Below are positions 1 through 64,000 of a stretch of 64,000 nucleotides of DNA, in pieces. Origin of the DNA: Alphaproteobacteria bacterium (GTDB lineage: Bacteria > Pseudomonadota > Alphaproteobacteria > Rs-D84); NCBI GenBank assembly GCA_017629245.1, contig JAGBXO010000002.1, positions 62,001-126,000 on the forward strand. The letters run 5' to 3'. Position 1 is the first letter of the stretch, and every line of letters starts with the position of its first letter. Position numbers and translations under genes: made by a program. The notes under the pieces were generated by a model. It did no database searches. It was not told the origin of the DNA and saw nothing but the letters and a program-made list of their open reading frames with translations.

Positions 1-157
1 TCCAGGCCTGAATCTCCGCATTGAATAGATGTTTGCCATTTCGAAGTCCCAAAGACAAAACCTGTGCAATATAAAGAATTTTTTGCAAACGCAAATTCGT
101 TACTTGCCATTTCTGGCTTTCACAAATCTTTTTTGCAACCTTAAACACATCACACAT
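1..157 (-). CDS. Panacea-domain (DUF4065, GepA/SocA-like) protein, N-terminal part only
   Basis: Reading leftwards from an ATG at 157 gives 52 codons that run off the window edge, so only the N-terminus is visible. It begins MCDVFKVAKKICESQ and continues with NLRLQKILYIAQ. The pattern 'short helix, then L-x-L-Q-K-(I/L)-L-Y-(I/Y)-A-Q' is the hallmark of the Panacea/DUF4065 family, seen in phage-associated GepA-like proteins, in SocA and as the antitoxin half of many toxin-antitoxin pairs. The rest of the gene and any toxin partner would lie left of the window. The upstream side has a weak AGG ribosome site about 10 bases from the ATG. Its place beside tRNA debris fits an accessory region. Family call is from the visible motif; antitoxin function is inference. 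Confidence 0.6.
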   Translation of the reverse strand, partial: MCDVFKVAKKICESQKWQVTNLRLQKILYIAQVLSLGLRNGKHLFNAEIQAW

Positions 158-245
158 TTTCGCTGACCTGGGGTTATATTTACTGTTTCTCTCTTTGAGA
201 GAATTATACCACAAATGGCAAAAAAAATCAATACAAATGATATAA

Positions 246-321
246 TGGTGCCGGTGATAAGACTTGAACTTACGACCTTTGCATTACGAATGCACTGCTC
301 TACCAGCTGAGCTACACCGGC
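246..321 (-). tRNA. tRNA-Thr (anticodon CGU)
   Basis: The reverse strand folds into a full cloverleaf: acceptor stem GCCGGTG pairs with CACCGGC, the D-arm contains AGCTCAGCTGGTAGAGC, the anticodon loop is TTCGTAA (anticodon CGT) and the T-arm is GTAAGTTCAAGTCTTAT. The 3' CCA is encoded. The first base pair of the anticodon stem is a G-A mismatch. CGU reads the threonine codon ACG. Confidence 0.93.
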
Positions 322-609
322 AACATCGGGCAGTATATCCTATCACAAAAACAATTTCAAGCACCAGTTTCAGGATTTTATAAAATAAATTGTCCCCGAT
401 GGGAACTGACTGAAAACACATGAACAAAGCAGCTATAAATGCCCATCAGCAAGCAATCCAGCGCAATCCGACCAGGGACACTATAGGGACAAAACGCTGC
501 ATAAACTGCAGCGAATTACAATTAGCAACAATCATAAAAAACAACAAAAACCGCGGTAATCCGCTTGATTTTTGTTGCAGATTGTTGTAGATTATACACA
601 GTGCTATCC
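322..609. other. Gene-free accessory stretch with short direct repeats beside a tRNA fragment
   Basis: No convincing gene is visible. A 68-codon open frame on the minus strand crosses it, but its N-terminus is simply the reverse translation of the tRNA fragment at 610-654. Just left of that fragment are two near-identical 10-base direct repeats, TTGTTGCAGA (572-581) and TTGTTGTAGA (583-592), and a small GCGG/CCGC dyad at 553-564. Such repeats next to a tRNA half resemble arm-type binding sites of tyrosine integrases, but no integrase is present in the window. Confidence 0.45.
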
Positions 610-654
610 TTCGTAATGAGGGGGTCGTAGGTTCAAGTCCTATCACCGGCACCA
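610..654 (+). pseudogene. Detached 3' half of a tRNA-Thr gene (att-like)
   Basis: From the anticodon loop (TTCGTAATG) to the encoded CCA this copies the 3' half of a tRNA-Thr(CGU), including a well-formed T-arm (GTAGG/CCTAT) and the acceptor strand CACCGGC. The 5' half is absent: the bases before 610 form no acceptor, D-arm or proper anticodon stem. It lies in the opposite orientation to the intact tRNA at 246-321, and the two T-stems differ by a compensated base pair, so it is not a simple local duplicate. A tRNA half starting at the anticodon loop is the usual footprint of integrase-mediated insertion. Confidence 0.75.
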
Positions 655-660
655 GAAATA

Positions 661-690
661 AAAAAAATCCCCAATTGGGGATTTTTTCTT
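661..690 (-). terminator. Rho-independent terminator, bidirectional
   Basis: ATCCCC-AATT-GGGGAT hairpin flanked by an A-run on the left and a T-run on the right. It lies just past the stop of the minus-strand gene at 697-1362 and also just after the plus-strand tRNA fragment, so it could end transcription from either side. Confidence 0.85.
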
Positions 691-696
691 GATTTA

Positions 697-1362
697 TTAG
701 AAACCTTTTGGTGTTTCCATTTTCACCTTGGATACTTTTTTATCCAGTGCTTTAATTACTTCGTCTGTAATATCCAGGTTTTCCGTATCCGCACCAATAC
801 GGGCCATACGACCATCAATTACCAATGATAATTTTTTCTTGGCAATTACACCTTCGATAATTGGATCCAGATGTTTTGTTTGCATGTCTGCCAATGCCTT
901 TTGATATGACATTTCAATGCTTTGTGCACGTTCAGTTAAATCACGTTGCAGTTTTGTCACCTTGTTTTGATAGTCAACAACGCGGCGTTGCAATGCTTCG
1001 CGCGACAAAACATCCTGGGATTTTTCAATTTCTACCTTTTCTTTTTCCAGCGCCTTTTGGTCACGGGTTAATTCTTCGCGCAATTCGTTTTCATATTTTT
1101 CTTTTTGTGCACGCAAATCTTTCAGTGCCGTTGCGCCATTTTGGATTGCATCCATACGAATTACAGCAATACGCATATTTGCAGCATGGGCAGCATCCGC
1201 AGATACTTCTTCGATAACAGAGGCAACAGATACAGTTTTGTCAGAATTTAATGCTGACACCCCCCATACACCCAAGGCAGCCACAGCAATCACAACAGCT
1301 GCGACAACGCCGTTTTTTTTATAGTTCTTTACTACCTGATTTTCAGATGATTTTTTTACCAT
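697..1362 (-). CDS. OmpH/Skp-family periplasmic chaperone-like protein
   Basis: A 221-aa protein with one hydrophobic segment near residues 20-38 (signal anchor or signal peptide), then a long charged coiled coil (about residues 75-165). The start of the mature part, IAVIRMDAIQN, matches the OmpH/Skp opening in which a short beta strand precedes the two 'tentacle' helices. The C-terminal part (LSLVIDGRMARIGADTENLDIT) matches the closing strands of the family. Skp-type proteins hold unfolded outer-membrane proteins in the periplasm. It is somewhat longer than typical Skp (about 160-170 aa) because of an extended N-terminus. It is not next to bamA or lpxD here, which is unusual. The ATG at 1362 has an AAGGACGG ribosome site upstream on its strand. 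Confidence 0.75.
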   Translation of the reverse strand: MVKKSSENQVVKNYKKNGVVAAVVIAVAALGVWGVSALNSDKTVSVASVIEEVSADAAHAANMRIAVIRMDAIQNGATALKDLRAQKEKYENELREELTRDQKALEKEKVEIEKSQDVLSREALQRRVVDYQNKVTKLQRDLTERAQSIEMSYQKALADMQTKHLDPIIEGVIAKKKLSLVIDGRMARIGADTENLDITDEVIKALDKKVSKVKMETPKGF

Positions 1363-1428
1363 TTTTCCGTCCTTTTATTTTGTTGTATGCATACTATAAC
1401 AATAAATTTTTGAAATGAAAAGGGAAAG

Positions 1429-2112
1429 TTATCTGGCCGGAGTCAGACGTATTTCAACACGACGATTTGTTAGACGACCAATGTTATCCTGGGCGGCAAT
1501 AGGGCGTGCCGCACCACGACCAACAATAAACAGACGCGTTGTATTTATTCCATGTTGCGCAAAGTAAACGCTGACCCGTTGCGCCATATCCATTGATAGG
1601 GCACCCGCCGCATTTGAATCACGCATTGCATCTGTATAGCCAGCAACCTCGATAAATGTGGCATTGTACTTCTTCAAGATTTTAGAAATAATATCTAATG
1701 TATCGGCACCTGTTTCTGATATTTCAGGGACATTTAATTCCATCAGGGCATCCCGCACCAATATCACAACAACATCTGTACCGGCGCGCTGGACTGAAAT
1801 ACCAGGTTTGCGCAGGGCATCATAAAGCGCGAATTCTAGTTTTGCCATATACTGTGTCGCAATCGCATTATCGTTTGCAACCTTGTCCCCGTATTCCAGA
1901 GCATCAGGCGCATCGGTTGCAGAATTAATTAATTGACCGCCCGCACCAAGATATACAGGCCTTTTTGCAATGCGGGACATTTCGGTCATATCTGTAAAAC
2001 TGGCACCATTTAGATACTGCATCCAGGTATAGCGTTCAGGACTGCGGTACGGGGCGCATGCGGACATAGCGCATATAAAAAGTGATTGTAAAAATGTTTT
2101 TATTCCACGCAT
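1429..2112 (-). CDS. OmpA-family peptidoglycan-binding lipoprotein
   Basis: A 227-aa protein with a short hydrophobic signal ending in a lipobox-like site (AMSAC, Cys about residue 19). The C-terminal 110 residues form an OmpA-like domain: IEVAGYTDAMRDSNAAG followed by MAQRVSVYFAQHGI and, near the end, GRLTNRRVEIRL, the asparagine/arginine pattern that binds diaminopimelate in peptidoglycan. It probably tethers the outer membrane to the cell wall. Its ATG directly abuts the stop of the upstream pilin gene, so it is co-transcribed with dnaX and pilS. A role with the pilus is possible from position only; a Pal-like general role is equally possible. Confidence 0.75.
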   Translation of the reverse strand: MRGIKTFLQSLFICAMSACAPYRSPERYTWMQYLNGASFTDMTEMSRIAKRPVYLGAGGQLINSATDAPDALEYGDKVANDNAIATQYMAKLEFALYDALRKPGISVQRAGTDVVVILVRDALMELNVPEISETGADTLDIISKILKKYNATFIEVAGYTDAMRDSNAAGALSMDMAQRVSVYFAQHGINTTRLFIVGRGAARPIAAQDNIGRLTNRRVEIRLTPAR

Positions 2113-2571
2113 TTATTTGACGATAAACGACACCTGATTTGTATCAGAATCAAAACAACTGTCTGATACAGCGGATTCAAACCCATTAACCATTATCGCA
2201 TCCGCCCATTTGGGTTTTGCAGTTACAAAGTATTCACATTCACCATTGGTTAAATCAACCAGATTAATCGAAAATGTTGCGCCATCCGCACCCGCCACAA
2301 CCGACCAATCAGCACCACCAATTGGTGCAACATCTGTTTTTAGGGCGCCAGCCTTAATCAAATAATCAACAGATACGCCTTCGTATGTACCGCGCATTTC
2401 CATCAGCAGCTTTGTGTTTTCTGCGACTTGTTCCAATTCTGCACCAGCAATGGTACGCACCTGGTTTGCGCGTATCATATTATAAACCCCCAGCGCAGAT
2501 ATTGTCATAACACCCATAATAGCCATTACGCCAATTACTTCTATTAAGGAACGACCAGATTGTTCTCTCAT
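2113..2571 (-). CDS. pilS: Type IVb major pilin, PilS-like
   Basis: A 152-aa prepilin. The short leader MREQSG is followed by RSLIEVIGVMAIMGVM: a glycine at -1, a glutamate at +5 and a long hydrophobic helix, the prepilin peptidase site and assembly helix of type IV pilins. The +1 residue is arginine rather than phenylalanine, as tolerated in IVb pilins. Two cysteines late in the protein (in GECEYF and SDSCFD) could make the D-region disulfide. The globular part resembles the R64 PilS/TcpA type in size and layout. Its start overlaps the dnaX stop as TAATG, and the OmpA-type lipoprotein follows at once. The assembly genes pilO-pilR are about 50 kb away at 52.7-57.4 kb. Confidence 0.7.
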   Translation of the reverse strand: MREQSGRSLIEVIGVMAIMGVMTISALGVYNMIRANQVRTIAGAELEQVAENTKLLMEMRGTYEGVSVDYLIKAGALKTDVAPIGGADWSVVAGADGATFSINLVDLTNGECEYFVTAKPKWADAIMVNGFESAVSDSCFDSDTNQVSFIVK

Positions 2572-4142
2572 TATTTCACCCCTATGATTTCTGCATCTGC
2601 AAACAAGTTCATTGCACTGGCAACCAATGGGTCAGCGGCCAGTTCTTCTTGCTTTTGTTCATTGATGGTATTTGTGTGCACAGATTCCATTACACGTTCC
2701 AACGCCCACTGTTTACCAGTTTTATCCATCAGCCATGTGGTTAATTTATGCACAAAGTCACCATCCCCCTTGCGGTCAAAATACTTTATTTTCCCATCTG
2801 TAAATTCTGCAATTTCAATATTCGTACTGAAATATGAATACAACAGAATTTCCTTGGTTTCTTGTAAAGCAGCGCCCAAATCGTTGGCAGATGCGATTGT
2901 ACGATATTTCATCTGGGGGGCAGAGGATGTAGCCGCGTCATCAGATTTCGCCATGCGGTCTGCAAAAATATTTTTCACATCACGTGTACGCTGGGCGGAT
3001 TCTTGCTGTTTAATAATATCTGATACAGATGGCATATCTGCAATATGCATCATACGAACAATCAACATATCAAAACATTGTTTCTGATTGCCCGCAGCCT
3101 GCATTTCAGGAACAGCTGCCACCATGACCTGCCATATACGCGACAGTGTATTAAGTGACACACGCGAATTAATCATATGAATCTGGTCACGCTGATCTGC
3201 GGTATAGGGCGAATTTAGCGCATCACCCGCATGTAATGCAGGATGCATACGTGTTGCCCAATGCGTCCATTCCATCATATCTGTTAACAGCATTGATAAG
3301 TCTGCACCATTGTTATAAATTTCATCAACGCGTTCCAATGCGGTGGCAGTATCACCAGACAATACTGTCTTCATAAAATCAACAACTACACCGCGATCTG
3401 CGCGTTTTAACATATCAAGCACTGCATCTTCATCAACATGACCACCGGTTTGAGCAATTGCCTGATCCAGCAATGACAGACCATCACGTACAGAACCGTC
3501 TGCTGCACGCGCCAATAATTCATTTGCACCGTCAGTTAATTCTATTTTTTCCTGATCTGCAATCCATGCAAAATGTTTTTTCAATGTATCAACCGGCACA
3601 CGCACCAAATCAAAACGTTGACAACGCGATAAAATTGTAACTGGCACCTTTCTGATTTCAGTTGTTGCCAAGATAAAAATAACATGAGCAGGTGGTTCTT
3701 CGAGTGTTTTTAACAACGCGTTAAACGCAGAGGTTGATAACATATGAACTTCGTCGATTATATACACACGATATCTGCCGTTGGTTGGACGATATTGGGC
3801 ACCATCCAAGATTTCACGCATATTATCAACACCGGTATGAGACGCCGCGTCAATTTCCATAACATCAATGTGTTGACCTGCAGCAATCGCACGACAGTTT
3901 TCACATGTACCACATGGGGTTGTGGTCGCACCATCAGATGACAGACAATTCAAAGCCTTGGCCAAAATACGCGCTGTACTGGTTTTCCCGGTTCCACGAA
4001 TTCCGGTAAAAATATAGGCGTGTGCAATACGTGATGTATTTATTGCGGTCGTCAATGTTTTTACCAAAACATCCTGGCCGATAAGTGTATTGAAATCCTG
4101 GCTGCGATATTTACGCGCAAGTACTGTGTAATTACTTTCCAT
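2571..4142 (-). CDS. dnaX: DNA polymerase III subunit gamma/tau
   Basis: A 523-aa clamp-loader ATPase. It opens with NYTVLARKYRSQDFNTLIGQ, then has a Walker A GIRGTGKTSTA (about residue 45), a zinc site of four cysteines (C..PCGTCENC) and a DEVH-type Walker B (IIDEVHMLS), then sensor 1 (LATTEIRKVP). The C-terminal region is acidic and lineage-specific, consistent with a short tau domain. A start at 4184 is possible, but ATG 4142 is preferred: it is preceded by AAGGAAG at good spacing and starts at the conserved N-terminus. Unusually it is followed by pilS rather than by the recombination genes often found downstream. I saw no clear slippery heptamer for a gamma frameshift. Confidence 0.95.
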   Translation of the reverse strand: MESNYTVLARKYRSQDFNTLIGQDVLVKTLTTAINTSRIAHAYIFTGIRGTGKTSTARILAKALNCLSSDGATTTPCGTCENCRAIAAGQHIDVMEIDAASHTGVDNMREILDGAQYRPTNGRYRVYIIDEVHMLSTSAFNALLKTLEEPPAHVIFILATTEIRKVPVTILSRCQRFDLVRVPVDTLKKHFAWIADQEKIELTDGANELLARAADGSVRDGLSLLDQAIAQTGGHVDEDAVLDMLKRADRGVVVDFMKTVLSGDTATALERVDEIYNNGADLSMLLTDMMEWTHWATRMHPALHAGDALNSPYTADQRDQIHMINSRVSLNTLSRIWQVMVAAVPEMQAAGNQKQCFDMLIVRMMHIADMPSVSDIIKQQESAQRTRDVKNIFADRMAKSDDAATSSAPQMKYRTIASANDLGAALQETKEILLYSYFSTNIEIAEFTDGKIKYFDRKGDGDFVHKLTTWLMDKTGKQWALERVMESVHTNTINEQKQEELAADPLVASAMNLFADAEIIGVK

Positions 4143-4198
4143 ACTAAAAACTTCCTTTTGATTTTTAGCATAGCAAAACAACACTAAATTTCAACAAA

Positions 4199-4223
4199 TA
4201 AATGCGCCAAAACGGCGCATTAT
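4199..4223 (-). terminator. Rho-independent terminator
   Basis: AATGCGCC-AAAA-GGCGCATT-type hairpin immediately downstream of the minus-strand gene at 4229-4543, followed on that strand by an ATTTATTTG tail that is only moderately U-rich. Confidence 0.65.
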
Positions 4224-4228
4224 AAACC

Positions 4229-4543
4229 CTAGTTCAGATTAGTTATAAAGTCTGGAAAACCAGGTTCTTCTTCGTCATTAGATTCAGAATTTTCACATGC
4301 CTGTTCTTCGGCAATTGCCTTTTCCGCGGCGGCCTTTTCTTTTGGATCACGGGTTGAATCAATTTTACCCTGTTCTGTATTAACCATACGACCATAGTGT
4401 TCCGCCGTCTGTAACAGACGTTCACGATCAATTTCATCGGCGGTTTGACGCGCCTGGTCAATTAATTGTTTTCTCTTTTGACGCCATTTATGACAGCGCT
4501 GAATCATCTGTCCAACATTGGATTGATTTTTTTTATTTTGCAT
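4229..4543 (-). CDS. Short DUF4167-like alphaproteobacterial protein
   Basis: A 104-aa, highly charged protein. The segment KQLIDQARQTADEIDRERLLQTAEHYGRMVN (paraphrased here as residues 26-56) resembles the core of DUF4167, whose members carry 'LARDA...GDR...AE.Y.QHAEHY.R'. DUF4167 proteins occur almost only in alphaproteobacteria and their function is unknown; some are annotated near RNA metabolism. This copy is much shorter than usual: it lacks the basic glycine/arginine-rich N-terminus and ends in an acidic tail (ESNDEEEPGFPDF). It is transcribed alone, divergently from the pilV-like genes. The family call rests on a short motif and is moderate. Confidence 0.5.
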   Translation of the reverse strand: MQNKKNQSNVGQMIQRCHKWRQKRKQLIDQARQTADEIDRERLLQTAEHYGRMVNTEQGKIDSTRDPKEKAAAEKAIAEEQACENSESNDEEEPGFPDFITNLN

Positions 4544-4646
4544 ATCTTTTCTTTTTCAATACCAGGAAATAAACCCATGTGACAACATATAAATATTTTT
4601 GCCGTCACGACTTAACATTTTGGATTTTAAATCATCTGAAAACTGA

Positions 4647-4675
4647 TTGCAATATTTTTTTTCTGTTGCTATGCT
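4647..4675 (+). promoter_or_regulatory. Sigma-70-type promoter for the pilV-like genes
   Basis: TTGCAA (4647-4652) and TATGCT (4670-4675) are separated by 17 bases, about 25 bases before the TTG start at 4700. A strong AGGAGG ribosome site sits at 4685-4690. Confidence 0.6.
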
Positions 4676-4699
4676 GTTGGTTGTAGGAGGGGGCACATC

Positions 4700-6055
4700 T
4701 TGCATCAGCAACGCGGAAGTTTTTTATTTCAATCCCTGTTAGCAGTAGGGGTGATTTTTGCGTTTATTCCATTTATTTCACGACAACTAACAGAACGCAA
4801 TGTTGACACACGCATGTATTCCGCCACACGTCAGGTTGATATAGCACAGACCGCCGCACGTATTTTTATTCGTGAAAACGCCAAGAATATACCTTATGAA
4901 ACAACGATTGTTTCAGGAAATGATTTTGCAGATTTACTAGAACCTTACGGTTTGCCATTAGGGTTTGTACCACGCACGCCATTGGGACAAGATATTACAC
5001 TTGTTATACACAAAACACCAATGTCCGTGTCTGCATATTTGGAATTGTCTGGGGGTGACCTGTCGGGTATTCAGATTGCTGAACTGGCCCGAAGAATTGG
5101 TTTTTATGCAACACCTGTTGAAAAAAAGATTCAGGTTGGCATAGAACTTGCAGAAATATATTCAGATGTTGTACGCAGAAATGAAACCGATTTAGACAAT
5201 AGCGGTTTTTTATCTGATTTAGATATGGGAAATTTTGTACTGGACAATGTTGGGAATTTATTCGCGATACGCGGTGAATTTGAAACAGCACAATTTAACA
5301 CACTAACAATAACAGGAATTGAGTCAGGACGCAAAGCGCGCAATAATATCAAGTATATATCTTCACCACGAACAATATTTCAGAGCAAAGATGGAGAGTC
5401 TGCTTTAAGTCTGACACGAGGGACACTGTATGCAGATTCTGCAAACACAAAAACATTATCAATGTTTGGCGACACAGGAAATTTAATAGTATCTGATGCA
5501 TCCGTGTACGATTTTGCAATGACAGCAGGGCGCACCAATTTTTCGGGCCCAGAAAAATGGGATATTCATGGTAATTTAGTATCAAACAACATAACCTTTA
5601 GTGTAGAACGTCTGGATATATCTTCTTATTTAAATACTACGCGTGGCCAAGATGTTTATATTGATGCAGAAACTTTGGAATACAGCACAAAATCAGGAAT
5701 AGAAACAAATACAATACTGGTATCTAATATAACTATGCGCGATCAAACATCAAATTCTTTAAGTTCGGGTGGCACAGGCGCGGTTATTTTAGATATCAGA
5801 CCAGCTGGCACAACAATGTTGCCAGATGTACAAATAGAAGACATAAATAATGATGATTTTCAAATTTTAGCAAATCCATCCGCTGATGATTCTGGAACAA
5901 TAGATTGTGAAACAATTATAAAAAATTTAGATGGAAATTATAACAAACAGTCTTTATCACAGCATTTAATTTGCCAGTATGTCTATTGGCAAAATATTGA
6001 AACACGAATTGATTTAAAACAATGCTTAATGGCGGGGCGCAGTGACTGTATATAA
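4700..6055 (+). CDS. PilV-like minor pilin/adhesin 1
   Basis: A 451-aa protein starting at a TTG, supported by AGGAGG ten bases upstream. The leader MHQQRG is followed by SFLFQSLLAVGVIFAFIPFI: a glycine at the prepilin cleavage point and a long hydrophobic helix, but glutamine where other prepilins have glutamate at +5. After the helix come about 400 residues rich in N, T, D and S with repeated short strand-like stretches, as in large tip adhesins. The C-terminus carries four cysteines (DCETI, ICQYV, KQCLM, SDCI). It is the first of three tandem paralogues and overlaps the second by 14 bases. PilV of R64-type thin pili is a minor pilin at the fibre tip; the name is by analogy. No shufflon repeats are visible. 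Confidence 0.6.
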   Translation: MHQQRGSFLFQSLLAVGVIFAFIPFISRQLTERNVDTRMYSATRQVDIAQTAARIFIRENAKNIPYETTIVSGNDFADLLEPYGLPLGFVPRTPLGQDITLVIHKTPMSVSAYLELSGGDLSGIQIAELARRIGFYATPVEKKIQVGIELAEIYSDVVRRNETDLDNSGFLSDLDMGNFVLDNVGNLFAIRGEFETAQFNTLTITGIESGRKARNNIKYISSPRTIFQSKDGESALSLTRGTLYADSANTKTLSMFGDTGNLIVSDASVYDFAMTAGRTNFSGPEKWDIHGNLVSNNITFSVERLDISSYLNTTRGQDVYIDAETLEYSTKSGIETNTILVSNITMRDQTSNSLSSGGTGAVILDIRPAGTTMLPDVQIEDINNDDFQILANPSADDSGTIDCETIIKNLDGNYNKQSLSQHLICQYVYWQNIETRIDLKQCLMAGRSDCI

Positions 6056-7256
6056 AAATAAAATCTTTGTTGATGATGTGCAAAATTCTCGTGGTGCCAG
6101 TATTACAGAAGTTTTACTGGCAATAGGTATCGTTTCGCTGGCTATGCCGTTCGTATACGGACGAATAATGGACACAAATCACACCGTACAAGATATCGCG
6201 ATGGCAAAAAAAATTATGTCTGTACGCGACGATACATTGAACTATGTTCGTATGAATCAAGACAAATGGCCAGATATTGCACAAATAAGATTAAGTGATG
6301 AAGAATTAGATACCATATCATTAGATGCCGAATCCGGATTTATAGATAAGTATTCTGTTCATGGTGCAACGATTACTGATGTGTATTTGGCATTTGTTGT
6401 ATCAAATAAAAACCTGCGAACCAATCAAATTGCCCGGCATATAGGTGGCGATGCAGCAGTTGTTGGCGAAGACGGAATTGCCTACGGAAACACATGGGCA
6501 GTGTCTGCACCAGACTTTTTACCAGGCGATCTAATATACCGTATTTCACGCGATGTTGCAGGTGAAGACACTTCTAAATATTTACACCGTGCTACATCAG
6601 GCGAAGATGAATTAAATGTTATGAAACGCGATTTAAATATGGCATTTCACAACATATTTAACACTGCAACAATATCTGCAGAGTCTGCAAAAATAAAAAA
6701 CACAAATACAACATTTTTAGAATCTGATGATGCATTGGCCAGTACCATATATTTTCAATCTGGTGCCAATATGGATGGACAAGATGTACACATAAACAAT
6801 CTGCGCATAACAGATGATATGTCTGGTTTTAGAAATATATACGCAAAAAATCTGAACGGTTCTGGTTTTACAACAAACGGCCGCATAATAACAGACCGCG
6901 CTACAATAACAAATTCTGTAAATGTTTCAAATGATTTAATATTAAAATCCGACAGCTCTCGCACCATAAGCAGTTTTGTTGGAATCACAGCCAGTACCGT
7001 ATTGACACCATTTGTATCCACTGAAGAAATTATTTTTTATGATAATTTTGGTCTGACGATTTCTGGCGAATTGTTGATGTCTACAACTAGTCCATTGAAA
7101 ATAGGAAACTGGACCTTTCCATCTGTAAAACCACCCGTATTTACAAAATTTACGTTATCACGTGCAACAATTCCAAAAAAAACATCCATCCGCGAATTTA
7201 ATGCGCTGATTAAAGACAACTGGAAAACAAGCCAACCATTAAATACAATTAAATAA
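6042..7256 (+). CDS. PilV-like minor pilin/adhesin 2
   Basis: A 404-aa protein that starts at GTG 6042 inside the end of the previous gene, with GGCGGGGCG just upstream. The leader of about 18 residues ends in SRG, then ASITEVLLAIGIVSLAMPFV gives a prepilin site with glutamate at +5 and a hydrophobic helix. The next 60 residues align with its two neighbours (for example 'MAKKIMSVRDDTLNYVR' against 'MAEIQVALERYILEN'). The remainder is a long N/T/D-rich region (TTFLESDDALASTIYFQ, DGQDVHINNLRI) suggestive of stacked beta strands. Probably co-translated with gene 1. A tip or minor pilin role is inferred. Confidence 0.6.
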   Translation: MTVYKNKIFVDDVQNSRGASITEVLLAIGIVSLAMPFVYGRIMDTNHTVQDIAMAKKIMSVRDDTLNYVRMNQDKWPDIAQIRLSDEELDTISLDAESGFIDKYSVHGATITDVYLAFVVSNKNLRTNQIARHIGGDAAVVGEDGIAYGNTWAVSAPDFLPGDLIYRISRDVAGEDTSKYLHRATSGEDELNVMKRDLNMAFHNIFNTATISAESAKIKNTNTTFLESDDALASTIYFQSGANMDGQDVHINNLRITDDMSGFRNIYAKNLNGSGFTTNGRIITDRATITNSVNVSNDLILKSDSSRTISSFVGITASTVLTPFVSTEEIIFYDNFGLTISGELLMSTTSPLKIGNWTFPSVKPPVFTKFTLSRATIPKKTSIREFNALIKDNWKTSQPLNTIK

Positions 7257-7264
7257 AATTCAAA

Positions 7265-8584
7265 ATGAAAACATTGAACAGGATTTTTAAAGATAACAAC
7301 AATAATTCTGGTGGCAGTATGCTGGTTGAACTGCTGTTAAGTATTGCGTTGGCAACGATTATTATACCGTTTATTTTCCGTTATCAACAAAATGCGGTTG
7401 TGCGCGCACAAAATATAGAAATCACAAATCAGATGGCCGAAATTCAGGTCGCACTGGAACGATACATTCTGGAAAATCGCGCCAATTTATTAAAAACGGT
7501 TGGCGCACATATAACACGCGTTAATATTGATGATTTGGCTCCGTTTGGTTTACCAGAATCTGTTTTAAAAAACAATCCTGACAAATATCAATTACGCATT
7601 CTAAAATCAACTGACACCACTGGTAGTGCAACACTGCAAGGGGTTATTGTTCGTGATTCAGAAGATATAACACCAATGCGCACACGCGAGATTGTTAACC
7701 TCTCTGGTGGCTCAATGGGCTTTGTTGACGGCGCGCACACATATGGCACATTTGGTGCATGGCATACAAATACAGTTGACCTGGGGATTGATATTGACGA
7801 AGGGATTGTAGAAACAACATCTGTAAATCGTGATGCAGCGTTGTATCTGTGGCGCATTCCATCTGGAAACACAGATGACGCAACAATGATGTCGCCACTT
7901 AATCTGGGGGGGCATGATATTGTTAATGCAAAATTCTTGAACGCAAATTATGCGGACTTTTCCGAAGGGTTAAAGACACTAAAGTTAGCATCTGATAAAT
8001 TAATTTTTCAAAACCGGACAACAATTAATAATACATTTAAAACCGTTAACGCAACCGTTTCAGGCACAATGTCATCAGATGGCAAAAACATGGAAATCGC
8101 TCAGAATTTTACTGTTTTTGATACCGCAAAATTATCTTCTTTGACCGCAGAAAATTTATGGGTATCTAATTTAACATTATCAGGATTGAGTGTTGACACT
8201 GAAAACAGCCTTGCAACACTGAAAATTAATCAGGCCTTGGATATGACTTCTGGCAGAATAGATGCTATGTTCGTCACCGTTGGATTTGCTGGCTCTATGA
8301 CACCACGACTGGTTGTTTACGACAAAATTGAAGATTCCGTTAACTCACAATATTTTTGGGATGCAAGTGCAGGAGTCGCGAATTTTTCTGACGCCATGTT
8401 CGTTGAATTAAATCGAATGGCGCCACTGGCACACAAAAAGTTTGGTAATTCATCAACCTTTACAAGTCAAACCTTTGGTACAGTTTCTGCAAACAAAAAT
8501 GCGACCGTGGCAGATTTTATGAACGCGATACACGAAATACAAACACGCATTCGTGAGAAATATCGTTTGTTGAATTTAGAATAA
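7265..8584 (+). CDS. PilV-like minor pilin/adhesin 3
   Basis: A 439-aa protein. Leader to NNSGG, then SMLVELLLSIALATIIIPFI: prepilin cleavage after glycine, glutamate at +5. It follows gene 2 by 8 bases. After the shared N-terminal part comes a stretch LNLGGHDIVNAKFLNANYAD that recalls the 'M..L.M.G..I.N...' passage of R64 PilV tip proteins, then repeated strand-like segments (LKTLKLASDKLIFQN, AQNFTVFDTAKLSS). Three such proteins in a row suggests a heteromeric tip or three alternative tips. The C-terminal 40 residues look helical (FMNAIHEIQTRIREKY). Confidence 0.6.
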   Translation: MKTLNRIFKDNNNNSGGSMLVELLLSIALATIIIPFIFRYQQNAVVRAQNIEITNQMAEIQVALERYILENRANLLKTVGAHITRVNIDDLAPFGLPESVLKNNPDKYQLRILKSTDTTGSATLQGVIVRDSEDITPMRTREIVNLSGGSMGFVDGAHTYGTFGAWHTNTVDLGIDIDEGIVETTSVNRDAALYLWRIPSGNTDDATMMSPLNLGGHDIVNAKFLNANYADFSEGLKTLKLASDKLIFQNRTTINNTFKTVNATVSGTMSSDGKNMEIAQNFTVFDTAKLSSLTAENLWVSNLTLSGLSVDTENSLATLKINQALDMTSGRIDAMFVTVGFAGSMTPRLVVYDKIEDSVNSQYFWDASAGVANFSDAMFVELNRMAPLAHKKFGNSSTFTSQTFGTVSANKNATVADFMNAIHEIQTRIREKYRLLNLE

Positions 8585-8597
8585 TTTGTGGTATAAG
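8570..8597 (+). promoter_or_regulatory. Possible internal promoter giving a leaderless transcript
   Basis: TTGAAT (8570-8575), 16-base spacer, then TATAAG (8592-8597) inside an extended TGGTATAA. The ATG of the next gene is at 8605, only eight bases beyond the -10, so transcription would start at or next to the start codon. No ribosome site is seen before that ATG, consistent with a leaderless message. Confidence 0.45.
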
Positions 8598-8604
8598 TAA
8601 AATC

Positions 8605-9132
8605 ATGAAAATAAAATGCGACTTTTGTAAAACAGAATATAATACAGACTCACTGACATCCGGGGTGGTGAAGTGTGCCGTATGCGGTCACACATGGACG
8701 GTGGTGCGACCAACACGAAAAAATTCACTGCTGATGTTTTTTGCATCACTGTGTGCATTACTGTCTGCGATAATATTTACAGTCGCCGTTATTACGCACC
8801 ATCAGGCAAAAAACGCTGTGCGTGGCCCATTGGTTGCATCTGTATCCGGGGTTAACACCACCACAGATGAAGGCGGGCAAACACGAATTGTCGTGACAGG
8901 AACAATCGAAAATATATCTGGTGATATTTATGGCGTACCTGATTTAATAATTGTGTCCGCCGATGAAAAAGGTCGCGTTTTGACTCAGCAAAAATTTATG
9001 CCTTCTGCAACATTATTGGATGCGGGGGGCGTGGTTAAATTTAGTCACGTTTTGTCACCACAGCCTGCGGGGGTAAAAAAGATTTCTGCACATCTGGCAG
9101 ACCTGCAGATTCCGCAAAAGGATAAAAAATGA
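8605..9132 (+). CDS. MJ0042-type zinc-ribbon protein with DUF3426-like domain
   Basis: A 175-aa protein with an N-terminal zinc ribbon (CDFC near residue 4 and CAVC near residue 24, so two CxxC pairs), one transmembrane helix (about residues 43-65) and an extracytoplasmic domain with the DUF3426-like pattern GTIENISGDIYGVPDLII...DAGGVVKFSHVL. This architecture, an MJ0042 finger followed by a membrane helix and DUF3426, is common in alphaproteobacteria and of unknown function. It overlaps the next gene by four bases (ATGA). It may be expressed from its own promoter at 8570-8597 or with the pilV-like genes. Confidence 0.75.
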   Translation: MKIKCDFCKTEYNTDSLTSGVVKCAVCGHTWTVVRPTRKNSLLMFFASLCALLSAIIFTVAVITHHQAKNAVRGPLVASVSGVNTTTDEGGQTRIVVTGTIENISGDIYGVPDLIIVSADEKGRVLTQQKFMPSATLLDAGGVVKFSHVLSPQPAGVKKISAHLADLQIPQKDKK

Positions 9133-9593
9133 AACGGATACTAGCATGTTTATTCGGACTGGTTTTAGCAACACCTGCGATTTGCGCAGATGCATCATTA
9201 CCCACACCACGGGTCAGCATCTTTTCTACTAGCACAGACTGGCAGGGCGTTACCGGACTAACACTGAACGAATATAATGGAAAATTTAAAACAGATAAAA
9301 AATTAGTTAAACAAGGATTAGTTTTATACTATCTGGATGGATTTCCATGCTATGGTCTGGGGTACGGGGTGCGCGTATGGGTCGGCCCAGACGGCAAGAC
9401 AGATAATAATCTGCATATTGCATGCGTTGCAGCACCAAAAGAAATAAAGTTCGCATATCGCAATGCCACGCGCGACGCAGACCAGGCAACAACAACAGGG
9501 ATTTTGACATGCCCTGTACGCGATGATGGGCGCGATTTGACAATCGACCTGTCCGATTGTACAGTTGGTCCAGATTGGGATGATTATAAATAG
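9129..9593 (+). CDS. Secreted protein of unknown function
   Basis: A 154-aa protein with a clean Sec signal peptide (MKRILACLFGLVLATPAICA, cleavage near residue 20). The mature part has four cysteines (FPCYGLGYG, HIACVAA, LTCPVRD, SDCTVG), which could form two disulfides in the periplasm. I recognise no family. The start codon overlaps the stop of the zinc-ribbon gene, so the two are translationally coupled, and the RluA-family gene follows 8 bases later. Confidence 0.7.
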   Translation: MKRILACLFGLVLATPAICADASLPTPRVSIFSTSTDWQGVTGLTLNEYNGKFKTDKKLVKQGLVLYYLDGFPCYGLGYGVRVWVGPDGKTDNNLHIACVAAPKEIKFAYRNATRDADQATTTGILTCPVRDDGRDLTIDLSDCTVGPDWDDYK

Positions 9594-9601
9594 GTTTTAT
9601 T

Positions 9602-10561
9602 ATGTCTGAAACACGCACATTTATTGTACCAATGGACGCAGAAATCGTTCGTATTGATAAATTTTTATCTGCGCAAATGCCAGAATTTTCACGCAGTGAA
9701 ATCCAAAAATTTATTGTACGACGCATTGATGGCAGCTTGCCGAAATTCTCAGAAAAAATTCGCCCAAACGATGAATTTATTGTCGAGGTGCCAGCACCAC
9801 AAACAGACACAGCGATAGAAAATATTTCAACTGATTTTGATCTGGAAATTTTATTCGAAGACGATGACATAATCGTGATAAACAAACCACGTGGCGTTGT
9901 AATGTACCCATCAGCAGGGAACAAAACAGGAACACTGGTTCAAAATATATTGGCACATACACATCTGTCAGCACTGGGGGGCGATACGCGTCCGGGTGTT
10001 GTACATCGCCTGGACAAAGATACCAGTGGCGTCATGGTGTTTGCAAAATCAGATACAGCATTTCGTGTATTGGTTAAAATGTTTTCCGAACATGATTTAA
10101 CACGAAAATACGACACCTTTGTTTGGGGCGTACCAAACTGGGAAGAAGCAGAAATAACAGGAAACATAGCCCGTTCATCTAGAAATCGTCAAAAGATGAC
10201 GATGGTAAAGACCGGCGGACGACATTCACATACCGATGTGACAGTAATTGATGCGTGGCCACGCCTTGGTATCAGCCAAATGAGATGTACATTGTTTACC
10301 GGACGAACCCATCAAATACGCGTCCATTTGTCATCACATGGATTTCCTGTACTGTGTGACCCACTGTATGGTCGCGGAGCCGCAAAACTGGGGACAGTAA
10401 AAAATACAGAGTTGTTAGATTTCCTGAAATCACATAACGGACAAATGTTGCATGCATCAATATTAGAATTTTCACACCCAGTAACAGGTGAAAAAATGCG
10501 TTTTAAATCGCATCTGCCCGATGATATGATGGAATTAAAATATTTATTATCAGAAATCTGA
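9602..10561 (+). CDS. RluA-family 23S rRNA pseudouridine synthase
   Basis: A 319-aa RNA-modifying enzyme. An S4-type RNA-binding domain occupies about residues 10-75 (VRIDKFLSAQMPEFSRSEIQKFI). The catalytic domain has the family II motif with its active aspartate, GVVHRLDKDTSGVMVFAKS (D about residue 140), then GRTHQIRVHLSSHGFPVLCDPLYG, both diagnostic of the RluA/RluC/RluD family. These isomerise specific uridines in ribosomal RNA. RluC or RluD is likely, but I cannot choose between them by eye. It is the last gene before the intergenic promoter at 10581. Confidence 0.88.
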   Translation: MSETRTFIVPMDAEIVRIDKFLSAQMPEFSRSEIQKFIVRRIDGSLPKFSEKIRPNDEFIVEVPAPQTDTAIENISTDFDLEILFEDDDIIVINKPRGVVMYPSAGNKTGTLVQNILAHTHLSALGGDTRPGVVHRLDKDTSGVMVFAKSDTAFRVLVKMFSEHDLTRKYDTFVWGVPNWEEAEITGNIARSSRNRQKMTMVKTGGRHSHTDVTVIDAWPRLGISQMRCTLFTGRTHQIRVHLSSHGFPVLCDPLYGRGAAKLGTVKNTELLDFLKSHNGQMLHASILEFSHPVTGEKMRFKSHLPDDMMELKYLLSEI

Positions 10562-10580
10562 TTTACGCGATATTTTTCCC

Positions 10581-10609
10581 TTTCCAAACTTTTGATTTTA
10601 TGTTAGAAT
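10581..10609 (+). promoter_or_regulatory. Probable promoter of the cysteine-module protein gene
   Basis: TTTCCA (10581-10586), 17-base spacer, TAGAAT (10604-10609). GGAG and AGGGA lie just before the ATG at 10637. Confidence 0.45.
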
Positions 10610-10636
10610 AAAACAATAAAAATATGGAGTTAGGGA

Positions 10637-13600
10637 ATGTCGTTTCTCAAAAATGCAATCAGTTTAATGGCTATATTCAGTGTAATACCAGCGGCTTATG
10701 CGGTAACTGCACGCCCAGGCACATCGACAAATCGTGCCAGTGTTGTTGCCAGTACTGCCACAGGTGCTGCGCGTCGCATGCCAACGATGACATCATACAT
10801 CACAGGCACAGCAAGCGGAACCGTCACAGATGGTGCAACGACCAGTACGACACTGTTGGCCAATAAAGAATGTATTGATGCATACACTGGTTGTATCAAG
10901 GATGGTGATGCATGTGGCGCAAATTTTGAAGAATGTACAAACGATATTTTATTCCATGCAAAAATGCCACAGTGTATCAGCACACTGATGCAGTGTTCAT
11001 CTGCGGGTGTCAACAGTCTGTTTGGTACATCAACTATTTCTGCATTGAACAATGTAACAACGAAGAATGCATATGGGGAAATCACAAAGTACACGTATCC
11101 AACAGACGGTAGCGTGTTAGGACAACTTATAACAGCGGCAGCAATTGAAAATATGTATGACACACAATCATGTGTTCGCCGTTATACGTCATGCCTGAAG
11201 AAAGAAAGCGTTTGTGGTGAAGACTTTGAATTGTGCACAACAAATTCTGAATTCAAAAAACAGGCTGTATTCTGTGATTCAACATTGGCCCGCTGTCAGA
11301 GCGAAGGCAAAACAGAATTGTTTGGAAATGCGGGCGCAACTTCATCGACTGCACCGTCTGCATCCAGTCGCATTGGTGCACTGATTTCTGAAGGTGCAGG
11401 ATTAGCAGCGGTTAACGCGGTATCTACATGCTACAAGGTTGCAGACCAGTGTATTTTGAATGCATGTAACGCAAACCCATATAAATGCTATGAAAATGCC
11501 ACACAGCAGACAATTAATATTGTAGATGCAATCAACAATGGTACAGAATTGACCAAGGAAGTAGATATTGCAGCATCAACAATTTCTAAATCTACAATTT
11601 CTTCGTATGTCAGAAATTCCTGCATAGATACAATTGGTTCAAACAAATATTGTTATGCAACATTCTTGGGTGATGGGCAAATGCCAACATCATCCCAATT
11701 GCGTGACGAAGATAACCAGGCAGAAATTTACGACATGGCCTACAGCGCGCGTATGAATTCTACGATGAAAACAAAAATCGTCGATTTGGTTAATAAATTC
11801 GATACCAAAACCAAAGAAAAATGTATCGATACAATCAAATCATGCGCAATGCGCGTTTGTGGCAGTGGCTCTGGCGCCGCATGTTACAGTCAGGTTTTTG
11901 GCGCCGCAGATAAGTCTATTAATAATGACTATACCCGTAATGAAATCAGAACAGGATGTTTGGCAATTGTAAACACAGATCCAAATTGTAAATATGCAGC
12001 GCAAAATCCAAATGCGACTGGTACATATGATTATTCATTTATGGATGCAACCGCATTTGATGTTCTGTTCCCAGAATATGATGGCGGTGCAGAAATGGAT
12101 CCAATTGGCGTTGTTGCTTCGTTAAATTCTGCATTGGCAACAAATTATAGCGATGCAGCATTAGCAAAAATGAAAAAACAATGCCAGTCTGTCGCAACAA
12201 GTTGTGTAAAATCTATGTGCGGCAATGATTATGTCAACTGCTATCGCAATCGTACAGACATTTATTCATCGCTGACAAATTCAGGCAGTGATTCATTTGA
12301 CAAATCTATGAACAAGGTTGGTGGCGTTCTGGATTATACAATTGTGTTGGGCCTGTGTGTTGATACGGTTAAGAACGCAGATATTTGTACAGAACACCTG
12401 GCAATTGAATCAAACAAATTAAAAATTAATAAAAACAAGACATCCAGTTGGGGCGACACAGGTTCAGTTCGCAACGATTGGATTGATGCAGGATCTGCAT
12501 CGGCGATTACCGAGGAAATCGAAACAGTCGAAGCTGTGGACGAAAACGGCAACAAACTGTGTTCTAATTCCAAGGGCGACCAGGGCGTATGCTATAGCGT
12601 TGATGCCACGGGCGATGTATTTGATACACCGGTAACAATTTCATATACAAATTATATTGAATCCCAGGCGGCCAGCACTTTGTTCAAAGACCTGATTTAC
12701 GATTTGGAAATTGAAGCCCAGGCGAAATATAACGCAAAACTGACAAAACAGCAGAATCTGTGTATGTCCAGCAACAATGGCGGCATTATCGGAAACAAGG
12801 ATATGGGTTCTACATTCATGTGGGCAAAACTGAAATCAAACAAAGTTCCAACCAACTATGCAGTAGCAGGTTTGAAAACAAATCAGTTTGAGGCCAGCAA
12901 TGATTTGTACGGTTCATTCTGCCGTGTTCGCGTGACATTGCAATCTGATGACCGTCGTGTAAATGAAGCGTTTTTAAATGGCGCTAATTGGTCAACAGCA
13001 TACTTTGCGGCGGGTGACACATTCACATGTGGTTCATGGATACCAACATCAGAATTAGAAAAATTAGCCCAGGCAGCAGGCGACGAAGCACGTGCCGAAC
13101 GCAATGAAAAATATGGCGATATGAAAGATTGGATAACCGTTGCTGGTGTGTTGGGTGGCGGTGTCGGTGGCAGTTTCTTGGGCAAAGGAATCCAAGAAGG
13201 CAGCGTGTTTAGTGGTCTGACAGGCAAAAAATCTAAGAAAAATGACGAAAAGTCGCGTGAAGAATATGCGAAGTCGTGCAAGAATTTTGCAGATCAGGCG
13301 ATAAGCCAGCTGGGGACAAATACCACCGCTGCACAAAGCTATATGACAGCCGCTGTATCTGCTGCAAACAAGTTGGATGTTGATTCACAATATGTGACCG
13401 CAGTTCAAAATGCGTTCAGCACAACTGCAACAGAATGCACATCTATTGTTTCTGCTCAAGCAAAGATCTATCATAATAACGATGTAGCAAATCTGGTTAA
13501 CGCGTGTGGCGGGCTTGATAAGTGCCGGGCCGCACAGTGCAAAGCAGCAGTGGTCGCGTGTGCAGGCAAAAATAGCGCCAGCACCGAAAACGATTGCCTG

Positions 13601-14050
13601 AATAATGTCGTAACCAGTTATAACATCACTGGTTATAAAGCGACAGCGACAGCGACAGGGAGCAATTCCGTGACGATTGAACAGCATAATGCCTGTGTCC
13701 CATGCGCGGGCAGTAATGCGACAAAACCAATTGACCGCAATGCAGCAACCAGCGCACTGGACGTATTAAAAATCCAATGCGAGATTAAGGGAGATGCGGA
13801 AGAGGACGATAAAGATAAGTCGTGGTGGGAAAAGTCAGGTGGCGCAACTGTTGGTGCAGCGGTTGGTGCAATTGCCGGTGGTGTATTGGCCAACAAGGTT
13901 GTCGGCAGTATCCAAGACCAAGAATTAAACAGGGTTGAACGAGAAGCCTTTAATAAATTCATGGAAGAGGTTGGTTCAAAAATACGTTGCTTTGTCGGCG
14001 CAGATGAAGTCGGCATGTACGGCGAAATGATTTCAACCAGCATGGAATAA
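10637..14050 (+). CDS. Large secreted cysteine-module protein, unknown family
   Basis: An 1137-aa protein with a Sec signal peptide (residues 1-22, ending PAAYA). Near the N-terminus two modules of about 52 residues each carry six cysteines at identical spacing and begin exactly 100 residues apart (Cys 79, 86, 93, 100, 113, 120 and 179, 186, 193, 200, 213, 220); each ends in SLFG or ELFG. Three later modules, near residues 264, 395 and 516, have C-x6-C-x4-C-x6/7-C-Y, a related pattern. Two glycine-zipper-like stretches (AGVLGGGVGGSFLG near residue 837; VGAAVGAIAGGVLA near 1075) could insert in a membrane. The C-terminal half is alanine/lysine-rich and helical. Function is unknown; an envelope or surface role with many disulfides is inferred. 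It is a single gene with its own promoter and terminator. Confidence 0.8.
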   Translation: MSFLKNAISLMAIFSVIPAAYAVTARPGTSTNRASVVASTATGAARRMPTMTSYITGTASGTVTDGATTSTTLLANKECIDAYTGCIKDGDACGANFEECTNDILFHAKMPQCISTLMQCSSAGVNSLFGTSTISALNNVTTKNAYGEITKYTYPTDGSVLGQLITAAAIENMYDTQSCVRRYTSCLKKESVCGEDFELCTTNSEFKKQAVFCDSTLARCQSEGKTELFGNAGATSSTAPSASSRIGALISEGAGLAAVNAVSTCYKVADQCILNACNANPYKCYENATQQTINIVDAINNGTELTKEVDIAASTISKSTISSYVRNSCIDTIGSNKYCYATFLGDGQMPTSSQLRDEDNQAEIYDMAYSARMNSTMKTKIVDLVNKFDTKTKEKCIDTIKSCAMRVCGSGSGAACYSQVFGAADKSINNDYTRNEIRTGCLAIVNTDPNCKYAAQNPNATGTYDYSFMDATAFDVLFPEYDGGAEMDPIGVVASLNSALATNYSDAALAKMKKQCQSVATSCVKSMCGNDYVNCYRNRTDIYSSLTNSGSDSFDKSMNKVGGVLDYTIVLGLCVDTVKNADICTEHLAIESNKLKINKNKTSSWGDTGSVRNDWIDAGSASAITEEIETVEAVDENGNKLCSNSKGDQGVCYSVDATGDVFDTPVTISYTNYIESQAASTLFKDLIYDLEIEAQAKYNAKLTKQQNLCMSSNNGGIIGNKDMGSTFMWAKLKSNKVPTNYAVAGLKTNQFEASNDLYGSFCRVRVTLQSDDRRVNEAFLNGANWSTAYFAAGDTFTCGSWIPTSELEKLAQAAGDEARAERNEKYGDMKDWITVAGVLGGGVGGSFLGKGIQEGSVFSGLTGKKSKKNDEKSREEYAKSCKNFADQAISQLGTNTTAAQSYMTAAVSAANKLDVDSQYVTAVQNAFSTTATECTSIVSAQAKIYHNNDVANLVNACGGLDKCRAAQCKAAVVACAGKNSASTENDCLNNVVTSYNITGYKATATATGSNSVTIEQHNACVPCAGSNATKPIDRNAATSALDVLKIQCEIKGDAEEDDKDKSWWEKSGGATVGAAVGAIAGGVLANKVVGSIQDQELNRVEREAFNKFMEEVGSKIRCFVGADEVGMYGEMISTSME

Positions 14051-14062
14051 TCTTTACAATCT

Positions 14063-14093
14063 AAAAATCCCCCATTTTGGGGGATTTTTTTTA
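14063..14093 (+). terminator. Rho-independent terminator
   Basis: AATCCCCC-ATTTT-GGGGGATT hairpin followed by a run of eight T, 12 bases after the stop of the cysteine-module gene. Confidence 0.9.
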
Positions 14094-14235
14094 ACAAGAT
14101 TGCAAAGATAAATAAAAGTTTAGTTGCGCATATATTTTATAATCATGCGGAGATAACAAATAACGGCGATAAGCAGGTATGATAATTAAGATGCGGGTTC
14201 ACGCAAATATGACGAACAATTATTTGGCTTATTCG

Positions 14236-14260
14236 CAATAAAAAATCCCCAAATGGGGAT
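14236..14260 (-). terminator. Rho-independent terminator
   Basis: On the minus strand ATCCCC-ATTT-GGGGAT followed by TTTTTTATTG, directly past the stop codon of the 90-aa gene. The stretch between this and the preceding terminator (14094-14235) shows no gene. Confidence 0.85.
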
Positions 14261-14263
14261 GTG

Positions 14264-14536
14264 TTATTTTAATTTACTTTGATATTGCATATCTTTTATG
14301 CCAATTCGACGCAAATCAACATAACGCTTTTCAATCAATGCTGATAATCTCTTGGATTCAGAATCAGAAAATCTGCGACGAGTACCATCTGTTTCATATA
14401 CATAGTATGCAGGTAAACCAACCTGATCACAGTAGATAAACACAATACCTTCGCTAGAATATACACGATATTCGTGTGGCCATTTTTTTATCTGATGCGC
14501 ACGAGTTACAATACTAAAAACATCTTCGACTGACAT
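14264..14536 (-). CDS. Small protein of unknown function with a consensus promoter
   Basis: A 90-aa soluble protein (MSVEDVFSIVTRAHQIKKW...). It is rich in aromatic and charged residues, with strand-like EYRVYSSEGIVFIYCDQVG and a basic C-terminal helix. I recognise no family. It is monocistronic, framed by its own terminator and a promoter with exact -35 and -10 consensus hexamers, so it is likely a real and well-expressed gene. Confidence 0.65.
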   Translation of the reverse strand: MSVEDVFSIVTRAHQIKKWPHEYRVYSSEGIVFIYCDQVGLPAYYVYETDGTRRRFSDSESKRLSALIEKRYVDLRRIGIKDMQYQSKLK

Positions 14537-14564
14537 AATAATACCTTTGTTTTATTCGCACAGG

Positions 14565-14593
14565 ATTATAGGACAAGTATATTTATTTGTCAA
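14565..14593 (-). promoter_or_regulatory. Full-consensus sigma-70 promoter
   Basis: On the minus strand TTGACA (14593-14588), exactly 17 bases, TATAAT (14570-14565). Both hexamers match the consensus perfectly; the gene start is at 14536. No other promoter in the window is this good by eye. Confidence 0.85.
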
Positions 14594-14660
14594 TCATATA
14601 TAATTAATTTTGTTTCTGTTCTTGATTTTTTTCTTTATTCATTGTACTCTGGTGGGTGTA

Positions 14661-14693
14661 ATGAAACAAACAAAAGTAATTATTATTAAATAA
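14661..14693 (+). CDS. Putative ileS leader peptide MKQTKVIIIK
   Basis: A 10-codon frame ending in TAA, with three consecutive isoleucine codons ATT ATT ATT (14679-14687) after a valine codon. GGTGGG at 14651-14656 could serve as its ribosome site. It lies 70 bases before the isoleucyl-tRNA synthetase gene and 26 bases before a terminator-like hairpin. A run of codons for the very amino acid charged by the downstream enzyme is the signature of trp-type attenuation. Function inferred; no homologue search was possible. Confidence 0.65.
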   Translation: MKQTKVIIIK

Positions 14694-14700
14694 TGGACAC

Positions 14701-14741
14701 TGCGCTTTGGCGGTGGCTGGGGCGCATGGGCGCCCATTTTT
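14701..14741 (+). promoter_or_regulatory. Putative transcription attenuator of ileS
   Basis: GGGCGC (14720-14725), loop ATGG, GCGCCC (14730-14735) then ATTTTT forms a terminator. TGCGC at 14701-14705 is perfectly complementary to GCGCA at 14722-14726, so it can form an alternative hairpin that destroys the terminator. With a ribosome stalled at the isoleucine codons 14701-14705 stays free; with one at the leader stop (14691) it is likely covered. The geometry therefore fits isoleucine-starvation control. Confidence 0.6.
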
Positions 14742-14763
14742 AATATAAAAACAGGATAAAAAA

Positions 14764-17700
14764 ATGGCATATAAAAAGACAGATGCGCGTGCAGACTTTA
14801 CTGCCCTGGAACAAGAAATGTTAACCAAATGGGCAAACGAAGATACATTTCATAAATCATTAAAACAAACAAAACAAGGCGAACCTTTTTCGTTTTATGA
14901 TGGTCCTCCCTTTGGTAATGGTTTGCCACACTGGGGGCATTTGGGTGTAACTGTTGTCAAAGATATGGTTTCGCGTTTTCAAACAATGACTGGTCGCTAT
15001 GTAAATCGTGAGCTGGGTTGGGATTGTCATGGTTTGCCAGCCGAAAATTCTGTTGAAAAAAAGCAAGGTCGTCCGGCCAAAGATATTGTTGCAAATGATG
15101 GCATTGCTGCTTTTTGTGATATGTGTCGTACGGACGTTATGACATATACCAAAGAATGGGAGAGATTTATTGCCCGTATGGGTCGCTGGGTCGATGTTGG
15201 CGATGGTTATGGTTATAAAACAATGAACAAAGACTATATGGAATCTATGCTGTGGACATTAAAGTCGCTGTATGAAAAAGGTCTGTTGTACAAAGATTAC
15301 AGTGTTAATCCATATGACTGGGTAAATGGTACGGTTGTATCAAATTCTGAGGCGTCCAGTGATTATCGCGAAATTGTTGATGATGCAGTGACTGTTTGGT
15401 TTGAATTAGAAAATGGTGATCGTGCAATCGCATGGACAACAACACCATGGACATTGCCTGCGAATAGTGCGTTGGCTGTGAATCCAAATATGGAATACCT
15501 GCGCATGCAGGATAACGACGGCAGTGTTTATATCGTTGCAAAAACCAGATTAAAGGCGTATGAAAAACAATTCGCAAACGCAACAGAAATTGAATGTATC
15601 AAGGGTTCTGATTTGGTTGGCAAACATTATACACCACTATTCCCATATTATTCAGGGCAATCAGACTTATTATTCCAAGTTATACCAGCAGATTATGTAT
15701 CTGATTCAGACGGTACTGGTATCGTTCATATCGCACCTGCGTACGGAGCCGAAGACTTTTGGGCAGCAAAAAATATTGATCCAAAATTCCCTGTTTTGTT
15801 GAATGTTGACGATTATGGAAACTTTGATGATACTGTTATTGACTTTGCAGGTCAAAATATCTTTGTTGCAACACCAGCGATAATGGATTGCTTAAAACAA
15901 AATGGAAGACTGGTCAAAAAGGAACAATACAAACACAGTTATCCATTTGGTGACCGCAGTAAAGAAAAACTGATCCAGCGTGCTACGGATTCATGGTATA
16001 TCGACGTGCCAAAAATCAAAGATAAATTATTGGCGAATAATGCACGTGTAAACTGGACATCGGCGGGCGAACGTTTCCGCATGTGGATAGAAGGCGCGCG
16101 CCCATGGTCGATTTCACGTAACCGTTTCTGGGGCATGCCATTGCCAATTTGGGAAAAGGATGGCGAATTCAAAGTATTCGGTTCAATTGCAGAACTGGAA
16201 GAATTCTTTGGCGTAAAGATTGACGACTTGCATCGTCCAACACTGGATAAACTGACGCGCGACGGTTGGACACGTATCCCAGACGTTTTAGATTGTTGGG
16301 TTGAAAGTGGATCTATGCCATGGGCATCACTGCATTATCCGTTTGAAAATGTTGAAAAATTCAATGCGACATTCCCAGCAGATTATATTATCGAAGGTCA
16401 AGACCAAACGCGTGGTTGGTTCTATGCGCTGATGGTGTTGGCAACCGCATTGTTTGACCAGCCTGCATTTATGACTGTATCTGCAAACGGCATGATTGTA
16501 GATGAAAACAAAAAGAAGTTTTCTAAATCATTAAGAAACTATGTTGACCCATCAGAACAGATTGAACAATATGGTGCAGATAGCATACGTTTATTTATCT
16601 TGGGTTCGAACTTTATGAAGGCAGAACCTGTACCTGTTGATAAAGAAGGCAAGGTCTTTATTGAATCAACAAAAACAATTCTGACACCTCTGTGGAATGC
16701 GTATCACTTCTTTACATTATATGCAAATGCAGGCAATGTGACAGCGCATGAAATCAGTAATCCAACGAACTCTTTGGACAAATATATCTTGTCAGAATTA
16801 AATGTTTTAACAGACGTTGTTCGTAATTCGTTGAATGAATATAAACCAGATGTTGCAATCAAAGAATTTGTTCGATTTTTAGATATACTGAACAACTGGT
16901 ATATCAGACGCGGGCGCGCACGTTTCTGGGACGAAGAACAAGATGCATTTGATACATTATATACGATATTAACGCGTTTATGCCGTATATTGGCACCTTT
17001 TGCACCATTCGTATCTGAATACATTTATACGAATTTAACAGGCGATGAATCTGTACATTTAACATTGTTCCCAGAATCAGAAAATTCAGAAAATACGGAC
17101 AAAAAAATTGTTGATGATATGCGTCGTGTTCAAATGATTGTATCTGTTGGAAAACAATTACGCGAACAATATAAGTTACGTAATCGTCTGCCATTAAATT
17201 CATTGACAATTGCGGGCGTAAATATGCCTGAATATGCCGACATTATCAAAGATGAACTGAACGTAAAATCTGTTGTATTCAATGAAACATTTGATGATAC
17301 GGCAGACAGTTTTGTTTATCTAATTACACCAAAGATTGGTGCACGTCTGGGTGGTGCGTTAAAAGATATAATTCCATCTGTAAAACGTGGCGAATATGAA
17401 ATTGTTGGTGACAAATTATTGGCATCTGGTCATGAATTAAACGCAGACGAATTTGAAAGCCGTTTAACAATCAAAGATGGTGTTACCGGCGCTGCATTGC
17501 CAGACAATACAGCTGTTGTCGTATTAGATACAGAATTAAACGCAGAACTGATTGCCGAGGGTTTGGCAAATGATGCATTGCGATTTATCCAAGATACACG
17601 CAAGGCAGCAGGTTTGGATGTTTCTGACAGAATCGTTTTGACATATTCAGCTGACCCAGCACTGGCGATTGCAATTGAACAGCACAAAAAACGCATTATG

Positions 17701-17796
17701 CGTGATGCACTGATTGTTGAAATGGTAAATGGTGATGGCGAATACACAACCGATATAGAAGGATACAACCTGAGTATTTCTGTTAACAAGGTATAA
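14764..17796 (+). CDS. ileS: Isoleucyl-tRNA synthetase, type 2 (eukaryote-like)
   Basis: A 1010-aa class I synthetase that attaches isoleucine to tRNA-Ile. The HIGH motif is GNGLPHWGHL (about residue 57) and the KMSKS loop is KKFSKSLRNY (about residue 585), with F in place of M. WDCHGLP, AWTTTPWTLPAN (editing domain, about residue 225) and GQDQTRGWFY are typical. The C-terminus lacks the cysteine zinc-binding tail of E. coli-type IleRS and instead has the anticodon/junction region of the second type found in eukaryotes and in many Rickettsiales-like bacteria; this type is generally tolerant of mupirocin. It is preceded by the putative attenuator at 14661-14741 and followed closely by a small gene and nth. 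Confidence 0.93.
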   Translation: MAYKKTDARADFTALEQEMLTKWANEDTFHKSLKQTKQGEPFSFYDGPPFGNGLPHWGHLGVTVVKDMVSRFQTMTGRYVNRELGWDCHGLPAENSVEKKQGRPAKDIVANDGIAAFCDMCRTDVMTYTKEWERFIARMGRWVDVGDGYGYKTMNKDYMESMLWTLKSLYEKGLLYKDYSVNPYDWVNGTVVSNSEASSDYREIVDDAVTVWFELENGDRAIAWTTTPWTLPANSALAVNPNMEYLRMQDNDGSVYIVAKTRLKAYEKQFANATEIECIKGSDLVGKHYTPLFPYYSGQSDLLFQVIPADYVSDSDGTGIVHIAPAYGAEDFWAAKNIDPKFPVLLNVDDYGNFDDTVIDFAGQNIFVATPAIMDCLKQNGRLVKKEQYKHSYPFGDRSKEKLIQRATDSWYIDVPKIKDKLLANNARVNWTSAGERFRMWIEGARPWSISRNRFWGMPLPIWEKDGEFKVFGSIAELEEFFGVKIDDLHRPTLDKLTRDGWTRIPDVLDCWVESGSMPWASLHYPFENVEKFNATFPADYIIEGQDQTRGWFYALMVLATALFDQPAFMTVSANGMIVDENKKKFSKSLRNYVDPSEQIEQYGADSIRLFILGSNFMKAEPVPVDKEGKVFIESTKTILTPLWNAYHFFTLYANAGNVTAHEISNPTNSLDKYILSELNVLTDVVRNSLNEYKPDVAIKEFVRFLDILNNWYIRRGRARFWDEEQDAFDTLYTILTRLCRILAPFAPFVSEYIYTNLTGDESVHLTLFPESENSENTDKKIVDDMRRVQMIVSVGKQLREQYKLRNRLPLNSLTIAGVNMPEYADIIKDELNVKSVVFNETFDDTADSFVYLITPKIGARLGGALKDIIPSVKRGEYEIVGDKLLASGHELNADEFESRLTIKDGVTGAALPDNTAVVVLDTELNAELIAEGLANDALRFIQDTRKAAGLDVSDRIVLTYSADPALAIAIEQHKKRIMRDALIVEMVNGDGEYTTDIEGYNLSISVNKV

Positions 17797-17807
17797 AGGA
17801 GTAAGTT

Positions 17808-18014
17808 ATGGCAGAAAAATATTGTTTAAACCCGTTACAAAAATGTAAATACCGTGCAGCAAGAACAGGAGATTGTGTAACATCAGAACATTGTGGGTAT
17901 AAAGCCTGTTTTACTTTTGGGATATCAAAAGAAACTGAGCTGTTGTTGCGCAACATGTGTGCAATTCAAATACAAAATGCACAAATTTTGGAACTGTTGC
18001 AAAAGCAGAAATAG
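17808..18014 (+). CDS. Small cysteine-containing protein, unknown
   Basis: A 68-aa protein with AAGGAG eight bases before the ATG, a strong ribosome site. The N-terminal half has five cysteines (C6, C13, C23, C29, C34) and basic residues, suggesting a small metal-binding fold; the C-terminal half is a leucine/glutamine-rich helix (IQIQNAQILELLQKQK) that could form a coiled coil. No signal peptide. It lies 11 bases after ileS and 6 before nth, so the three are probably co-transcribed. Family not recognised. Confidence 0.65.
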   Translation: MAEKYCLNPLQKCKYRAARTGDCVTSEHCGYKACFTFGISKETELLLRNMCAIQIQNAQILELLQKQK

Positions 18015-18020
18015 AAAACA

Positions 18021-18668
18021 ATGACACCGGCGCAATATTTTGATGCAGTTATCCCGACCGTTGATATGACTATCCGGTCGGAGCTGTATCATACAAATGA
18101 ATTTAACTTTGCGGTGGCGGTGATTCTGTCCGCCCAGGCGACTGATAAAAAAGTGAACGAGGTGACACCCGAATTATTCCGCGTCGCACCAACACCACAA
18201 AAAATGTTAAACCTGGGGGTTGATGGGTTAAAAAATCATATCAAGGTTATTTCTTTCTTTAATAACAAGGCAAAAAATATTATCGCATTGGCTGAACGTT
18301 TGGTCGCCGAAAATATGACTGATACATTCCCGGATAAATATCACAATCGTGATGAATTGATGAAATTGCCAGGAATTGGTCAAAAGACCGCAAATGTTGT
18401 TTGCAATGTTTTATGGGGCGCGCCAAACATTGGTGTGGACACACATGTTTTCCGCAATGCACACAGATATGGTTGGGTCAGCGATTCTGATAACACACCA
18501 GAAAAGGTCGAAGAAAAATTATTAAAGAAAATTCCGCGCGAATATCATCCGGTTGTTAATCATGTTATGGTCCTGCACGGACGTTATGTTTGCAAGGCAG
18601 TAAAACCAAATTGTGAAATGTGCGCCGCGGCAGAATTTTGCCCATTTAGAAAAAAATTACATAAATAA
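18021..18668 (+). CDS. nth: Endonuclease III (DNA glycosylase/AP lyase)
   Basis: A 215-aa base-excision repair enzyme removing oxidised pyrimidines. The helix-hairpin-helix LPGIGQKTANVV contains the catalytic lysine (about residue 120), and GVDTHVFRNAHRYGW carries the catalytic aspartate. The C-terminal C-x6-C-x2-C-x5-C (CKAVKPNCEMCAAAEFC) binds the [4Fe-4S] cluster. Length is normal. It is last in the run from ileS and ends at a bidirectional terminator shared with rpsO. Confidence 0.96.
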   Translation: MTPAQYFDAVIPTVDMTIRSELYHTNEFNFAVAVILSAQATDKKVNEVTPELFRVAPTPQKMLNLGVDGLKNHIKVISFFNNKAKNIIALAERLVAENMTDTFPDKYHNRDELMKLPGIGQKTANVVCNVLWGAPNIGVDTHVFRNAHRYGWVSDSDNTPEKVEEKLLKKIPREYHPVVNHVMVLHGRYVCKAVKPNCEMCAAAEFCPFRKKLHK

Positions 18669-18697
18669 AAACACCGGCAATTGCCGGTGTTTTTTTT
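18667..18697. terminator. Bidirectional terminator between nth and rpsO
   Basis: AACACCGGCAATTGCCGGTGTT perfect palindrome with an A-run on the left and a T-run on the right; it serves the convergent genes nth and rpsO. Confidence 0.9.
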
Positions 18698-18698
18698 A

Positions 18699-18971
18699 TT
18701 ATTTACGCAGACCTAATTTCTTAATCAAGGATTCGTAATCAGATGCATTACGTTTCTTGATATAGGCCAACAATTTTTTACGACGATTTACCATCATCAA
18801 CAGACCACGTTTTGAATGGTTGTCTTTGTGGTTTGCCTTCATATGTTCTGTTAAGTTGCGAATACGTTCAGTTAAAACAGCAACCTGTGATTCAACAGAA
18901 CCGCCGTTATCTTTTTCAGATACTTTATACGCCTGAATCAATTCAGACTTTTTTTCTTTTGTTACGGACAT
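18699..18971 (-). CDS. rpsO: 30S ribosomal protein S15
   Basis: A 90-aa S15 (MSVTKEKKSELIQAYKVSE...). The signature HMKANHKDNHSKRGLLMMVNRRKKLL is unmistakable. Start at 18971, chosen because AAAAGGA lies eight bases upstream and the protein then has standard length; an upstream in-frame ATG at 19022 would overlap truB. S15 binds 16S rRNA helices 20-22. The truB-rpsO order is the usual one. Confidence 0.97.
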   Translation of the reverse strand: MSVTKEKKSELIQAYKVSEKDNGGSVESQVAVLTERIRNLTEHMKANHKDNHSKRGLLMMVNRRKKLLAYIKKRNASDYESLIKKLGLRK

Positions 18972-18990
18972 TATATTTTCCTTTTTATTT

Positions 18991-19866
18991 TTAAATTGTT
19001 CGTTTTGGATGCAGAACACCATCTGTTACCGCGCCAATACCAATGAAGTTATCATCACTGTATACACGATACAAACCATTCATTACATCCGTTTTCACAA
19101 AGCCACCGTTTTTATAAAATTCAGCGTCTTTGCAGATGAGATTCAGAACCGGAATGTCCCCCAGTCCAAAATCCACCGGTTTTAGGTTTTCACCAAAACA
19201 GCCCTTATTATTAAACAGATTTTCCAAAAAATCAAGTTTTACGGCACTTTTTATATCAAAACCGTTTGCAGATGTGCGTCGTATCATGTCAACCGTGGCA
19301 AGTGCACCATACTTTTTTGCAATATCACGCGCAACAGAACGCACATATGTGCCGGTGGAACAACGCATGCGAAAATGCCATGAACTGTCCCGCAGACCCA
19401 GATATTCCAGTTCATAAATCTCGACACTGCGGGGTGGAATTTCAACAATTTTATTATGACGCGCCAATTCATGTGCACGCGCACCATTCACATGCACCGC
19501 AGAATACATAGGTGGCGTTTGGGATATGCGCCCAATAAAATCGGGCAGGGCGCGTATAATTTGTTCGTCTGATAGAATAATATCATTACGATTTGTTTCA
19601 CGTCCAGTTATATCCAATGTATCTGTTTCAAAACCAAATTTACATGAAAACAGGTATTCTTTGATGTGCGGATTTGCATTTTCGATAAATGGAATCATTT
19701 TTGTTGCATCACCAATTGCGATTGGCAAGACACCAGTTGCCATTGGATCCAACGTGCCAATGTGTCCATACTTCTTTGTCCCCAGCATTCGCGCAATGCG
19801 ACCACCAGCCGTTCGTGAAAACAGCCCAGAATCTTTGTCTAAAATAATCCATCCAGATTGCCTCAT
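18991..19866 (-). CDS. truB: tRNA pseudouridine-55 synthase
   Basis: A 291-aa enzyme that makes pseudouridine 55 in the T-loop of tRNAs. The catalytic motif GTLDPMATGVLPIAIGDATK (Asp about residue 40) and GRISQTPPMYSAVHVNG, then GTYVRSVARDI, define TruB. The C-terminal part is a reduced PUA-like domain. Start at 19866 gives MRQSGWIILDK, the usual opening. The gene begins 3 bases after the mutS stop, so it is coupled to mutS, and rpsO follows. Confidence 0.95.
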   Translation of the reverse strand: MRQSGWIILDKDSGLFSRTAGGRIARMLGTKKYGHIGTLDPMATGVLPIAIGDATKMIPFIENANPHIKEYLFSCKFGFETDTLDITGRETNRNDIILSDEQIIRALPDFIGRISQTPPMYSAVHVNGARAHELARHNKIVEIPPRSVEIYELEYLGLRDSSWHFRMRCSTGTYVRSVARDIAKKYGALATVDMIRRTSANGFDIKSAVKLDFLENLFNNKGCFGENLKPVDFGLGDIPVLNLICKDAEFYKNGGFVKTDVMNGLYRVYSDDNFIGIGAVTDGVLHPKRTI

Positions 19867-19869
19867 GCG

Positions 19870-22395
19870 TTATCCAAACAGGTTTAGTTGTGGTTGGGGC
19901 AGGTTGTCCGATATGCACGTTTTCTTGCGCATAGGCTTTGGTGCAGGTGCACAGGTCGGCGCAGGGCGAACTGGTTCACTGGATTCTAATGCCGATAATA
20001 CACATTCTGCCCGCGCAATCACAGACGATGGCATTCCCGCCATGCGTGCAACATGAATACCATATGAACGATTTGCAACACCAGGGATAATCTTGTGCAT
20101 AAAGACAATTTCATTATTATGTTCACGAACATCAATTGTCAGGCATGCAACATGCTGTAATCCGTTTTCACCGGTCAACGCCGTTAATTCATGATAGTGC
20201 GTTGCAAACAGTGTGCGTGGCTGCATCGCATCCAGGTATTCTAATACCGCCTGGGCAATTGCCATACCGTCGTATGTTGATGTGCCACGACCGATTTCAT
20301 CAAATATAATAAAAGAATGTTCGGTGGCACGGTTTAGGATGTTGGCGGTCTCGCTCATTTCCACCATAAAGGTTGACTGGCCCGCCGCCAGGTTGTCTGA
20401 TGCGCCAACACGACTGAACAACTGGTCGCAAACACCAATGCGCGCGCGCGCGGCCGGCACAAACGACCCCAGGTGCGCCAATACCACAATCAATGCATTC
20501 TGGCGCAGGTATGTTGATTTACCCGCCATGTTTGGCCCGGTCAATAAAGCAACCGCGTGCGCGTTCAGATTGCAATCATTCTTAACAAAATTATCACCAC
20601 GCGTACGCAATACAGATTCAATCACAGGATGACGACCACCCGTAATATCAAACGCACAATCGTCAGTGATGTCTGGTCGGGTCCAAGAATATTTATCTGC
20701 AACCGATGCAAGTGCACACCAGACATCTGCGTCGGCTAGTAAATCCGCCGTAGACAGCAGATCATCTGATATTTCACGAATATATTCAATAAAGGTGTTT
20801 ATGATTTCAGCCTCTATTGCGGATGCCTTTTCGGCAGCACTGCGAACATTGTTATCTAAGTCAATCAGGCGCGATGTTGTAAAGCGCATATTTCCCGCCA
20901 TCGTCTGGCGATGAATAAAACCAGAATCAGGACGCATTAATGCATCGGCACGGGAAGATGGAACCTCTATAAAATATCCCAAGATATTGTTATACTTTAT
21001 TTTCAGTGTGGCGATGCCTGTCTGAGATACATATTCAGACTGCAGCCCGGCGATTGTTTCACGGGCACCATTTGATAATTCGCGCATGTTATCCAATGCG
21101 ACATCAAAACCATCACGAATAACACCTCCATCACGGAAAAATGTTGGCAATTCATCTGATAATGCACGCGACAAACGATGCGCAAATTCGTCGTGTGTAT
21201 TTATGTTTTCAAAGCGCAGCGCAAACCCCATATCCAGGCGTGACGATAACAACTGGGCGCGCGGTAGTGTTATTAAAAATTCTGATATATGGCGCAAATC
21301 GCGCGGACCACCACGACCAGATAATAGGCGTGATAATGCACGACCAACATCTGGGACAGATGACAAAACATTTGTTGTCATTGCCAAAATATCGGGGTTT
21401 AATAAAAAATGCGAAACATGCAACTGACGCAAATTTATTTCATCAATGTCAGATGATAAATTACGCAAATATGCACGCAGTTTTCGTGCACCTGCAGATG
21501 TTATGGTTTCGTCCAAAACATCAACCAAGCATGCGCCCCCATCATTTATTGGCGCATCAATTTCCAAACTGCGCCAGGTGGCAGAATCAATTAACAATTG
21601 ACGACCTGATTTGAAAGTATATGGCGCACGAAATGTTATTTTTGCATCGCGTTGAGTGTTAAATAAATACCCCGCCAGCAGGCAAATCGCACCATCGTTA
21701 TTTTGCGCCACAATCCTTGAATCAACCGCGCCACCAAACACGCGTGATACAACCATATCGATATCTGCACGATGATATAACTTTTCATATACAGGGGTTG
21801 TTTTAAATGTGTCACGCAATTTCTTTATTGTCTTTTCTTCGGCGGTAGAGAAGGGGAATATAACCTCAGCCGGGTTAATGCGTGTCAGGTCATCTAATGC
21901 ATCAGATGTTTGACCAACAAAAAATTCACCAGTTGATATATCACACCCTGCAACATCATACACACCACCACCAATTGGTGCAATCGCGACCAAGAAATTT
22001 GAATTTTTTGGTGTTAATAAATTTTCATCTGTCAATGTGCCGGGGGTTAATACACGCACAACACGGCGTTCAATAAATTTATGACCACGTTCTTTGGCCT
22101 GGGCAGGGGTTTCCATTTGTTCAACCAACGCAACCTTGAACCCGCTGCGCACCAGACGTCCAAAATAATTATCTGCTGCATGCCACGGGATTCCACACAT
22201 TGGAATAGACGCACCATCCCCATCTGTGCCACGCGCTGTTAAGACCAACCCCAGTGCGCTACTGATTGTTTTGGCGTCTTCAAAAAAAGACTCATAAAAG
22301 TCCCCAAGACGAAACATTAACAAGGCATCTGGATTTTCAGCCTTCATATCAACATACTGTTGCATTACGGGGGTTAGTTTACTTTTTTCCGCCAC
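19870..22395 (-). CDS. mutS: DNA mismatch repair protein MutS
   Basis: An 841-aa mismatch-recognition ATPase. The N-terminal domain starts TPVMQQYVDMKAENPDALLMFRLGDFYESF, including the phenylalanine/glutamate pair that contacts mismatches (FYE about residue 33). The ATPase has Walker A GPNMAGKSTYLRQ (about residue 620), DEIGRGTSTYDG and the late ATHYHEL. Length is typical of MutS1. The short C-terminal tail after EPVRPAP ends in NLFG. It precedes truB and follows xseB. Confidence 0.97.
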   Translation of the reverse strand: MAEKSKLTPVMQQYVDMKAENPDALLMFRLGDFYESFFEDAKTISSALGLVLTARGTDGDGASIPMCGIPWHAADNYFGRLVRSGFKVALVEQMETPAQAKERGHKFIERRVVRVLTPGTLTDENLLTPKNSNFLVAIAPIGGGVYDVAGCDISTGEFFVGQTSDALDDLTRINPAEVIFPFSTAEEKTIKKLRDTFKTTPVYEKLYHRADIDMVVSRVFGGAVDSRIVAQNNDGAICLLAGYLFNTQRDAKITFRAPYTFKSGRQLLIDSATWRSLEIDAPINDGGACLVDVLDETITSAGARKLRAYLRNLSSDIDEINLRQLHVSHFLLNPDILAMTTNVLSSVPDVGRALSRLLSGRGGPRDLRHISEFLITLPRAQLLSSRLDMGFALRFENINTHDEFAHRLSRALSDELPTFFRDGGVIRDGFDVALDNMRELSNGARETIAGLQSEYVSQTGIATLKIKYNNILGYFIEVPSSRADALMRPDSGFIHRQTMAGNMRFTTSRLIDLDNNVRSAAEKASAIEAEIINTFIEYIREISDDLLSTADLLADADVWCALASVADKYSWTRPDITDDCAFDITGGRHPVIESVLRTRGDNFVKNDCNLNAHAVALLTGPNMAGKSTYLRQNALIVVLAHLGSFVPAARARIGVCDQLFSRVGASDNLAAGQSTFMVEMSETANILNRATEHSFIIFDEIGRGTSTYDGMAIAQAVLEYLDAMQPRTLFATHYHELTALTGENGLQHVACLTIDVREHNNEIVFMHKIIPGVANRSYGIHVARMAGMPSSVIARAECVLSALESSEPVRPAPTCAPAPKPMRKKTCISDNLPQPQLNLFG

Positions 22396-22423
22396 AATAA
22401 ATCCGTTTGATTATTTTTAATAA

Positions 22424-22618
22424 TTATGCGCTGACTTTCAAGGTTTCGATTTTTAATTCGGCTTCCTTTAACAATTGTTCGCAGTATGCCTTTAATTTTA
22501 TTCCCTGTTCATATGCGGATACAGAATCTGCCAATGGTAATTCTCCGGATTCCATTTTTTTTACCAATTCCATTAATTGCTTGTACGCTTCTTCAAAAGA
22601 CAATTTTTTTTCGTCCAT
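22424..22618 (-). CDS. xseB: Exodeoxyribonuclease VII small subunit
   Basis: A 64-aa protein of two helices. LSFEEAYKQLMELVKKMESGELPLADSVSAYEQGIKL (described in parts: LSFEEAYKQL, ESGELPL, AYEQGIKL) carries the standard XseB signature. Several copies bind one XseA to form the single-strand exonuclease. The large subunit is not in the window. The stretch 22619-22769 behind its start shows no gene. Confidence 0.93.
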   Translation of the reverse strand: MDEKKLSFEEAYKQLMELVKKMESGELPLADSVSAYEQGIKLKAYCEQLLKEAELKIETLKVSA

Positions 22619-22769
22619 AATTTTCCCCTGTGATTTATGCGTTTGTAAGATACAAAATTAAACATATATTTTCAAATTAAAAATCCGATGTTTTTTACAC
22701 ATAATAATAACGATTATTATAGGCCAAGTTTGCCAGATTTTTATCTGTTTTTTAATATAATATGCAAAT

Positions 22770-23876
22770 TTACTTTTTACCCCGTGCATTATTTAAACGC
22801 AATTGCCCACACGCAGAACCAATGTCGGTGCCGCGTTCACGACGAATTCGTGTATGAATCCCGTTTTTAATCAATATATCTTGGAATCTGTGAACTGCAT
22901 TGCCCGATGGAGATGCAAAATCGCGTTCATCAACCGCATTCCATGGGATTAAATTTACCATGCAATTTTTACCATGCAATAATTCAGATAAATTTTCAGC
23001 ATATTCTGGCGTTGCGTTATACAAAACCGTTTCACCATTTTCATCGCGACGACCCAACAAGATATATTCTATCATCAACTGGCGATTATGATTGTCGGTA
23101 AAGCGCCATGCTGCATCTAGCACTTCGTTTAATTTATATTTATTATTTATTGGCATGATTTGTGAACGCAATTCGTCAGTTGGCGCATGCAATGATATCG
23201 CCAAATTAATCGGACGATTCCATTCAATCAATCTGTCAATTCCAGGAACAATCCCACATGTAGATAGTGTTATCCGACGCCAGCCAATCCCCATATCACG
23301 ATTTGCACGTTCAATAAAATTGATTACATTTTCTGTGTTTTGTAATGGTTCGCCGGTCCCCATAATTACAATATGTGATACATCGCCATTGTTTGCATCA
23401 CCGTTTGGACGAATTGGTTTATCATTAAACTTGTCCGTGCGCAATTCCCACTGGGCCGTTAAAATCTGGGAATAAATTTCATTTGATGTCAGGTTACGTT
23501 TTAGTCCCAACAATGTACTGGCACAAAAACGACACCCCATGGCACAACCTGCCTGGGAACTGACACAAACACTGTTGCCGTATGTTGTGCGCATTAAAAC
23601 ACATTCTATTTGTTCACCATCATTTAATTCCAGCAAAAACTTGGTCGTTTCACCGTCTGATGATTCCAGTTTTTTTATAATCTTTACTGGTAATGTTTGC
23701 GCAACATCATCCAGATCGTGACGCAATTTTTCTGGGATATTTTTCATAGATGCAAAATCAGGTGCACCACGATTTAACCAATCGCGAATTTGTTTTGCAC
23801 GAAATTTAGGTTGGCCCATATCAACCAGAAAACTTTCTAGTTCAGGGTCTGTAAAATTAAATAATATCGGTTTCAT
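22770..23876 (-). CDS. rlmN: Dual-specificity 23S rRNA/tRNA A2-methyltransferase
   Basis: A 368-aa radical-SAM enzyme. The cluster motif CAMGCRFCAS (C-x3-C-x2-C) is about residue 112; MGTGEPLQN and ISLHAPTDELR are further family markers, and the cysteine in GSACGQLR near the C-terminus is the one that forms the methyl intermediate. It methylates C2 of A2503 in 23S rRNA and of A37 in tRNAs. Length and motifs are complete. It overlaps the upstream surA by four bases (ATGA). Confidence 0.96.
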   Translation of the reverse strand: MKPILFNFTDPELESFLVDMGQPKFRAKQIRDWLNRGAPDFASMKNIPEKLRHDLDDVAQTLPVKIIKKLESSDGETTKFLLELNDGEQIECVLMRTTYGNSVCVSSQAGCAMGCRFCASTLLGLKRNLTSNEIYSQILTAQWELRTDKFNDKPIRPNGDANNGDVSHIVIMGTGEPLQNTENVINFIERANRDMGIGWRRITLSTCGIVPGIDRLIEWNRPINLAISLHAPTDELRSQIMPINNKYKLNEVLDAAWRFTDNHNRQLMIEYILLGRRDENGETVLYNATPEYAENLSELLHGKNCMVNLIPWNAVDERDFASPSGNAVHRFQDILIKNGIHTRIRRERGTDIGSACGQLRLNNARGKK

Positions 23877-24691
23877 AATTTATATCGGTCGTCGTTGATT
23901 ACAATAACTGCCCGTCTGCGCAGTTGTTTTAGTTGCTGGTCCGCCATAAACATTGCCTGTTTATAGGTCGCGTTTTGTTTGATTATATCGTCCAGATTTT
24001 TATATTCAGATGTCTTTTTAGTATCACACACCAACAACACAGAATCATCTGTGCGCGATGACCAGGTCAGTTTTGGTAAATCAGATACACGTTCACGGAT
24101 GTCTGCTGATAATTCATACTGCATTGCGGTAAATTTTTGTGGTGCGCCCCCCAGGCGTTCCGCCATTGCAACCGCATCATCACATGATTTTGGCTTGGTT
24201 AAGTTATCTGCGATATCGGCAGGAATTTCGGTCAGGCGTACAATTGTCATTTCTATCGGCAAGCCATGTTCACGTGCCAGATTATTACGTTCGGTTGCAA
24301 TATCTTCGGCATTAATGTTGACCGTTGGCATGATTGTACGCGCAACAATAATTTGCCATGCAATTTCTGCACGCAGGGCATTGCGCGCCATTTCGCGTTC
24401 AGATGCAGATAAATCCCCCAGATTCATTTTCTTTAATTCTGCATCAACTGTTTTATCGTCGGGCACCGCACCGAAATTGCCGGCGTACGACAATTTTACA
24501 TTGTCATCAATTATGTTTTGCAGGGCAACGCGACGGTTATCAGTACTGGTTTTACCCTGGCGCGCCATTAATTTTGTGCGCATTGTGATATCAGTATCTG
24601 TTATTGGTGTGCCATTAACATTTGCAACAATCGTTGCCCCAAATGATGGCAATGCAAAAAATACCGATAATAATATTAGGATTTTCTTCAT
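23873..24691 (-). CDS. surA: SurA-like periplasmic chaperone
   Basis: A 272-aa protein with a Sec signal peptide (MKKILILLSVFFALPSFGA). The mature N-terminus ATIVANVNGTPITDTDITMRTKLM is the SurA_N opening ('VNG..IT..D...R'), followed by a helical core. The C-terminal half (EMTIVRLTEIP... to WSSRTDDSVLLVCDTKK) fits one degenerate parvulin-like domain rather than the two of E. coli SurA, which explains the shorter length. SurA escorts outer-membrane proteins, especially LptD, through the periplasm. It follows lptD directly, as in many proteobacteria. Confidence 0.78.
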   Translation of the reverse strand: MKKILILLSVFFALPSFGATIVANVNGTPITDTDITMRTKLMARQGKTSTDNRRVALQNIIDDNVKLSYAGNFGAVPDDKTVDAELKKMNLGDLSASEREMARNALRAEIAWQIIVARTIMPTVNINAEDIATERNNLAREHGLPIEMTIVRLTEIPADIADNLTKPKSCDDAVAMAERLGGAPQKFTAMQYELSADIRERVSDLPKLTWSSRTDDSVLLVCDTKKTSEYKNLDDIIKQNATYKQAMFMADQQLKQLRRRAVIVINDDRYKL

Positions 24692-24712
24692 ATTAATTTT
24701 CCTTTTCTTTCA

Positions 24713-26728
24713 TTAATATTGTTGGCCATCAATCGCCATACCAAATCTGAATTGGAATGTTGTTGTGCCAACATAGTCTTCTTTTATCGCATTATCACGA
24801 CGATATTCAACAGACAAATAATAACATGGATGATTATAGAAAAAACCACCGGTGTGACGCTGGAACGCGCCCAATTCCATGTTATATATCGCATTCCAAC
24901 GCAACGCCCAACGATTTGTTATTTGCACACCTGCGCCAATGACCGCTTCGTTAATATCAATATTTTCTGTAAATTCATCACTTAAATGCTGGGACCAAAT
25001 GTGGCCAACATTTAAGAAATTGCGTGCGGTTCCAATATTTGCAGTTGTTTCCATGTGACGCAGTGAAAAATCTTCCTGATTCAATCTGAAACGCGATGCT
25101 ATATTTAGCCATTTCATATTATTATACGAAATGCGACCAACATAGTCAGATGCACCGTTGTGAAAACCACTGTTTAAATCAATTGATGGGCGTTCGGTAA
25201 AGTCATAGGATTGACCTAAAAAGACTTCGACCGTATCGCCGTCAGCACTGAATGCCGCCCAACGCGCACCATAGTCTGCATATGTGCCGTTTTCCCATAA
25301 ATCCAAACCCGCCAATCTGTTGTCAGAAAACAATGTTGAATCAGTTAGAATAGTACCTGCGGAATCGTTGTTTAATGCAAATTCTTCGGCATCCAGGTGG
25401 CGCATAAATGTTATGCGGGCACGCGGTTCAATTATCTGGGTCCATTTTGATGATGGACGAAACATTGGTAATCCCCATTCCAGATATCCGCTGGGTAAAA
25501 ATCTGTTTTTAAACCCCGAATAAATACCACCATCAACCAATGGTGTTTTATCAAAATGATAAACATCGTATCGGGCAGACACACTGGCTGTCAGGCGATT
25601 GCCACCCCATAATGTCCACGGTGTTGTAAGTCTGGCATCACCGATTAAACGCTGGGCGGCGGTGCCATCGCCGGAAATACCTAAAACATCTGCGCCAAAT
25701 GTTGCATATGTTTCACCAAACAGTGGGGCGGTTTGATGTACTGCGCGAATGTTCGGTAAAATATCACCGTCTGGGGCAGAATGCACACCTGTACTTTCAC
25801 GCAATTCTTGGAATATGTGCGCATCGGCCACAACATAACTACTTTGTCCAAATAATTCCAATTTTGCACCTGAATCCAAATATGGTTGGTCGTTATAAAA
25901 CCCATACTTTTGTAAATATGTGCGGTCAGATGCGCGTTCCAGGAATATTGTTGCACGTGCATATTCGCCCAATTCTATTATATCATCGTTAAATATATGC
26001 CAACGATCAGCACCCGCACGATTGTGTGTAAAAGATGCACTGGTTCTGTATTCAGAATGCTGTGCGTTCAGGCGATGTTCCAACTGAAACAATGGGTTTT
26101 CCTGGGTCAAATACGACAATGTCACCGTCATATCATGTGTGTCAGACAACGATATATAAAACGGCACATTTATCTGGGTTCCCATTTTGTTGGTTGATTC
26201 AAAATCAGGCATTAAAAAACCAGTTTTGTACTTTACACCAGGGTCTGGCATTTCAAAATACGGCAACCATAAAATAGGTATATCATAGGCACGCATAACA
26301 GGGTTATAAAAATACAGTATGCGTTCTTGCATATCATGAACAATCTTGTATGTTGTGATTTCCCACGCATCGCCATATGAATCACAATCATCACACGCGG
26401 TAAATGTCGCATTGCGTGCAATTGTTAAATCACCACGACGTGTGATATTATCAGATTCAACATATACATGATTTCCCAACCATAATTTAATTTCATCGCC
26501 AGATAATTCTGAGCCTTTACTAGAAATATAAGAATCAGTCAAGGTCATACGCTGACCTGATTTGTTGGTAATTTCTGTATCACCTGATGTTTTAATTGTT
26601 TCAGACTTTACATCATATACAATTTTATCCGCAACAATGGTTCGTGGCTCGTCCGTGTTAATGGACAAGGCATACGATGATGCACACATAAAAATATTTG
26701 CAAAGATTATAAATAGATATCGCTTCAT
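24713..26728 (-). CDS. lptD: LPS-assembly outer-membrane protein LptD
   Basis: A 671-aa protein. Signal peptide (MKRYLFIIFANIFMCASSYA), then an OstA-type beta-jellyroll (TIVADKIVYDVKSETIKTSGDTEI in outline; residues 20-130) and a large C-terminal beta-barrel ending in an aromatic-rich strand. DIPILWLPYFEMPDP is a family hallmark. A cysteine pair lies near residue 105 (CDDCDS). It inserts LPS into the outer leaflet. Start at 26728 overlaps the upstream permease stop as ATGA; an ATG at 26758 would lie inside that gene and lacks support. Followed by surA. Confidence 0.93.
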   Translation of the reverse strand: MKRYLFIIFANIFMCASSYALSINTDEPRTIVADKIVYDVKSETIKTSGDTEITNKSGQRMTLTDSYISSKGSELSGDEIKLWLGNHVYVESDNITRRGDLTIARNATFTACDDCDSYGDAWEITTYKIVHDMQERILYFYNPVMRAYDIPILWLPYFEMPDPGVKYKTGFLMPDFESTNKMGTQINVPFYISLSDTHDMTVTLSYLTQENPLFQLEHRLNAQHSEYRTSASFTHNRAGADRWHIFNDDIIELGEYARATIFLERASDRTYLQKYGFYNDQPYLDSGAKLELFGQSSYVVADAHIFQELRESTGVHSAPDGDILPNIRAVHQTAPLFGETYATFGADVLGISGDGTAAQRLIGDARLTTPWTLWGGNRLTASVSARYDVYHFDKTPLVDGGIYSGFKNRFLPSGYLEWGLPMFRPSSKWTQIIEPRARITFMRHLDAEEFALNNDSAGTILTDSTLFSDNRLAGLDLWENGTYADYGARWAAFSADGDTVEVFLGQSYDFTERPSIDLNSGFHNGASDYVGRISYNNMKWLNIASRFRLNQEDFSLRHMETTANIGTARNFLNVGHIWSQHLSDEFTENIDINEAVIGAGVQITNRWALRWNAIYNMELGAFQRHTGGFFYNHPCYYLSVEYRRDNAIKEDYVGTTTFQFRFGMAIDGQQY

Positions 26729-27783
26729 TTTTTTGATAACACCACCAATATACCGCAAAAAAATACAACCAATGAAAATGCCAGGATTACAAAGCCGGTC
26801 ATACTGCTAATTATATTTGTTGCAGACATATATAATGCCATCACTGTCGCCATGGCTGCAACAGCAAGCATTGGGGCAAAACTGGTACGGCGACGCAACA
26901 ATGACGAACGCAACAATATCGTTGCACATAACGCCGCCAATATTAAATTCATAAGCGGGGTTAAAAACCTGTTGCATAGTTCTGCCAAAATCATTTTGTG
27001 CTGTTTTTTCGTTTCTGCATCAAACGCGACACGCAACAAATCGCCCGTTGGAACACGGCGCACACGGAAAGATGTACTGCCCCCACGGTCAACCAAATTT
27101 AAATCCATATCAAATGTTTCAAATGTACCCGTCACACTTTGTTCACCATTAAACTGTAATGCGCCATTATTCATTACCAACGACAGACCACGAACAGTAG
27201 AAATCAATTTTCCTTTTTCTGCAAAAATTGCCATTGGTGCCGCATCATCACGCATATCCGATAACATAACCTGGGACAGGTCATGACCAGAAACCCGGTC
27301 TACATACACAACCAGACCATCTGCGATTTCGGTAAAGGCACTTTCCTGTAATTTCATATGCGCCATACCGTATTGCAGATTCCATTGCGTGTCATAAAAA
27401 ACAGACTGACTGTACGGCACAATCCAGATATTTAACAGCAAATTTAATACCATCAACACACCACCCAATCGCAGGGCAGGGCGCGCAATCTGACGCGGCG
27501 ACAGCCCAGATGCCGCCATTACCGTCACTTCGTTATCAGAAATCATTTTATTGTATACAAATATAACTGCAATAAAACACACAAACGGTACAATAATAGA
27601 TGCAATAAACGGTATCATCAGTGATGTAAGCCCCAAAAAACTGCCAACATCAATGCCGTATTTCAACAAAAACTTCATCATGGACATAATTTGCATCATC
27701 CATGCCAGTCCCGTTAATATCAATAACAGCATTATGAATATTGCAACCAATTGGCGCATAAAATAGCGATTTAAAATCTTCAT
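26725..27783 (-). CDS. lptF: LPS-export permease of the LptF/LptG family
   Basis: A 352-aa inner-membrane protein with six predicted helices, three before and three after a periplasmic jellyroll (about residues 120-265). SDNEVTVMAASGLSPRQI after helix 3 is the coupling-helix region of the family and looks more like LptF than LptG. It forms the transport channel with LptB. Only one such permease lies here, while many proteobacteria have lptF and lptG side by side before lptD. Start at 27783 (MKILNRYFMRQL) fits the family; an upstream ATG at 27837 adds 18 unusual residues. Confidence 0.88.
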   Translation of the reverse strand: MKILNRYFMRQLVAIFIMLLLILTGLAWMMQIMSMMKFLLKYGIDVGSFLGLTSLMIPFIASIIVPFVCFIAVIFVYNKMISDNEVTVMAASGLSPRQIARPALRLGGVLMVLNLLLNIWIVPYSQSVFYDTQWNLQYGMAHMKLQESAFTEIADGLVVYVDRVSGHDLSQVMLSDMRDDAAPMAIFAEKGKLISTVRGLSLVMNNGALQFNGEQSVTGTFETFDMDLNLVDRGGSTSFRVRRVPTGDLLRVAFDAETKKQHKMILAELCNRFLTPLMNLILAALCATILLRSSLLRRRTSFAPMLAVAAMATVMALYMSATNIISSMTGFVILAFSLVVFFCGILVVLSKK

Positions 27784-27825
27784 ACCCGCAGTATATAGTA
27801 TATTTTTTTCCTTTTCAAGGTATGA

Positions 27826-27850
27826 ATAAAGGGGCAAAACGCCCCTTGTT
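27826..27850 (-). terminator. Rho-independent terminator after pheT
   Basis: On the minus strand AAGGGGCG-TTTT-GCCCCTT followed by a short T-containing tail, immediately after the pheT stop. Confidence 0.7.
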
Positions 27851-27854
27851 ATTT

Positions 27855-30158
27855 CTATTTATCACGAATTTGCGCATTACATTTGCTTTCAACCGCAGAT
27901 ATAACGGAATTTTGTAAATTCAACAGGTCTGAATCTGACATGTTATCCGTTGGTTGAATTGTTATTGTAAAAGCAATAGATTTGGTGCCATTCGCCATAT
28001 CAAAGGCATCAAACACAATAACATCTGATATGCGCGCATCTGCCGCACGTGCAACAGATGTTAACTTTTCTGCCGGCGTGTCAGAATCAACAATAAACGC
28101 AAAGTCGCGTGAAATTGGCTGAAAATCTGACAAGATTGGCTGTTTACCACCGCGTGGTGATGGCAGATTCTTTATATCATCTATAATTGCAATTACAACA
28201 TTTGTCTTGATACGCAGTGCGCGCGCAACAGATGGGTGCAATTCGCCAAATTCTGCGATTTTCTTTTTACCCTGCATAATCGCACCATATCGATATGGAT
28301 GTGCCCAGCGTGGCGCATTATCTGTTGATACGGTGAAACGCTGGCCTGCCATTAATGAAATTAGGTCAGATTTTACATCATAAATATCAACACTGCGATT
28401 GCGCCCTGTCCAATGCTTTGGCGATGTGGCGCCGGTGCGCACAATTGCAACCTGCGTATGTTGCTGTCCCGGCATATCGCCATCAAAAACAGTTCCTAAT
28501 TCAAACAAGTTTAAATCTGGATAGCCACGCTTTTCATTATTTGACACAGCCAACAATAATCCGAACAACAAACCATTACGCAATGTATCATAATCAGATG
28601 TAATCGGATTTGCAATTTTGATATTTGGTCTGTCCGATAGCAATTGTTCTGTTTTTTCATTGCCAAATCCAAACGAACGACATTCATTTAGACCACGGGA
28701 CGCCAATGCAGACTTAATATCCATTTCATGCGTGTTATGTGCGCGCGATTCACCAGTTGTGTGTGAAATATCCGTTCCGATATTTTCATATCCGTGTATA
28801 CGCAGTAAATCTGCGACAATTGTTTCAGGGATTTCAACATCAACGCGCGATGCGTGTGGGCGCACAATCCATTCGGGTTTTGAATAATCAACCCTATACC
28901 CAAGGGATACCAATATATCACGCTGAATATCAGGGGCGATATCTATGCCTGTTTTTTTCATGAAATAATCTGGTGTGTATTCTATGACAATATCTGGTGC
29001 TGTGTCTGTGCCAGCTGCAAATGTTCCAATAATTTTCCCGCCACATGCATCCATTATAATTTGCGCAGCACGCATTGCAGCAACACCTGTTATTGTTGGG
29101 TCAATACCGCGTTCATAGCGATAAGATGCATCTGTTGATATACCCAACCTTTTTGCAGTTTTGCGAACACAGACAGGGTCAAAGTATGCAGATTCCAGGA
29201 TAATATTTTTCGTATTTTCTGTGAATGCACCACGCGCGCCACCAACAACACCCGCTAATGCCAAAATACCAGAATTATCTGTGATAACAATATCAGTTTC
29301 TGACAGTTTATACGTGTTGCCAAACAGGTCTGTAAATTCTTCGCCCGCGCGCGCCATACGCACAACGATATCGCCGTCTATTTGGTCCGCGTCAAAGCAA
29401 TGCATAGGTTGCGCCATGTCATAGCAGATATAGTTCGTTGCATCAACCGGGGCATTTTTTGGATTAATTCCAATTGCACGCAGACGCGATGAAATTAACT
29501 GACTGCTGGGGGCGGGGTTTATACCATGAATTTCAACCATCTTATATGCGCGACATTTTTCAGTATCCAAGATAACACCGCGCACACCAGAAACATTTTT
29601 GAATTCAATATCATTTGGTGCGATATATTCGCCCAAACCCGCCGCAGACAGGTCGCGCGCAATACCACGCACAGATAAATAGTCCGGTCTGTTTGGCGTA
29701 ATACCTGCATCAAATACCGTTTTTGTATCAATGACAGGTGCGCCAATTTTTGTGTCTTCTGGTAATTCTATAATACCACTGTGTTCGTCACCAATTCCCA
29801 ATTCGCGCGCAGAACACATCATACCGTTTGATACAACACCACGCAATTTGCCAGATGTGATTTCATGACCGTCAATGACACAACCAGGCGTTGCCAATGC
29901 TGATATCAGACCAACACGAGCATTTGGCGCACCACATACAACCTGGCGCAAGGCACCAGTACCGTCATCAACCATCAACACATGCAAGTGATCACTGTTT
30001 TCATGCGGTTTACATTCAACAATACGCGCCGCAATTGGCGATATTGGAGTGATGACATCTTCTACTTCTAGTCCGATACGGGTCAGAGTATCTGCAATCT
30101 GGGGCGCGGATGCGTCTGTTTTTAAATAATCATTTAACCAATCAAGTGTCCATTTCAT
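27855..30158 (-). CDS. pheT: Phenylalanyl-tRNA synthetase beta subunit
   Basis: A 767-aa subunit with all expected domains: N-terminal tRNA-binding EMAP-like fold (VECKPHENSDHLHVLMVDDG), B3/B4 editing region (about residues 205-370), B5 DNA-binding-like domain, and the C-terminal anticodon-binding domain (SDFQPISRDFAFIVDSDTPAEKL). RYERGIDPTI is diagnostic. It works as an alpha2-beta2 tetramer with PheS, whose gene ends 16 bases upstream; a GGGGGA ribosome site sits between them. Confidence 0.96.
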   Translation of the reverse strand: MKWTLDWLNDYLKTDASAPQIADTLTRIGLEVEDVITPISPIAARIVECKPHENSDHLHVLMVDDGTGALRQVVCGAPNARVGLISALATPGCVIDGHEITSGKLRGVVSNGMMCSARELGIGDEHSGIIELPEDTKIGAPVIDTKTVFDAGITPNRPDYLSVRGIARDLSAAGLGEYIAPNDIEFKNVSGVRGVILDTEKCRAYKMVEIHGINPAPSSQLISSRLRAIGINPKNAPVDATNYICYDMAQPMHCFDADQIDGDIVVRMARAGEEFTDLFGNTYKLSETDIVITDNSGILALAGVVGGARGAFTENTKNIILESAYFDPVCVRKTAKRLGISTDASYRYERGIDPTITGVAAMRAAQIIMDACGGKIIGTFAAGTDTAPDIVIEYTPDYFMKKTGIDIAPDIQRDILVSLGYRVDYSKPEWIVRPHASRVDVEIPETIVADLLRIHGYENIGTDISHTTGESRAHNTHEMDIKSALASRGLNECRSFGFGNEKTEQLLSDRPNIKIANPITSDYDTLRNGLLFGLLLAVSNNEKRGYPDLNLFELGTVFDGDMPGQQHTQVAIVRTGATSPKHWTGRNRSVDIYDVKSDLISLMAGQRFTVSTDNAPRWAHPYRYGAIMQGKKKIAEFGELHPSVARALRIKTNVVIAIIDDIKNLPSPRGGKQPILSDFQPISRDFAFIVDSDTPAEKLTSVARAADARISDVIVFDAFDMANGTKSIAFTITIQPTDNMSDSDLLNLQNSVISAVESKCNAQIRDK

Positions 30159-30174
30159 TGTCTATTCCCCCGTC

Positions 30175-31122
30175 TTAGAAACCGGCCGATTTTAACCAGC
30201 GCACATCATTGTTATACAAATCACGCAAGTCAGGCAGATTGTATTTTAACATCGCTAATCTGTCCCAACCAAAACCAAAGGCAAAACCCTGATACATGTC
30301 TGGGTCAATACCGCAATTGCGCAATACATTTGGATGAACCATACCCGCACCCATAATTTCCAGCCATTTGTCCCCATGCCATTTTAAATCAATTTCAATA
30401 GATGGATCGGTAAACGGAAAAAAAGATGGGCGAATACGCAATTGAACATCTGACAAACCAAAAAAGCGCGATAAGAATGCACGAACATCTGCAATCAGGT
30501 CTGACATTGTTATATTTTCATCTATATACAAACCTTCGATTTGACCAAACATTGGGCCATGTGTTGCATCCCATTCTTTGCGATATGTTGAGCCAACACC
30601 AAACATTTTAATTGGCACACCATCTGTTTCCATCGCACGAATTTGAATCGCAGATGTTTGTGTACGTAAAACATTACCGTTTGGCAAAAAGAATGTGTCC
30701 TGCATATCACGGGCAGGATGATGGGCAGGTGTATTTAACGCGGTAAAGTTATGCCAATCGTCTTCAACTTCGGGGCCAGTGTACATTGTATATCCAAAAG
30801 ACTCTAAAATCTGGGCAATTTCTGACAGGCCACGCGTCAGTGGATGTAATGTGCCACGATTTTCAGGCATTGGATTTAACGACACATCCAATTTCTGTTT
30901 TTGCAGACCAGCCATTAAAACAGCGTTTTCAATTTCAGTCTGGCGTGTTTTAAACAATTCGCGCAATGTCTGATTTTCAAGATTTAATGCCGCGCGCGCA
31001 TCGTTATCTAAATCCTTCATCTGTTTCAGACGCGCAGTCATTGTACCATTTTTACCAAAGGTCGCACTGTAGAGTGCCTGTAATTCTTCCAACGTGTTTA
31101 TATTTTTTATTTGTTCGTGCAT
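30175..31122 (-). CDS. pheS: Phenylalanyl-tRNA synthetase alpha subunit
   Basis: A 315-aa class II catalytic subunit. Motif 2 (FGVGSTYRKEWDATHGPMFGQIEGL in outline) and motif 3 (GFAFGFGWDRLAML) are intact, and FTDPSIEID is typical. It is slightly shorter than most PheS at the N-terminus. It charges tRNA-Phe together with PheT. It follows rplT after a 78-base gap containing a terminator-like hairpin, so its expression may be tuned separately from the ribosomal genes. Confidence 0.96.
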   Translation of the reverse strand: MHEQIKNINTLEELQALYSATFGKNGTMTARLKQMKDLDNDARAALNLENQTLRELFKTRQTEIENAVLMAGLQKQKLDVSLNPMPENRGTLHPLTRGLSEIAQILESFGYTMYTGPEVEDDWHNFTALNTPAHHPARDMQDTFFLPNGNVLRTQTSAIQIRAMETDGVPIKMFGVGSTYRKEWDATHGPMFGQIEGLYIDENITMSDLIADVRAFLSRFFGLSDVQLRIRPSFFPFTDPSIEIDLKWHGDKWLEIMGAGMVHPNVLRNCGIDPDMYQGFAFGFGWDRLAMLKYNLPDLRDLYNNDVRWLKSAGF

Positions 31123-31141
31123 GATAATTAACCTTAAAATT

Positions 31142-31166
31142 AAAAAGCCGTCATACGACGGCCTTT
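31142..31166 (-). terminator. Terminator or attenuator between rplT and pheS
   Basis: On the minus strand GCCGTC-GTAT-GACGGC followed by TTTTT, in the rplT-pheS gap. GATGGC just upstream (31194-31189 on that strand) can pair with the GCCGTC arm with one G-U pair, which would prevent the terminator. A 17-codon frame MAWYLFCNNKGRRMTAF (31193-31140) overlaps the hairpin, but it has no clear ribosome site and only one phenylalanine before the hairpin. Confidence 0.55.
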
Positions 31167-31200
31167 ATTATTACAAAACAGATACCAAGCCATCAAGGTA

Positions 31201-31569
31201 TTATTTTCCTTCGGCGTTGATAAATCGTTTCGCTGTGTCAACCAATTTTACGAAGTTTGCATCACCTGCATACGCCATTTCGGCCAAAACCTTGCGGTCC
31301 AGGGCAACGCCTGCTTTCTTCAAGCCATTCATAAACTGGCTGTAAGTCATACCATTTGCGCGTACTGCGGCATTGATACGAACAATCCACAAACCACGAA
31401 ATTCACGCTTTTTAACGCGACGATCGCGATATGCGTACTGTCCTGCCTTTTCCGTTTTTTCACGGGCAGCACGATATGTTGAGTGATGACGGCCCAAGTA
31501 TCCCTTGGCGCGCGCCAAAATCTTGTTATGTTTTTGTTTTACGGTTGTTCCGCGTTTTACTCTTGCCAT
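31201..31569 (-). CDS. rplT: 50S ribosomal protein L20
   Basis: A 122-aa L20. [33 protein letters not shown] at the N-terminus (a long basic extension that threads 23S rRNA) and [29 protein letters not shown] in the globular domain are classic. It follows rpmI by 14 bases. In many bacteria L20 represses its own operon; no pseudoknot operator was resolved here. Confidence 0.98.
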
Positions 31570-31583
31570 GACGTGTTACCCCC

Positions 31584-31787
31584 TTATTTTAACCCATATG
31601 GTGCCAGGATTTTTGCCTGTCCGACCATGTTTTCGTTCAGATACTGTGGTTTTGCACCCGCTTTGTTTGCACGAGCGGACTTTTTACGCAACAGTTTCTT
31701 ATGAGAGTTACGTGCAACACGGATTTTGCCGGTCGCAGTCATAGACGCACGCTTTTTCAAGTACGACTTAGTCTTTAATTTTGGCAT
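31584..31787 (-). CDS. rpmI: 50S ribosomal protein L35
   Basis: A 67-aa L35, MPKLKTKSYLKKRASMTATGKI..., typical in length and pattern. Start at 31787 is fixed by AGAGGA eight bases upstream; an in-frame ATG at 31844 would add 19 non-family residues. A possible promoter on this strand is TTGCCA-17-TAGATA, about 50 bases upstream. infC, which often precedes rpmI, is not here. Confidence 0.96.
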   Translation of the reverse strand: MPKLKTKSYLKKRASMTATGKIRVARNSHKKLLRKKSARANKAGAKPQYLNENMVGQAKILAPYGLK

Positions 31788-31928
31788 TTTATATCCTCTT
31801 GTTATATCTAGTAATTTTACAGTCTGATGGCAATGCCTTGCCACTTTGACCGATGGTATTGTGGCATAAATAATACAAAAATCAAGTTTTTATTGAATAT
31901 CTGACTTTTTAGGATTAAAGTAGGCGCG

Positions 31929-32753
31929 ATGAAACAGACAAAATTATCTTCCAGATTGTATCCTATTATTCGTGCCGCCGCCGCCAGTGCGGTATTACCT
32001 GTGCTGTTTATCTATGTCATGATTGCAAAGCCAGACTATGCGATCATGAATGCGTTATCCCATGTCGTTGTACCTGTTGCACAAACAGTCGGGAATATTG
32101 TCACATGGCCAATACGCGCCGTTGGTGCCGCAATTGAAAATATAACTGAAATATCTGCAATTCGCGCAGAAAATGAAGAACTGCGCACCAGATTAGACCA
32201 AGCGTTGGCAAATAAACATGCTTGCGATATTGCAATTGCAGAAAATAAAAAGCTAAATCGTGAACTGGGGATTATAAGTAGCCAACCGCGCGATATTGTT
32301 ATCGCAGATATTATTCATGACAACAGTGCATTGGGACATAATACATACATCATAAATCGTGGCGTTCGTGACGGGATAGAGGTTGGAATGGCGGTTGCCA
32401 GTACAGATATGGTTTTAGCGGGAATTGTTATTGATACTGCGCCAAACTTTGCACGGGTGCGCGCGCTGACAGATTCCGATACAAATATTGCTGTACGCGT
32501 TGTTGGATCAGAAGTTTATGGTTTTATGAAAGGTAATGGTTCTGCGCGACCAACAATTGGTTTTTTCAGTGACCCTGAATTTCAACCAACATCTGGATTA
32601 AAACTGGTCAGCAGTAATATTTCAGGCGTGTTGCCGGCCGGACTGGTTATCGGAGAGTTAATTGATGAGGCAGATGTAAAAATCTTGGATCCCATGAAAT
32701 TGTCACGGGTTATGGTTCTAAAATTTGATACCCATAAAAACGAATACAAATGA
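31929..32753 (+). CDS. mreC: Rod-shape-determining protein MreC
   Basis: A 274-aa bitopic protein. A short cytoplasmic N-terminus, one transmembrane helix (about residues 18-35), a coiled coil (EISAIRAENEELRTRLDQA) and a double beta-barrel domain (residues 110-270: IIHDNSALGHNTYIINRGVRDGIEVGM... GLVIGELI). MreC links the MreB filament to the elongasome and activates PBP2. First gene of mreC-mreD-mrdA-rodA-topA-dnaG; mreB is not adjacent. A possible promoter is TTGACC (31846) with AATAAT 17 bases on. Confidence 0.92.
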   Translation: MKQTKLSSRLYPIIRAAAASAVLPVLFIYVMIAKPDYAIMNALSHVVVPVAQTVGNIVTWPIRAVGAAIENITEISAIRAENEELRTRLDQALANKHACDIAIAENKKLNRELGIISSQPRDIVIADIIHDNSALGHNTYIINRGVRDGIEVGMAVASTDMVLAGIVIDTAPNFARVRALTDSDTNIAVRVVGSEVYGFMKGNGSARPTIGFFSDPEFQPTSGLKLVSSNISGVLPAGLVIGELIDEADVKILDPMKLSRVMVLKFDTHKNEYK

Positions 32754-33205
32754 ACGGAAATATAATTGGATTTTTACGCGTATCTTTCCCGTTTTTATTA
32801 ACAATCGGGTTGTGGCGACTATCTGTACCTTTTTGGAATCCAGGCGGAATCCTGGCAATTGTTCCTATATTCTTTTGCACTTTTGTACGTCCTGTAAAAT
32901 GTTTTGGAATATTTTCTGTGTTTATGTGTTTGTGTTTAGATTATAAATTTGAAACTGTGTGTTTTTGGGTCGCGATGTACTGTCTGGCGTATGCAATTAA
33001 TGGTTTTCAAAGTATAATTGATATGACACGCATGGATAAAAATGGAATTGGTGCATTTATGGTATTTTTAGGTTTGGCAATTTTATTCCAGCTTTTTACA
33101 AATTTATCCCTGACAACATTTGTGCGCGGAGTATGGATGTTTATATTCGTGGGCGCACTTTATATGCCAATAACACTGTTAATCCAAAGGGTGCAAAATG
33201 ATTGA
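32750..33205 (+). CDS. mreD: MreD-like rod-shape membrane protein
   Basis: A 151-aa integral membrane protein with four to five hydrophobic helices. Sequence conservation of MreD is low, so the call rests mainly on position between mreC and mrdA, size and topology. The start overlaps mreC by four bases (ATGA). MreD is thought to stabilise the MreC-PBP2-RodA complex. Confidence 0.75.
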   Translation: MNGNIIGFLRVSFPFLLTIGLWRLSVPFWNPGGILAIVPIFFCTFVRPVKCFGIFSVFMCLCLDYKFETVCFWVAMYCLAYAINGFQSIIDMTRMDKNGIGAFMVFLGLAILFQLFTNLSLTTFVRGVWMFIFVGALYMPITLLIQRVQND

Positions 33206-34964
33206 CAAAGAGATTTCACGCACCTTTGACAGACGTAGCGCATTGTTTTTAACTGCCGGGGCGGTATTGACATCTGTGTTGGTTATGCGAATGTTGCAAA
33301 TGCAGTTGGTGGGATATCAGGACTATAAAAAGAAAAGCGAAAATAATTCTTATCGTATTCAAATTAATATGCCTGAACGCGGTAAAATATTGTCACGCAG
33401 TGGCGCCCCAATTTCACGCGATGTGCCGACATATCGTATATATATTGTCCCAGAAGAAGCACGCGATATTGATGAACTGGTCGCGACGGTACAATACGAA
33501 TTAAACCTGAAACAAAAGAAAGTTGATAAAATAAAAGCAAAAATAAAAAAACAAATGAAATTCCAACCGGTATTGGTCAGTGAAAATACCGATTGGGGAA
33601 AACTGGCCAAATTACAGGCAAAAAATCTGCCGGGGTTACATGTGGAAAGCGGGTATTCGCGCGTATATGAAATGGGACCTGCGGGTGCACAGATTTTTGG
33701 GTATATTGGTGCCCCTGCAAAACCTGTGCCAAATGCCCCATTCTTTACAACAGGTATAACGGGGCTGGAAAAAAAATTTAATGATGTTATGCACGGTGAT
33801 GCAGGTCAAACAGTTATGATAACAAATGCGGTTGGACGCATCACTGGCGAAGACAAATCACAATATGTTGCGCCAACAATTGGCGATAATGTTCAAACAA
33901 CTATTAACGAAAATGCACAACGCGTTTTATATGATGCGTTGACCCAACACCGTTCGGGGTGTGGGGTGGCATTAGATATTGATACAGGTGATATTCTGGC
34001 AATGGTATCTGTGCCCAGTTTTGACCCAAATATGTTCCAGCAAGATGATGGCGATGAATATATTGACAGTCTGCGCGACGATATCGCAAAACCTTTTATG
34101 AACAAGGCAATAGAAGGATTGTATCCACCGGGTTCTACATTTAAAATCGTTGTTGCGTTGGCCGCGTTAGAGGCAGGAGCAATCACAGAACGCGAAAAAA
34201 TTTTCTGTCCAGGATACTGGGACTATGGTGACCGCAGATATCACTGTTGGGAACATAAAGGGCACGGTAAAATGGATCTGGCAGGTGCTTTGAAGCATTC
34301 GTGCGATATATACTTTTATCAAGTGGCTTTGCGTATTGGAATTGATGCGATTAAGGAAATGGCGTTGCGTTTGGGATTTACAGAAAAATATATGGACGAT
34401 GTCTTATCACGCGAAATGCCCGGTGTTATTCCAGATAGATATTGGAAAGAAAAACAAATTGGATACAGATGGGTTCATGGCGATACGGTTATATCAGGTA
34501 TCGGACAGGGATTTATCCTAACAAATTGTCTGCAATTGGCAACAATGATGGCACGAACCGTTTCAAATAAACGCGTTGTTCCACGACTGATTAAGACAGA
34601 TGAACGTCCCAGATTCGAAAGCATGAAATTGCAGAAAAAAAATATTGATGCAGTGTTAAAAGGACTGGAAGAAGTTTTAAAAAAAGGTGGAACCGCGGCT
34701 GCTTCTGCAATTAATGTTAATGGTAAGCGTATGGGCGGAAAAACCGGAACATCCCAGGTTCGCAGTATTTCTAAAAAAGAACGCGAAAGTGGCGTTCTGA
34801 CCAACGAACAATTAAAATGGCATATGCGAAATCATGGATTGTTTGTTGGATACGCACCAACAGACAATCCAAAATACGCCGTATGCGTTGTAACAGAACA
34901 TGCCGGTGGCAGTGGACCGGCCGCGAGAACAGTCGCGGCCGTGATGAAGGAATTGTTAAAATAA
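33198..34964 (+). CDS. mrdA: Penicillin-binding protein 2 (elongasome transpeptidase)
   Basis: A 588-aa class B PBP. Transmembrane helix at residues 17-35, then a pedestal domain (MPERGKILSRSGAPI) and the transpeptidase with active serine in PPGSTFKIV (about residue 315), the SxN-type motif HSCDIYF and KTGTSQVRS near residue 515. It cross-links peptidoglycan in side-wall growth with RodA. It overlaps mreD by 8 bases. Complete length. Confidence 0.95.
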   Translation: MIDKEISRTFDRRSALFLTAGAVLTSVLVMRMLQMQLVGYQDYKKKSENNSYRIQINMPERGKILSRSGAPISRDVPTYRIYIVPEEARDIDELVATVQYELNLKQKKVDKIKAKIKKQMKFQPVLVSENTDWGKLAKLQAKNLPGLHVESGYSRVYEMGPAGAQIFGYIGAPAKPVPNAPFFTTGITGLEKKFNDVMHGDAGQTVMITNAVGRITGEDKSQYVAPTIGDNVQTTINENAQRVLYDALTQHRSGCGVALDIDTGDILAMVSVPSFDPNMFQQDDGDEYIDSLRDDIAKPFMNKAIEGLYPPGSTFKIVVALAALEAGAITEREKIFCPGYWDYGDRRYHCWEHKGHGKMDLAGALKHSCDIYFYQVALRIGIDAIKEMALRLGFTEKYMDDVLSREMPGVIPDRYWKEKQIGYRWVHGDTVISGIGQGFILTNCLQLATMMARTVSNKRVVPRLIKTDERPRFESMKLQKKNIDAVLKGLEEVLKKGGTAAASAINVNGKRMGGKTGTSQVRSISKKERESGVLTNEQLKWHMRNHGLFVGYAPTDNPKYAVCVVTEHAGGSGPAARTVAAVMKELLK

Positions 34965-34978
34965 GGCAATAAAAACAT

Positions 34979-36124
34979 ATGGTAAAACAAACACGCGTTT
35001 CAAATGCAAACATGATGACAATGCCAGAAAAATTGGGGCGGTTTTCGTGGGGACTGTTTGTGCCAATGTGTATGGTACTGACAATTTCTATTGTGGTTTT
35101 ATATTCAGCCGGCGGTGGTAATTGGCGCCCATTTGCATTATCACAACTGATGAAGATTATTTTGGCGTTTGGTGTATTCTTTTTTGCTGCTTTTACAAAT
35201 ATAAAAACATGGATTAAATCTGCATATCTGATTTATGCAATTGCGCTGATTATGATTGTGTTGGTTACATTTGTTGGACATACAGGTATGGGGGCGCAAA
35301 GATGGTTAAACCTGGGATTTATACATATTCAACCATCAGAACTGATTAAAATTGCACTGGTGCTGGCACTGGCGCGATATTTCGCATGGTTTAATTCGGT
35401 TGAATTGGGACAATTTAAAAACTATCTGGCACCAGGATTAATGCTGCTGATTCCGTTTGGATTAATTGTTGCGCAGCCTGATTTGGGAACAGCGTTATCG
35501 CTGGGGATGATTACAGTTGGGATATTCTATATTGTTGGTGCAAATAAAAAATGGTTTATTATCGCGGCAATACTGGGGTGTATGGCAGCGCCGGCAATTT
35601 GGTTCGGTGGACTGCACGATTATCAACGTGGGCGCATTATTACACTGTTTAATCCAAACAGCGACCTGCAAGGTGCAGGGTATCAAATTAACCAGGCAAA
35701 AATTGCGTTTGGCAGTGGGGGTATGACAGGTAAAGGATATATGAAAGGCTCGCAATCTCAGCAATCTTTTCTGCCAGAAAAACAGACGGATTTTATATTC
35801 ACTATGCTGGGGGAAGAGTTTGGTTTCATTGGTGCATTCGGTCTGCTAGCAATCTATACTTGGATTGTAGTTTTATTGTTCTGGGCAGCAAAAAAATGCC
35901 GAAACAGATTTGGACAATTAATATGTTTTGGTTTTATGTTGAACTTTTTTGTTTATTACTTTATAAATATTTCCATGGTTTTGGGATTACTGCCAACGGT
36001 TGGTGTGCCGTTGCCGTTAATGTCGTTTGGTGGCAGCAGTTTGTTATCACTGATGTTTGGGTTTGGACTGTGCCAAAACGCATATATTCACAAAGACCAA
36101 CAATTATCTGCAAAGGGGAGTTAA
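34979..36124 (+). CDS. rodA: Peptidoglycan glycosyltransferase RodA
   Basis: A 381-aa SEDS-family polymerase with ten predicted helices. VGHTGMGAQRWLNLGFIHIQPSELIKIALVLALARYF in outline and AQPDLGTAL, with the essential aspartate in LPEKQTDFIFTMLGEEFGF, define the family; PLPLMSFGGSSLL is near the C-terminus. It polymerises lipid II with PBP2. The start ATG at 34979 gives a slightly long cytoplasmic N-terminus. Confidence 0.95.
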   Translation: MVKQTRVSNANMMTMPEKLGRFSWGLFVPMCMVLTISIVVLYSAGGGNWRPFALSQLMKIILAFGVFFFAAFTNIKTWIKSAYLIYAIALIMIVLVTFVGHTGMGAQRWLNLGFIHIQPSELIKIALVLALARYFAWFNSVELGQFKNYLAPGLMLLIPFGLIVAQPDLGTALSLGMITVGIFYIVGANKKWFIIAAILGCMAAPAIWFGGLHDYQRGRIITLFNPNSDLQGAGYQINQAKIAFGSGGMTGKGYMKGSQSQQSFLPEKQTDFIFTMLGEEFGFIGAFGLLAIYTWIVVLLFWAAKKCRNRFGQLICFGFMLNFFVYYFINISMVLGLLPTVGVPLPLMSFGGSSLLSLMFGFGLCQNAYIHKDQQLSAKGS

Positions 36125-36128
36125 AGGT

Positions 36129-38366
36129 ATGAATTTATTAATTGTGGAATCACCGTCCAAAGCAAAAACAATTGAAAAATATTTAGGGCAGGGGTGGCGT
36201 GTTATCGCATCTGTTGGTCATGTGCGCGACTTGGTTCCAGAAAATGGCAGTGTAGATACAGAAAATAATTTCAAAATGAAATGGCAAATTATGCCAGGTA
36301 AAGAAAAACAAATAAAACTGATAACCGATGAATTAAAAAAAGCAGACGCCGTATATTTAGCAAGCGACCCTGACCGCGAAGGAGAGGCCATTGCATGGCA
36401 CCTGTTGGATATTTTAAAGGCAAAAAAATTATTAAAAGATAAAAAAGTTTATCGTGTCGCTTTCCATGAAATTACAAAAAAAGCAGTTCAGACCGCAATA
36501 CAAGCCCCGCGCGAAATTGATAAAAACTTGGTGGATGCATATCTGGTGCGACGCGCGTTGGATTACCTGATTGGTTTTAGTATTTCACCATTACTGTGGC
36601 GCAGAAATTTGGGAAAATCGGCCGGGCGCGTGCAGTCTGTGGCGGTAAAACTGGTGGTTGACCGCGAAAAAGAAATTGAAAACTTTAAGCCGGTTGAATA
36701 TTGGTCACTGGAATCTGTATGCAATGTTCAAAGTGCAGAATTCAAAGCAAATCTAACTAAATTTAATGGGCAGAAAATTGAAAAAATGACCATTGAAAAC
36801 AAATCAATGGTTGATGATATTTTATCACAAATTGGCAATCCTGAAATCGGGGCCAATGTTATAAATATTGAACGCAAGAAAAATCAACGAAAACCTGCAG
36901 CCCCCTTTACAACTTCAACCCTGCAACAGGAAGCAGCACGAAAATTATACTTTGCATCTAAACGCACGATGAGTGCCGCACAACACCTGTACGAACAGGG
37001 TTTAATTACATATATGCGTACGGACGCAACAAACCTGAACGCGGATGCAGTTAATGAAATTCGTGGTTTTATCGCGCGCGAATATGGTGAAAACTTTGTT
37101 CCAAAAACACCAAATATTTATGCAACAAAATCTAAAAACGCCCAGGAAGCACACGAAGCAATTCGACCAACACACTTTGATGCGCCGGCAAAAAATCTAT
37201 CGGGGGACGAAGCCAAATTGTATGACCTGATATGGAAGCGTACAATTGCATGTCAGATGACAAACGCAGAATTTGATTCCGTTGCCGCAGACATTGAAAC
37301 AGATAACAAAGTTGCGATTTTCCACGCGGTTGGTTCAACACGAACTTTTGACGGATTTATGAAGGTTTATACCGAGGATAAGGATGATGAAGAAGATAAG
37401 AAAGAATCAAAGTTGCCACCGCTGAATATTGGTGATGTGATTAAAATTTCAGAACTGATTCCAGAACAACACTTTACCCAGGCACCACCCAGATATACCG
37501 AAGCGTCACTGGTTAAAAAGTTAGAAGAACTGGGAATTGGACGACCATCTACATATGCGACAATTATGTCAACAATTGTTGATCGCGCATATGTTGAACA
37601 GGATAAACAACGACGTTTCCACCCAACAAATGGTGGATGGGTTATTGCATCATACTTGAATAAATATTTTACAGATTTAGTTGATGTTAACTTTACCGCA
37701 AAAACAGAAGATACTTTGGACGATGTTTCAAATGGTAAACAAGATAAGATAAGCGCATTAGAAAACTTCTGGGGGCCAACAAATAATATGATTGATGGGG
37801 CGCGCGGAATTAAAACATCTGAAATAATTGATGAAATTAATGAATTTATGAATAAACACTTGTTCCCAGATGGTAATGATACATGCCCAGAATGTGGTGC
37901 AAAGTTAGGTATAAAACTTTCTAAATTTGGGCCATTTATCGGATGTGAAAAATACCCGACATGCAAATATACGAAACAGTTAGGGAAAATTGATGTCGCG
38001 GCGCAGGCGACAGAATCCGCCGTACAGACAAAATCTGATGCGGTTGAATTGGGTGATGGTATTGAATTTCGCGTTGGAAAATTCGGCCCTTATGTGACAG
38101 ACGGTGCAAAGAATGTTGCAGCAAAACAATATACCAGTGACACAATAACACTGGAAATCGCACGCGATTTGTTGGCAAACGCAAACAAAAAGGCCGAACC
38201 AATTAAAATAGGTGAAAACCCAGAAACAAAAAAAATGATTTTCTTTTATCCAACGGGACGATATGGTGCATATATTTCATCAAATCGCGTGAATGTTTCT
38301 GTCCGCGAACAGCCGGATTTAGATACTGCAATAAAACTGATTAATGACAAGGCAAAGAAGAAGTAA
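36129..38366 (+). CDS. topA: DNA topoisomerase I
   Basis: A 745-aa type IA topoisomerase that relaxes negative supercoils. TOPRIM domain opens with LLIVESPSKAKTIEKYL and includes DPDREGEAIAWHL; the catalytic tyrosine lies in GLITYMRTDATNL (about residue 295). One C4 zinc finger (CPECG...GCEKYPTC) is followed by two short C-terminal repeats. Start at 36129 is chosen for the family N-terminus; longer frames overlap rodA. TAATG overlap with dnaG. In other alphas topA often follows dprA; here it follows rodA. Confidence 0.96.
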   Translation: MNLLIVESPSKAKTIEKYLGQGWRVIASVGHVRDLVPENGSVDTENNFKMKWQIMPGKEKQIKLITDELKKADAVYLASDPDREGEAIAWHLLDILKAKKLLKDKKVYRVAFHEITKKAVQTAIQAPREIDKNLVDAYLVRRALDYLIGFSISPLLWRRNLGKSAGRVQSVAVKLVVDREKEIENFKPVEYWSLESVCNVQSAEFKANLTKFNGQKIEKMTIENKSMVDDILSQIGNPEIGANVINIERKKNQRKPAAPFTTSTLQQEAARKLYFASKRTMSAAQHLYEQGLITYMRTDATNLNADAVNEIRGFIAREYGENFVPKTPNIYATKSKNAQEAHEAIRPTHFDAPAKNLSGDEAKLYDLIWKRTIACQMTNAEFDSVAADIETDNKVAIFHAVGSTRTFDGFMKVYTEDKDDEEDKKESKLPPLNIGDVIKISELIPEQHFTQAPPRYTEASLVKKLEELGIGRPSTYATIMSTIVDRAYVEQDKQRRFHPTNGGWVIASYLNKYFTDLVDVNFTAKTEDTLDDVSNGKQDKISALENFWGPTNNMIDGARGIKTSEIIDEINEFMNKHLFPDGNDTCPECGAKLGIKLSKFGPFIGCEKYPTCKYTKQLGKIDVAAQATESAVQTKSDAVELGDGIEFRVGKFGPYVTDGAKNVAAKQYTSDTITLEIARDLLANANKKAEPIKIGENPETKKMIFFYPTGRYGAYISSNRVNVSVREQPDLDTAIKLINDKAKKK

Positions 38367-39976
38367 TGGCAGGATTGGATCGCAACTTTACTGATGAACT
38401 GCGAGCACGGTTATCAATACTGGACGTGGTTGGTCGTGCGATTCCATTGACTAAGAAGGGGGCAAATTATTGGGGTTGCTGTCCTTTTCATAATGAAAAA
38501 ACACCCAGTTTTTGTGTCAATGAAGAAAAGGGTATTTTTAAGTGCTTTGGTTGCGGCGAAGGTGGAGATATCGTTTCTTTTACTATGAAACATAAAAATA
38601 TGGACTTTCGCGCAGCAATCCAAGAATTGGCAGATATGGCTGGAATAAAAATGCCAGACTATAAACCACGTGACCCGCGTATGGTTCAACGCGAAGAACA
38701 ATTGTTGGATATATGCGAAAAGGCATGTCAGACATATATGGAAAAATTATTTACCCCTGATGGGGCGCATGCCCTTGCATACGCACGAAACCGGGGGTTT
38801 TCTGATGAAGATATAAAAAAATATCGCCTGGGGTACGCACCCAAAAATAATATTATCGCGAATAAATATGCTGAATCAAAATGTCTGATTGATGCAGGAC
38901 TGTGTCGGCGTGGCGATTATGGTATGTATGACTTTTTCCGCGATAAATTGATGTTCCCTATCTTTAATGCAAATGGAAAGGTTGTCGCTTTTTCAGGGCG
39001 TTCGTTAGATGGTTCAGACCCAAAATATATCAATACAGTCGATACTGATATTTTCCATAAACGCAGAACTATTTTTGGATTTAACTTTGCACGCGAAGGT
39101 ATTCACCGCTCCAACCGTAGTATTATTGTAGAAGGGCAGATAGATGCAATAAAAATGCAAATTGCTGGTTTTGCTGAAACTGTTGCACCATTAGGTACTG
39201 CATTGACCGAAGATCATATATCACTGTTGTGCAAATCAAATCGTAATATTGTTTTTTGCTTTGACGGGGACACCGCTGGCAGCAAGGCCGCTGCACGCGC
39301 ATGTGGTATTATGCTACCGTATCTGCGTGATACATCAGATGTTAAATTTGCATTTGTGACCGGTGGCAAAGACCCAGATGAAATATTAAAAACAGGTGGC
39401 GTGGATGCCATGCGCAAAATTATAGATGATGCGGTGCCGTTGGTTGATTATATGTGGGAAATGGTAAATAACCAATTCTTGGTCAAGACACCGGGGGGAC
39501 GCGCACAGGCGGAAAAATTCTTGAAAAAAGAATTAGAAAAAATTGCAGACCCTGATTTAAAATCTGAATTTGAAAAAGAATATAATTCACGCAAGTTTAA
39601 TACATGGCATAAATGGAAAAAGACAGATGTGTCTGCAAATATTAAATTACCAGACATTGATGCGATTACAAAAAATACACTGATTTATATTGTAAATAAT
39701 TTCCCAGAACTGGCTGAACGGTATTTAGATTTTCTGAGGTCATTAGGTGTAGATTTTGATGGTGCAGCCGCTGATTTAAACATGGATATGGCAGGGGCAG
39801 AAAAATATATTGTGTCGTTAAAATTGCAAAGGTATTTAGAAAAACTTAATATGCAAAAACGCGAATATACAAACAAACTGCTGGCCGGGGACGATGGCGC
39901 ACGCACCGACATCGCGCGCATAGAAGAAGAAATAAAAAAATACACCGAAAAGTTAGAGATTTTAATTTCAATATAA
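38366..39976 (+). CDS. dnaG: DNA primase
   Basis: A 536-aa primase. The CHC2-type zinc finger (CCPFHNEKTPSFCVNEEKG then FKCFGCGEGGD) is intact, followed by the RNA polymerase TOPRIM core (VVAFSGRSLDGSDPKY, VEGQIDAIKMQ, CFDGDTAGSKAA). The C-terminal helicase-binding domain is short or diverged, which brings the total below the usual 580-650 aa. It makes RNA primers for the replisome. Last gene of the mreC run, ending at a strong hairpin. Confidence 0.95.
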   Translation: MAGLDRNFTDELRARLSILDVVGRAIPLTKKGANYWGCCPFHNEKTPSFCVNEEKGIFKCFGCGEGGDIVSFTMKHKNMDFRAAIQELADMAGIKMPDYKPRDPRMVQREEQLLDICEKACQTYMEKLFTPDGAHALAYARNRGFSDEDIKKYRLGYAPKNNIIANKYAESKCLIDAGLCRRGDYGMYDFFRDKLMFPIFNANGKVVAFSGRSLDGSDPKYINTVDTDIFHKRRTIFGFNFAREGIHRSNRSIIVEGQIDAIKMQIAGFAETVAPLGTALTEDHISLLCKSNRNIVFCFDGDTAGSKAAARACGIMLPYLRDTSDVKFAFVTGGKDPDEILKTGGVDAMRKIIDDAVPLVDYMWEMVNNQFLVKTPGGRAQAEKFLKKELEKIADPDLKSEFEKEYNSRKFNTWHKWKKTDVSANIKLPDIDAITKNTLIYIVNNFPELAERYLDFLRSLGVDFDGAAADLNMDMAGAEKYIVSLKLQRYLEKLNMQKREYTNKLLAGDDGARTDIARIEEEIKKYTEKLEILISI

Positions 39977-39980
39977 AACA

Positions 39981-40023
39981 CCGGCCTTTTTGAATGTTTT
40001 TATCAAAAAAGCCGGCTTTTTTT
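39981..40023 (+). terminator. Terminator after dnaG, member of a hairpin repeat
   Basis: CCGGC(C)TTTTTGA pairs with TCAAAAAAGCCGG around a loop, then TTTTTTT. The 36-base hairpin (39981-40016) matches 29 of 36 positions with 41387-41422 inside a coding sequence. Confidence 0.85.
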
Positions 40024-40039
40024 AACAATTTTATTTAAA

Positions 40040-41119
40040 TTAATTATTAAACAGGAAGTGGCAGATGTCGCCAGGTTGCATGATATAATCACGACCAACC
40101 AGACGCATTTTGCCGGCCTCTTTAACCGCAACTTCCCCACCCAGTGCAATAAAGTCAGATGGTGAAATTACTTCGGCACGGATGAAGCCTTTTTCAAAAT
40201 CTGTATGAATTTTACCTGCCGCCTGGGGCGCAGTCATTCCGACAGTAATTGTCCAGGCATGCGCTTCCTTGGGGCCGATTGTGTAATATGTTTGCAGGCC
40301 AAGTGTTTTGTATCCGGTCTTGATAACCTGGTCCAGACCAGATTCTGATAAACCTAAATCATCCAGGAACATTTTGCGTTCATCTGGGTCAACGATTTGT
40401 GAAATCTCCATCTCTATCTTAGATGATATTACCAATACATCATTTGTTGCGCCGAACTTTTCACGGACCATATCTGAATATTTATTACCGGTGGCGGCGG
40501 ACGCTTCGTCAACATTGCAGACATATATTACAGGTTTTGTTGTCAGCAAATTAAATGGGGCAGAGTCAACATCGCCCAGGCGCGCAGGAATTGATTTTTC
40601 CAGATTAGACTTTATCGTATTTGCATCGGCCAACAATTTAATCGCATCTTTATCCAGACCACGTGCTTTCTTTTCCAGGTTTTTAATTTGTTTATCTATG
40701 CTTTCCAGATCAGCTAACATTAATTCTGTTTCGATTGTTTCAATATCGCCCAGTGGATCAATTTTACCATGAACATGCACAATGTCATCGTTTTCAAAAC
40801 ATCTGACAACATGAATAATTGCATCGGTTGATAAAATATTGCCCAGGAATTTATTTCCCAAACCTTCACCGGTGGATGCCCCCTTTACCAAACCCGCAAT
40901 GTCAACAATTTCCAGTTGGGTCGGCAGTATTTTTTGTGAACCCGCAACACGCGCCAATTCATGCAATGTGTTATCAGGTACAACAACGCGTCCAGTATTT
41001 GGTTCAATAGTACAGAACGGATAGTTCTGTGCATCGGCCGCGGCACTTTGTGTCAAAGCATTAAACAATGTAGATTTACCAACATTTGGCAGTCCAACAA
41101 TTCCACAATTGAATCCCAT
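40040..41119 (-). CDS. ychF: Ribosome-binding ATPase YchF (OLA1 family)
   Basis: A 359-aa P-loop protein. GLPNVGKSTLFNALTQ is the G1 motif, DIAGLVKGASTGEGLGNKFL the G3 region, and the TGS domain lies at the C-terminus (ending GDICHFLFNN). YchF prefers ATP and binds ribosomes; it is nearly universal. The first bases of its message and those of the divergent SufB/D-like gene are only 27 bases apart. Confidence 0.97.
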   Translation of the reverse strand: MGFNCGIVGLPNVGKSTLFNALTQSAAADAQNYPFCTIEPNTGRVVVPDNTLHELARVAGSQKILPTQLEIVDIAGLVKGASTGEGLGNKFLGNILSTDAIIHVVRCFENDDIVHVHGKIDPLGDIETIETELMLADLESIDKQIKNLEKKARGLDKDAIKLLADANTIKSNLEKSIPARLGDVDSAPFNLLTTKPVIYVCNVDEASAATGNKYSDMVREKFGATNDVLVISSKIEMEISQIVDPDERKMFLDDLGLSESGLDQVIKTGYKTLGLQTYYTIGPKEAHAWTITVGMTAPQAAGKIHTDFEKGFIRAEVISPSDFIALGGEVAVKEAGKMRLVGRDYIMQPGDICHFLFNN

Positions 41120-41146
41120 TTTAAAATCCTTTATAATGGCAATAAT

Positions 41147-41827
41147 ATGTCATACATGTGGAATGAATTCAACATAAAAACTTTTGTGGCGGAAACAATT
41201 GTTTTCCGCGATGGTGTGTATTGCGATGAATTATCAACATTACCAAATGCACCAATTAATAAAAATTATGATTTACCCGTTCATGTTATTTATGTTGGTG
41301 AAATTGCAGGCGAAAATAATTTGGAAATCTTGGTCGGTGCAGATAATCAAAAAGTTTGTGTTAGTGTAAATATAAAAATAAAAAAGCCGGCTTTTTTTAA
41401 CATTTTTATTAAAAACGCCGGGAAAAATTCTGAAGTTTTATCACATGTTATGCTGGAAAATGATTCAGAACTGACATATAAATGTGATGCAGAACATTTA
41501 TGCGAAAATACGGCCGTTTTGATAAAAAATAAGATTTTGGCCGGGAAAAATTCAAATTCTAAATTAATGGGCACAGCAAAAATAAATAAAGATTGTGTGG
41601 AATGCCGGTCAGATATTGCATTTTCTGCAATGACCGAAGCAGGTGCAAAAATAGACTTTATGCCAGCGCAAATGATTGCAGCAGAACCAATATCAGCCGA
41701 CCACAGCGCGGGAATTTACACACCAAAAGAAAATCAAATTGTTTATCTGCGCGGGGCAGGGCTGTCCGGGGCAGAGGTGGATATTGCCATGCGCGAAGCT
41801 TTTATGGCAGATTTCGATTTATTTTAA
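41147..41827 (+). CDS. Orphan SufB/SufD-like protein
   Basis: A 226-aa protein. The C-terminal 60 residues (MIAAEPISADHSAGIYTPKENQIVYLRGAGLSG in outline, then EVDIAMREAF) resemble the SufB/SufD core end, where a conserved 'H.A' precedes a 'FYL.(S)RG' segment; the middle has the family's stacked beta-strand feel (VLIKNKILAGKNSNSKLMGTA). It is half the length of SufD (about 420 aa) and there are no sufC, sufS or sufE genes nearby. It could be a minimal partner in Fe-S assembly or a relic. ATG 41147 is preferred; ATG 41156 is an alternative. Residues 78-92 are encoded by a palindromic repeat. Confidence 0.5.
   Translation: MSYMWNEFNIKTFVAETIVFRDGVYCDELSTLPNAPINKNYDLPVHVIYVGEIAGENNLEILVGADNQKVCVSVNIKIKKPAFFNIFIKNAGKNSEVLSHVMLENDSELTYKCDAEHLCENTAVLIKNKILAGKNSNSKLMGTAKINKDCVECRSDIAFSAMTEAGAKIDFMPAQMIAAEPISADHSAGIYTPKENQIVYLRGAGLSGAEVDIAMREAFMADFDLF
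41387..41422 (+). repeat. Palindromic repeat inside a coding sequence
   Basis: Thirty-six bases able to fold as CCGGC-TTTTT/AAAAA-(C)-GCCGG. It matches 29 of 36 bases of the dnaG terminator hairpin at 39981-40016 and shares an exact 23-base palindromic stretch (41380-41402 with 40005-40027). It is translated in frame as KKPAFFNIFIKNAGK within the SufB/D-like protein. Confidence 0.7.
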
Positions 41828-41830
41828 TAA

Positions 41831-41856
41831 AAACACCGGCAAATGCCGGCTTTTTT
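41831..41856. terminator. Bidirectional terminator
   Basis: AACACCGGCAAATGCCGGC-type hairpin followed by eight T on the plus strand; it lies between convergent genes ending at 41827 and 41857. Confidence 0.85.
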
Positions 41857-42468
41857 TTAATTATAACAAGAATATAATTCTGAATTATTTTCGTTTTGAT
41901 CAATTTGCTTGTTCCGGATTTCTTGGGCAGCGTTAACCTTTTGCGCAACCAATAATAAATCAGGGTGCGCACGAAATTCTTGGTTTATTTCTGTAAATGC
42001 CGTATCAATATCTGATTCTTTTTCTATAAATATCGGCATGACAGAATCTGCCGCCGCAGATAAAGATTGTTTTATTTCAGATTTAAAATCTTCTATTATG
42101 TTCAGATATGTATCAATATGCTTTTGTTCATGATTTAATACGGCGTTATATGTACATGAATTTTCTTGGTGTTCACGGTCAATTTCAACATCAAATTTAT
42201 CAAAACCAAATACAGCATCTATTTTTTTTAGCACAACACAAAATCCATCACCACTTGAATACATGTCCAGAATAATTTGGTAATTATTTATAAGATTTGC
42301 TGAAACATGACCATGCAACTGTTCTAATGGCTGTTTTGATACAACAATATTTGTTTCATATTCTGGCAATGCCATATCAACAATCGGAGTTATTTTATAA
42401 GATAAACAATCATTCGCAAAACACGGAACGCAGAACAGGGCAGAAAAAATAAATAATATTTTTTTCAT
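41857..42468 (-). CDS. Secreted protein with an HEXXH zinc-protease motif
   Basis: A 203-aa protein with a Sec signal peptide (MKKILFIFSALFCVPCFA). Mid-protein NAVLNHEQKHIDTYL has HEQKH, an HExxH zinc-binding helix with a glutamate base, followed by an aspartate two residues on; a zincin-like secreted peptidase is therefore possible. Four to five cysteines suggest periplasmic disulfides (CLSYK, FCVVL, SCTYN, SCYN). I do not recognise the family beyond the motif. It lies 6 bases from virB4 and on the same strand, so it may be co-transcribed with virB3-virB4. Confidence 0.6.
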   Translation of the reverse strand: MKKILFIFSALFCVPCFANDCLSYKITPIVDMALPEYETNIVVSKQPLEQLHGHVSANLINNYQIILDMYSSGDGFCVVLKKIDAVFGFDKFDVEIDREHQENSCTYNAVLNHEQKHIDTYLNIIEDFKSEIKQSLSAAADSVMPIFIEKESDIDTAFTEINQEFRAHPDLLLVAQKVNAAQEIRNKQIDQNENNSELYSCYN

Positions 42469-42474
42469 ATTTGT

Positions 42475-44904
42475 TTATTCCACTGCCCCTTGGCGTTTTA
42501 AGTATTCACCAACAAAATTATTTCCATACATCTTATATAATTCTTCTGCCAATAATACAGATGAACGACCAGATTCAAACAGACGCAACAAATTGCCCAA
42601 ACCACCCAGTTCCGTATTTAAAATTACAGATTCACCATTTACCGGACGTGACAGTAATACCGCGCGCTTTAAATTGGGATATGCCTTGCCCTGGATAAAT
42701 GCCATTTCCAATGGATTTAAATTCCAATGTGCATAGTCGTTAGCGTCAGCTGCAGGATTGCGGAAGAACATAACTGTTTGCGCCTGACCACGAACAACAT
42801 CACCAATCCCCAGTTTATCCAGCACATTAGCACGCTGGAACGCGACCATGTATGCCTGGCGGTTTTTACGCCCTTCTTGCAGACCGGCAATAAAGTTGTC
42901 ACGGAACATCTTGTTTTCCAGCATAGGTGCTGTTTCGTCAATCATAATCAAGGATGGATTACCACCAGATACAGTTGTATTATTAATACGATGTAGTATA
43001 TAAGATATAACCGCAGGGGATAATACTTCGTCTTGCAAAATATCGGTAAAATCAAATGTTGTTAAACGCGATTCTAAATCAAGGGTATCTGACATTTCAT
43101 TAAACATGTCGCCATACTGCAGTGGATCAACCCACTTTTTCAATGCAGGACGCATATTTCCAGTTGAAGAAAAACAACTTTCCCACAGATTCTTTAATAA
43201 ACGATCTTTGTCCGATAAATAATCAAAGTTCACAGATACAGCGCGCGCAATTTCATCAGCAGAATTTGCGTCACCCTGACCAGATATAATCGCAAACCAA
43301 CGGCGCAAAAATGCGCGATTTGCCGCTGTATCAGGCATTTTTAGCGGATTTAGGCGCGCCAGAAAACTTTGTGCCATTGGATCAGATTTTTTTTCTTTGC
43401 CCTGCATGGTGATGTACTTTCCACCGATGGCCATAGTAAAGATTTCTGCACCACGATTACGGTCAAAAAAGAAAGCCTTTAATTTTGGGTGACGCAATGA
43501 TTGCGCAATCAAAAATGAAAATAATGTTGTCTTACCACCACCAGTTGGTCCAATTGTCATTGTATGACCCACAGCAACTGGTTTATCAGAAACATGGAAT
43601 TGGAACTGATACGGTGTTCCCTGGGCGGTTGGAAATACAACCAGGGGGCCAGGACCCCAATCTGAATTTGGAACGCCACGCGGCTGGGTTGACATAGGAA
43701 TAGATATTGCCGCGGTGCGCGATAATAACTTAAAACTGCGTGGAAAAATATCAAATCCTGGAATTTGCGCAAACCAGGAAACCTTGGATGCAAATGTTTC
43801 AACAATTGGAGAAATTCCAAAGGATGCAGAAATCTTTTTGAATTCATCAATATGTTTTTGTAGTTCTTCGCGGGTTGAACCAAATATTATGAACAAAGGA
43901 TAATAATTAACCAAACTTTGTGTACCAGATAGGTTTTCATCCATTGCGGATTTTATTTCAGATATCTGTTGTTCGGTTGAATCTTGGTTGTCTTCATCGG
44001 CAGTGGAACGGCGTTGGCGGATTGTTTTTTCAACGTCTGCATTGCCCATAATACCAAACCCATTCATACAAATCATTTCAGTTTGAATTGTGTGGACGGT
44101 GTCAAAAAATTCTTCGTCCATGTAGTCTGGTGAAATCTTGAAAGAAAGACATGCTGAAAATGTTTGGTTGCCGCCACTGATATAGCGGACAATACCGTCT
44201 TTTAAAAATTCAACATCATCAACAGTTACCAGATTTGCAATATTATTGTCGGCTGTTTTAGGTGAAGGTTTAGATATCGGGGATAAAATCCGCCCGAAAA
44301 AGCGCGCCATATTGTCGGATGTATTGTTTTTTAATACAGTTGGTTTATATGCAGCAAAAATTGATTCAATATAATTACTATACTGATTTAATTTTGCACG
44401 CGCATCAGGGCCGGATACAGATAATACAATATAATAACTGTTTAGAAATATCTTTAAACCCTGGCCCTGCCATTTGTTATATATTTTTTGCAAGACGGGT
44501 TGATTAAATTCATATTTCAGGTTTTCATCAGCCGCATCACGGATTGTATAAAAACGCAAAACTGTACTGCGGTCGCGAATCTGATTGAATAATTGGGCGC
44601 GCAAATCCAAGAATTTTTTGCGGGTTTCATCGTCTTGCATACTGGTTTGAATACCGGCAACACGATAAACGCGTATTAATGACCCGTCTGTCAAAGACAT
44701 GGTGTTATCGTTATACACCGTTTGAAATGGTAAATAATTTGCATACTTAGCATAACCAAAACGTGGAAATATTTTGCGAGTTAAGGTTGGTATATATATC
44801 AACATTACAATGAATAACAGCAATACTGCCATCGCCATAATAACCATTGTTAATGGAAAACCACTGCCTGCAAAATAGTTAAAAATTTCTGAAAAATTTA
44901 TCAT
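42475..44904 (-). CDS. virB4: Type IV secretion ATPase VirB4
   Basis: An 809-aa protein of the VirB4/TrbE/CagE family. A hydrophobic N-terminal segment (residues 13-35) marks the VirB3-like or membrane-anchor region; the C-terminal ATPase has Walker A GPTGGGKTTLFSFLIAQ (about residue 451) and Walker B LIMIDETAPML. QFHVSDKPVAVGHTMTIGPTG is typical just before it. It powers assembly and substrate transport of a type IV secretion system. It overlaps virB3 by four bases. No virB6, B8-B10 or virD4 lie in the window, so the system must be split, as in Rickettsiales rvh loci. Confidence 0.93.
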   Translation of the reverse strand: MINFSEIFNYFAGSGFPLTMVIMAMAVLLLFIVMLIYIPTLTRKIFPRFGYAKYANYLPFQTVYNDNTMSLTDGSLIRVYRVAGIQTSMQDDETRKKFLDLRAQLFNQIRDRSTVLRFYTIRDAADENLKYEFNQPVLQKIYNKWQGQGLKIFLNSYYIVLSVSGPDARAKLNQYSNYIESIFAAYKPTVLKNNTSDNMARFFGRILSPISKPSPKTADNNIANLVTVDDVEFLKDGIVRYISGGNQTFSACLSFKISPDYMDEEFFDTVHTIQTEMICMNGFGIMGNADVEKTIRQRRSTADEDNQDSTEQQISEIKSAMDENLSGTQSLVNYYPLFIIFGSTREELQKHIDEFKKISASFGISPIVETFASKVSWFAQIPGFDIFPRSFKLLSRTAAISIPMSTQPRGVPNSDWGPGPLVVFPTAQGTPYQFQFHVSDKPVAVGHTMTIGPTGGGKTTLFSFLIAQSLRHPKLKAFFFDRNRGAEIFTMAIGGKYITMQGKEKKSDPMAQSFLARLNPLKMPDTAANRAFLRRWFAIISGQGDANSADEIARAVSVNFDYLSDKDRLLKNLWESCFSSTGNMRPALKKWVDPLQYGDMFNEMSDTLDLESRLTTFDFTDILQDEVLSPAVISYILHRINNTTVSGGNPSLIMIDETAPMLENKMFRDNFIAGLQEGRKNRQAYMVAFQRANVLDKLGIGDVVRGQAQTVMFFRNPAADANDYAHWNLNPLEMAFIQGKAYPNLKRAVLLSRPVNGESVILNTELGGLGNLLRLFESGRSSVLLAEELYKMYGNNFVGEYLKRQGAVE

Positions 44905-45191
44905 GCCGCTAACTTCCCTGGGATTTTCTTTTTAAATAACTGCATTTTTGCGGTCACAATCTGGCCCAATTGCGGGTCTCGCTTGGAAAAAATTGCAATA
45001 ATTGAATGTACCGCAATAACTGATAACAGGAAAAATAATGGATTAAATGGCTGGCCTGTTGCAACAAGACTTACCACAAACAGCACCATAAAAATAATAA
45101 ACTGCACGGCAAAATTTAATATTGCCAAAGAGTAAGGCACATAAAATATGTGCGCCGGATTTGCCAATGCCTTTAAAACCTGAATTCTCAT
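44901..45191 (-). CDS. virB3: Type IV secretion inner-membrane protein VirB3
   Basis: A 96-aa protein with two closely spaced hydrophobic helices (about residues 25-45 and 50-70) and a short C-terminal basic tail. LKALANPAHIFYVPYSLAILNF fits the VirB3 opening ('..L.RP....GVP...'). Size, topology and overlap with virB4 support the call. It heads the minus-strand run and starts next to the gene-free 45192-45503 stretch. Confidence 0.85.
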   Translation of the reverse strand: MRIQVLKALANPAHIFYVPYSLAILNFAVQFIIFMVLFVVSLVATGQPFNPLFFLLSVIAVHSIIAIFSKRDPQLGQIVTAKMQLFKKKIPGKLAA

Positions 45192-45503
45192 TATCCCCCG
45201 TCCTGTTGATTAATTATATCATTTTTAACAATTTTCAACAAGCCCGAATGTAAAACCCTTAAAATTGTTAAAAGTGTTGAAAAGTGTTATCTTTTTCAAC
45301 TGTTAATTATTTGATGTTTTTTTTAATATCAAAAACAAAACAAGCCAGAAAACCGCCATTTTTTTGTTGAAAAACTGTGGAATAAAAGTTAAAAATAGTT
45401 TTCAACAATTTAAACACCCCCAACAAAAACAACAATTAATTAATATTATTATTTGATTTTTTAAAAAATGTGTTTATAATCGCCTTGTAAAAAGGATTAC
45501 GAT
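45192..45503. other. Candidate replication origin (skew change, repeated TTTTCAAC motif)
   Basis: A 312-base gene-free, very A+T-rich stretch between divergent virB3 and rpmJ. TTTTCAAC or its complement GTTGAAAA occurs five times: 45232-45239, 45276-45283, 45293-45300, 45366-45373 and 45399-45406. TGTGGAATAA at 45377-45386 is one base longer than a DnaA box (TGTGGATAA); no perfect box was found. The plus strand changes here from roughly equal G and C on the left to clear G excess on the right, the direction expected of an origin. No dnaA is nearby. Confidence 0.5.
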
Positions 45504-45638
45504 ATGAAATTTTTAAGTTCATTAAAGGCTTGGAAAAAACGCGGTAATGTAAAACAAATCCGTCGTGGTAAACAAGTTATCTTGATTGACCCTGATAATC
45601 CAAAGTTTAAAGCAAAACAGGGCTTTAAGAAAAAATAA
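45504..45638 (+). CDS. rpmJ: 50S ribosomal protein L36
   Basis: A 44-aa L36: MKFLSSLKAWKKRGNVKQIRRGKQV..., ending in NPKFKAKQGFKKK. The 'SSLK..KKR......RRG....I....P.FKA.QG' pattern is standard. It lacks the CxxC/CxxH zinc residues, as in zinc-independent L36 proteins. AAAGGA lies ten bases before the ATG. It is monocistronic and ends at a hairpin. Confidence 0.93.
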   Translation: MKFLSSLKAWKKRGNVKQIRRGKQVILIDPDNPKFKAKQGFKKK

Positions 45639-45666
45639 AAAAATTCCGCCGATTGGCGGTTTTTTT
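45639..45666. terminator. Bidirectional terminator
   Basis: AAAAAATTCCGCC-GATT-GGCGG-TTTTTTTA; it lies between convergent rpmJ and the outer-membrane protein gene. Confidence 0.88.
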
Positions 45667-46252
45667 AAAATGTATATCTGATACCAAGTGAAAATTCATT
45701 CAGGTTTCTGACAATATCCATATTAATTGGTGTATATTTATACTGAAATAGAGCAGATACTTTATCACCGGGAAATGTGAACATGAAACCAATCCCCAGG
45801 CGGGTTGTCACACTGTTTTCTGAAATCTTGTCTGAAGTACTTTCAAATACATTTATGTAATCGTATTTGTCATAAAAGTTATAGTTTGCAACACCAAATG
45901 TTGTAAAAAAGTCAAAATCTGGGGTGATTTTATAATATCCATAAATATCAAAACCATATCCCATATAATATACTTCGTGATTTATGGTTTCGAATTCAGA
46001 TGCCAGTTCCAGATTGTTATTGCCAGAATGGGTAAAGAAAAATTCCAGACCAAAGTTTGTGCCAATTCGAGCTCCGGCGTTTATTGTGGCGGAATAATAT
46101 TTTTCATCCATATTTGTTTTAATTGTATAATCTGTGATATTTAATCCGGCATTTATACCAATATATGGTCGGAAATTATCAGTGTTGGTATAAATACCTG
46201 CAAACCCATACAGTGGAAAAATTAATGTAATAATAAATAATAATTTTTTCAT
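45665..46252 (-). CDS. Outer-membrane beta-barrel protein
   Basis: A 195-aa protein with a Sec signal peptide (MKKLLFIITLIFPLYGFA). The mature part alternates hydrophobic and polar residues in about eight strands (YIGINAGLNITDYTI, SATINAGARIGTNFGLEFFF, SVTTRLGIGFMFTF) and ends in FSLGIRYTF, the terminal aromatic signature recognised by the Bam machine. It belongs to the general small 8-strand porin-like/OmpA-barrel type. Function is unknown; surface exposure is inferred. Confidence 0.75.
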   Translation of the reverse strand: MKKLLFIITLIFPLYGFAGIYTNTDNFRPYIGINAGLNITDYTIKTNMDEKYYSATINAGARIGTNFGLEFFFTHSGNNNLELASEFETINHEVYYMGYGFDIYGYYKITPDFDFFTTFGVANYNFYDKYDYINVFESTSDKISENSVTTRLGIGFMFTFPGDKVSALFQYKYTPINMDIVRNLNEFSLGIRYTF

Positions 46253-46272
46253 TTTTACCTCTTTTTATCATG

Positions 46273-46299
46273 TGATTATAACTTTTTTTGTGGTATAAT
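46273..46299 (+). promoter_or_regulatory. Extended -10 promoter
   Basis: TGGTATAAT with the perfect -10 hexamer at 46294-46299. No good -35 is visible at 17 bases (TGTGAT), but the TGG extension can compensate. The gene start is at 46337. Confidence 0.55.
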
Positions 46300-46336
46300 T
46301 GCAGTGGTAAATAATCTAATTATAAAGGATTTTATA

Positions 46337-48112
46337 ATGGTAAAAAAAGAAAATTATGTCCTGATTAAAACACAGGCGGATTTTGAAAGGGAAGCAAATA
46401 ATTTTTCCCGTATGTCATACGAACGTGCAAATGCTGCAAGATATGCCTTGGCACCTGATTTTGATGTAAATATTATATGGTCAAATGTTAGACAGCATAT
46501 TATGTTTTATCCAGATTATATATCTAGGTTGATTGAAGGTACATTGGAAACAATGAAAAAAGATGAAGCAGCGGAATTTTTTAATAAAATTATGATAAGT
46601 ATACGAAATCGCGAAGGATATTATTTTTCACCAGAAAATCTGAAAAAAAGTCTTGTAAATACTGATAGAAATTCTGTTTTATTGTTTTTGCAGGCGTTCT
46701 ATTTTTCACAAAATAAATCGTTAAAAGATAAAAATGATTCTGGAAAATTTAACAAGGCGATAACCCCAGATAATCAGGTGCTGTTTAATATTATTGGTGA
46801 AGCGGCCATGGGAACATTGGAATATAATTTCTCGGGGCGGCCGTTTGAAGATATGAAAATGGTTGAATCTGTATTGCCAAAGCAAATAGATGAATGGCGT
46901 ATGACAGCCAATCAAAAAAAACTGATTGAAAAATTTAATCGCGATTTTCATGTGGTTGATGTTAAGAAATTATTCCCAGGGGCAAAAGATCCACAGGGAT
47001 TATATGATTTAAGGCGCGGAAAGATTCCTGCATGGAGGCCGTTTTTAGAAAAATTGGACAGGGATGACTTTAAATTTATTCGTCCTGCCCAGGACTTTGC
47101 AGATACAGATGCGCATAATTTGTACGATTTGATGTCTATGCCGGGATTGCGATGGAATGCGGTTCAGGTGCGCGCAATCATGAATATGATTATAGATAAA
47201 GCAGATGCGTCATACTTTGAAGAAATTATTAAGGTTATTAATACAAATAAGCATATTTTCTTGACACAGACAGAAGATAATCTGAAATTGTGGGTCAAGA
47301 TTGAAAATAAATTTGCAAATGAAATAAAAAAGTCAAAAGATTATGCAGGTGGTATCAAAGCCGCATTAGAGAAAGCAAAAACAAATATAGAAGAAAATGG
47401 CAAGTCTTATAAAGATGTTAAAGCAAAGGTTGATTATCTGGACGGTGAAAAAAACTTAATGGAGGCCGTAGTTGTTAAGGCGGAAAGGTTGAAAAATTTG
47501 CCAGATAATAATGGATTTTTTGCAAAACAGGCAAAGTTGGTCATAAATGCTGTAAATAGTTTTGCAGAAGATGGTTCTGTTTGTGAAATTCCAATTCCTG
47601 ATAAGCCATGGAAATTGTTCGCGTTTGATAAAGAAAAGAAATTGTATGAACAATTGTTGGATGCGATTAATTCATATAATGCCTTGGTAAAAGGTGCGAC
47701 CGATAGACGCGCAGAACTGTTTGGTAATATTAAATTTAGTCATTATACAGAAAGAAATAAATTAATTGATATTTTGCAGACACTGCAACGCCAGACATAT
47801 CAAAGCGAAGCCGAAATTAAAAGATATGCGGGTTGGCGGGAATCTGATATGGCGGGAATTGTGGCACAAGAAAATATTGATACGCAAAAGGCTGCAAAAC
47901 AAAAAAGGTTTGAAGCCGCAAAAAAGAAAATGCAGGAAAAAGGCATTGTTCGTGGGCAAAAAAGTGGCGTGGTTCGTGCAGATGAAATTGCAAAACAGAC
48001 CAGAATAAATAATAAAGTGGCCCAGTTGCGGACTAAAAAAGCATATGCAGATATGCCGGATGAACAATTACAAATGATTGCCACAAATATAGTATTTGGT
48101 AAAAAAAGGTAA
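46337..48112 (+). CDS. Large cytoplasmic protein of unknown function
   Basis: A 591-aa protein with no signal peptide or membrane segment. It is charged and mostly helical, with a lysine-rich coiled-coil stretch (about residues 335-380) and a basic alanine/lysine-rich C-terminus (KQKRFEAAKKKMQEKG...). There is one early region of helices (ERANAARYALAPDFDVNIIW). I recognise no family. ATG 46337 is preferred because AAAGGA precedes it; a GTG at 46304 lies only 5 bases past the -10. Monocistronic, with its own promoter and terminator. Such proteins near secretion genes are sometimes substrates, but nothing here proves that. Confidence 0.7.
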   Translation: MVKKENYVLIKTQADFEREANNFSRMSYERANAARYALAPDFDVNIIWSNVRQHIMFYPDYISRLIEGTLETMKKDEAAEFFNKIMISIRNREGYYFSPENLKKSLVNTDRNSVLLFLQAFYFSQNKSLKDKNDSGKFNKAITPDNQVLFNIIGEAAMGTLEYNFSGRPFEDMKMVESVLPKQIDEWRMTANQKKLIEKFNRDFHVVDVKKLFPGAKDPQGLYDLRRGKIPAWRPFLEKLDRDDFKFIRPAQDFADTDAHNLYDLMSMPGLRWNAVQVRAIMNMIIDKADASYFEEIIKVINTNKHIFLTQTEDNLKLWVKIENKFANEIKKSKDYAGGIKAALEKAKTNIEENGKSYKDVKAKVDYLDGEKNLMEAVVVKAERLKNLPDNNGFFAKQAKLVINAVNSFAEDGSVCEIPIPDKPWKLFAFDKEKKLYEQLLDAINSYNALVKGATDRRAELFGNIKFSHYTERNKLIDILQTLQRQTYQSEAEIKRYAGWRESDMAGIVAQENIDTQKAAKQKRFEAAKKKMQEKGIVRGQKSGVVRADEIAKQTRINNKVAQLRTKKAYADMPDEQLQMIATNIVFGKKR

Positions 48113-48113
48113 T

Positions 48114-48141
48114 AAAAAATCCCCAAATTTGGGGATTTTAT
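48114..48141 (+). terminator. Rho-independent terminator
   Basis: AAAAATCCCCAAATTTGGGGATTTT palindrome directly after the stop of the 591-aa gene. Confidence 0.88.
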
Positions 48142-48157
48142 TTAAACAGGTTTTTTG

Positions 48158-48532
48158 ATGGTGACGATTTTGTTGGCGATAAAGCCAGAATTTGTAGAAA
48201 AAATTTTAAATGGTCAAAAAAACTTTGAATTCAGGCGACGCGTTCCAAATAAGGGGGTTGATAAAATTATAATATATGCAACTGCGCCGGTAAAAAAGGT
48301 TGTTGGCGTGGCGCGCGTGCGTGAAATTATTTCTATGTCACCAGATGATTTATGGAATGTGACACACGAATTTGCGGGAATAGGGCGGGGATTTTTTGAT
48401 TCTTATTTTTTTGGTTGTGATGTTGCATATGCCTATGTTTTAGAAAATGTGCAAAAATATAAACAGCAACGGTTGTTATCTGATTTCGGAATCCGCGCCG
48501 CCCCACAGAGTTTTGTGTATATAGATGAATAA
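48158..48532 (+). CDS. ASCH/EVE-like RNA-binding domain protein
   Basis: A 124-aa single-domain protein. ILLAIKPEFVEKILNGQKNFEFRRR is the characteristic opening of an ASCH-type fold ('SIKP.YA..I..G.K..E.R'), followed by IIIYATAPVKKVVGVARV and near the end AAPQSFVYI. Members bind RNA or modified nucleic acid and appear beside toxin, phage and defence genes as well as alone. The gene starts soon after a terminator, with AAACAGG before the ATG; a TTG three bases earlier is an alternative start. It may belong to the small accessory patch ending at the tRNA-fMet scar. Confidence 0.68.
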   Translation: MVTILLAIKPEFVEKILNGQKNFEFRRRVPNKGVDKIIIYATAPVKKVVGVARVREIISMSPDDLWNVTHEFAGIGRGFFDSYFFGCDVAYAYVLENVQKYKQQRLLSDFGIRAAPQSFVYIDE

Positions 48533-48564
48533 AAAAAACATCCACAATGGATGTTTTTTTTTAT
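48531..48564. terminator. Bidirectional terminator
   Basis: AAAAAAAACATCCA-CAA-TGGATGTTTTTTTTT. On the minus strand it follows the displaced tRNA-fMet end and on the plus strand the ASCH-like gene. Confidence 0.88.
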
Positions 48565-48571
48565 TAAATCT

Positions 48572-48592
48572 TGGTTGCGGGGAATGGATTTG
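48572..48592 (-). pseudogene. Detached 3' end of tRNA-fMet (att-like)
   Basis: On the minus strand the last 21 bases match 19 of 21 bases of the 3' end of the intact initiator tRNA, including the encoded CCA. It has the same orientation as the intact tRNA 155 bases to the right and is followed by its own terminator, the classic arrangement after an integration into the tRNA gene. Confidence 0.65.
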
Positions 48593-48747
48593 GCTACGCT
48601 CCATCTGCGCGAATCAACCGCTGGTTGACCGGCATACTGCCGTCTGCCTTTCGCTGGCTGTGAACCATCTTGCCTCAATGGTTCAAATTCAACACAACAC
48701 ACGTTAAATAAAAAATGCATCACAAGGATGCATTCTTTATTTAAAAC
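48573..48747. mobile_element. 175-bp remnant between duplicated tRNA-fMet ends
   Basis: Gene-free. It holds three consecutive small inverted repeats: TCAACC/GGTTGA (48614-48628), CGGCA/TGCCG (48630-48642) and TGAACCAT/ATGGTTCA (48661-48685), then a terminator at 48708-48741. Flanked by direct copies of the tRNA-fMet 3' end, it is best read as the deleted remains or the attachment region of an integrated element, but no integrase is left. Confidence 0.5.
48708..48741 (-). terminator. Terminator of tRNA-fMet
   Basis: On the minus strand AATGCATCC-TTG-GATGCATT with a TTTTTATTT tail, directly downstream of the intact initiator tRNA. Confidence 0.75.
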
Positions 48748-48824
<77 letters not shown>

Positions 48825-48918
48825 ATGAAGTAAAAAGCTTTGCTATTATATATTAATTATGACAATAGTCAAATGAAAAAATTATTTTCCTGATTTTTGA
48901 CTATTTTCCTGGTCTTTC

Positions 48919-48947
48919 TTGAATTATTTGTTTTTTGTTGCTATGAT
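48919..48947 (+). promoter_or_regulatory. Sigma-70 promoter of the lipid A gene block
   Basis: TTGAAT (48919-48924), 17 bases, TATGAT (48942-48947). Because the promoter overlaps the upstream in-frame TTG 48919 and ATG 48943, translation of the next gene probably starts further down at GTG 48976. Confidence 0.65.
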
Positions 48948-48975
48948 TTGTCTAACATTTAGAAAAAGGCGCGTT

Positions 48976-49758
48976 GTGATTCAAAATAAAACTTTTAGAA
49001 AAATCTGGAAAGGTTTTTGGGAACCGATTTTGCACCTGGGGATTTTTCAATGGATTGTTGCCGTTGTAATGGCAATTCCAATTTGGTTTGTGTATTTTAC
49101 ATCAATTAAAAAAATAACTAATATCAATGTGTTCTATGAATATAGAAAAAAGCCAGCTATTTTTGTTTTCTGGCATGGGCGCAGTATGATGTTAAGTCCT
49201 ATTATTTGCCTGGGGGGGATGCGGGCGTATGCGGTTGCCAGTCGCCATAAAGATGGCCGTATGATGGCAAAATTACAGCACCTGTTCGGGTTGCGTGCGA
49301 TTTATGGGTCCAGCCACAAGGGGGGGGTGTCTGTTCTGCGTGAGGGCTTGCGTGTTCTGTCGCGTGGTGATCATGGTATTTGTATGTCGCCAGATGGGCC
49401 GGGTGGGCCATCGCTGCGTGTGCAAGATGGTGCATTATATTTTGCAAAAATGTCGGGGGCACCGATTATTCCGGTATGTTATACAACATCACGCGCGTGG
49501 TTTCAAAAGCGTTGGGACAGGTATTTGGTTGCGTTGCCGTTTTCAAAAATTGTTTGCAATATTGGAAATCCTGTCTTTGTTCCGCGCAGGGCAAATGAAG
49601 ATGAGTTTGAAAAAATTCGTCATTATTTAGAAGACTTTATGGTTACACAAATGCGGGAATTGGACGCAGAATATAATTATCCAGAAATAGAACAGGATTT
49701 AACCGCGTCAGAATTTAAGAAAAAGTTGCGTGAAGAAAAAAGTAAGAAAAACAAATGA
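48976..49758 (+). CDS. DUF374-family lipid A acyltransferase-like protein
   Basis: A 260-aa membrane-anchored protein. One N-terminal helix (LGIFQWIVAVVMAIPIWFVYF), then FWHGRSMM, VASRHKDGRMMAKLQHLFGL, GSSHKGG and MSPDGPGGP, the diagnostic DUF374 pattern of a lysophospholipid-acyltransferase-like fold. In alphaproteobacteria these proteins often sit with LPS genes and are thought to add secondary acyl chains to lipid A. GTG 48976 is chosen because AAAAAGG precedes it and because a promoter overlaps the earlier starts. It overlaps the next gene by ATGA and heads the lpxK-lpxC run. Confidence 0.8.
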   Translation: MIQNKTFRKIWKGFWEPILHLGIFQWIVAVVMAIPIWFVYFTSIKKITNINVFYEYRKKPAIFVFWHGRSMMLSPIICLGGMRAYAVASRHKDGRMMAKLQHLFGLRAIYGSSHKGGVSVLREGLRVLSRGDHGICMSPDGPGGPSLRVQDGALYFAKMSGAPIIPVCYTTSRAWFQKRWDRYLVALPFSKIVCNIGNPVFVPRRANEDEFEKIRHYLEDFMVTQMRELDAEYNYPEIEQDLTASEFKKKLREEKSKKNK

Positions 49759-50357
49759 AAAAGTTATTTGTGATGTTTTTGTGTGCCTTTATTCCCACCC
49801 GAAAAGGGCGCAGGAATATCAGAAGAAAATTTTTCCAAGAAAAAATTCGCTGTGTTATGGGGCGGCATTCTTATGTTGGCAAAGGATTTATTTGTGCGCA
49901 TAAACAAACATCAGTTGGGGCCTTTTGTTCAATTGGCAGAAATGTTGCGTTGGGGCCATCACAGCATCCGATAACATGGTTGTCTACTTCTCCGTTTAGT
50001 TATAGGGGCGGAAAAAAGATAGTAGATAATCAAAAAATGCTTAATTGGTCTTATGAACCAGTTGTTTGTGGAAATGATGTTTGGATTGGTAATAATGCCA
50101 TTATTAATGATGGTGTGAAAATTGCAGATGGTGCGATTGTTGGTGCAAATGCAGTGGTGACGCATGATGTGCCTGCGTACGCGATTGTTGTAGGGTGTCC
50201 TGCACGAATCATAAAATATAGGTTTTCGCAGGATGTTATAGAACAACTATTGAATTTAAAATGGTGGGATTTACCAGATGAACAAATTGCAAAGTTGCCA
50301 TTTGATAATGTAGAAAAATGTATAAAAATATTAAAAAAAATAAGGGCAGATAAATGA
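49755..50357 (+). CDS. Hexapeptide-repeat acetyltransferase (XAT-like)
   Basis: A 200-aa left-handed beta-helix enzyme. GRHSYVGKGFICAHKQTSVGAFCSIGRNVALG and GNDVWIGNNAIINDGVKIADGAIVGANAVVTHDVPAYAIVVGCPARII (described here in outline) show the hexapeptide pattern and the end motif of the xenobiotic/Vat/CatB-like acetyltransferases; HP in GPSQHPITWLSTSPF carries the likely catalytic histidine. Its place between the acyltransferase and lpxK suggests it acetylates an LPS sugar rather than a drug. Both neighbours overlap by four bases. Substrate is inference. Confidence 0.78.
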   Translation: MKKLFVMFLCAFIPTRKGRRNIRRKFFQEKIRCVMGRHSYVGKGFICAHKQTSVGAFCSIGRNVALGPSQHPITWLSTSPFSYRGGKKIVDNQKMLNWSYEPVVCGNDVWIGNNAIINDGVKIADGAIVGANAVVTHDVPAYAIVVGCPARIIKYRFSQDVIEQLLNLKWWDLPDEQIAKLPFDNVEKCIKILKKIRADK

Positions 50358-51256
50358 AAACACCAAAGTGGTTTTTGAAAAAAAGTCCGATTGCGCTGGC
50401 GCTAATACCGGTTTCGTGGGTGTATTATATTTTTAGTCGTCTTGTTTTTATGTTTCGCAAGGGTGGGGCATTGAAATCACGCAGAAAGATTATCTGTGTT
50501 GGAAATATATTGGCCGGCGGGGTTGGTAAAACACCAATTGTAAAGCAGATTGCACAGTACTTTGATGCGCCGGTTGTTATGCGCGGGTATAAAAAGGATA
50601 AGTCTGTATCTGTCATCGGGGATGAAGCGACTATGCTGGCGCGGGCGGGTCTGGCGGTGCATGTTGGCGACAGAAAAAGTAATATAATTTTGTTGAATAA
50701 TCAAAATGATGCGATTGGCCCCATTGTTATGGATGATGGTTTACAAAATCCGACAATAAAAAAAGATATAGAAATTATTGTTTTTGATGAAGCAATTGGT
50801 TATGGAAATGGATTGCTGTTGCCGGCCGGGCCTTTGCGTGATGTAAAACGCAGTGTAAAAAAAGCGGATGCTGTTATTGTTATTCGTGCAAAAAATTCAA
50901 AAAAGAAATTAAAATTGCCGAATAATATTCCTGTGTTTTGTGCGGATAATAAAACGATTTCACCGTATGAAGAAAGTCAAAAATTGGTGGCTTTTGCAGG
51001 GATTGGGTATCCGGGTAAGTTCTTTGCGGCATTAGATAATGTGGTTGATACGCGTGCGTTTGAAGATCACTATCAATATACAAAAGACGATATAGAAAAA
51101 TTGATTAGTCTGGCGAATAAAAAGGGGGCCAGGTTAATTACAACTGAAAAAGATTGGGTCAGGTTGCCGGCAGAATATCAGGAAGAAATAAAATATGCAA
51201 AACTGGAAACGGTTATTGAAAATGTGTTTTGGGATTGGATAAAGGAGAAAATATAA
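50354..51256 (+). CDS. lpxK: Tetraacyldisaccharide 4'-kinase
   Basis: A 300-aa membrane-associated kinase that phosphorylates the 4' position of the lipid A disaccharide. The P-loop is GNILAGGVGKTPIVKQIA (about residue 55), MDDGLQNP and LPAGPLRD are family markers, and TTEKDWVRLP is near the C-terminus. Length is a little below the usual 320-340. Start overlaps the previous stop (ATGA) and the stop overlaps lpxC as TAATG. Confidence 0.94.
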   Translation: MKTPKWFLKKSPIALALIPVSWVYYIFSRLVFMFRKGGALKSRRKIICVGNILAGGVGKTPIVKQIAQYFDAPVVMRGYKKDKSVSVIGDEATMLARAGLAVHVGDRKSNIILLNNQNDAIGPIVMDDGLQNPTIKKDIEIIVFDEAIGYGNGLLLPAGPLRDVKRSVKKADAVIVIRAKNSKKKLKLPNNIPVFCADNKTISPYEESQKLVAFAGIGYPGKFFAALDNVVDTRAFEDHYQYTKDDIEKLISLANKKGARLITTEKDWVRLPAEYQEEIKYAKLETVIENVFWDWIKEKI

Positions 51257-52197
51257 TGATTACTTTTAAAAGTCCGATAAATATATCAGGGGTTGGTATT
51301 CATTCAGGTAAAACTGTTAATATTGTTGTAAAGCCTGCAGATGTGCCAGGAATTTTCTTTCGTCGTGTGGATATGGTGGGGACGGATTTGATTCCGGCGA
51401 CCTTTGACAATGTTGGTGAAACAAAAATGCGTAATACGACAATTGGTAAAATGTCGGGCGCGCATGTTCAAACGGTTGAACATTTAATGGCGGCATTGTT
51501 TATGGTTGGGGTTGACAGTGCAATTATTGAAATTGATGGAGCAGAAACACCAATTCTGGACGGCAGTGCGGCAGAATTTATAACCGCGTTTGAAAATGCT
51601 GGTATCACAAAGGGGAAAATGAAGCGCGTAATAGTAAAACAGCCAGTGGTTGCGTATGCGAATGAAGTTTTAAAGCAGTTGCCGTGGTTTGTGCGTGCAA
51701 AAATATGGGTGATGAATCTGATTTCTGGACGCAAGGCAGATGGTTTTGTAAAATTAAGTCCAAATGATGAAAAGTCTTTGGATATCAAGGCGACCTTGAT
51801 TTACCCAGAAAAAATTATAGGAAAACAATCTTATTCGTATTCTTGCGATGGGACAAAGAAGTCTGTAGATGATTTCAAGGAAAATGTTGCGCGGGCGCGT
51901 ACATTTGGTAAATATTCAGAATGGGAATATTTAAAAAAGCACGGTATGGGGCATGGTGCATCCGAAGAAAATGTGATTGCGTTGAATGATGCGGGGGATG
52001 GAACGCTGAACCCGACAATTTGGCCAGATGAATTTGTGCGTCATAAAATTGTTGATGCTGTTGGTGATATGTTTACCAGTGGGGGGATGATTTGCGGTTC
52101 TTTGGAATCATATAAGGGCAGTCATGCGCTGAATAATATTGTTTTGAAAAAGTTGTTCAGTGACCCAAAAAATTATGTTATAATTGATGCAGAATAA
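51256..52197 (+). CDS. lpxC: UDP-3-O-acyl-N-acetylglucosamine deacetylase
   Basis: A 313-aa zinc enzyme, the committed step of lipid A synthesis. GVGIHSGKTVNI, HVQTVEHLMAAL (zinc histidine), ILDGSAAEF and HKIVDAVGDM with the zinc ligands and nucleophile-activating Asp are intact, plus SHALNN near the end. ATG 51256 overlaps the lpxK stop. lpxC usually lies at the end of the cell-division (dcw) cluster; its location behind lpxK here is unusual and makes one lipid A transcription unit. Confidence 0.96.
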   Translation: MITFKSPINISGVGIHSGKTVNIVVKPADVPGIFFRRVDMVGTDLIPATFDNVGETKMRNTTIGKMSGAHVQTVEHLMAALFMVGVDSAIIEIDGAETPILDGSAAEFITAFENAGITKGKMKRVIVKQPVVAYANEVLKQLPWFVRAKIWVMNLISGRKADGFVKLSPNDEKSLDIKATLIYPEKIIGKQSYSYSCDGTKKSVDDFKENVARARTFGKYSEWEYLKKHGMGHGASEENVIALNDAGDGTLNPTIWPDEFVRHKIVDAVGDMFTSGGMICGSLESYKGSHALNNIVLKKLFSDPKNYVIIDAE

Positions 52198-52210
52198 AGG
52201 AAGGAAAAAT

Positions 52211-52627
52211 ATGAAAAAATTCTTGGCGATTATGGCGGTGGCGCTTTCGTTGGCTGCATGTGGTGGAATGATAAAGAATGAAAATGGCAGCCAGTATTTG
52301 GTACAGTTGGATGCAGAACCGATTGGATGTACTTTCTTGTATAAAATTGAATCCGAAGTGTCTGTTTATGATTCACAGGATGCACGCAGATATCTGGAAA
52401 ATCGCATTGTTGACCAGGCACGCAATGGTAATGCATATTGGATTACCAGCCAACGCACAAAGCCAAATGAATGGGTGATTTTTGGGCCAGAACGTTCTTT
52501 TATACTGGTTGCGAATGTTTATGATTGTCCACATCCGAATGCAGTGCGTACTGCGCGTGGTGGTGGTGCGGCAACCTATACACCAGAACAGGTGGTTACA
52601 GACTGCACATATGGTAATTGTCAATAA
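52211..52627 (+). CDS. Small outer-membrane lipoprotein (DUF4156-like)
   Basis: A 138-aa lipoprotein: MKKFLAIMAVALSLAACGG has a clear lipobox (LAAC, Cys at residue 17). The mature part LVQLDAEPIGCTFLYKIESEV recalls the DUF4156 pattern 'V......(A)EP..C.YLG'. It contains four further cysteines, including a C-terminal DCTYGNC. Start 52211 is preferred over 52184 because it gives a proper signal and follows AAGGAAGG. It is last in the lipid A run, before a terminator. Confidence 0.75.
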   Translation: MKKFLAIMAVALSLAACGGMIKNENGSQYLVQLDAEPIGCTFLYKIESEVSVYDSQDARRYLENRIVDQARNGNAYWITSQRTKPNEWVIFGPERSFILVANVYDCPHPNAVRTARGGGAATYTPEQVVTDCTYGNCQ

Positions 52628-52656
52628 AATATACCCGCCATGTGGCGGGATTTTTA
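52628..52656 (+). terminator. Rho-independent terminator
   Basis: TACCCGCCA-TG-TGGCGGGATTTTT after the lipoprotein gene. Confidence 0.85.
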
Positions 52657-52679
52657 AATACATAGTTGTTTAAAACCGT

Positions 52680-52709
52680 TTGCCATAGGTTGTGATTTTA
52701 TGTTATAAT
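52680..52709 (+). promoter_or_regulatory. Promoter of the pilO-pilR block
   Basis: TTGCCA (52680-52685), 18 bases, TATAAT (52704-52709); the TTG start of pilO is at 52739 with GAGAGAG upstream. Confidence 0.6.
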
Positions 52710-52738
52710 TAAAATCAGTAATTACGAGAGAGATTTTA

Positions 52739-54001
52739 TTGGCCGGTCAAATTTTAAATATTAATCGCAAGAAATATGCCGTTGGCTTGTTTTGGCAGCC
52801 GATGGGTGTTGGTGCAACTGTGCGCAATTATGCGCGGACTTTGGCACGCGGTGTCGATAAAAAACTGAATTTATACACCCAGTATCGCGCAATGATTGGG
52901 TTGGCTGCACGCAGAAATGGTGCGCGTGCAGGTATGTTGAGTGCGGCAGCCGAAGTGATGGAAAGTTTTTCAGAATATACTTCGTTTCTGGCGGTCTTTG
53001 CGGTGCCACGCGGATTTTATATGGTGGCGGCGCGTAATGGTGTTATTCTGGTAGATAAATTGTTTGAATCAGAAACTGATGCGCGCAGTGAATATGTAAA
53101 AATGTCTGAAATCCCAGATTGGGGGGCGTTCTTTGCGCCGGGGGCATGGGGAATGCCCAGGGCAGCGGAAAGAAATCTGGGGGATTTGCTGAATGGGCAA
53201 TCGCGTGCGGTGTTACACACAATCAGTCGATTTGGACCGCGGATGTTGTCAGGTTTATTGTTGGCTGTGTTTGCGTTGGGGATGTTTTTTATTTTCAAGG
53301 ATTCTGTTGTGCAGGTGTTTGCACCACGGCCCCAGGTGGCGGAACTGAATCCAGAATTAGTAGCGGAATATAAGAAGCAAATAGAAGAAAAATCTAAAGA
53401 ATTAGACGAACAGTTTGAAATTGAAAAACAATTGCCACCAGAACCGATAGTTATGCCGTATGAGTTGTTACCTGATATGATGGCACGTGCTGGACAGTGT
53501 TATCAGGCGATTGCATTTTTAATGCAACCGATTGTTGGGTGGAATCAGGTTAATGTGGTGTGTGGCGAAACGCATGCGATTGCTGATTTTAAACGTGATT
53601 TTGGAACCCTGGATGGTTTTTATAGTATTGCAACGGATTTAATGCCAGGGGCTTTTGTGTCCGAAGTTGATGAAGATACATTGCGTGTTCAAGTTGCTTT
53701 GCCAGAATTAGAAAGTTTTTCCAGTCAGGATGAACGCGATGCTGATACAGTTGTACGTGATGTGACATCTGTATTTCAGGGGATAAACACAATTATTGAT
53801 ACGGAAATTGTAGTTGATACATTGACCAATGGGGTTGATGTGGAAACTGTTAATGTGGTAGAGGTTGGGGTAGAATCTAAACTGACACCACAACAATTCA
53901 TGGAAATCTTTGCGGATTTCGGTGGTGTGTATTTAATGCAAGCGGGATGGAATGCGCGTACGCGTTCGTGGAACTATGAGGTGTTAATCTATGCAAAATA
54001 A
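52739..54001 (+). CDS. pilO: Type IVb pilus accessory protein PilO (PilO2 family)
   Basis: A 420-aa protein starting at TTG. N-terminal cytoplasmic domain of about 165 residues (INRKKYAVGLFWQPMGVG, RGFYMVAARNGVIL), one transmembrane helix near 180-200 (MLSGLLLAVFALGMFFIF) and a periplasmic domain rich in acidic residues. This layout and the opening match PilO2/PilO of R64 thin-pilus and bundle-forming pilus systems, a platform linking the inner-membrane machine to the pilus. The next three genes are pilP, pilQ and pilR in the same order as in R64. Confidence 0.75.
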   Translation: MAGQILNINRKKYAVGLFWQPMGVGATVRNYARTLARGVDKKLNLYTQYRAMIGLAARRNGARAGMLSAAAEVMESFSEYTSFLAVFAVPRGFYMVAARNGVILVDKLFESETDARSEYVKMSEIPDWGAFFAPGAWGMPRAAERNLGDLLNGQSRAVLHTISRFGPRMLSGLLLAVFALGMFFIFKDSVVQVFAPRPQVAELNPELVAEYKKQIEEKSKELDEQFEIEKQLPPEPIVMPYELLPDMMARAGQCYQAIAFLMQPIVGWNQVNVVCGETHAIADFKRDFGTLDGFYSIATDLMPGAFVSEVDEDTLRVQVALPELESFSSQDERDADTVVRDVTSVFQGINTIIDTEIVVDTLTNGVDVETVNVVEVGVESKLTPQQFMEIFADFGGVYLMQAGWNARTRSWNYEVLIYAK

Positions 54002-54677
54002 GAAAATGTTTTTGTTGGGTGCGATTTTTTGCGGTGTTTTATTTGTAGGAAATGCGCGTGCAGATGAGTTAATAGAAGAAGTAACAGAAGAAGTTTCTGT
54101 GGAGCAGGTGTCGGCAGATGCAGTTGCGGCGTATGACCCAAATGGTTCTTTGTTTCAACAAATTACAGACTTAGAACAAGAAAAGGTTTTAATGCAATTG
54201 GAAAAGGAACGTGCGCAATTAGACCTGGAATTAGATAGGTTGGCGGCAGAAAAAATTAAACTGCATATGGAAATTGATACGCTGTCTGGGCGTGCGGAAC
54301 AACAGCAACAAGAAATTGAAACACAAAAGGCGAAGTTAGAGGCCGAGGCTGCACGTATCGAAAAAGAAAAAGAGTCTTGGTTGAAAGAAATAGAGGAAGC
54401 AGAAAAGGCGGAGGTAAAAGATTATAAATCGGCAGCAGCTCAACAAGAAGCAGCCCAGGTAGATGTGTCTAAGAATTGGAAATTGGTTAATGTTGTTGGT
54501 GCGGGTGCACAATTGCAGGCGACGGTAGAAGATTTGAATAGCGGTCAAAAAAGACGGGTTAGTGTTGGTAAAACATTGGATGGAATGACAGTCAAGACAA
54601 TATCATTGTATGATGGGGTTGTTTTGGTTGATGGTGATGGTAATACACAGGTATTAAATATAAGCAATGGAAAATAA
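53991..54677 (+). CDS. pilP: Type IVb pilus protein PilP
   Basis: A 228-aa periplasmic protein with a Sec signal peptide (MQNKKMFLLGAIFCGVLFVGNARA). A long coiled coil (about residues 55-145) precedes a small beta domain (LVNVVGAGAQLQATVEDLNSGQKRRVSVGKTLDGMTVKTIS in outline) like that of R64 PilP. It overlaps pilO by 11 bases. It probably bridges the inner-membrane complex and the outer-membrane secretin. Confidence 0.75.
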   Translation: MQNKKMFLLGAIFCGVLFVGNARADELIEEVTEEVSVEQVSADAVAAYDPNGSLFQQITDLEQEKVLMQLEKERAQLDLELDRLAAEKIKLHMEIDTLSGRAEQQQQEIETQKAKLEAEAARIEKEKESWLKEIEEAEKAEVKDYKSAAAQQEAAQVDVSKNWKLVNVVGAGAQLQATVEDLNSGQKRRVSVGKTLDGMTVKTISLYDGVVLVDGDGNTQVLNISNGK

Positions 54678-54682
54678 TTAAT

Positions 54683-56317
54683 ATGGCAAAAGATAAAGAA
54701 ATCTTGGCGGATATTGATTTAGCAAACAAGCCGTCTGTACCGGCGGGGTTAGAAGGGGCAGAATCTAAGGATATTATTGATTATTTGTTTGCGAATGGTA
54801 ATCGTTTGCTGACGGCGACGGGGGCAATTTTAGAATTACCACATGATACACAAAGTTTGATTGCGTATTTTACCGGTGGGGAAATTATTATTTCGCGTAC
54901 GCACCGCTATGATGGGCGGGTTTTGGCGTTTTTAGATTTACTGAAACGCCGTGGTCGAAAAATGCGCGAACCGTTTTATTCTGATTTGGGGTTGATATCA
55001 AATATATATAAATCTTATGAAATGCGTTTGGGGGGTGGGGCGCGCATCCGCCAGGACTTTGATAACCAAATGCAAAAGGATTTTGTTGATATTATTGCAA
55101 AAGCAGCGGCGCAAAAAGTGTCGGATGTTCATATAGAAGTTGCAGACCAAACAACAATCTTTTTTCGAATTGACGGCAGTATGCAGCCGGTGATGGAATA
55201 TAATTCGCAATGGGGGGAATCTTTTGTTCGTGCGGCGTTTGCGTCCGCGGATATGTCAAATGCGAACTATGCCCAGAATGAATATCAATCAGCACAAAAA
55301 GATGGACGGACACCTTTGCGTGGAACCAAGGATTTGTATCTGCCAACTGGGGTTTTGGGTGTACGTATGCAATTTAATCCGATTGCGTTTGGCAGTCGGT
55401 ATGTTGTTATGCGTCTGTTGTATGATAATCCGTCCGAAGGGCTGAAGACAGAACAAGAATTTGGACCATATGAACAGCGTCTGTTGGCGCGTTTGCGTTC
55501 TTTTCCAACAGGGTTAGTTATTGTTGCAGGGCCAACCAGTTCAGGAAAATCTACGACACTGGTGCGCAATATGTCAATGATGCTGCGTGAACGAAACTAT
55601 GAAATCAATATGATTACGGTGGAAAATCCGGTTGAACAAAAGATTTTTGGCGCACGACAAATGCCTGTTGTTAATACAACAAACGAAGAACAACGTGAAG
55701 AGAAGTATGTGGAAGCATTGGCGGCTGCGTTGCGCAGTGACCCAGATACCTTGATGGTTGGGGAAATTCGTACGCTGGCCGCGGCGCAGTTGACGGTACG
55801 TGGGGCGTTATCAGGACATAATGTTTGGACGACACTGCACGCGAATTCGGCCATGGCGGCATTGACAAGGTTGTTAGATTTAGGAATAGAACCGTTTAAG
55901 TTAAAAGAAGAAACGTTGATGCGTGGATTGGTTTCAATGAGGTTGTTTAAAAAACTGTGTCCGCATTGTCGTGAGCAATTGTCGGCACACCCAGAACGTG
56001 GTGCGTATCGTCGTGTTATGGATGCGTATGGTGATATTGGTCTGCGCCAGGTTTATCAACGCGGGGCAGGGTGTGAACACTGTAATGGAACAGGAAATAT
56101 TGGTCGTATTAAGGCAGGTGAAATTATCATTACAAACAGTGAATTTTTGCGTCTGGCCTTGGCAGGAAATACAGATGCGGCGGTGCGTTATTGGATAGAA
56201 GAAATGGATGGACGCACATTGAAAGAGGCGGCAGTGTCTCTGATGTTGCAGGGGGTTATTAGTATTGATGAAGTAGAGCGTTGGGTTGGTCAATTGAATC
56301 AGCCGGGGGTATATTGA
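54683..56317 (+). CDS. pilQ: Type IVb pilus assembly ATPase PilQ
   Basis: A 544-aa GspE/PilT-superfamily ATPase. An N-terminal domain of about 135 residues is followed by the ATPase: Walker A GPTSSGKSTTLVRN (about residue 285), aspartate box TVENPVEQ, Walker B DPDTLMVGEIR and histidine box TLHANSA. A C-terminal zinc-binding pair of CxxC motifs (CPHC, CEHC) is present. In R64 the pilQ name denotes this ATPase, not a secretin. It powers pilus assembly. Confidence 0.9.
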   Translation: MAKDKEILADIDLANKPSVPAGLEGAESKDIIDYLFANGNRLLTATGAILELPHDTQSLIAYFTGGEIIISRTHRYDGRVLAFLDLLKRRGRKMREPFYSDLGLISNIYKSYEMRLGGGARIRQDFDNQMQKDFVDIIAKAAAQKVSDVHIEVADQTTIFFRIDGSMQPVMEYNSQWGESFVRAAFASADMSNANYAQNEYQSAQKDGRTPLRGTKDLYLPTGVLGVRMQFNPIAFGSRYVVMRLLYDNPSEGLKTEQEFGPYEQRLLARLRSFPTGLVIVAGPTSSGKSTTLVRNMSMMLRERNYEINMITVENPVEQKIFGARQMPVVNTTNEEQREEKYVEALAAALRSDPDTLMVGEIRTLAAAQLTVRGALSGHNVWTTLHANSAMAALTRLLDLGIEPFKLKEETLMRGLVSMRLFKKLCPHCREQLSAHPERGAYRRVMDAYGDIGLRQVYQRGAGCEHCNGTGNIGRIKAGEIIITNSEFLRLALAGNTDAAVRYWIEEMDGRTLKEAAVSLMLQGVISIDEVERWVGQLNQPGVY

Positions 56318-56318
56318 T

Positions 56319-57389
56319 ATGAAAAAACTGGAATTATTATATGCTAAGATGATGTTCCGGTTGAATACGGAAAAGCGTATGGCGATTTGTCGCAAGTTGG
56401 CGTCGCTGTTGCGGAATGATTTTACACTGATTGATGCGCTGGAACGGTTGGAAATGGTGGAATCTAAAAATGGTAAAAAACCAAATGAACCATTTGCAAT
56501 TGTTATGCGCCAGTGGCAAAAAAATCTGGAACGCGGTATGACTTTTTCTGAGGCCACGCGTGGTTGGGTGCCGCCGAATGAAACACTGTTGGTGACATCG
56601 GGAAATTTATCAAACCTGGTGGTTGCATTGGAAAATGTTGGGCGTGTGGTTGATGGTATGCAACGCATTAGGCGTGCAATGACAACGGCGGTTGCGTATC
56701 CTTTATTTTTATTGGCGTTGACATTTGGTATTATTATTATGGTTGGAATTTACCTGGTACCCCCATTAGCCGAGGTTGCAGGAAACTCTGTTGTATGGCG
56801 TGGGTCGGCGCGCAGTTTGGTGTGGCTGTCGGATGTGTCTATTAAATATTGGTATGTTTTCTTGATCGCATTTGCATCTGGTGTTGCGATTGTTTGGTTG
56901 ACATTGGCGAATTGGACCGGGCGGTTGCGTGCAACATTTGATAAATTTCCACCATGGAGTACATATAAAATTCAGGTATCGGTTGGTTGGTTGATGAGTT
57001 TAGCTGCCATGGTCAGTGCGGGTGTGACAATTCCAGATGCAATGCGTATGTTGGCAGACAGTGCAAACAGATATCTGCGCAATATTTTAGATAGGGCGTT
57101 AAGGTTTATTGCAAATGGCGATAACCTGGGGCGAGCGTTACAAAATACAAACCGTGGTTTCCCAGATGATGAAATTATAGGCGACTTGACAATTTATGCA
57201 GATATGAATGGGTTTGATGAAAACCTGGCCCAGGTTGCAAATGATTATTTAAATGAATCTGTTCGCAAGATGGAAAAAATTTCAAATACGCTGAACAGTA
57301 TGGGGATTTTACTGGTGTCTGCGATTATTGCGTGGGTTGTTTTGGGGACATTTCAGATGCAGGACCAGATTACATCCGCATTATCGTAA
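56319..57389 (+). CDS. pilR: Type IVb pilus inner-membrane platform protein PilR
   Basis: A 356-aa GspF-family protein. Two cytoplasmic helical domains (KRMAICRKLASLLRNDFTLIDALERLE; later SLAAMVSAGVTIPDAMRML) alternate with three hydrophobic segments (about residues 125-150, 175-200 and 325-350). It forms the rotor or platform that turns ATP hydrolysis into pilin insertion. Two bases separate it from pilQ. No further pilus genes (pilN secretin, pilT-like) follow. Confidence 0.88.
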   Translation: MKKLELLYAKMMFRLNTEKRMAICRKLASLLRNDFTLIDALERLEMVESKNGKKPNEPFAIVMRQWQKNLERGMTFSEATRGWVPPNETLLVTSGNLSNLVVALENVGRVVDGMQRIRRAMTTAVAYPLFLLALTFGIIIMVGIYLVPPLAEVAGNSVVWRGSARSLVWLSDVSIKYWYVFLIAFASGVAIVWLTLANWTGRLRATFDKFPPWSTYKIQVSVGWLMSLAAMVSAGVTIPDAMRMLADSANRYLRNILDRALRFIANGDNLGRALQNTNRGFPDDEIIGDLTIYADMNGFDENLAQVANDYLNESVRKMEKISNTLNSMGILLVSAIIAWVVLGTFQMQDQITSALS

Positions 57390-57392
57390 TTT

Positions 57393-57450
57393 AGTGGTTA
57401 GTGATTGTGTGCGGCATTTGCCGCACATTATTGTGCCATCACTAATCACT
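57393..57450. repeat. Nested inverted repeat after pilR
   Basis: An inner perfect 8-bp stem TGTGCGGC/GCCGCACA (57408-57427, ATTT loop) sits inside an outer stem TTAGTGAT/ATCACTAA (57398-57405 with 57438-57445) that extends by AGTG/CACT. The T-run is weak, so it may be more than a terminator. Confidence 0.6.
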
Positions 57451-57471
57451 TGCGACTATTCACTTACACTA

Positions 57472-60515
<3,044 letters not shown>

Positions 60516-60565
60516 TTGAATATGGCGCGGTTTTCCGCGCCATGAAATTATATGTGGGGATGATT

Positions 60566-61228
60566 ATGGCAGATAGTTCGGATGCGTTGAAGCGGGCGCA
60601 GATTGATTTGAAAAATAGATTAAGATTATTAGATAATCGTTTTGGTGAACATTCGCCAATAAACAATGATATGTTGCCAAATATGCCACAGGGCAGTATG
60701 GTTGTTATTACAAAAGAAGTAAAAGATATATTAAGTTTGATTCAAGATAAAACACAGAGAGATAAAAAAGAAGTGCCTTTTCTTTTGTTTGGTAAAAACG
60801 AGGGGCAGGTTGTTTTTATAGATAATATTGATGCAGAATTGGATAATTTAAGCGGGGTTGAAGCAAATCATGCAAATTTGTTGCCGGCACTTGAAAAATT
60901 TATAAATAAGTCAAAAAAGGACGGCAGTGATATAGTTGTGCATGGGCATTCACATCCGATGACAAGTGAATATAATAAAAGTTTTTCACTGGGTGATATG
61001 AATGCGTATAAAGATTTTCGCCTGGATAACGGGGTTTTTAGAACTGGGAAAATAGAACTTTGTTCTTGTTTGCTGGTTGATGGTAATTATAATTTTTTGT
61101 TCTTTGATGGTAATGATTATTATAAATTTAATGATGTTTTTGTGCAGGCTGAAAACGGTGATATCATAGAACAGTTGCCGTGTTATAAGAAGAGTCTGGG
61201 TCTTTATCGTGGAAATGAACGTGGATAA
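60566..61228 (+). CDS. JAMM/MPN-type metalloprotease-like protein
   Basis: A 220-aa protein. PFLLFG (a possible upstream acidic/structural strand) is followed by VVHGHSHPMTSEYNKSFSLGDMNAY, which contains the H-x-H-P...S-x-x-D metal site of the JAB1/MPN/Mov34 fold. Bacterial members cleave small beta-grasp or ubiquitin-like tags or act in sulfur-carrier pathways; some are in phage tails. No beta-grasp or E1-like gene is visible nearby. ATG 60566 is preferred as GGGGAT precedes it; ATG 60542 lacks a ribosome site. It heads a four-gene run ending in ung. Confidence 0.6.
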   Translation: MADSSDALKRAQIDLKNRLRLLDNRFGEHSPINNDMLPNMPQGSMVVITKEVKDILSLIQDKTQRDKKEVPFLLFGKNEGQVVFIDNIDAELDNLSGVEANHANLLPALEKFINKSKKDGSDIVVHGHSHPMTSEYNKSFSLGDMNAYKDFRLDNGVFRTGKIELCSCLLVDGNYNFLFFDGNDYYKFNDVFVQAENGDIIEQLPCYKKSLGLYRGNERG

Positions 61229-61243
61229 AATAGGGGAGATTAT

Positions 61244-61540
61244 ATGTTTGAATTGCCAAAGATTATTAAAAGTGGACCCAGTCAAAAAGATAAACTAAAT
61301 GCGGAAAAACAGGCCCTGGAAAAAGAAATCCAGGAACTGATGGCGCATGGTGGGGTCAGTGAAAGTCAAATATGGCATAAAAAAGCACGAATACAGGCGA
61401 TTGATAAAGAGATAAAGGCATTGGAAACCAAGGGCTTTAATGCAGGTAATGATAAATTAAAGTCTATGATGGAGGCGCAAAATGGGCAAAGCCTTAGTCC
61501 GGAACAGATGGCGGCGGCCATGGGGGCGGGGCGCGAATGA
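61244..61540 (+). CDS. Small coiled-coil protein, unknown
   Basis: A 98-aa protein; two helices (QKDKLNAEKQALEKEIQELM and SQIWHKKARIQAIDKEIKAL) predict an antiparallel coiled coil, followed by a flexible C-terminus rich in alanine and glycine. It overlaps the next gene by four bases (ATGA). Family not recognised; GGGGAG lies before its ATG. Confidence 0.65.
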   Translation: MFELPKIIKSGPSQKDKLNAEKQALEKEIQELMAHGGVSESQIWHKKARIQAIDKEIKALETKGFNAGNDKLKSMMEAQNGQSLSPEQMAAAMGAGRE

Positions 61541-62181
61541 TTGATTTTTCGCAGAAATGGTTTTTTGATTTAGATGTGCGACTGCGTGGGGCGGGGTTGG
61601 ACAGTGATGTGCAATCTTTTGATGATATTTTACAGAATCTGAAATCGCGAAAAATTTATAATGCAGATGAATTTGCAGGGCATTGCGCATATGTTATTTT
61701 GGCAGGTGGATTTTCGCAACAAACAGCCAAGAAAATTCATGATAAAATTATGAATATGTTGCATAAATTTGGTGCTGATTACAATTTGTTAATTGGATTA
61801 TTTAATAATAAAAATAAAGTTAATGCAATTTGTAAAATCTGGGAAAATCGTATTGATTTTTGTGATGAGTATTATAAGTTAGAATCATTAGATGAACGGT
61901 TGCGGTACCTGCAAAAGTTGCCACATGTTGGTAAAATTACCGCCAATCATTTGGCGCGAAATCTGGGCGAAGATGTTGTTAAATATGATGTATGGATTCA
62001 GCGATTGGGGTGTGCGTTTGTTGGAAAAAAATTGCCAATTGATAATGGTAATTTATCGGATGATGTAAAGCGGGCATGTGATGATATGTTTTTGCATTTG
62101 GTAGAGCAGACTGGTTTACCGCGTGGGTATATTGATGTTGTTTTGTGGAAATCTTGTCAGCAGGGGTTGATAAAGTTATGA
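61537..62181 (+). CDS. HhH-GPD-type DNA glycosylase-like protein
   Basis: A 214-aa protein. LQKLPHVGKITANHLARNLGED followed by VVKYDVWIQRLG is a helix-hairpin-helix plus the catalytic aspartate (YDVWIQR) of the HhH-GPD superfamily. The position of the lyase lysine in Nth (GQKTA) is isoleucine here (GKITA), as in monofunctional members such as AlkA or MutY, so it is probably a glycosylase without AP-lyase activity. No Fe-S cysteine cluster. It overlaps the next gene, ung, by ATGA, which supports a repair role. The substrate is unknown. Confidence 0.6.
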   Translation: MIDFSQKWFFDLDVRLRGAGLDSDVQSFDDILQNLKSRKIYNADEFAGHCAYVILAGGFSQQTAKKIHDKIMNMLHKFGADYNLLIGLFNNKNKVNAICKIWENRIDFCDEYYKLESLDERLRYLQKLPHVGKITANHLARNLGEDVVKYDVWIQRLGCAFVGKKLPIDNGNLSDDVKRACDDMFLHLVEQTGLPRGYIDVVLWKSCQQGLIKL

Positions 62182-62840
62182 ATGTGAAAATTGAACAATC
62201 GTGGAAAAATGCGCTAGGTGCAGAATTTGACAAGGATTACTTTGTTAAACTGACAGATTTTGTGCGCGGTGAGTATTTGTCGGGTAAAACGATTTATCCT
62301 GCGCCACAAAATATTTTTAATGCATTTAATTTATGTCCGTTGGACCAGGTCAAGGTTGTTATTATCGGTCAGGATCCGTATCATGAACCAGGGCAGGCGC
62401 ATGGATTGTGTTTTTCGGTTTTGCCACCAACACCAATTCCACCGTCGTTGGTAAATATTTATAAAGAAATTGAATCTGATCTGGGGCGGAAATCTGTCAC
62501 AAATGGTGATTTGACACACTGGGCAAATCAGGGTGTGTTGTTGCTGAATTCTACATTGACGGTTCGCGCACATGCGGCGGCATCGCATGCCGGGCGCGGA
62601 TGGGAAGAATTTACAGACAGTGTTATTCGTGCGGTATCTGCGCGCGAAAATATTGTTTATATGCTGTGGGGTTCGTATGCCCAGAAAAAAGCAGCATTTG
62701 TAAATCCAGAAAAAAATTTGGTGCTGCGCAGTGTGCATCCGTCGCCATTGTCGGCGTATAGGGGATTTTTTGGTTCCAGACATTTTAGCCAGGCGAATGA
62801 ATACCTGGCCAGGTGTGGTAAAGCGCCGATTGAATGGTAA
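62178..62840 (+). CDS. ung: Uracil-DNA glycosylase, family 1
   Basis: A 220-aa enzyme that removes uracil from DNA. GQDPYHEPGQAHGLCFSV is the water-activating loop (Asp about residue 62), LLLNSTLTV the uracil-binding strand and HPSPLSAYRGFFGSRHF the leucine-intercalation loop; the fit to Ung is complete. ATG 62178 overlaps the previous stop. It ends the JAMM/coiled-coil/HhH-GPD/ung run. Confidence 0.97.
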   Translation: MNVKIEQSWKNALGAEFDKDYFVKLTDFVRGEYLSGKTIYPAPQNIFNAFNLCPLDQVKVVIIGQDPYHEPGQAHGLCFSVLPPTPIPPSLVNIYKEIESDLGRKSVTNGDLTHWANQGVLLLNSTLTVRAHAAASHAGRGWEEFTDSVIRAVSARENIVYMLWGSYAQKKAAFVNPEKNLVLRSVHPSPLSAYRGFFGSRHFSQANEYLARCGKAPIEW

Positions 62841-62847
62841 GGGGTGG

Positions 62848-63405
62848 TTAAAAACTGTATGTCAGGCCCAGGCCATAAAATGCATATGAATTGTTTTCCG
62901 GTGCGGTATTGCCGTTGGAAAAATGTTGCATAAATATTTCTGCCGCAGTGCATTCAGATAGTCTGTATCCAGCACCCAGTTTAAAACCGAACAATAATTT
63001 TGAACCGATTCGTTCATTCTGTTGTGCTTGCATCCCGACACCAAGTCCAATGAAGGTGTACCAGTTGTCCCCATAGAATGGAATAACGTCTTCAGATAGC
63101 ATGGCGATTGGAATTGTGTATTTATCCCAATGCCAACCATATTTTTTACCATGTCCCAATGTTTGGATTATGTTTAATGACTTGCGTGCGTACATTCCAA
63201 AAAAATTGGTGGGCTGGGAATACTGTGCATGCAGCATTATAAATGGTACCCATTGTGTTGGTGGTGGTAACAGAAAACCGCTGTTTACCCCATAACCAAT
63301 ATGGAATGCAATCTGTTGTTCGTATCCGTTAAAAAAGGGGTTGTTTTCTGCGTGTACAGGAATTATATGCAGGGTAAAAATCAGTGCGTATAAAAATTTT
63401 TTCAT
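62848..63405 (-). CDS. PagL-like lipid A 3-O-deacylase (acyloxyacyl hydrolase family)
   Basis: A 186-aa outer-membrane protein with a Sec signal (MKKFLYALIFTLHIIPVHA). Eight-strand barrel character, ending in FYGLGLTYSF. LGAGYRLSECTAAEIFMQHFSNGNTAPEN has the H-x-S-N motif of the PagL active site (His/Ser) within the right strand; the third catalytic residue (Glu) could not be placed with certainty. Such enzymes trim lipid A on the cell surface and dampen host recognition. Start 63405; an upstream ATG at 63444 has no signal. Convergent with ung. Confidence 0.6.
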   Translation of the reverse strand: MKKFLYALIFTLHIIPVHAENNPFFNGYEQQIAFHIGYGVNSGFLLPPPTQWVPFIMLHAQYSQPTNFFGMYARKSLNIIQTLGHGKKYGWHWDKYTIPIAMLSEDVIPFYGDNWYTFIGLGVGMQAQQNERIGSKLLFGFKLGAGYRLSECTAAEIFMQHFSNGNTAPENNSYAFYGLGLTYSF

Positions 63406-63544
63406 AGTGATGCATATAGTATTATATTTATGGTTTGTGTTCAATTAATTTTATTAAAATAAATAATGATTTTAAATAAGAATAAAATCGTTATGTTGGT
63501 TTTTCTTGCAATTATAAAAAATATTGTTATAATGCGTGGCGTTT

Positions 63545-63619
63545 GGCAGCGTAGCTCAGTGGTAGAGCAGAGGAATCATAATCCTTTGGTCGGGGGTCCG
63601 AATCCCTCCGCTGCTACCA
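63545..63619 (+). tRNA. tRNA-Met (elongator; anticodon CAU)
   Basis: Acceptor GGCAGCG/CGCTGCT, D-arm AGCTCAGTGGTAGAGC, anticodon loop ATCATAA, T-arm GGGGGTCCGAATCCCTC and encoded CCA; 75 bases. The G1-U72 wobble and lack of a C1-A72 mismatch separate it from the initiator. A CAU tRNA can also be the lysidine-modified tRNA-Ile2; the elongator Met reading is favoured by its GGAATCATAATCC stem. Confidence 0.9.
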
Positions 63620-63620
63620 A

Positions 63621-63648
63621 GATTTCCCGGTTAACCGGGATTTTTTTA
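63621..63648 (+). terminator. Terminator of tRNA-Met
   Basis: TTTCCCGG-TTAA-CCGGGATTTTTTT directly after the tRNA. Confidence 0.85.
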
Positions 63649-63659
63649 TTTAGTAAAAA

Positions 63660-63732
63660 TTTTCCGATTTTGTCCGAATTTGTCAGTTTTAGCAGATATA
63701 TTTACATATAGTGGACATAATTTCGGACATAG
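63660..63732. other. Dyad-rich spacer beyond tRNA-Met
   Basis: TGTCCGAA (63671-63678) and TTCGGACA (63722-63729) form a perfect 8-bp inverted repeat 43 bases apart; TGTCC/GGACA motifs recur between. No gene. Possibly an operator or recombination site. Confidence 0.4.
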
Positions 63733-63758
63733 AAAACACCGCCTGTTTGGGCGGTGGG
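63733..63758 (-). terminator. Rho-independent terminator
   Basis: On the minus strand CACCGCCC-AAA-CAGGCGGTG followed by TTTTC, just past the stop of the partial gene. Confidence 0.75.
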
Positions 63759-63760
63759 GA

Positions 63761-64000
63761 TTATCGTGTGTTTTGCTTTTCTTTGTTAAATGCAGACAGG
63801 ATTTCTGTGGCATTGCGATGCAGATGTTGTTGGATGGTACGAAATGATGCTTTTTCTCCAATTTGAATCCAGCCACGGGGGTATTTTTCAAACTGTTTGG
63901 TTTTTGGATTGTATGAAATAAACGTGCTGTAAAATATTGCTGTTAAATCATACGGATCGTCATCTTCATCAATCTGGGACGAATGATTAGGTTGGTGGGT
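63761..64000 (-). CDS. C-terminal part of an unknown protein
   Basis: The last 79 codons and the stop of a gene that begins right of the window. Acidic then aromatic (DEDDPYDLTAIFYSTFISYNP), followed by a likely helical end (GEKASFRTIQQHLHRNATEIL). No family recognised. Confidence 0.6.
   Translation of the reverse strand, partial: THQPNHSSQIDEDDDPYDLTAIFYSTFISYNPKTKQFEKYPRGWIQIGEKASFRTIQQHLHRNATEILSAFNKEKQNTR

Follow-up and report, generated by a model that had tools for sequence, protein, structure and literature searches.

A candidate ribosome-mediated attenuator with isoleucine codons upstream of ileS in a family of uncultured Alphaproteobacteria

Background

In enteric bacteria the attenuators of the ilvBN and ilvGMEDA operons combine a terminator with a preceding leader peptide that contains Ile, Val and Leu codons, and in Escherichia coli a leader peptide rich in the cognate codon (pheM) controls the aminoacyl-tRNA synthetase (aaRS) operon pheST by termination. 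Among the Alphaproteobacteria, the trpLE(G) attenuator of Sinorhizobium meliloti is ribosome-dependent, is transcribed from the ATG of its leader and relies on mutually exclusive antiterminator and terminator structures (PMC7298713), and in Caulobacter crescentus a translated small ORF stands in front of the aaRS gene trpS (PMC4117421). Control of ileS at the RNA level in response to tRNA-Ile charging is described for the T-boxes of Actinobacteria (PMC1262725).

Here we analyse the region upstream of ileS in a stretch of 64,000 nucleotides (the window) from a genome labelled Alphaproteobacteria bacterium. This genome comprises 934,506 bases and is 98% complete; its named relatives, with 70–89% IleRS identity, are mostly ruminant-gut MAGs carrying the same label. 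We propose, with a probability of about 0.88, that the region is a ribosome-mediated transcription attenuator which would tune ileS to the supply of charged tRNA-Ile.

Results

Organisation and distribution of the leader

The features discussed below lie within the window as follows:

14622–14627, + strand: -35-like TTGATT of the leader promoter, at a homologous position across relatives, with a 17-nt spacer
14645–14650, + strand: -10-like TACTCT, weak here (3/6; TATAAA or TAAAAT in relatives), ending 10 nt before the leader ATG
14661–14693, + strand: leader peptide ORF, MKQTKVIIIK-stop
14679–14687, + strand: ATT ATT ATT, Ile codons at which sensing is proposed to occur
14698–14715, + strand: putative protector hairpin, 14698–14703 with 14710–14715, 6 bp, -9.8 kcal/mol
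14701–14726, + strand: putative antiterminator hairpin, 14701–14711 with 14716–14726, 11 bp, -15.9 kcal/mol
14720–14741, + strand: predicted intrinsic terminator, 14720–14725 with 14730–14735, 6 bp, -11.6 kcal/mol, plus T-run
14764–17796, + strand: ileS, isoleucyl-tRNA synthetase, 1010 aa

The ileS product matches TIGR00392 with 763 bits against a cut-off of 621, and its strong matches to MupA and MupB profiles are consistent with the type 2 IleRS call made in the original prediction. That prediction had proposed the frame MKQTKVIIIK with three ATT codons, a GGGCGC/GCGCCC terminator followed by a T-run, and a competing pairing of TGCGC (14701–14705) with GCGCA (14722–14726), all of which are present at these positions. 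A perfect TTGACA-17-TATAAT promoter on the minus strand (14565–14593) is directed opposite to ileS and precedes a small minus-strand ORF.

We compared the oriented ileS upstream regions of the 142 genomes of the same genus in which this region is readable. The whole arrangement of leader ORF, GCGC arm, GGGGCGC arm and terminator is present upstream of ileS in 140 of these, at near-constant spacing (8–10 nt from the stop codon to the GCGC arm in 137/140 leaders), whereas the remaining two lack it and carry a tRNA gene a short distance before ileS. A covariance model matched 165 of the 201 genomes of the order; the matches listed all belong to the window's family and are nearly always single in their genome. 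They include 20 of the 27 genomes of the family outside the genus, representing 10 other genera, each with an ileS match within approximately 3 kb downstream. In four cases the distance between leader and ileS leaves room for another gene; in one of these the intervening gene resembles a GNAT acetyltransferase, and the attenuator would then control both. The element was not found in the ileS upstream regions of 20 relatives from the same order or class outside the family. A genome of another family of the order has a possible leader of a different kind upstream of ileS, MFQINQEIIFRIPVWGN, ending in a CCCCGTTTGGGG hairpin resembling that of the thrS leaders described below.

The leader ORF and its isoleucine codons

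Across the genus the leader ORF spans 8–11 codons, typically M-x4-I-I-I-I-K/R-stop, and contains 3–5 Ile codons in 140 of the 142 genomes. The four codons preceding the last sense codon encode Ile in 139, 140, 139 and 135 of the 140 leaders respectively, counting back from codon -2 relative to the stop, and differ almost exclusively among ATT, ATC and ATA (codon -2, for example, is ATT in 89, ATA in 48 and ATC in 2). Since the changes are nearly all synonymous, it is isoleucine that is conserved and not the nucleotide string. In most relatives the run comprises four Ile codons (ATA ATT ATT ATT/ATA), the first usually being ATA; in the window the corresponding sequence is GTA ATT ATT ATT. The final sense codon is mostly AAA or AGA, with GAA, GGA, CGA and CAA also found among the 140, and is often GAA or GGA elsewhere in the family. 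The residue encoded directly behind the run thus varies between Lys, Arg, Glu, Gly and Gln while the Ile codons stay, which argues for specificity for Ile. Conservation of the Ile codons amid varying leader sequence was what the original prediction had proposed to look for in relatives.

Promoter and probable leaderless start

The interval between the -10-like box and the leader ATG is 6–10 nt in 95 of the 100 genomes without an adjacent tRNA gene, with a mode of 7 nt (50/100). Given the usual spacing, this places the predicted transcript start at the ATG or a few bases from it. Promoter scores of the genus set exceed those of shuffled sequences by a modest margin only. With the -10-like box at the distance given, the leader mRNA is probably leaderless, as for trpL in Sinorhizobium: the S. 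meliloti rnTrpL transcript begins at the trpL ATG (PMC7298713), and C. crescentus has 375 leaderless mRNAs (PMC4117421). A tRNA gene ends at most 60 nt upstream of the leader ATG in 39 of the 140 genomes, its 3' end being mostly 9–20 nt away. According to ARAGORN these adjacent tRNAs are almost all tRNA-Thr(CGT), standing in place of the promoter, and in such genomes tRNA processing probably frees the leader.

Hairpins and covariation

The terminator sequence is GGGCGC-ATGG-GCGCCC (14720–14735, GC pairs 6/6) followed by ATTTTT (14736–14741), so that the T-run in the window is short, at 5 T. A hairpin followed by a T-run is present in the 140 aligned leaders, with the terminator paired in 89.1% of cells, some rows being misaligned. 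Terminator-like sites in the 1-kb stretch numbered 6 compared to 0.5 expected.

The competing pairing of the original prediction exists but is longer than the 5 bp proposed: the lone pairing of 14701–14705 with 14722–14726 is superseded by an 11-bp hairpin (14701–14711 with 14716–14726), which RNAalifold selects unprompted. Its positions are paired in 93.9% of cells, compared to 31–57% for slid versions of the same pairing, and 5 of its 11 pairs have changed on both sides compared to 1.3 in shuffles, a value reached by none of 500 shuffles (86 distinct sequences). The pair 14701–14726 taken alone shows no covariation, and the GCGC core is largely invariant, making it uninformative for or against pairing. 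The protector is paired in 83.6% of cells, with moderate covariation support, weaker than that of the antiterminator. A 10-bp hairpin in the minimum free energy fold (14640–14663) was dropped because it lies mostly upstream of the expected transcript start.

Several coordinated changes involve the arm shared between antiterminator and terminator. In genomes L014, L017 and L024 all three arms depart jointly from GCGC: the antiterminator 5' arm reads GCAC, the shared arm GTGC and the 3' arm of the terminator GCAC. These genomes form one clade, and perhaps represent a single event. The distant L124 has ACGC, GCGT and ACGC across the three arms, an independent coordinated change, while in L010 and L011 the shared arm has changed along with the 3' arm of the terminator, and in L237 the 5' arm (GCCCC) is entirely different yet retains pairing with the shared arm. 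Compensatory changes in both hairpins, which the original prediction had listed as supporting evidence, are thus found. In all 140 genomes the antiterminator is predicted to be more stable than the protector alone and than the terminator alone.

Proposed mechanism and ribosome geometry

From these features we infer translation of the leader, ribosome stalling, termination and a response to isoleucine, as follows. RNA polymerase would begin no more than a few bases from the leader ATG, giving a leaderless or near-leaderless 5' end on which a ribosome would load. When Ile-tRNA is plentiful the ribosome would reach the stop codon (14691) and cover the 5' arm of the antiterminator, so that the terminator (14720–14735) would form and transcription stop at about 14741. 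With no ribosome, protector and terminator would form and transcription would terminate too. When Ile-tRNA is scarce the ribosome would stall on the Ile codons, block the protector and leave 14701 onward free; the 11-bp antiterminator would then take 14716–14726, preventing the terminator from forming and allowing ileS to be transcribed. The attenuation reading of the original prediction gains comparative support, and to it are added a protector that would make termination the ribosome-free default and a leader ORF that is probably leaderless; an Ile stall would, in this scheme, lead to readthrough.

An equilibrium model agrees with part of this scheme. Its default fold is protector plus terminator, suggesting that termination follows when the leader is not translated. 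Once the ribosome edge reaches or passes 14702 the antiterminator is lost and the terminator forms, giving a modelled termination probability of 1.00 when the stop codon is in the A site (edge at about 14703). The antiterminator wins only with edges at 14699–14701 (0.69–0.87). Judged by the footprint of the bacterial ribosome, a stall with the last Ile codon in the A site would nominally put the edge at about 14697, and the modelled switching window therefore lies 2–4 nt further downstream. Switching by an Ile stall would need either about 2 nt of additional steric hindrance, as from a wider footprint, or kinetic folding. The model favours antitermination in 51 of 140 genomes at best. Over all 140, the modelled antiterminator probability is highest when the edge lies 9–10 nt beyond the first base of the stop codon, once more immediately before the stop position. 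The matching order and spacing lend support to the classical logic of attenuation, though they do not prove at which codon the ribosome would stall.

Conserved and candidate leaders of other aaRS genes

Upstream of thrS in the window genome lies a leader ORF, MNSFKSFFTTTTTTPLGV, that contains successive Thr codons and leads into a CCCC-loop-GGGG hairpin. Nearly all genomes of the genus in which the region upstream of thrS is readable have such a leader, as do two other families of the order; the CCCC/GGGG hairpin is kept while the loops change. Candidate cognate leaders, seen in this one genome, also precede serS (MTTKFSFFSRTSSPLGE), hisS (MLDKNYILFVFHHAQAGEY) and trpS (MLRKICIFSDSKCWRVVAD), and each begins shortly downstream of a -10-like box (serS and hisS were identified from their sequence). 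No comparable leader was recognised for valS, leuS or pheS of this genome.

We see an even chance that this bacterial group controls ileS and thrS, and probably serS, hisS and trpS, each by its own leaderless leader peptide with cognate codons. Such a system would parallel the Gram-positive T-box regulon but work through leader peptides. It would have two architectures: an antiterminator/terminator pair for ileS, and for thrS and serS a GC-rich hairpin that overlaps the run of codons. Hairpins of the form CCCC-RTT(N)-GGGG were considered as a marker of such leaders. The window genome contains 25 of these compared to 3 of the reversed pattern, mostly followed by T-runs; they appear to be mostly generic, favoured terminators, and were therefore rejected as a leader marker.

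Discussion

Alternative explanations

The features upstream of ileS could be accounted for in other ways, the most serious being that the ORF and terminator are real but that an RNA-binding protein (e.g. IleRS itself) or the general rate of translation makes the decision, the Ile codons being incidental. The hairpin sequences themselves are strongly conserved beyond their pairings (GCGCTTTGGC, GGCTGGGGCGC), which could mean a protein binding site, and the switch in the equilibrium model does not fall exactly at the Ile stall. However, each of the GC-palindromic arms needs two partners, which alone is enough to restrict change, and Ile identity survives synonymous changes while the flanking codons vary. 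The thrS leader in the same genomes carries Thr codons instead, which shows that the codon matches the gene. We therefore consider control by protein or translation rate unlikely.

It is also conceivable that the terminator is constitutive, allowing a fixed basal readthrough only, and that the ORF is a spurious product of AT-rich sequence. Runs of ATT are easily found in an AT-rich genome and short hairpins of this kind are common terminators, but chance would hardly maintain the frame, codons, spacing and covarying antiterminator in 140 of 142 genomes and in 10 other genera, making this explanation highly improbable. Least credible, to the point of being negligible, is a T-box-like RNA or riboswitch reading tRNA-Ile directly. 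While ileS is a T-box target in Actinobacteria (PMC1262725), the leader here, at about 85 nt, is too small for a Stem I, and its codons lie in an ORF that looks translated. A search of the leader against Rfam gave no family at the gathering threshold and chance-level scores in a relaxed search. A T-box identity was rejected on size and on this result; neither a Stem I with specifier loop nor a T-box bulge was found. We thus retain ribosome-mediated attenuation as the most probable explanation for this leader.

Isoleucine supply

No ilvC gene was detected in the window genome (98% complete), whereas the same search was positive in 14 of 14 controls. The absence of this one enzyme suggests that the bacterium probably imports isoleucine, in which case the charging of isoleucine would be a sensible point of control.

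Comparison with known systems

The attenuator is real, old and functional-looking, and probably belongs to a known class of mechanism, ribosome-mediated attenuation, to which the gene appears to be new. A literature search on ileS leader peptides or attenuation returned only the actinobacterial T-boxes and unrelated papers, and ileS is not named in the available text of two screens for attenuators or leader genes (PMC2965389, PMC4833913). As far as could be found, a leader-peptide attenuator on ileS has not been reported before. These reduced alphaproteobacteria, probably importing isoleucine, may have moved attenuation from biosynthesis operons to tRNA charging, as the conserved thrS leader suggests. 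Lopatovskaya et al., cited in PMC4833913, reportedly made a comparative study of aaRS attenuators in 2010, which could hold related cases, and priority is for this reason not certain.

The enteric ilvBN and ilvGMEDA attenuators are multivalent and control biosynthetic operons, whereas the element described here uses Ile codons only and lies on ileS. The pheST attenuator of E. coli differs in its Phe codons, its target genes, its normal 5' UTR and its gammaproteobacterial host. In S. meliloti, trpLE(G) attenuation senses Trp through a 14-aa peptide and acts on a biosynthetic gene, the sRNA and peptide having additional roles in trans (PMC7298713). The C. crescentus leader precedes a different aaRS gene, and antiterminator logic is not described for it in the available text (PMC4117421). 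In the ileS T-boxes of Actinobacteria, the tRNA binds the RNA directly and translation initiation is controlled, with no leader peptide (PMC1262725). Set beside these systems, the present element would add ileS to the genes controlled by leader peptides, through an attenuator that is compact (about 80 nt), probably leaderless and deeply conserved, and would assign a regulator to an essential gene in approximately 160 uncultured gut species.
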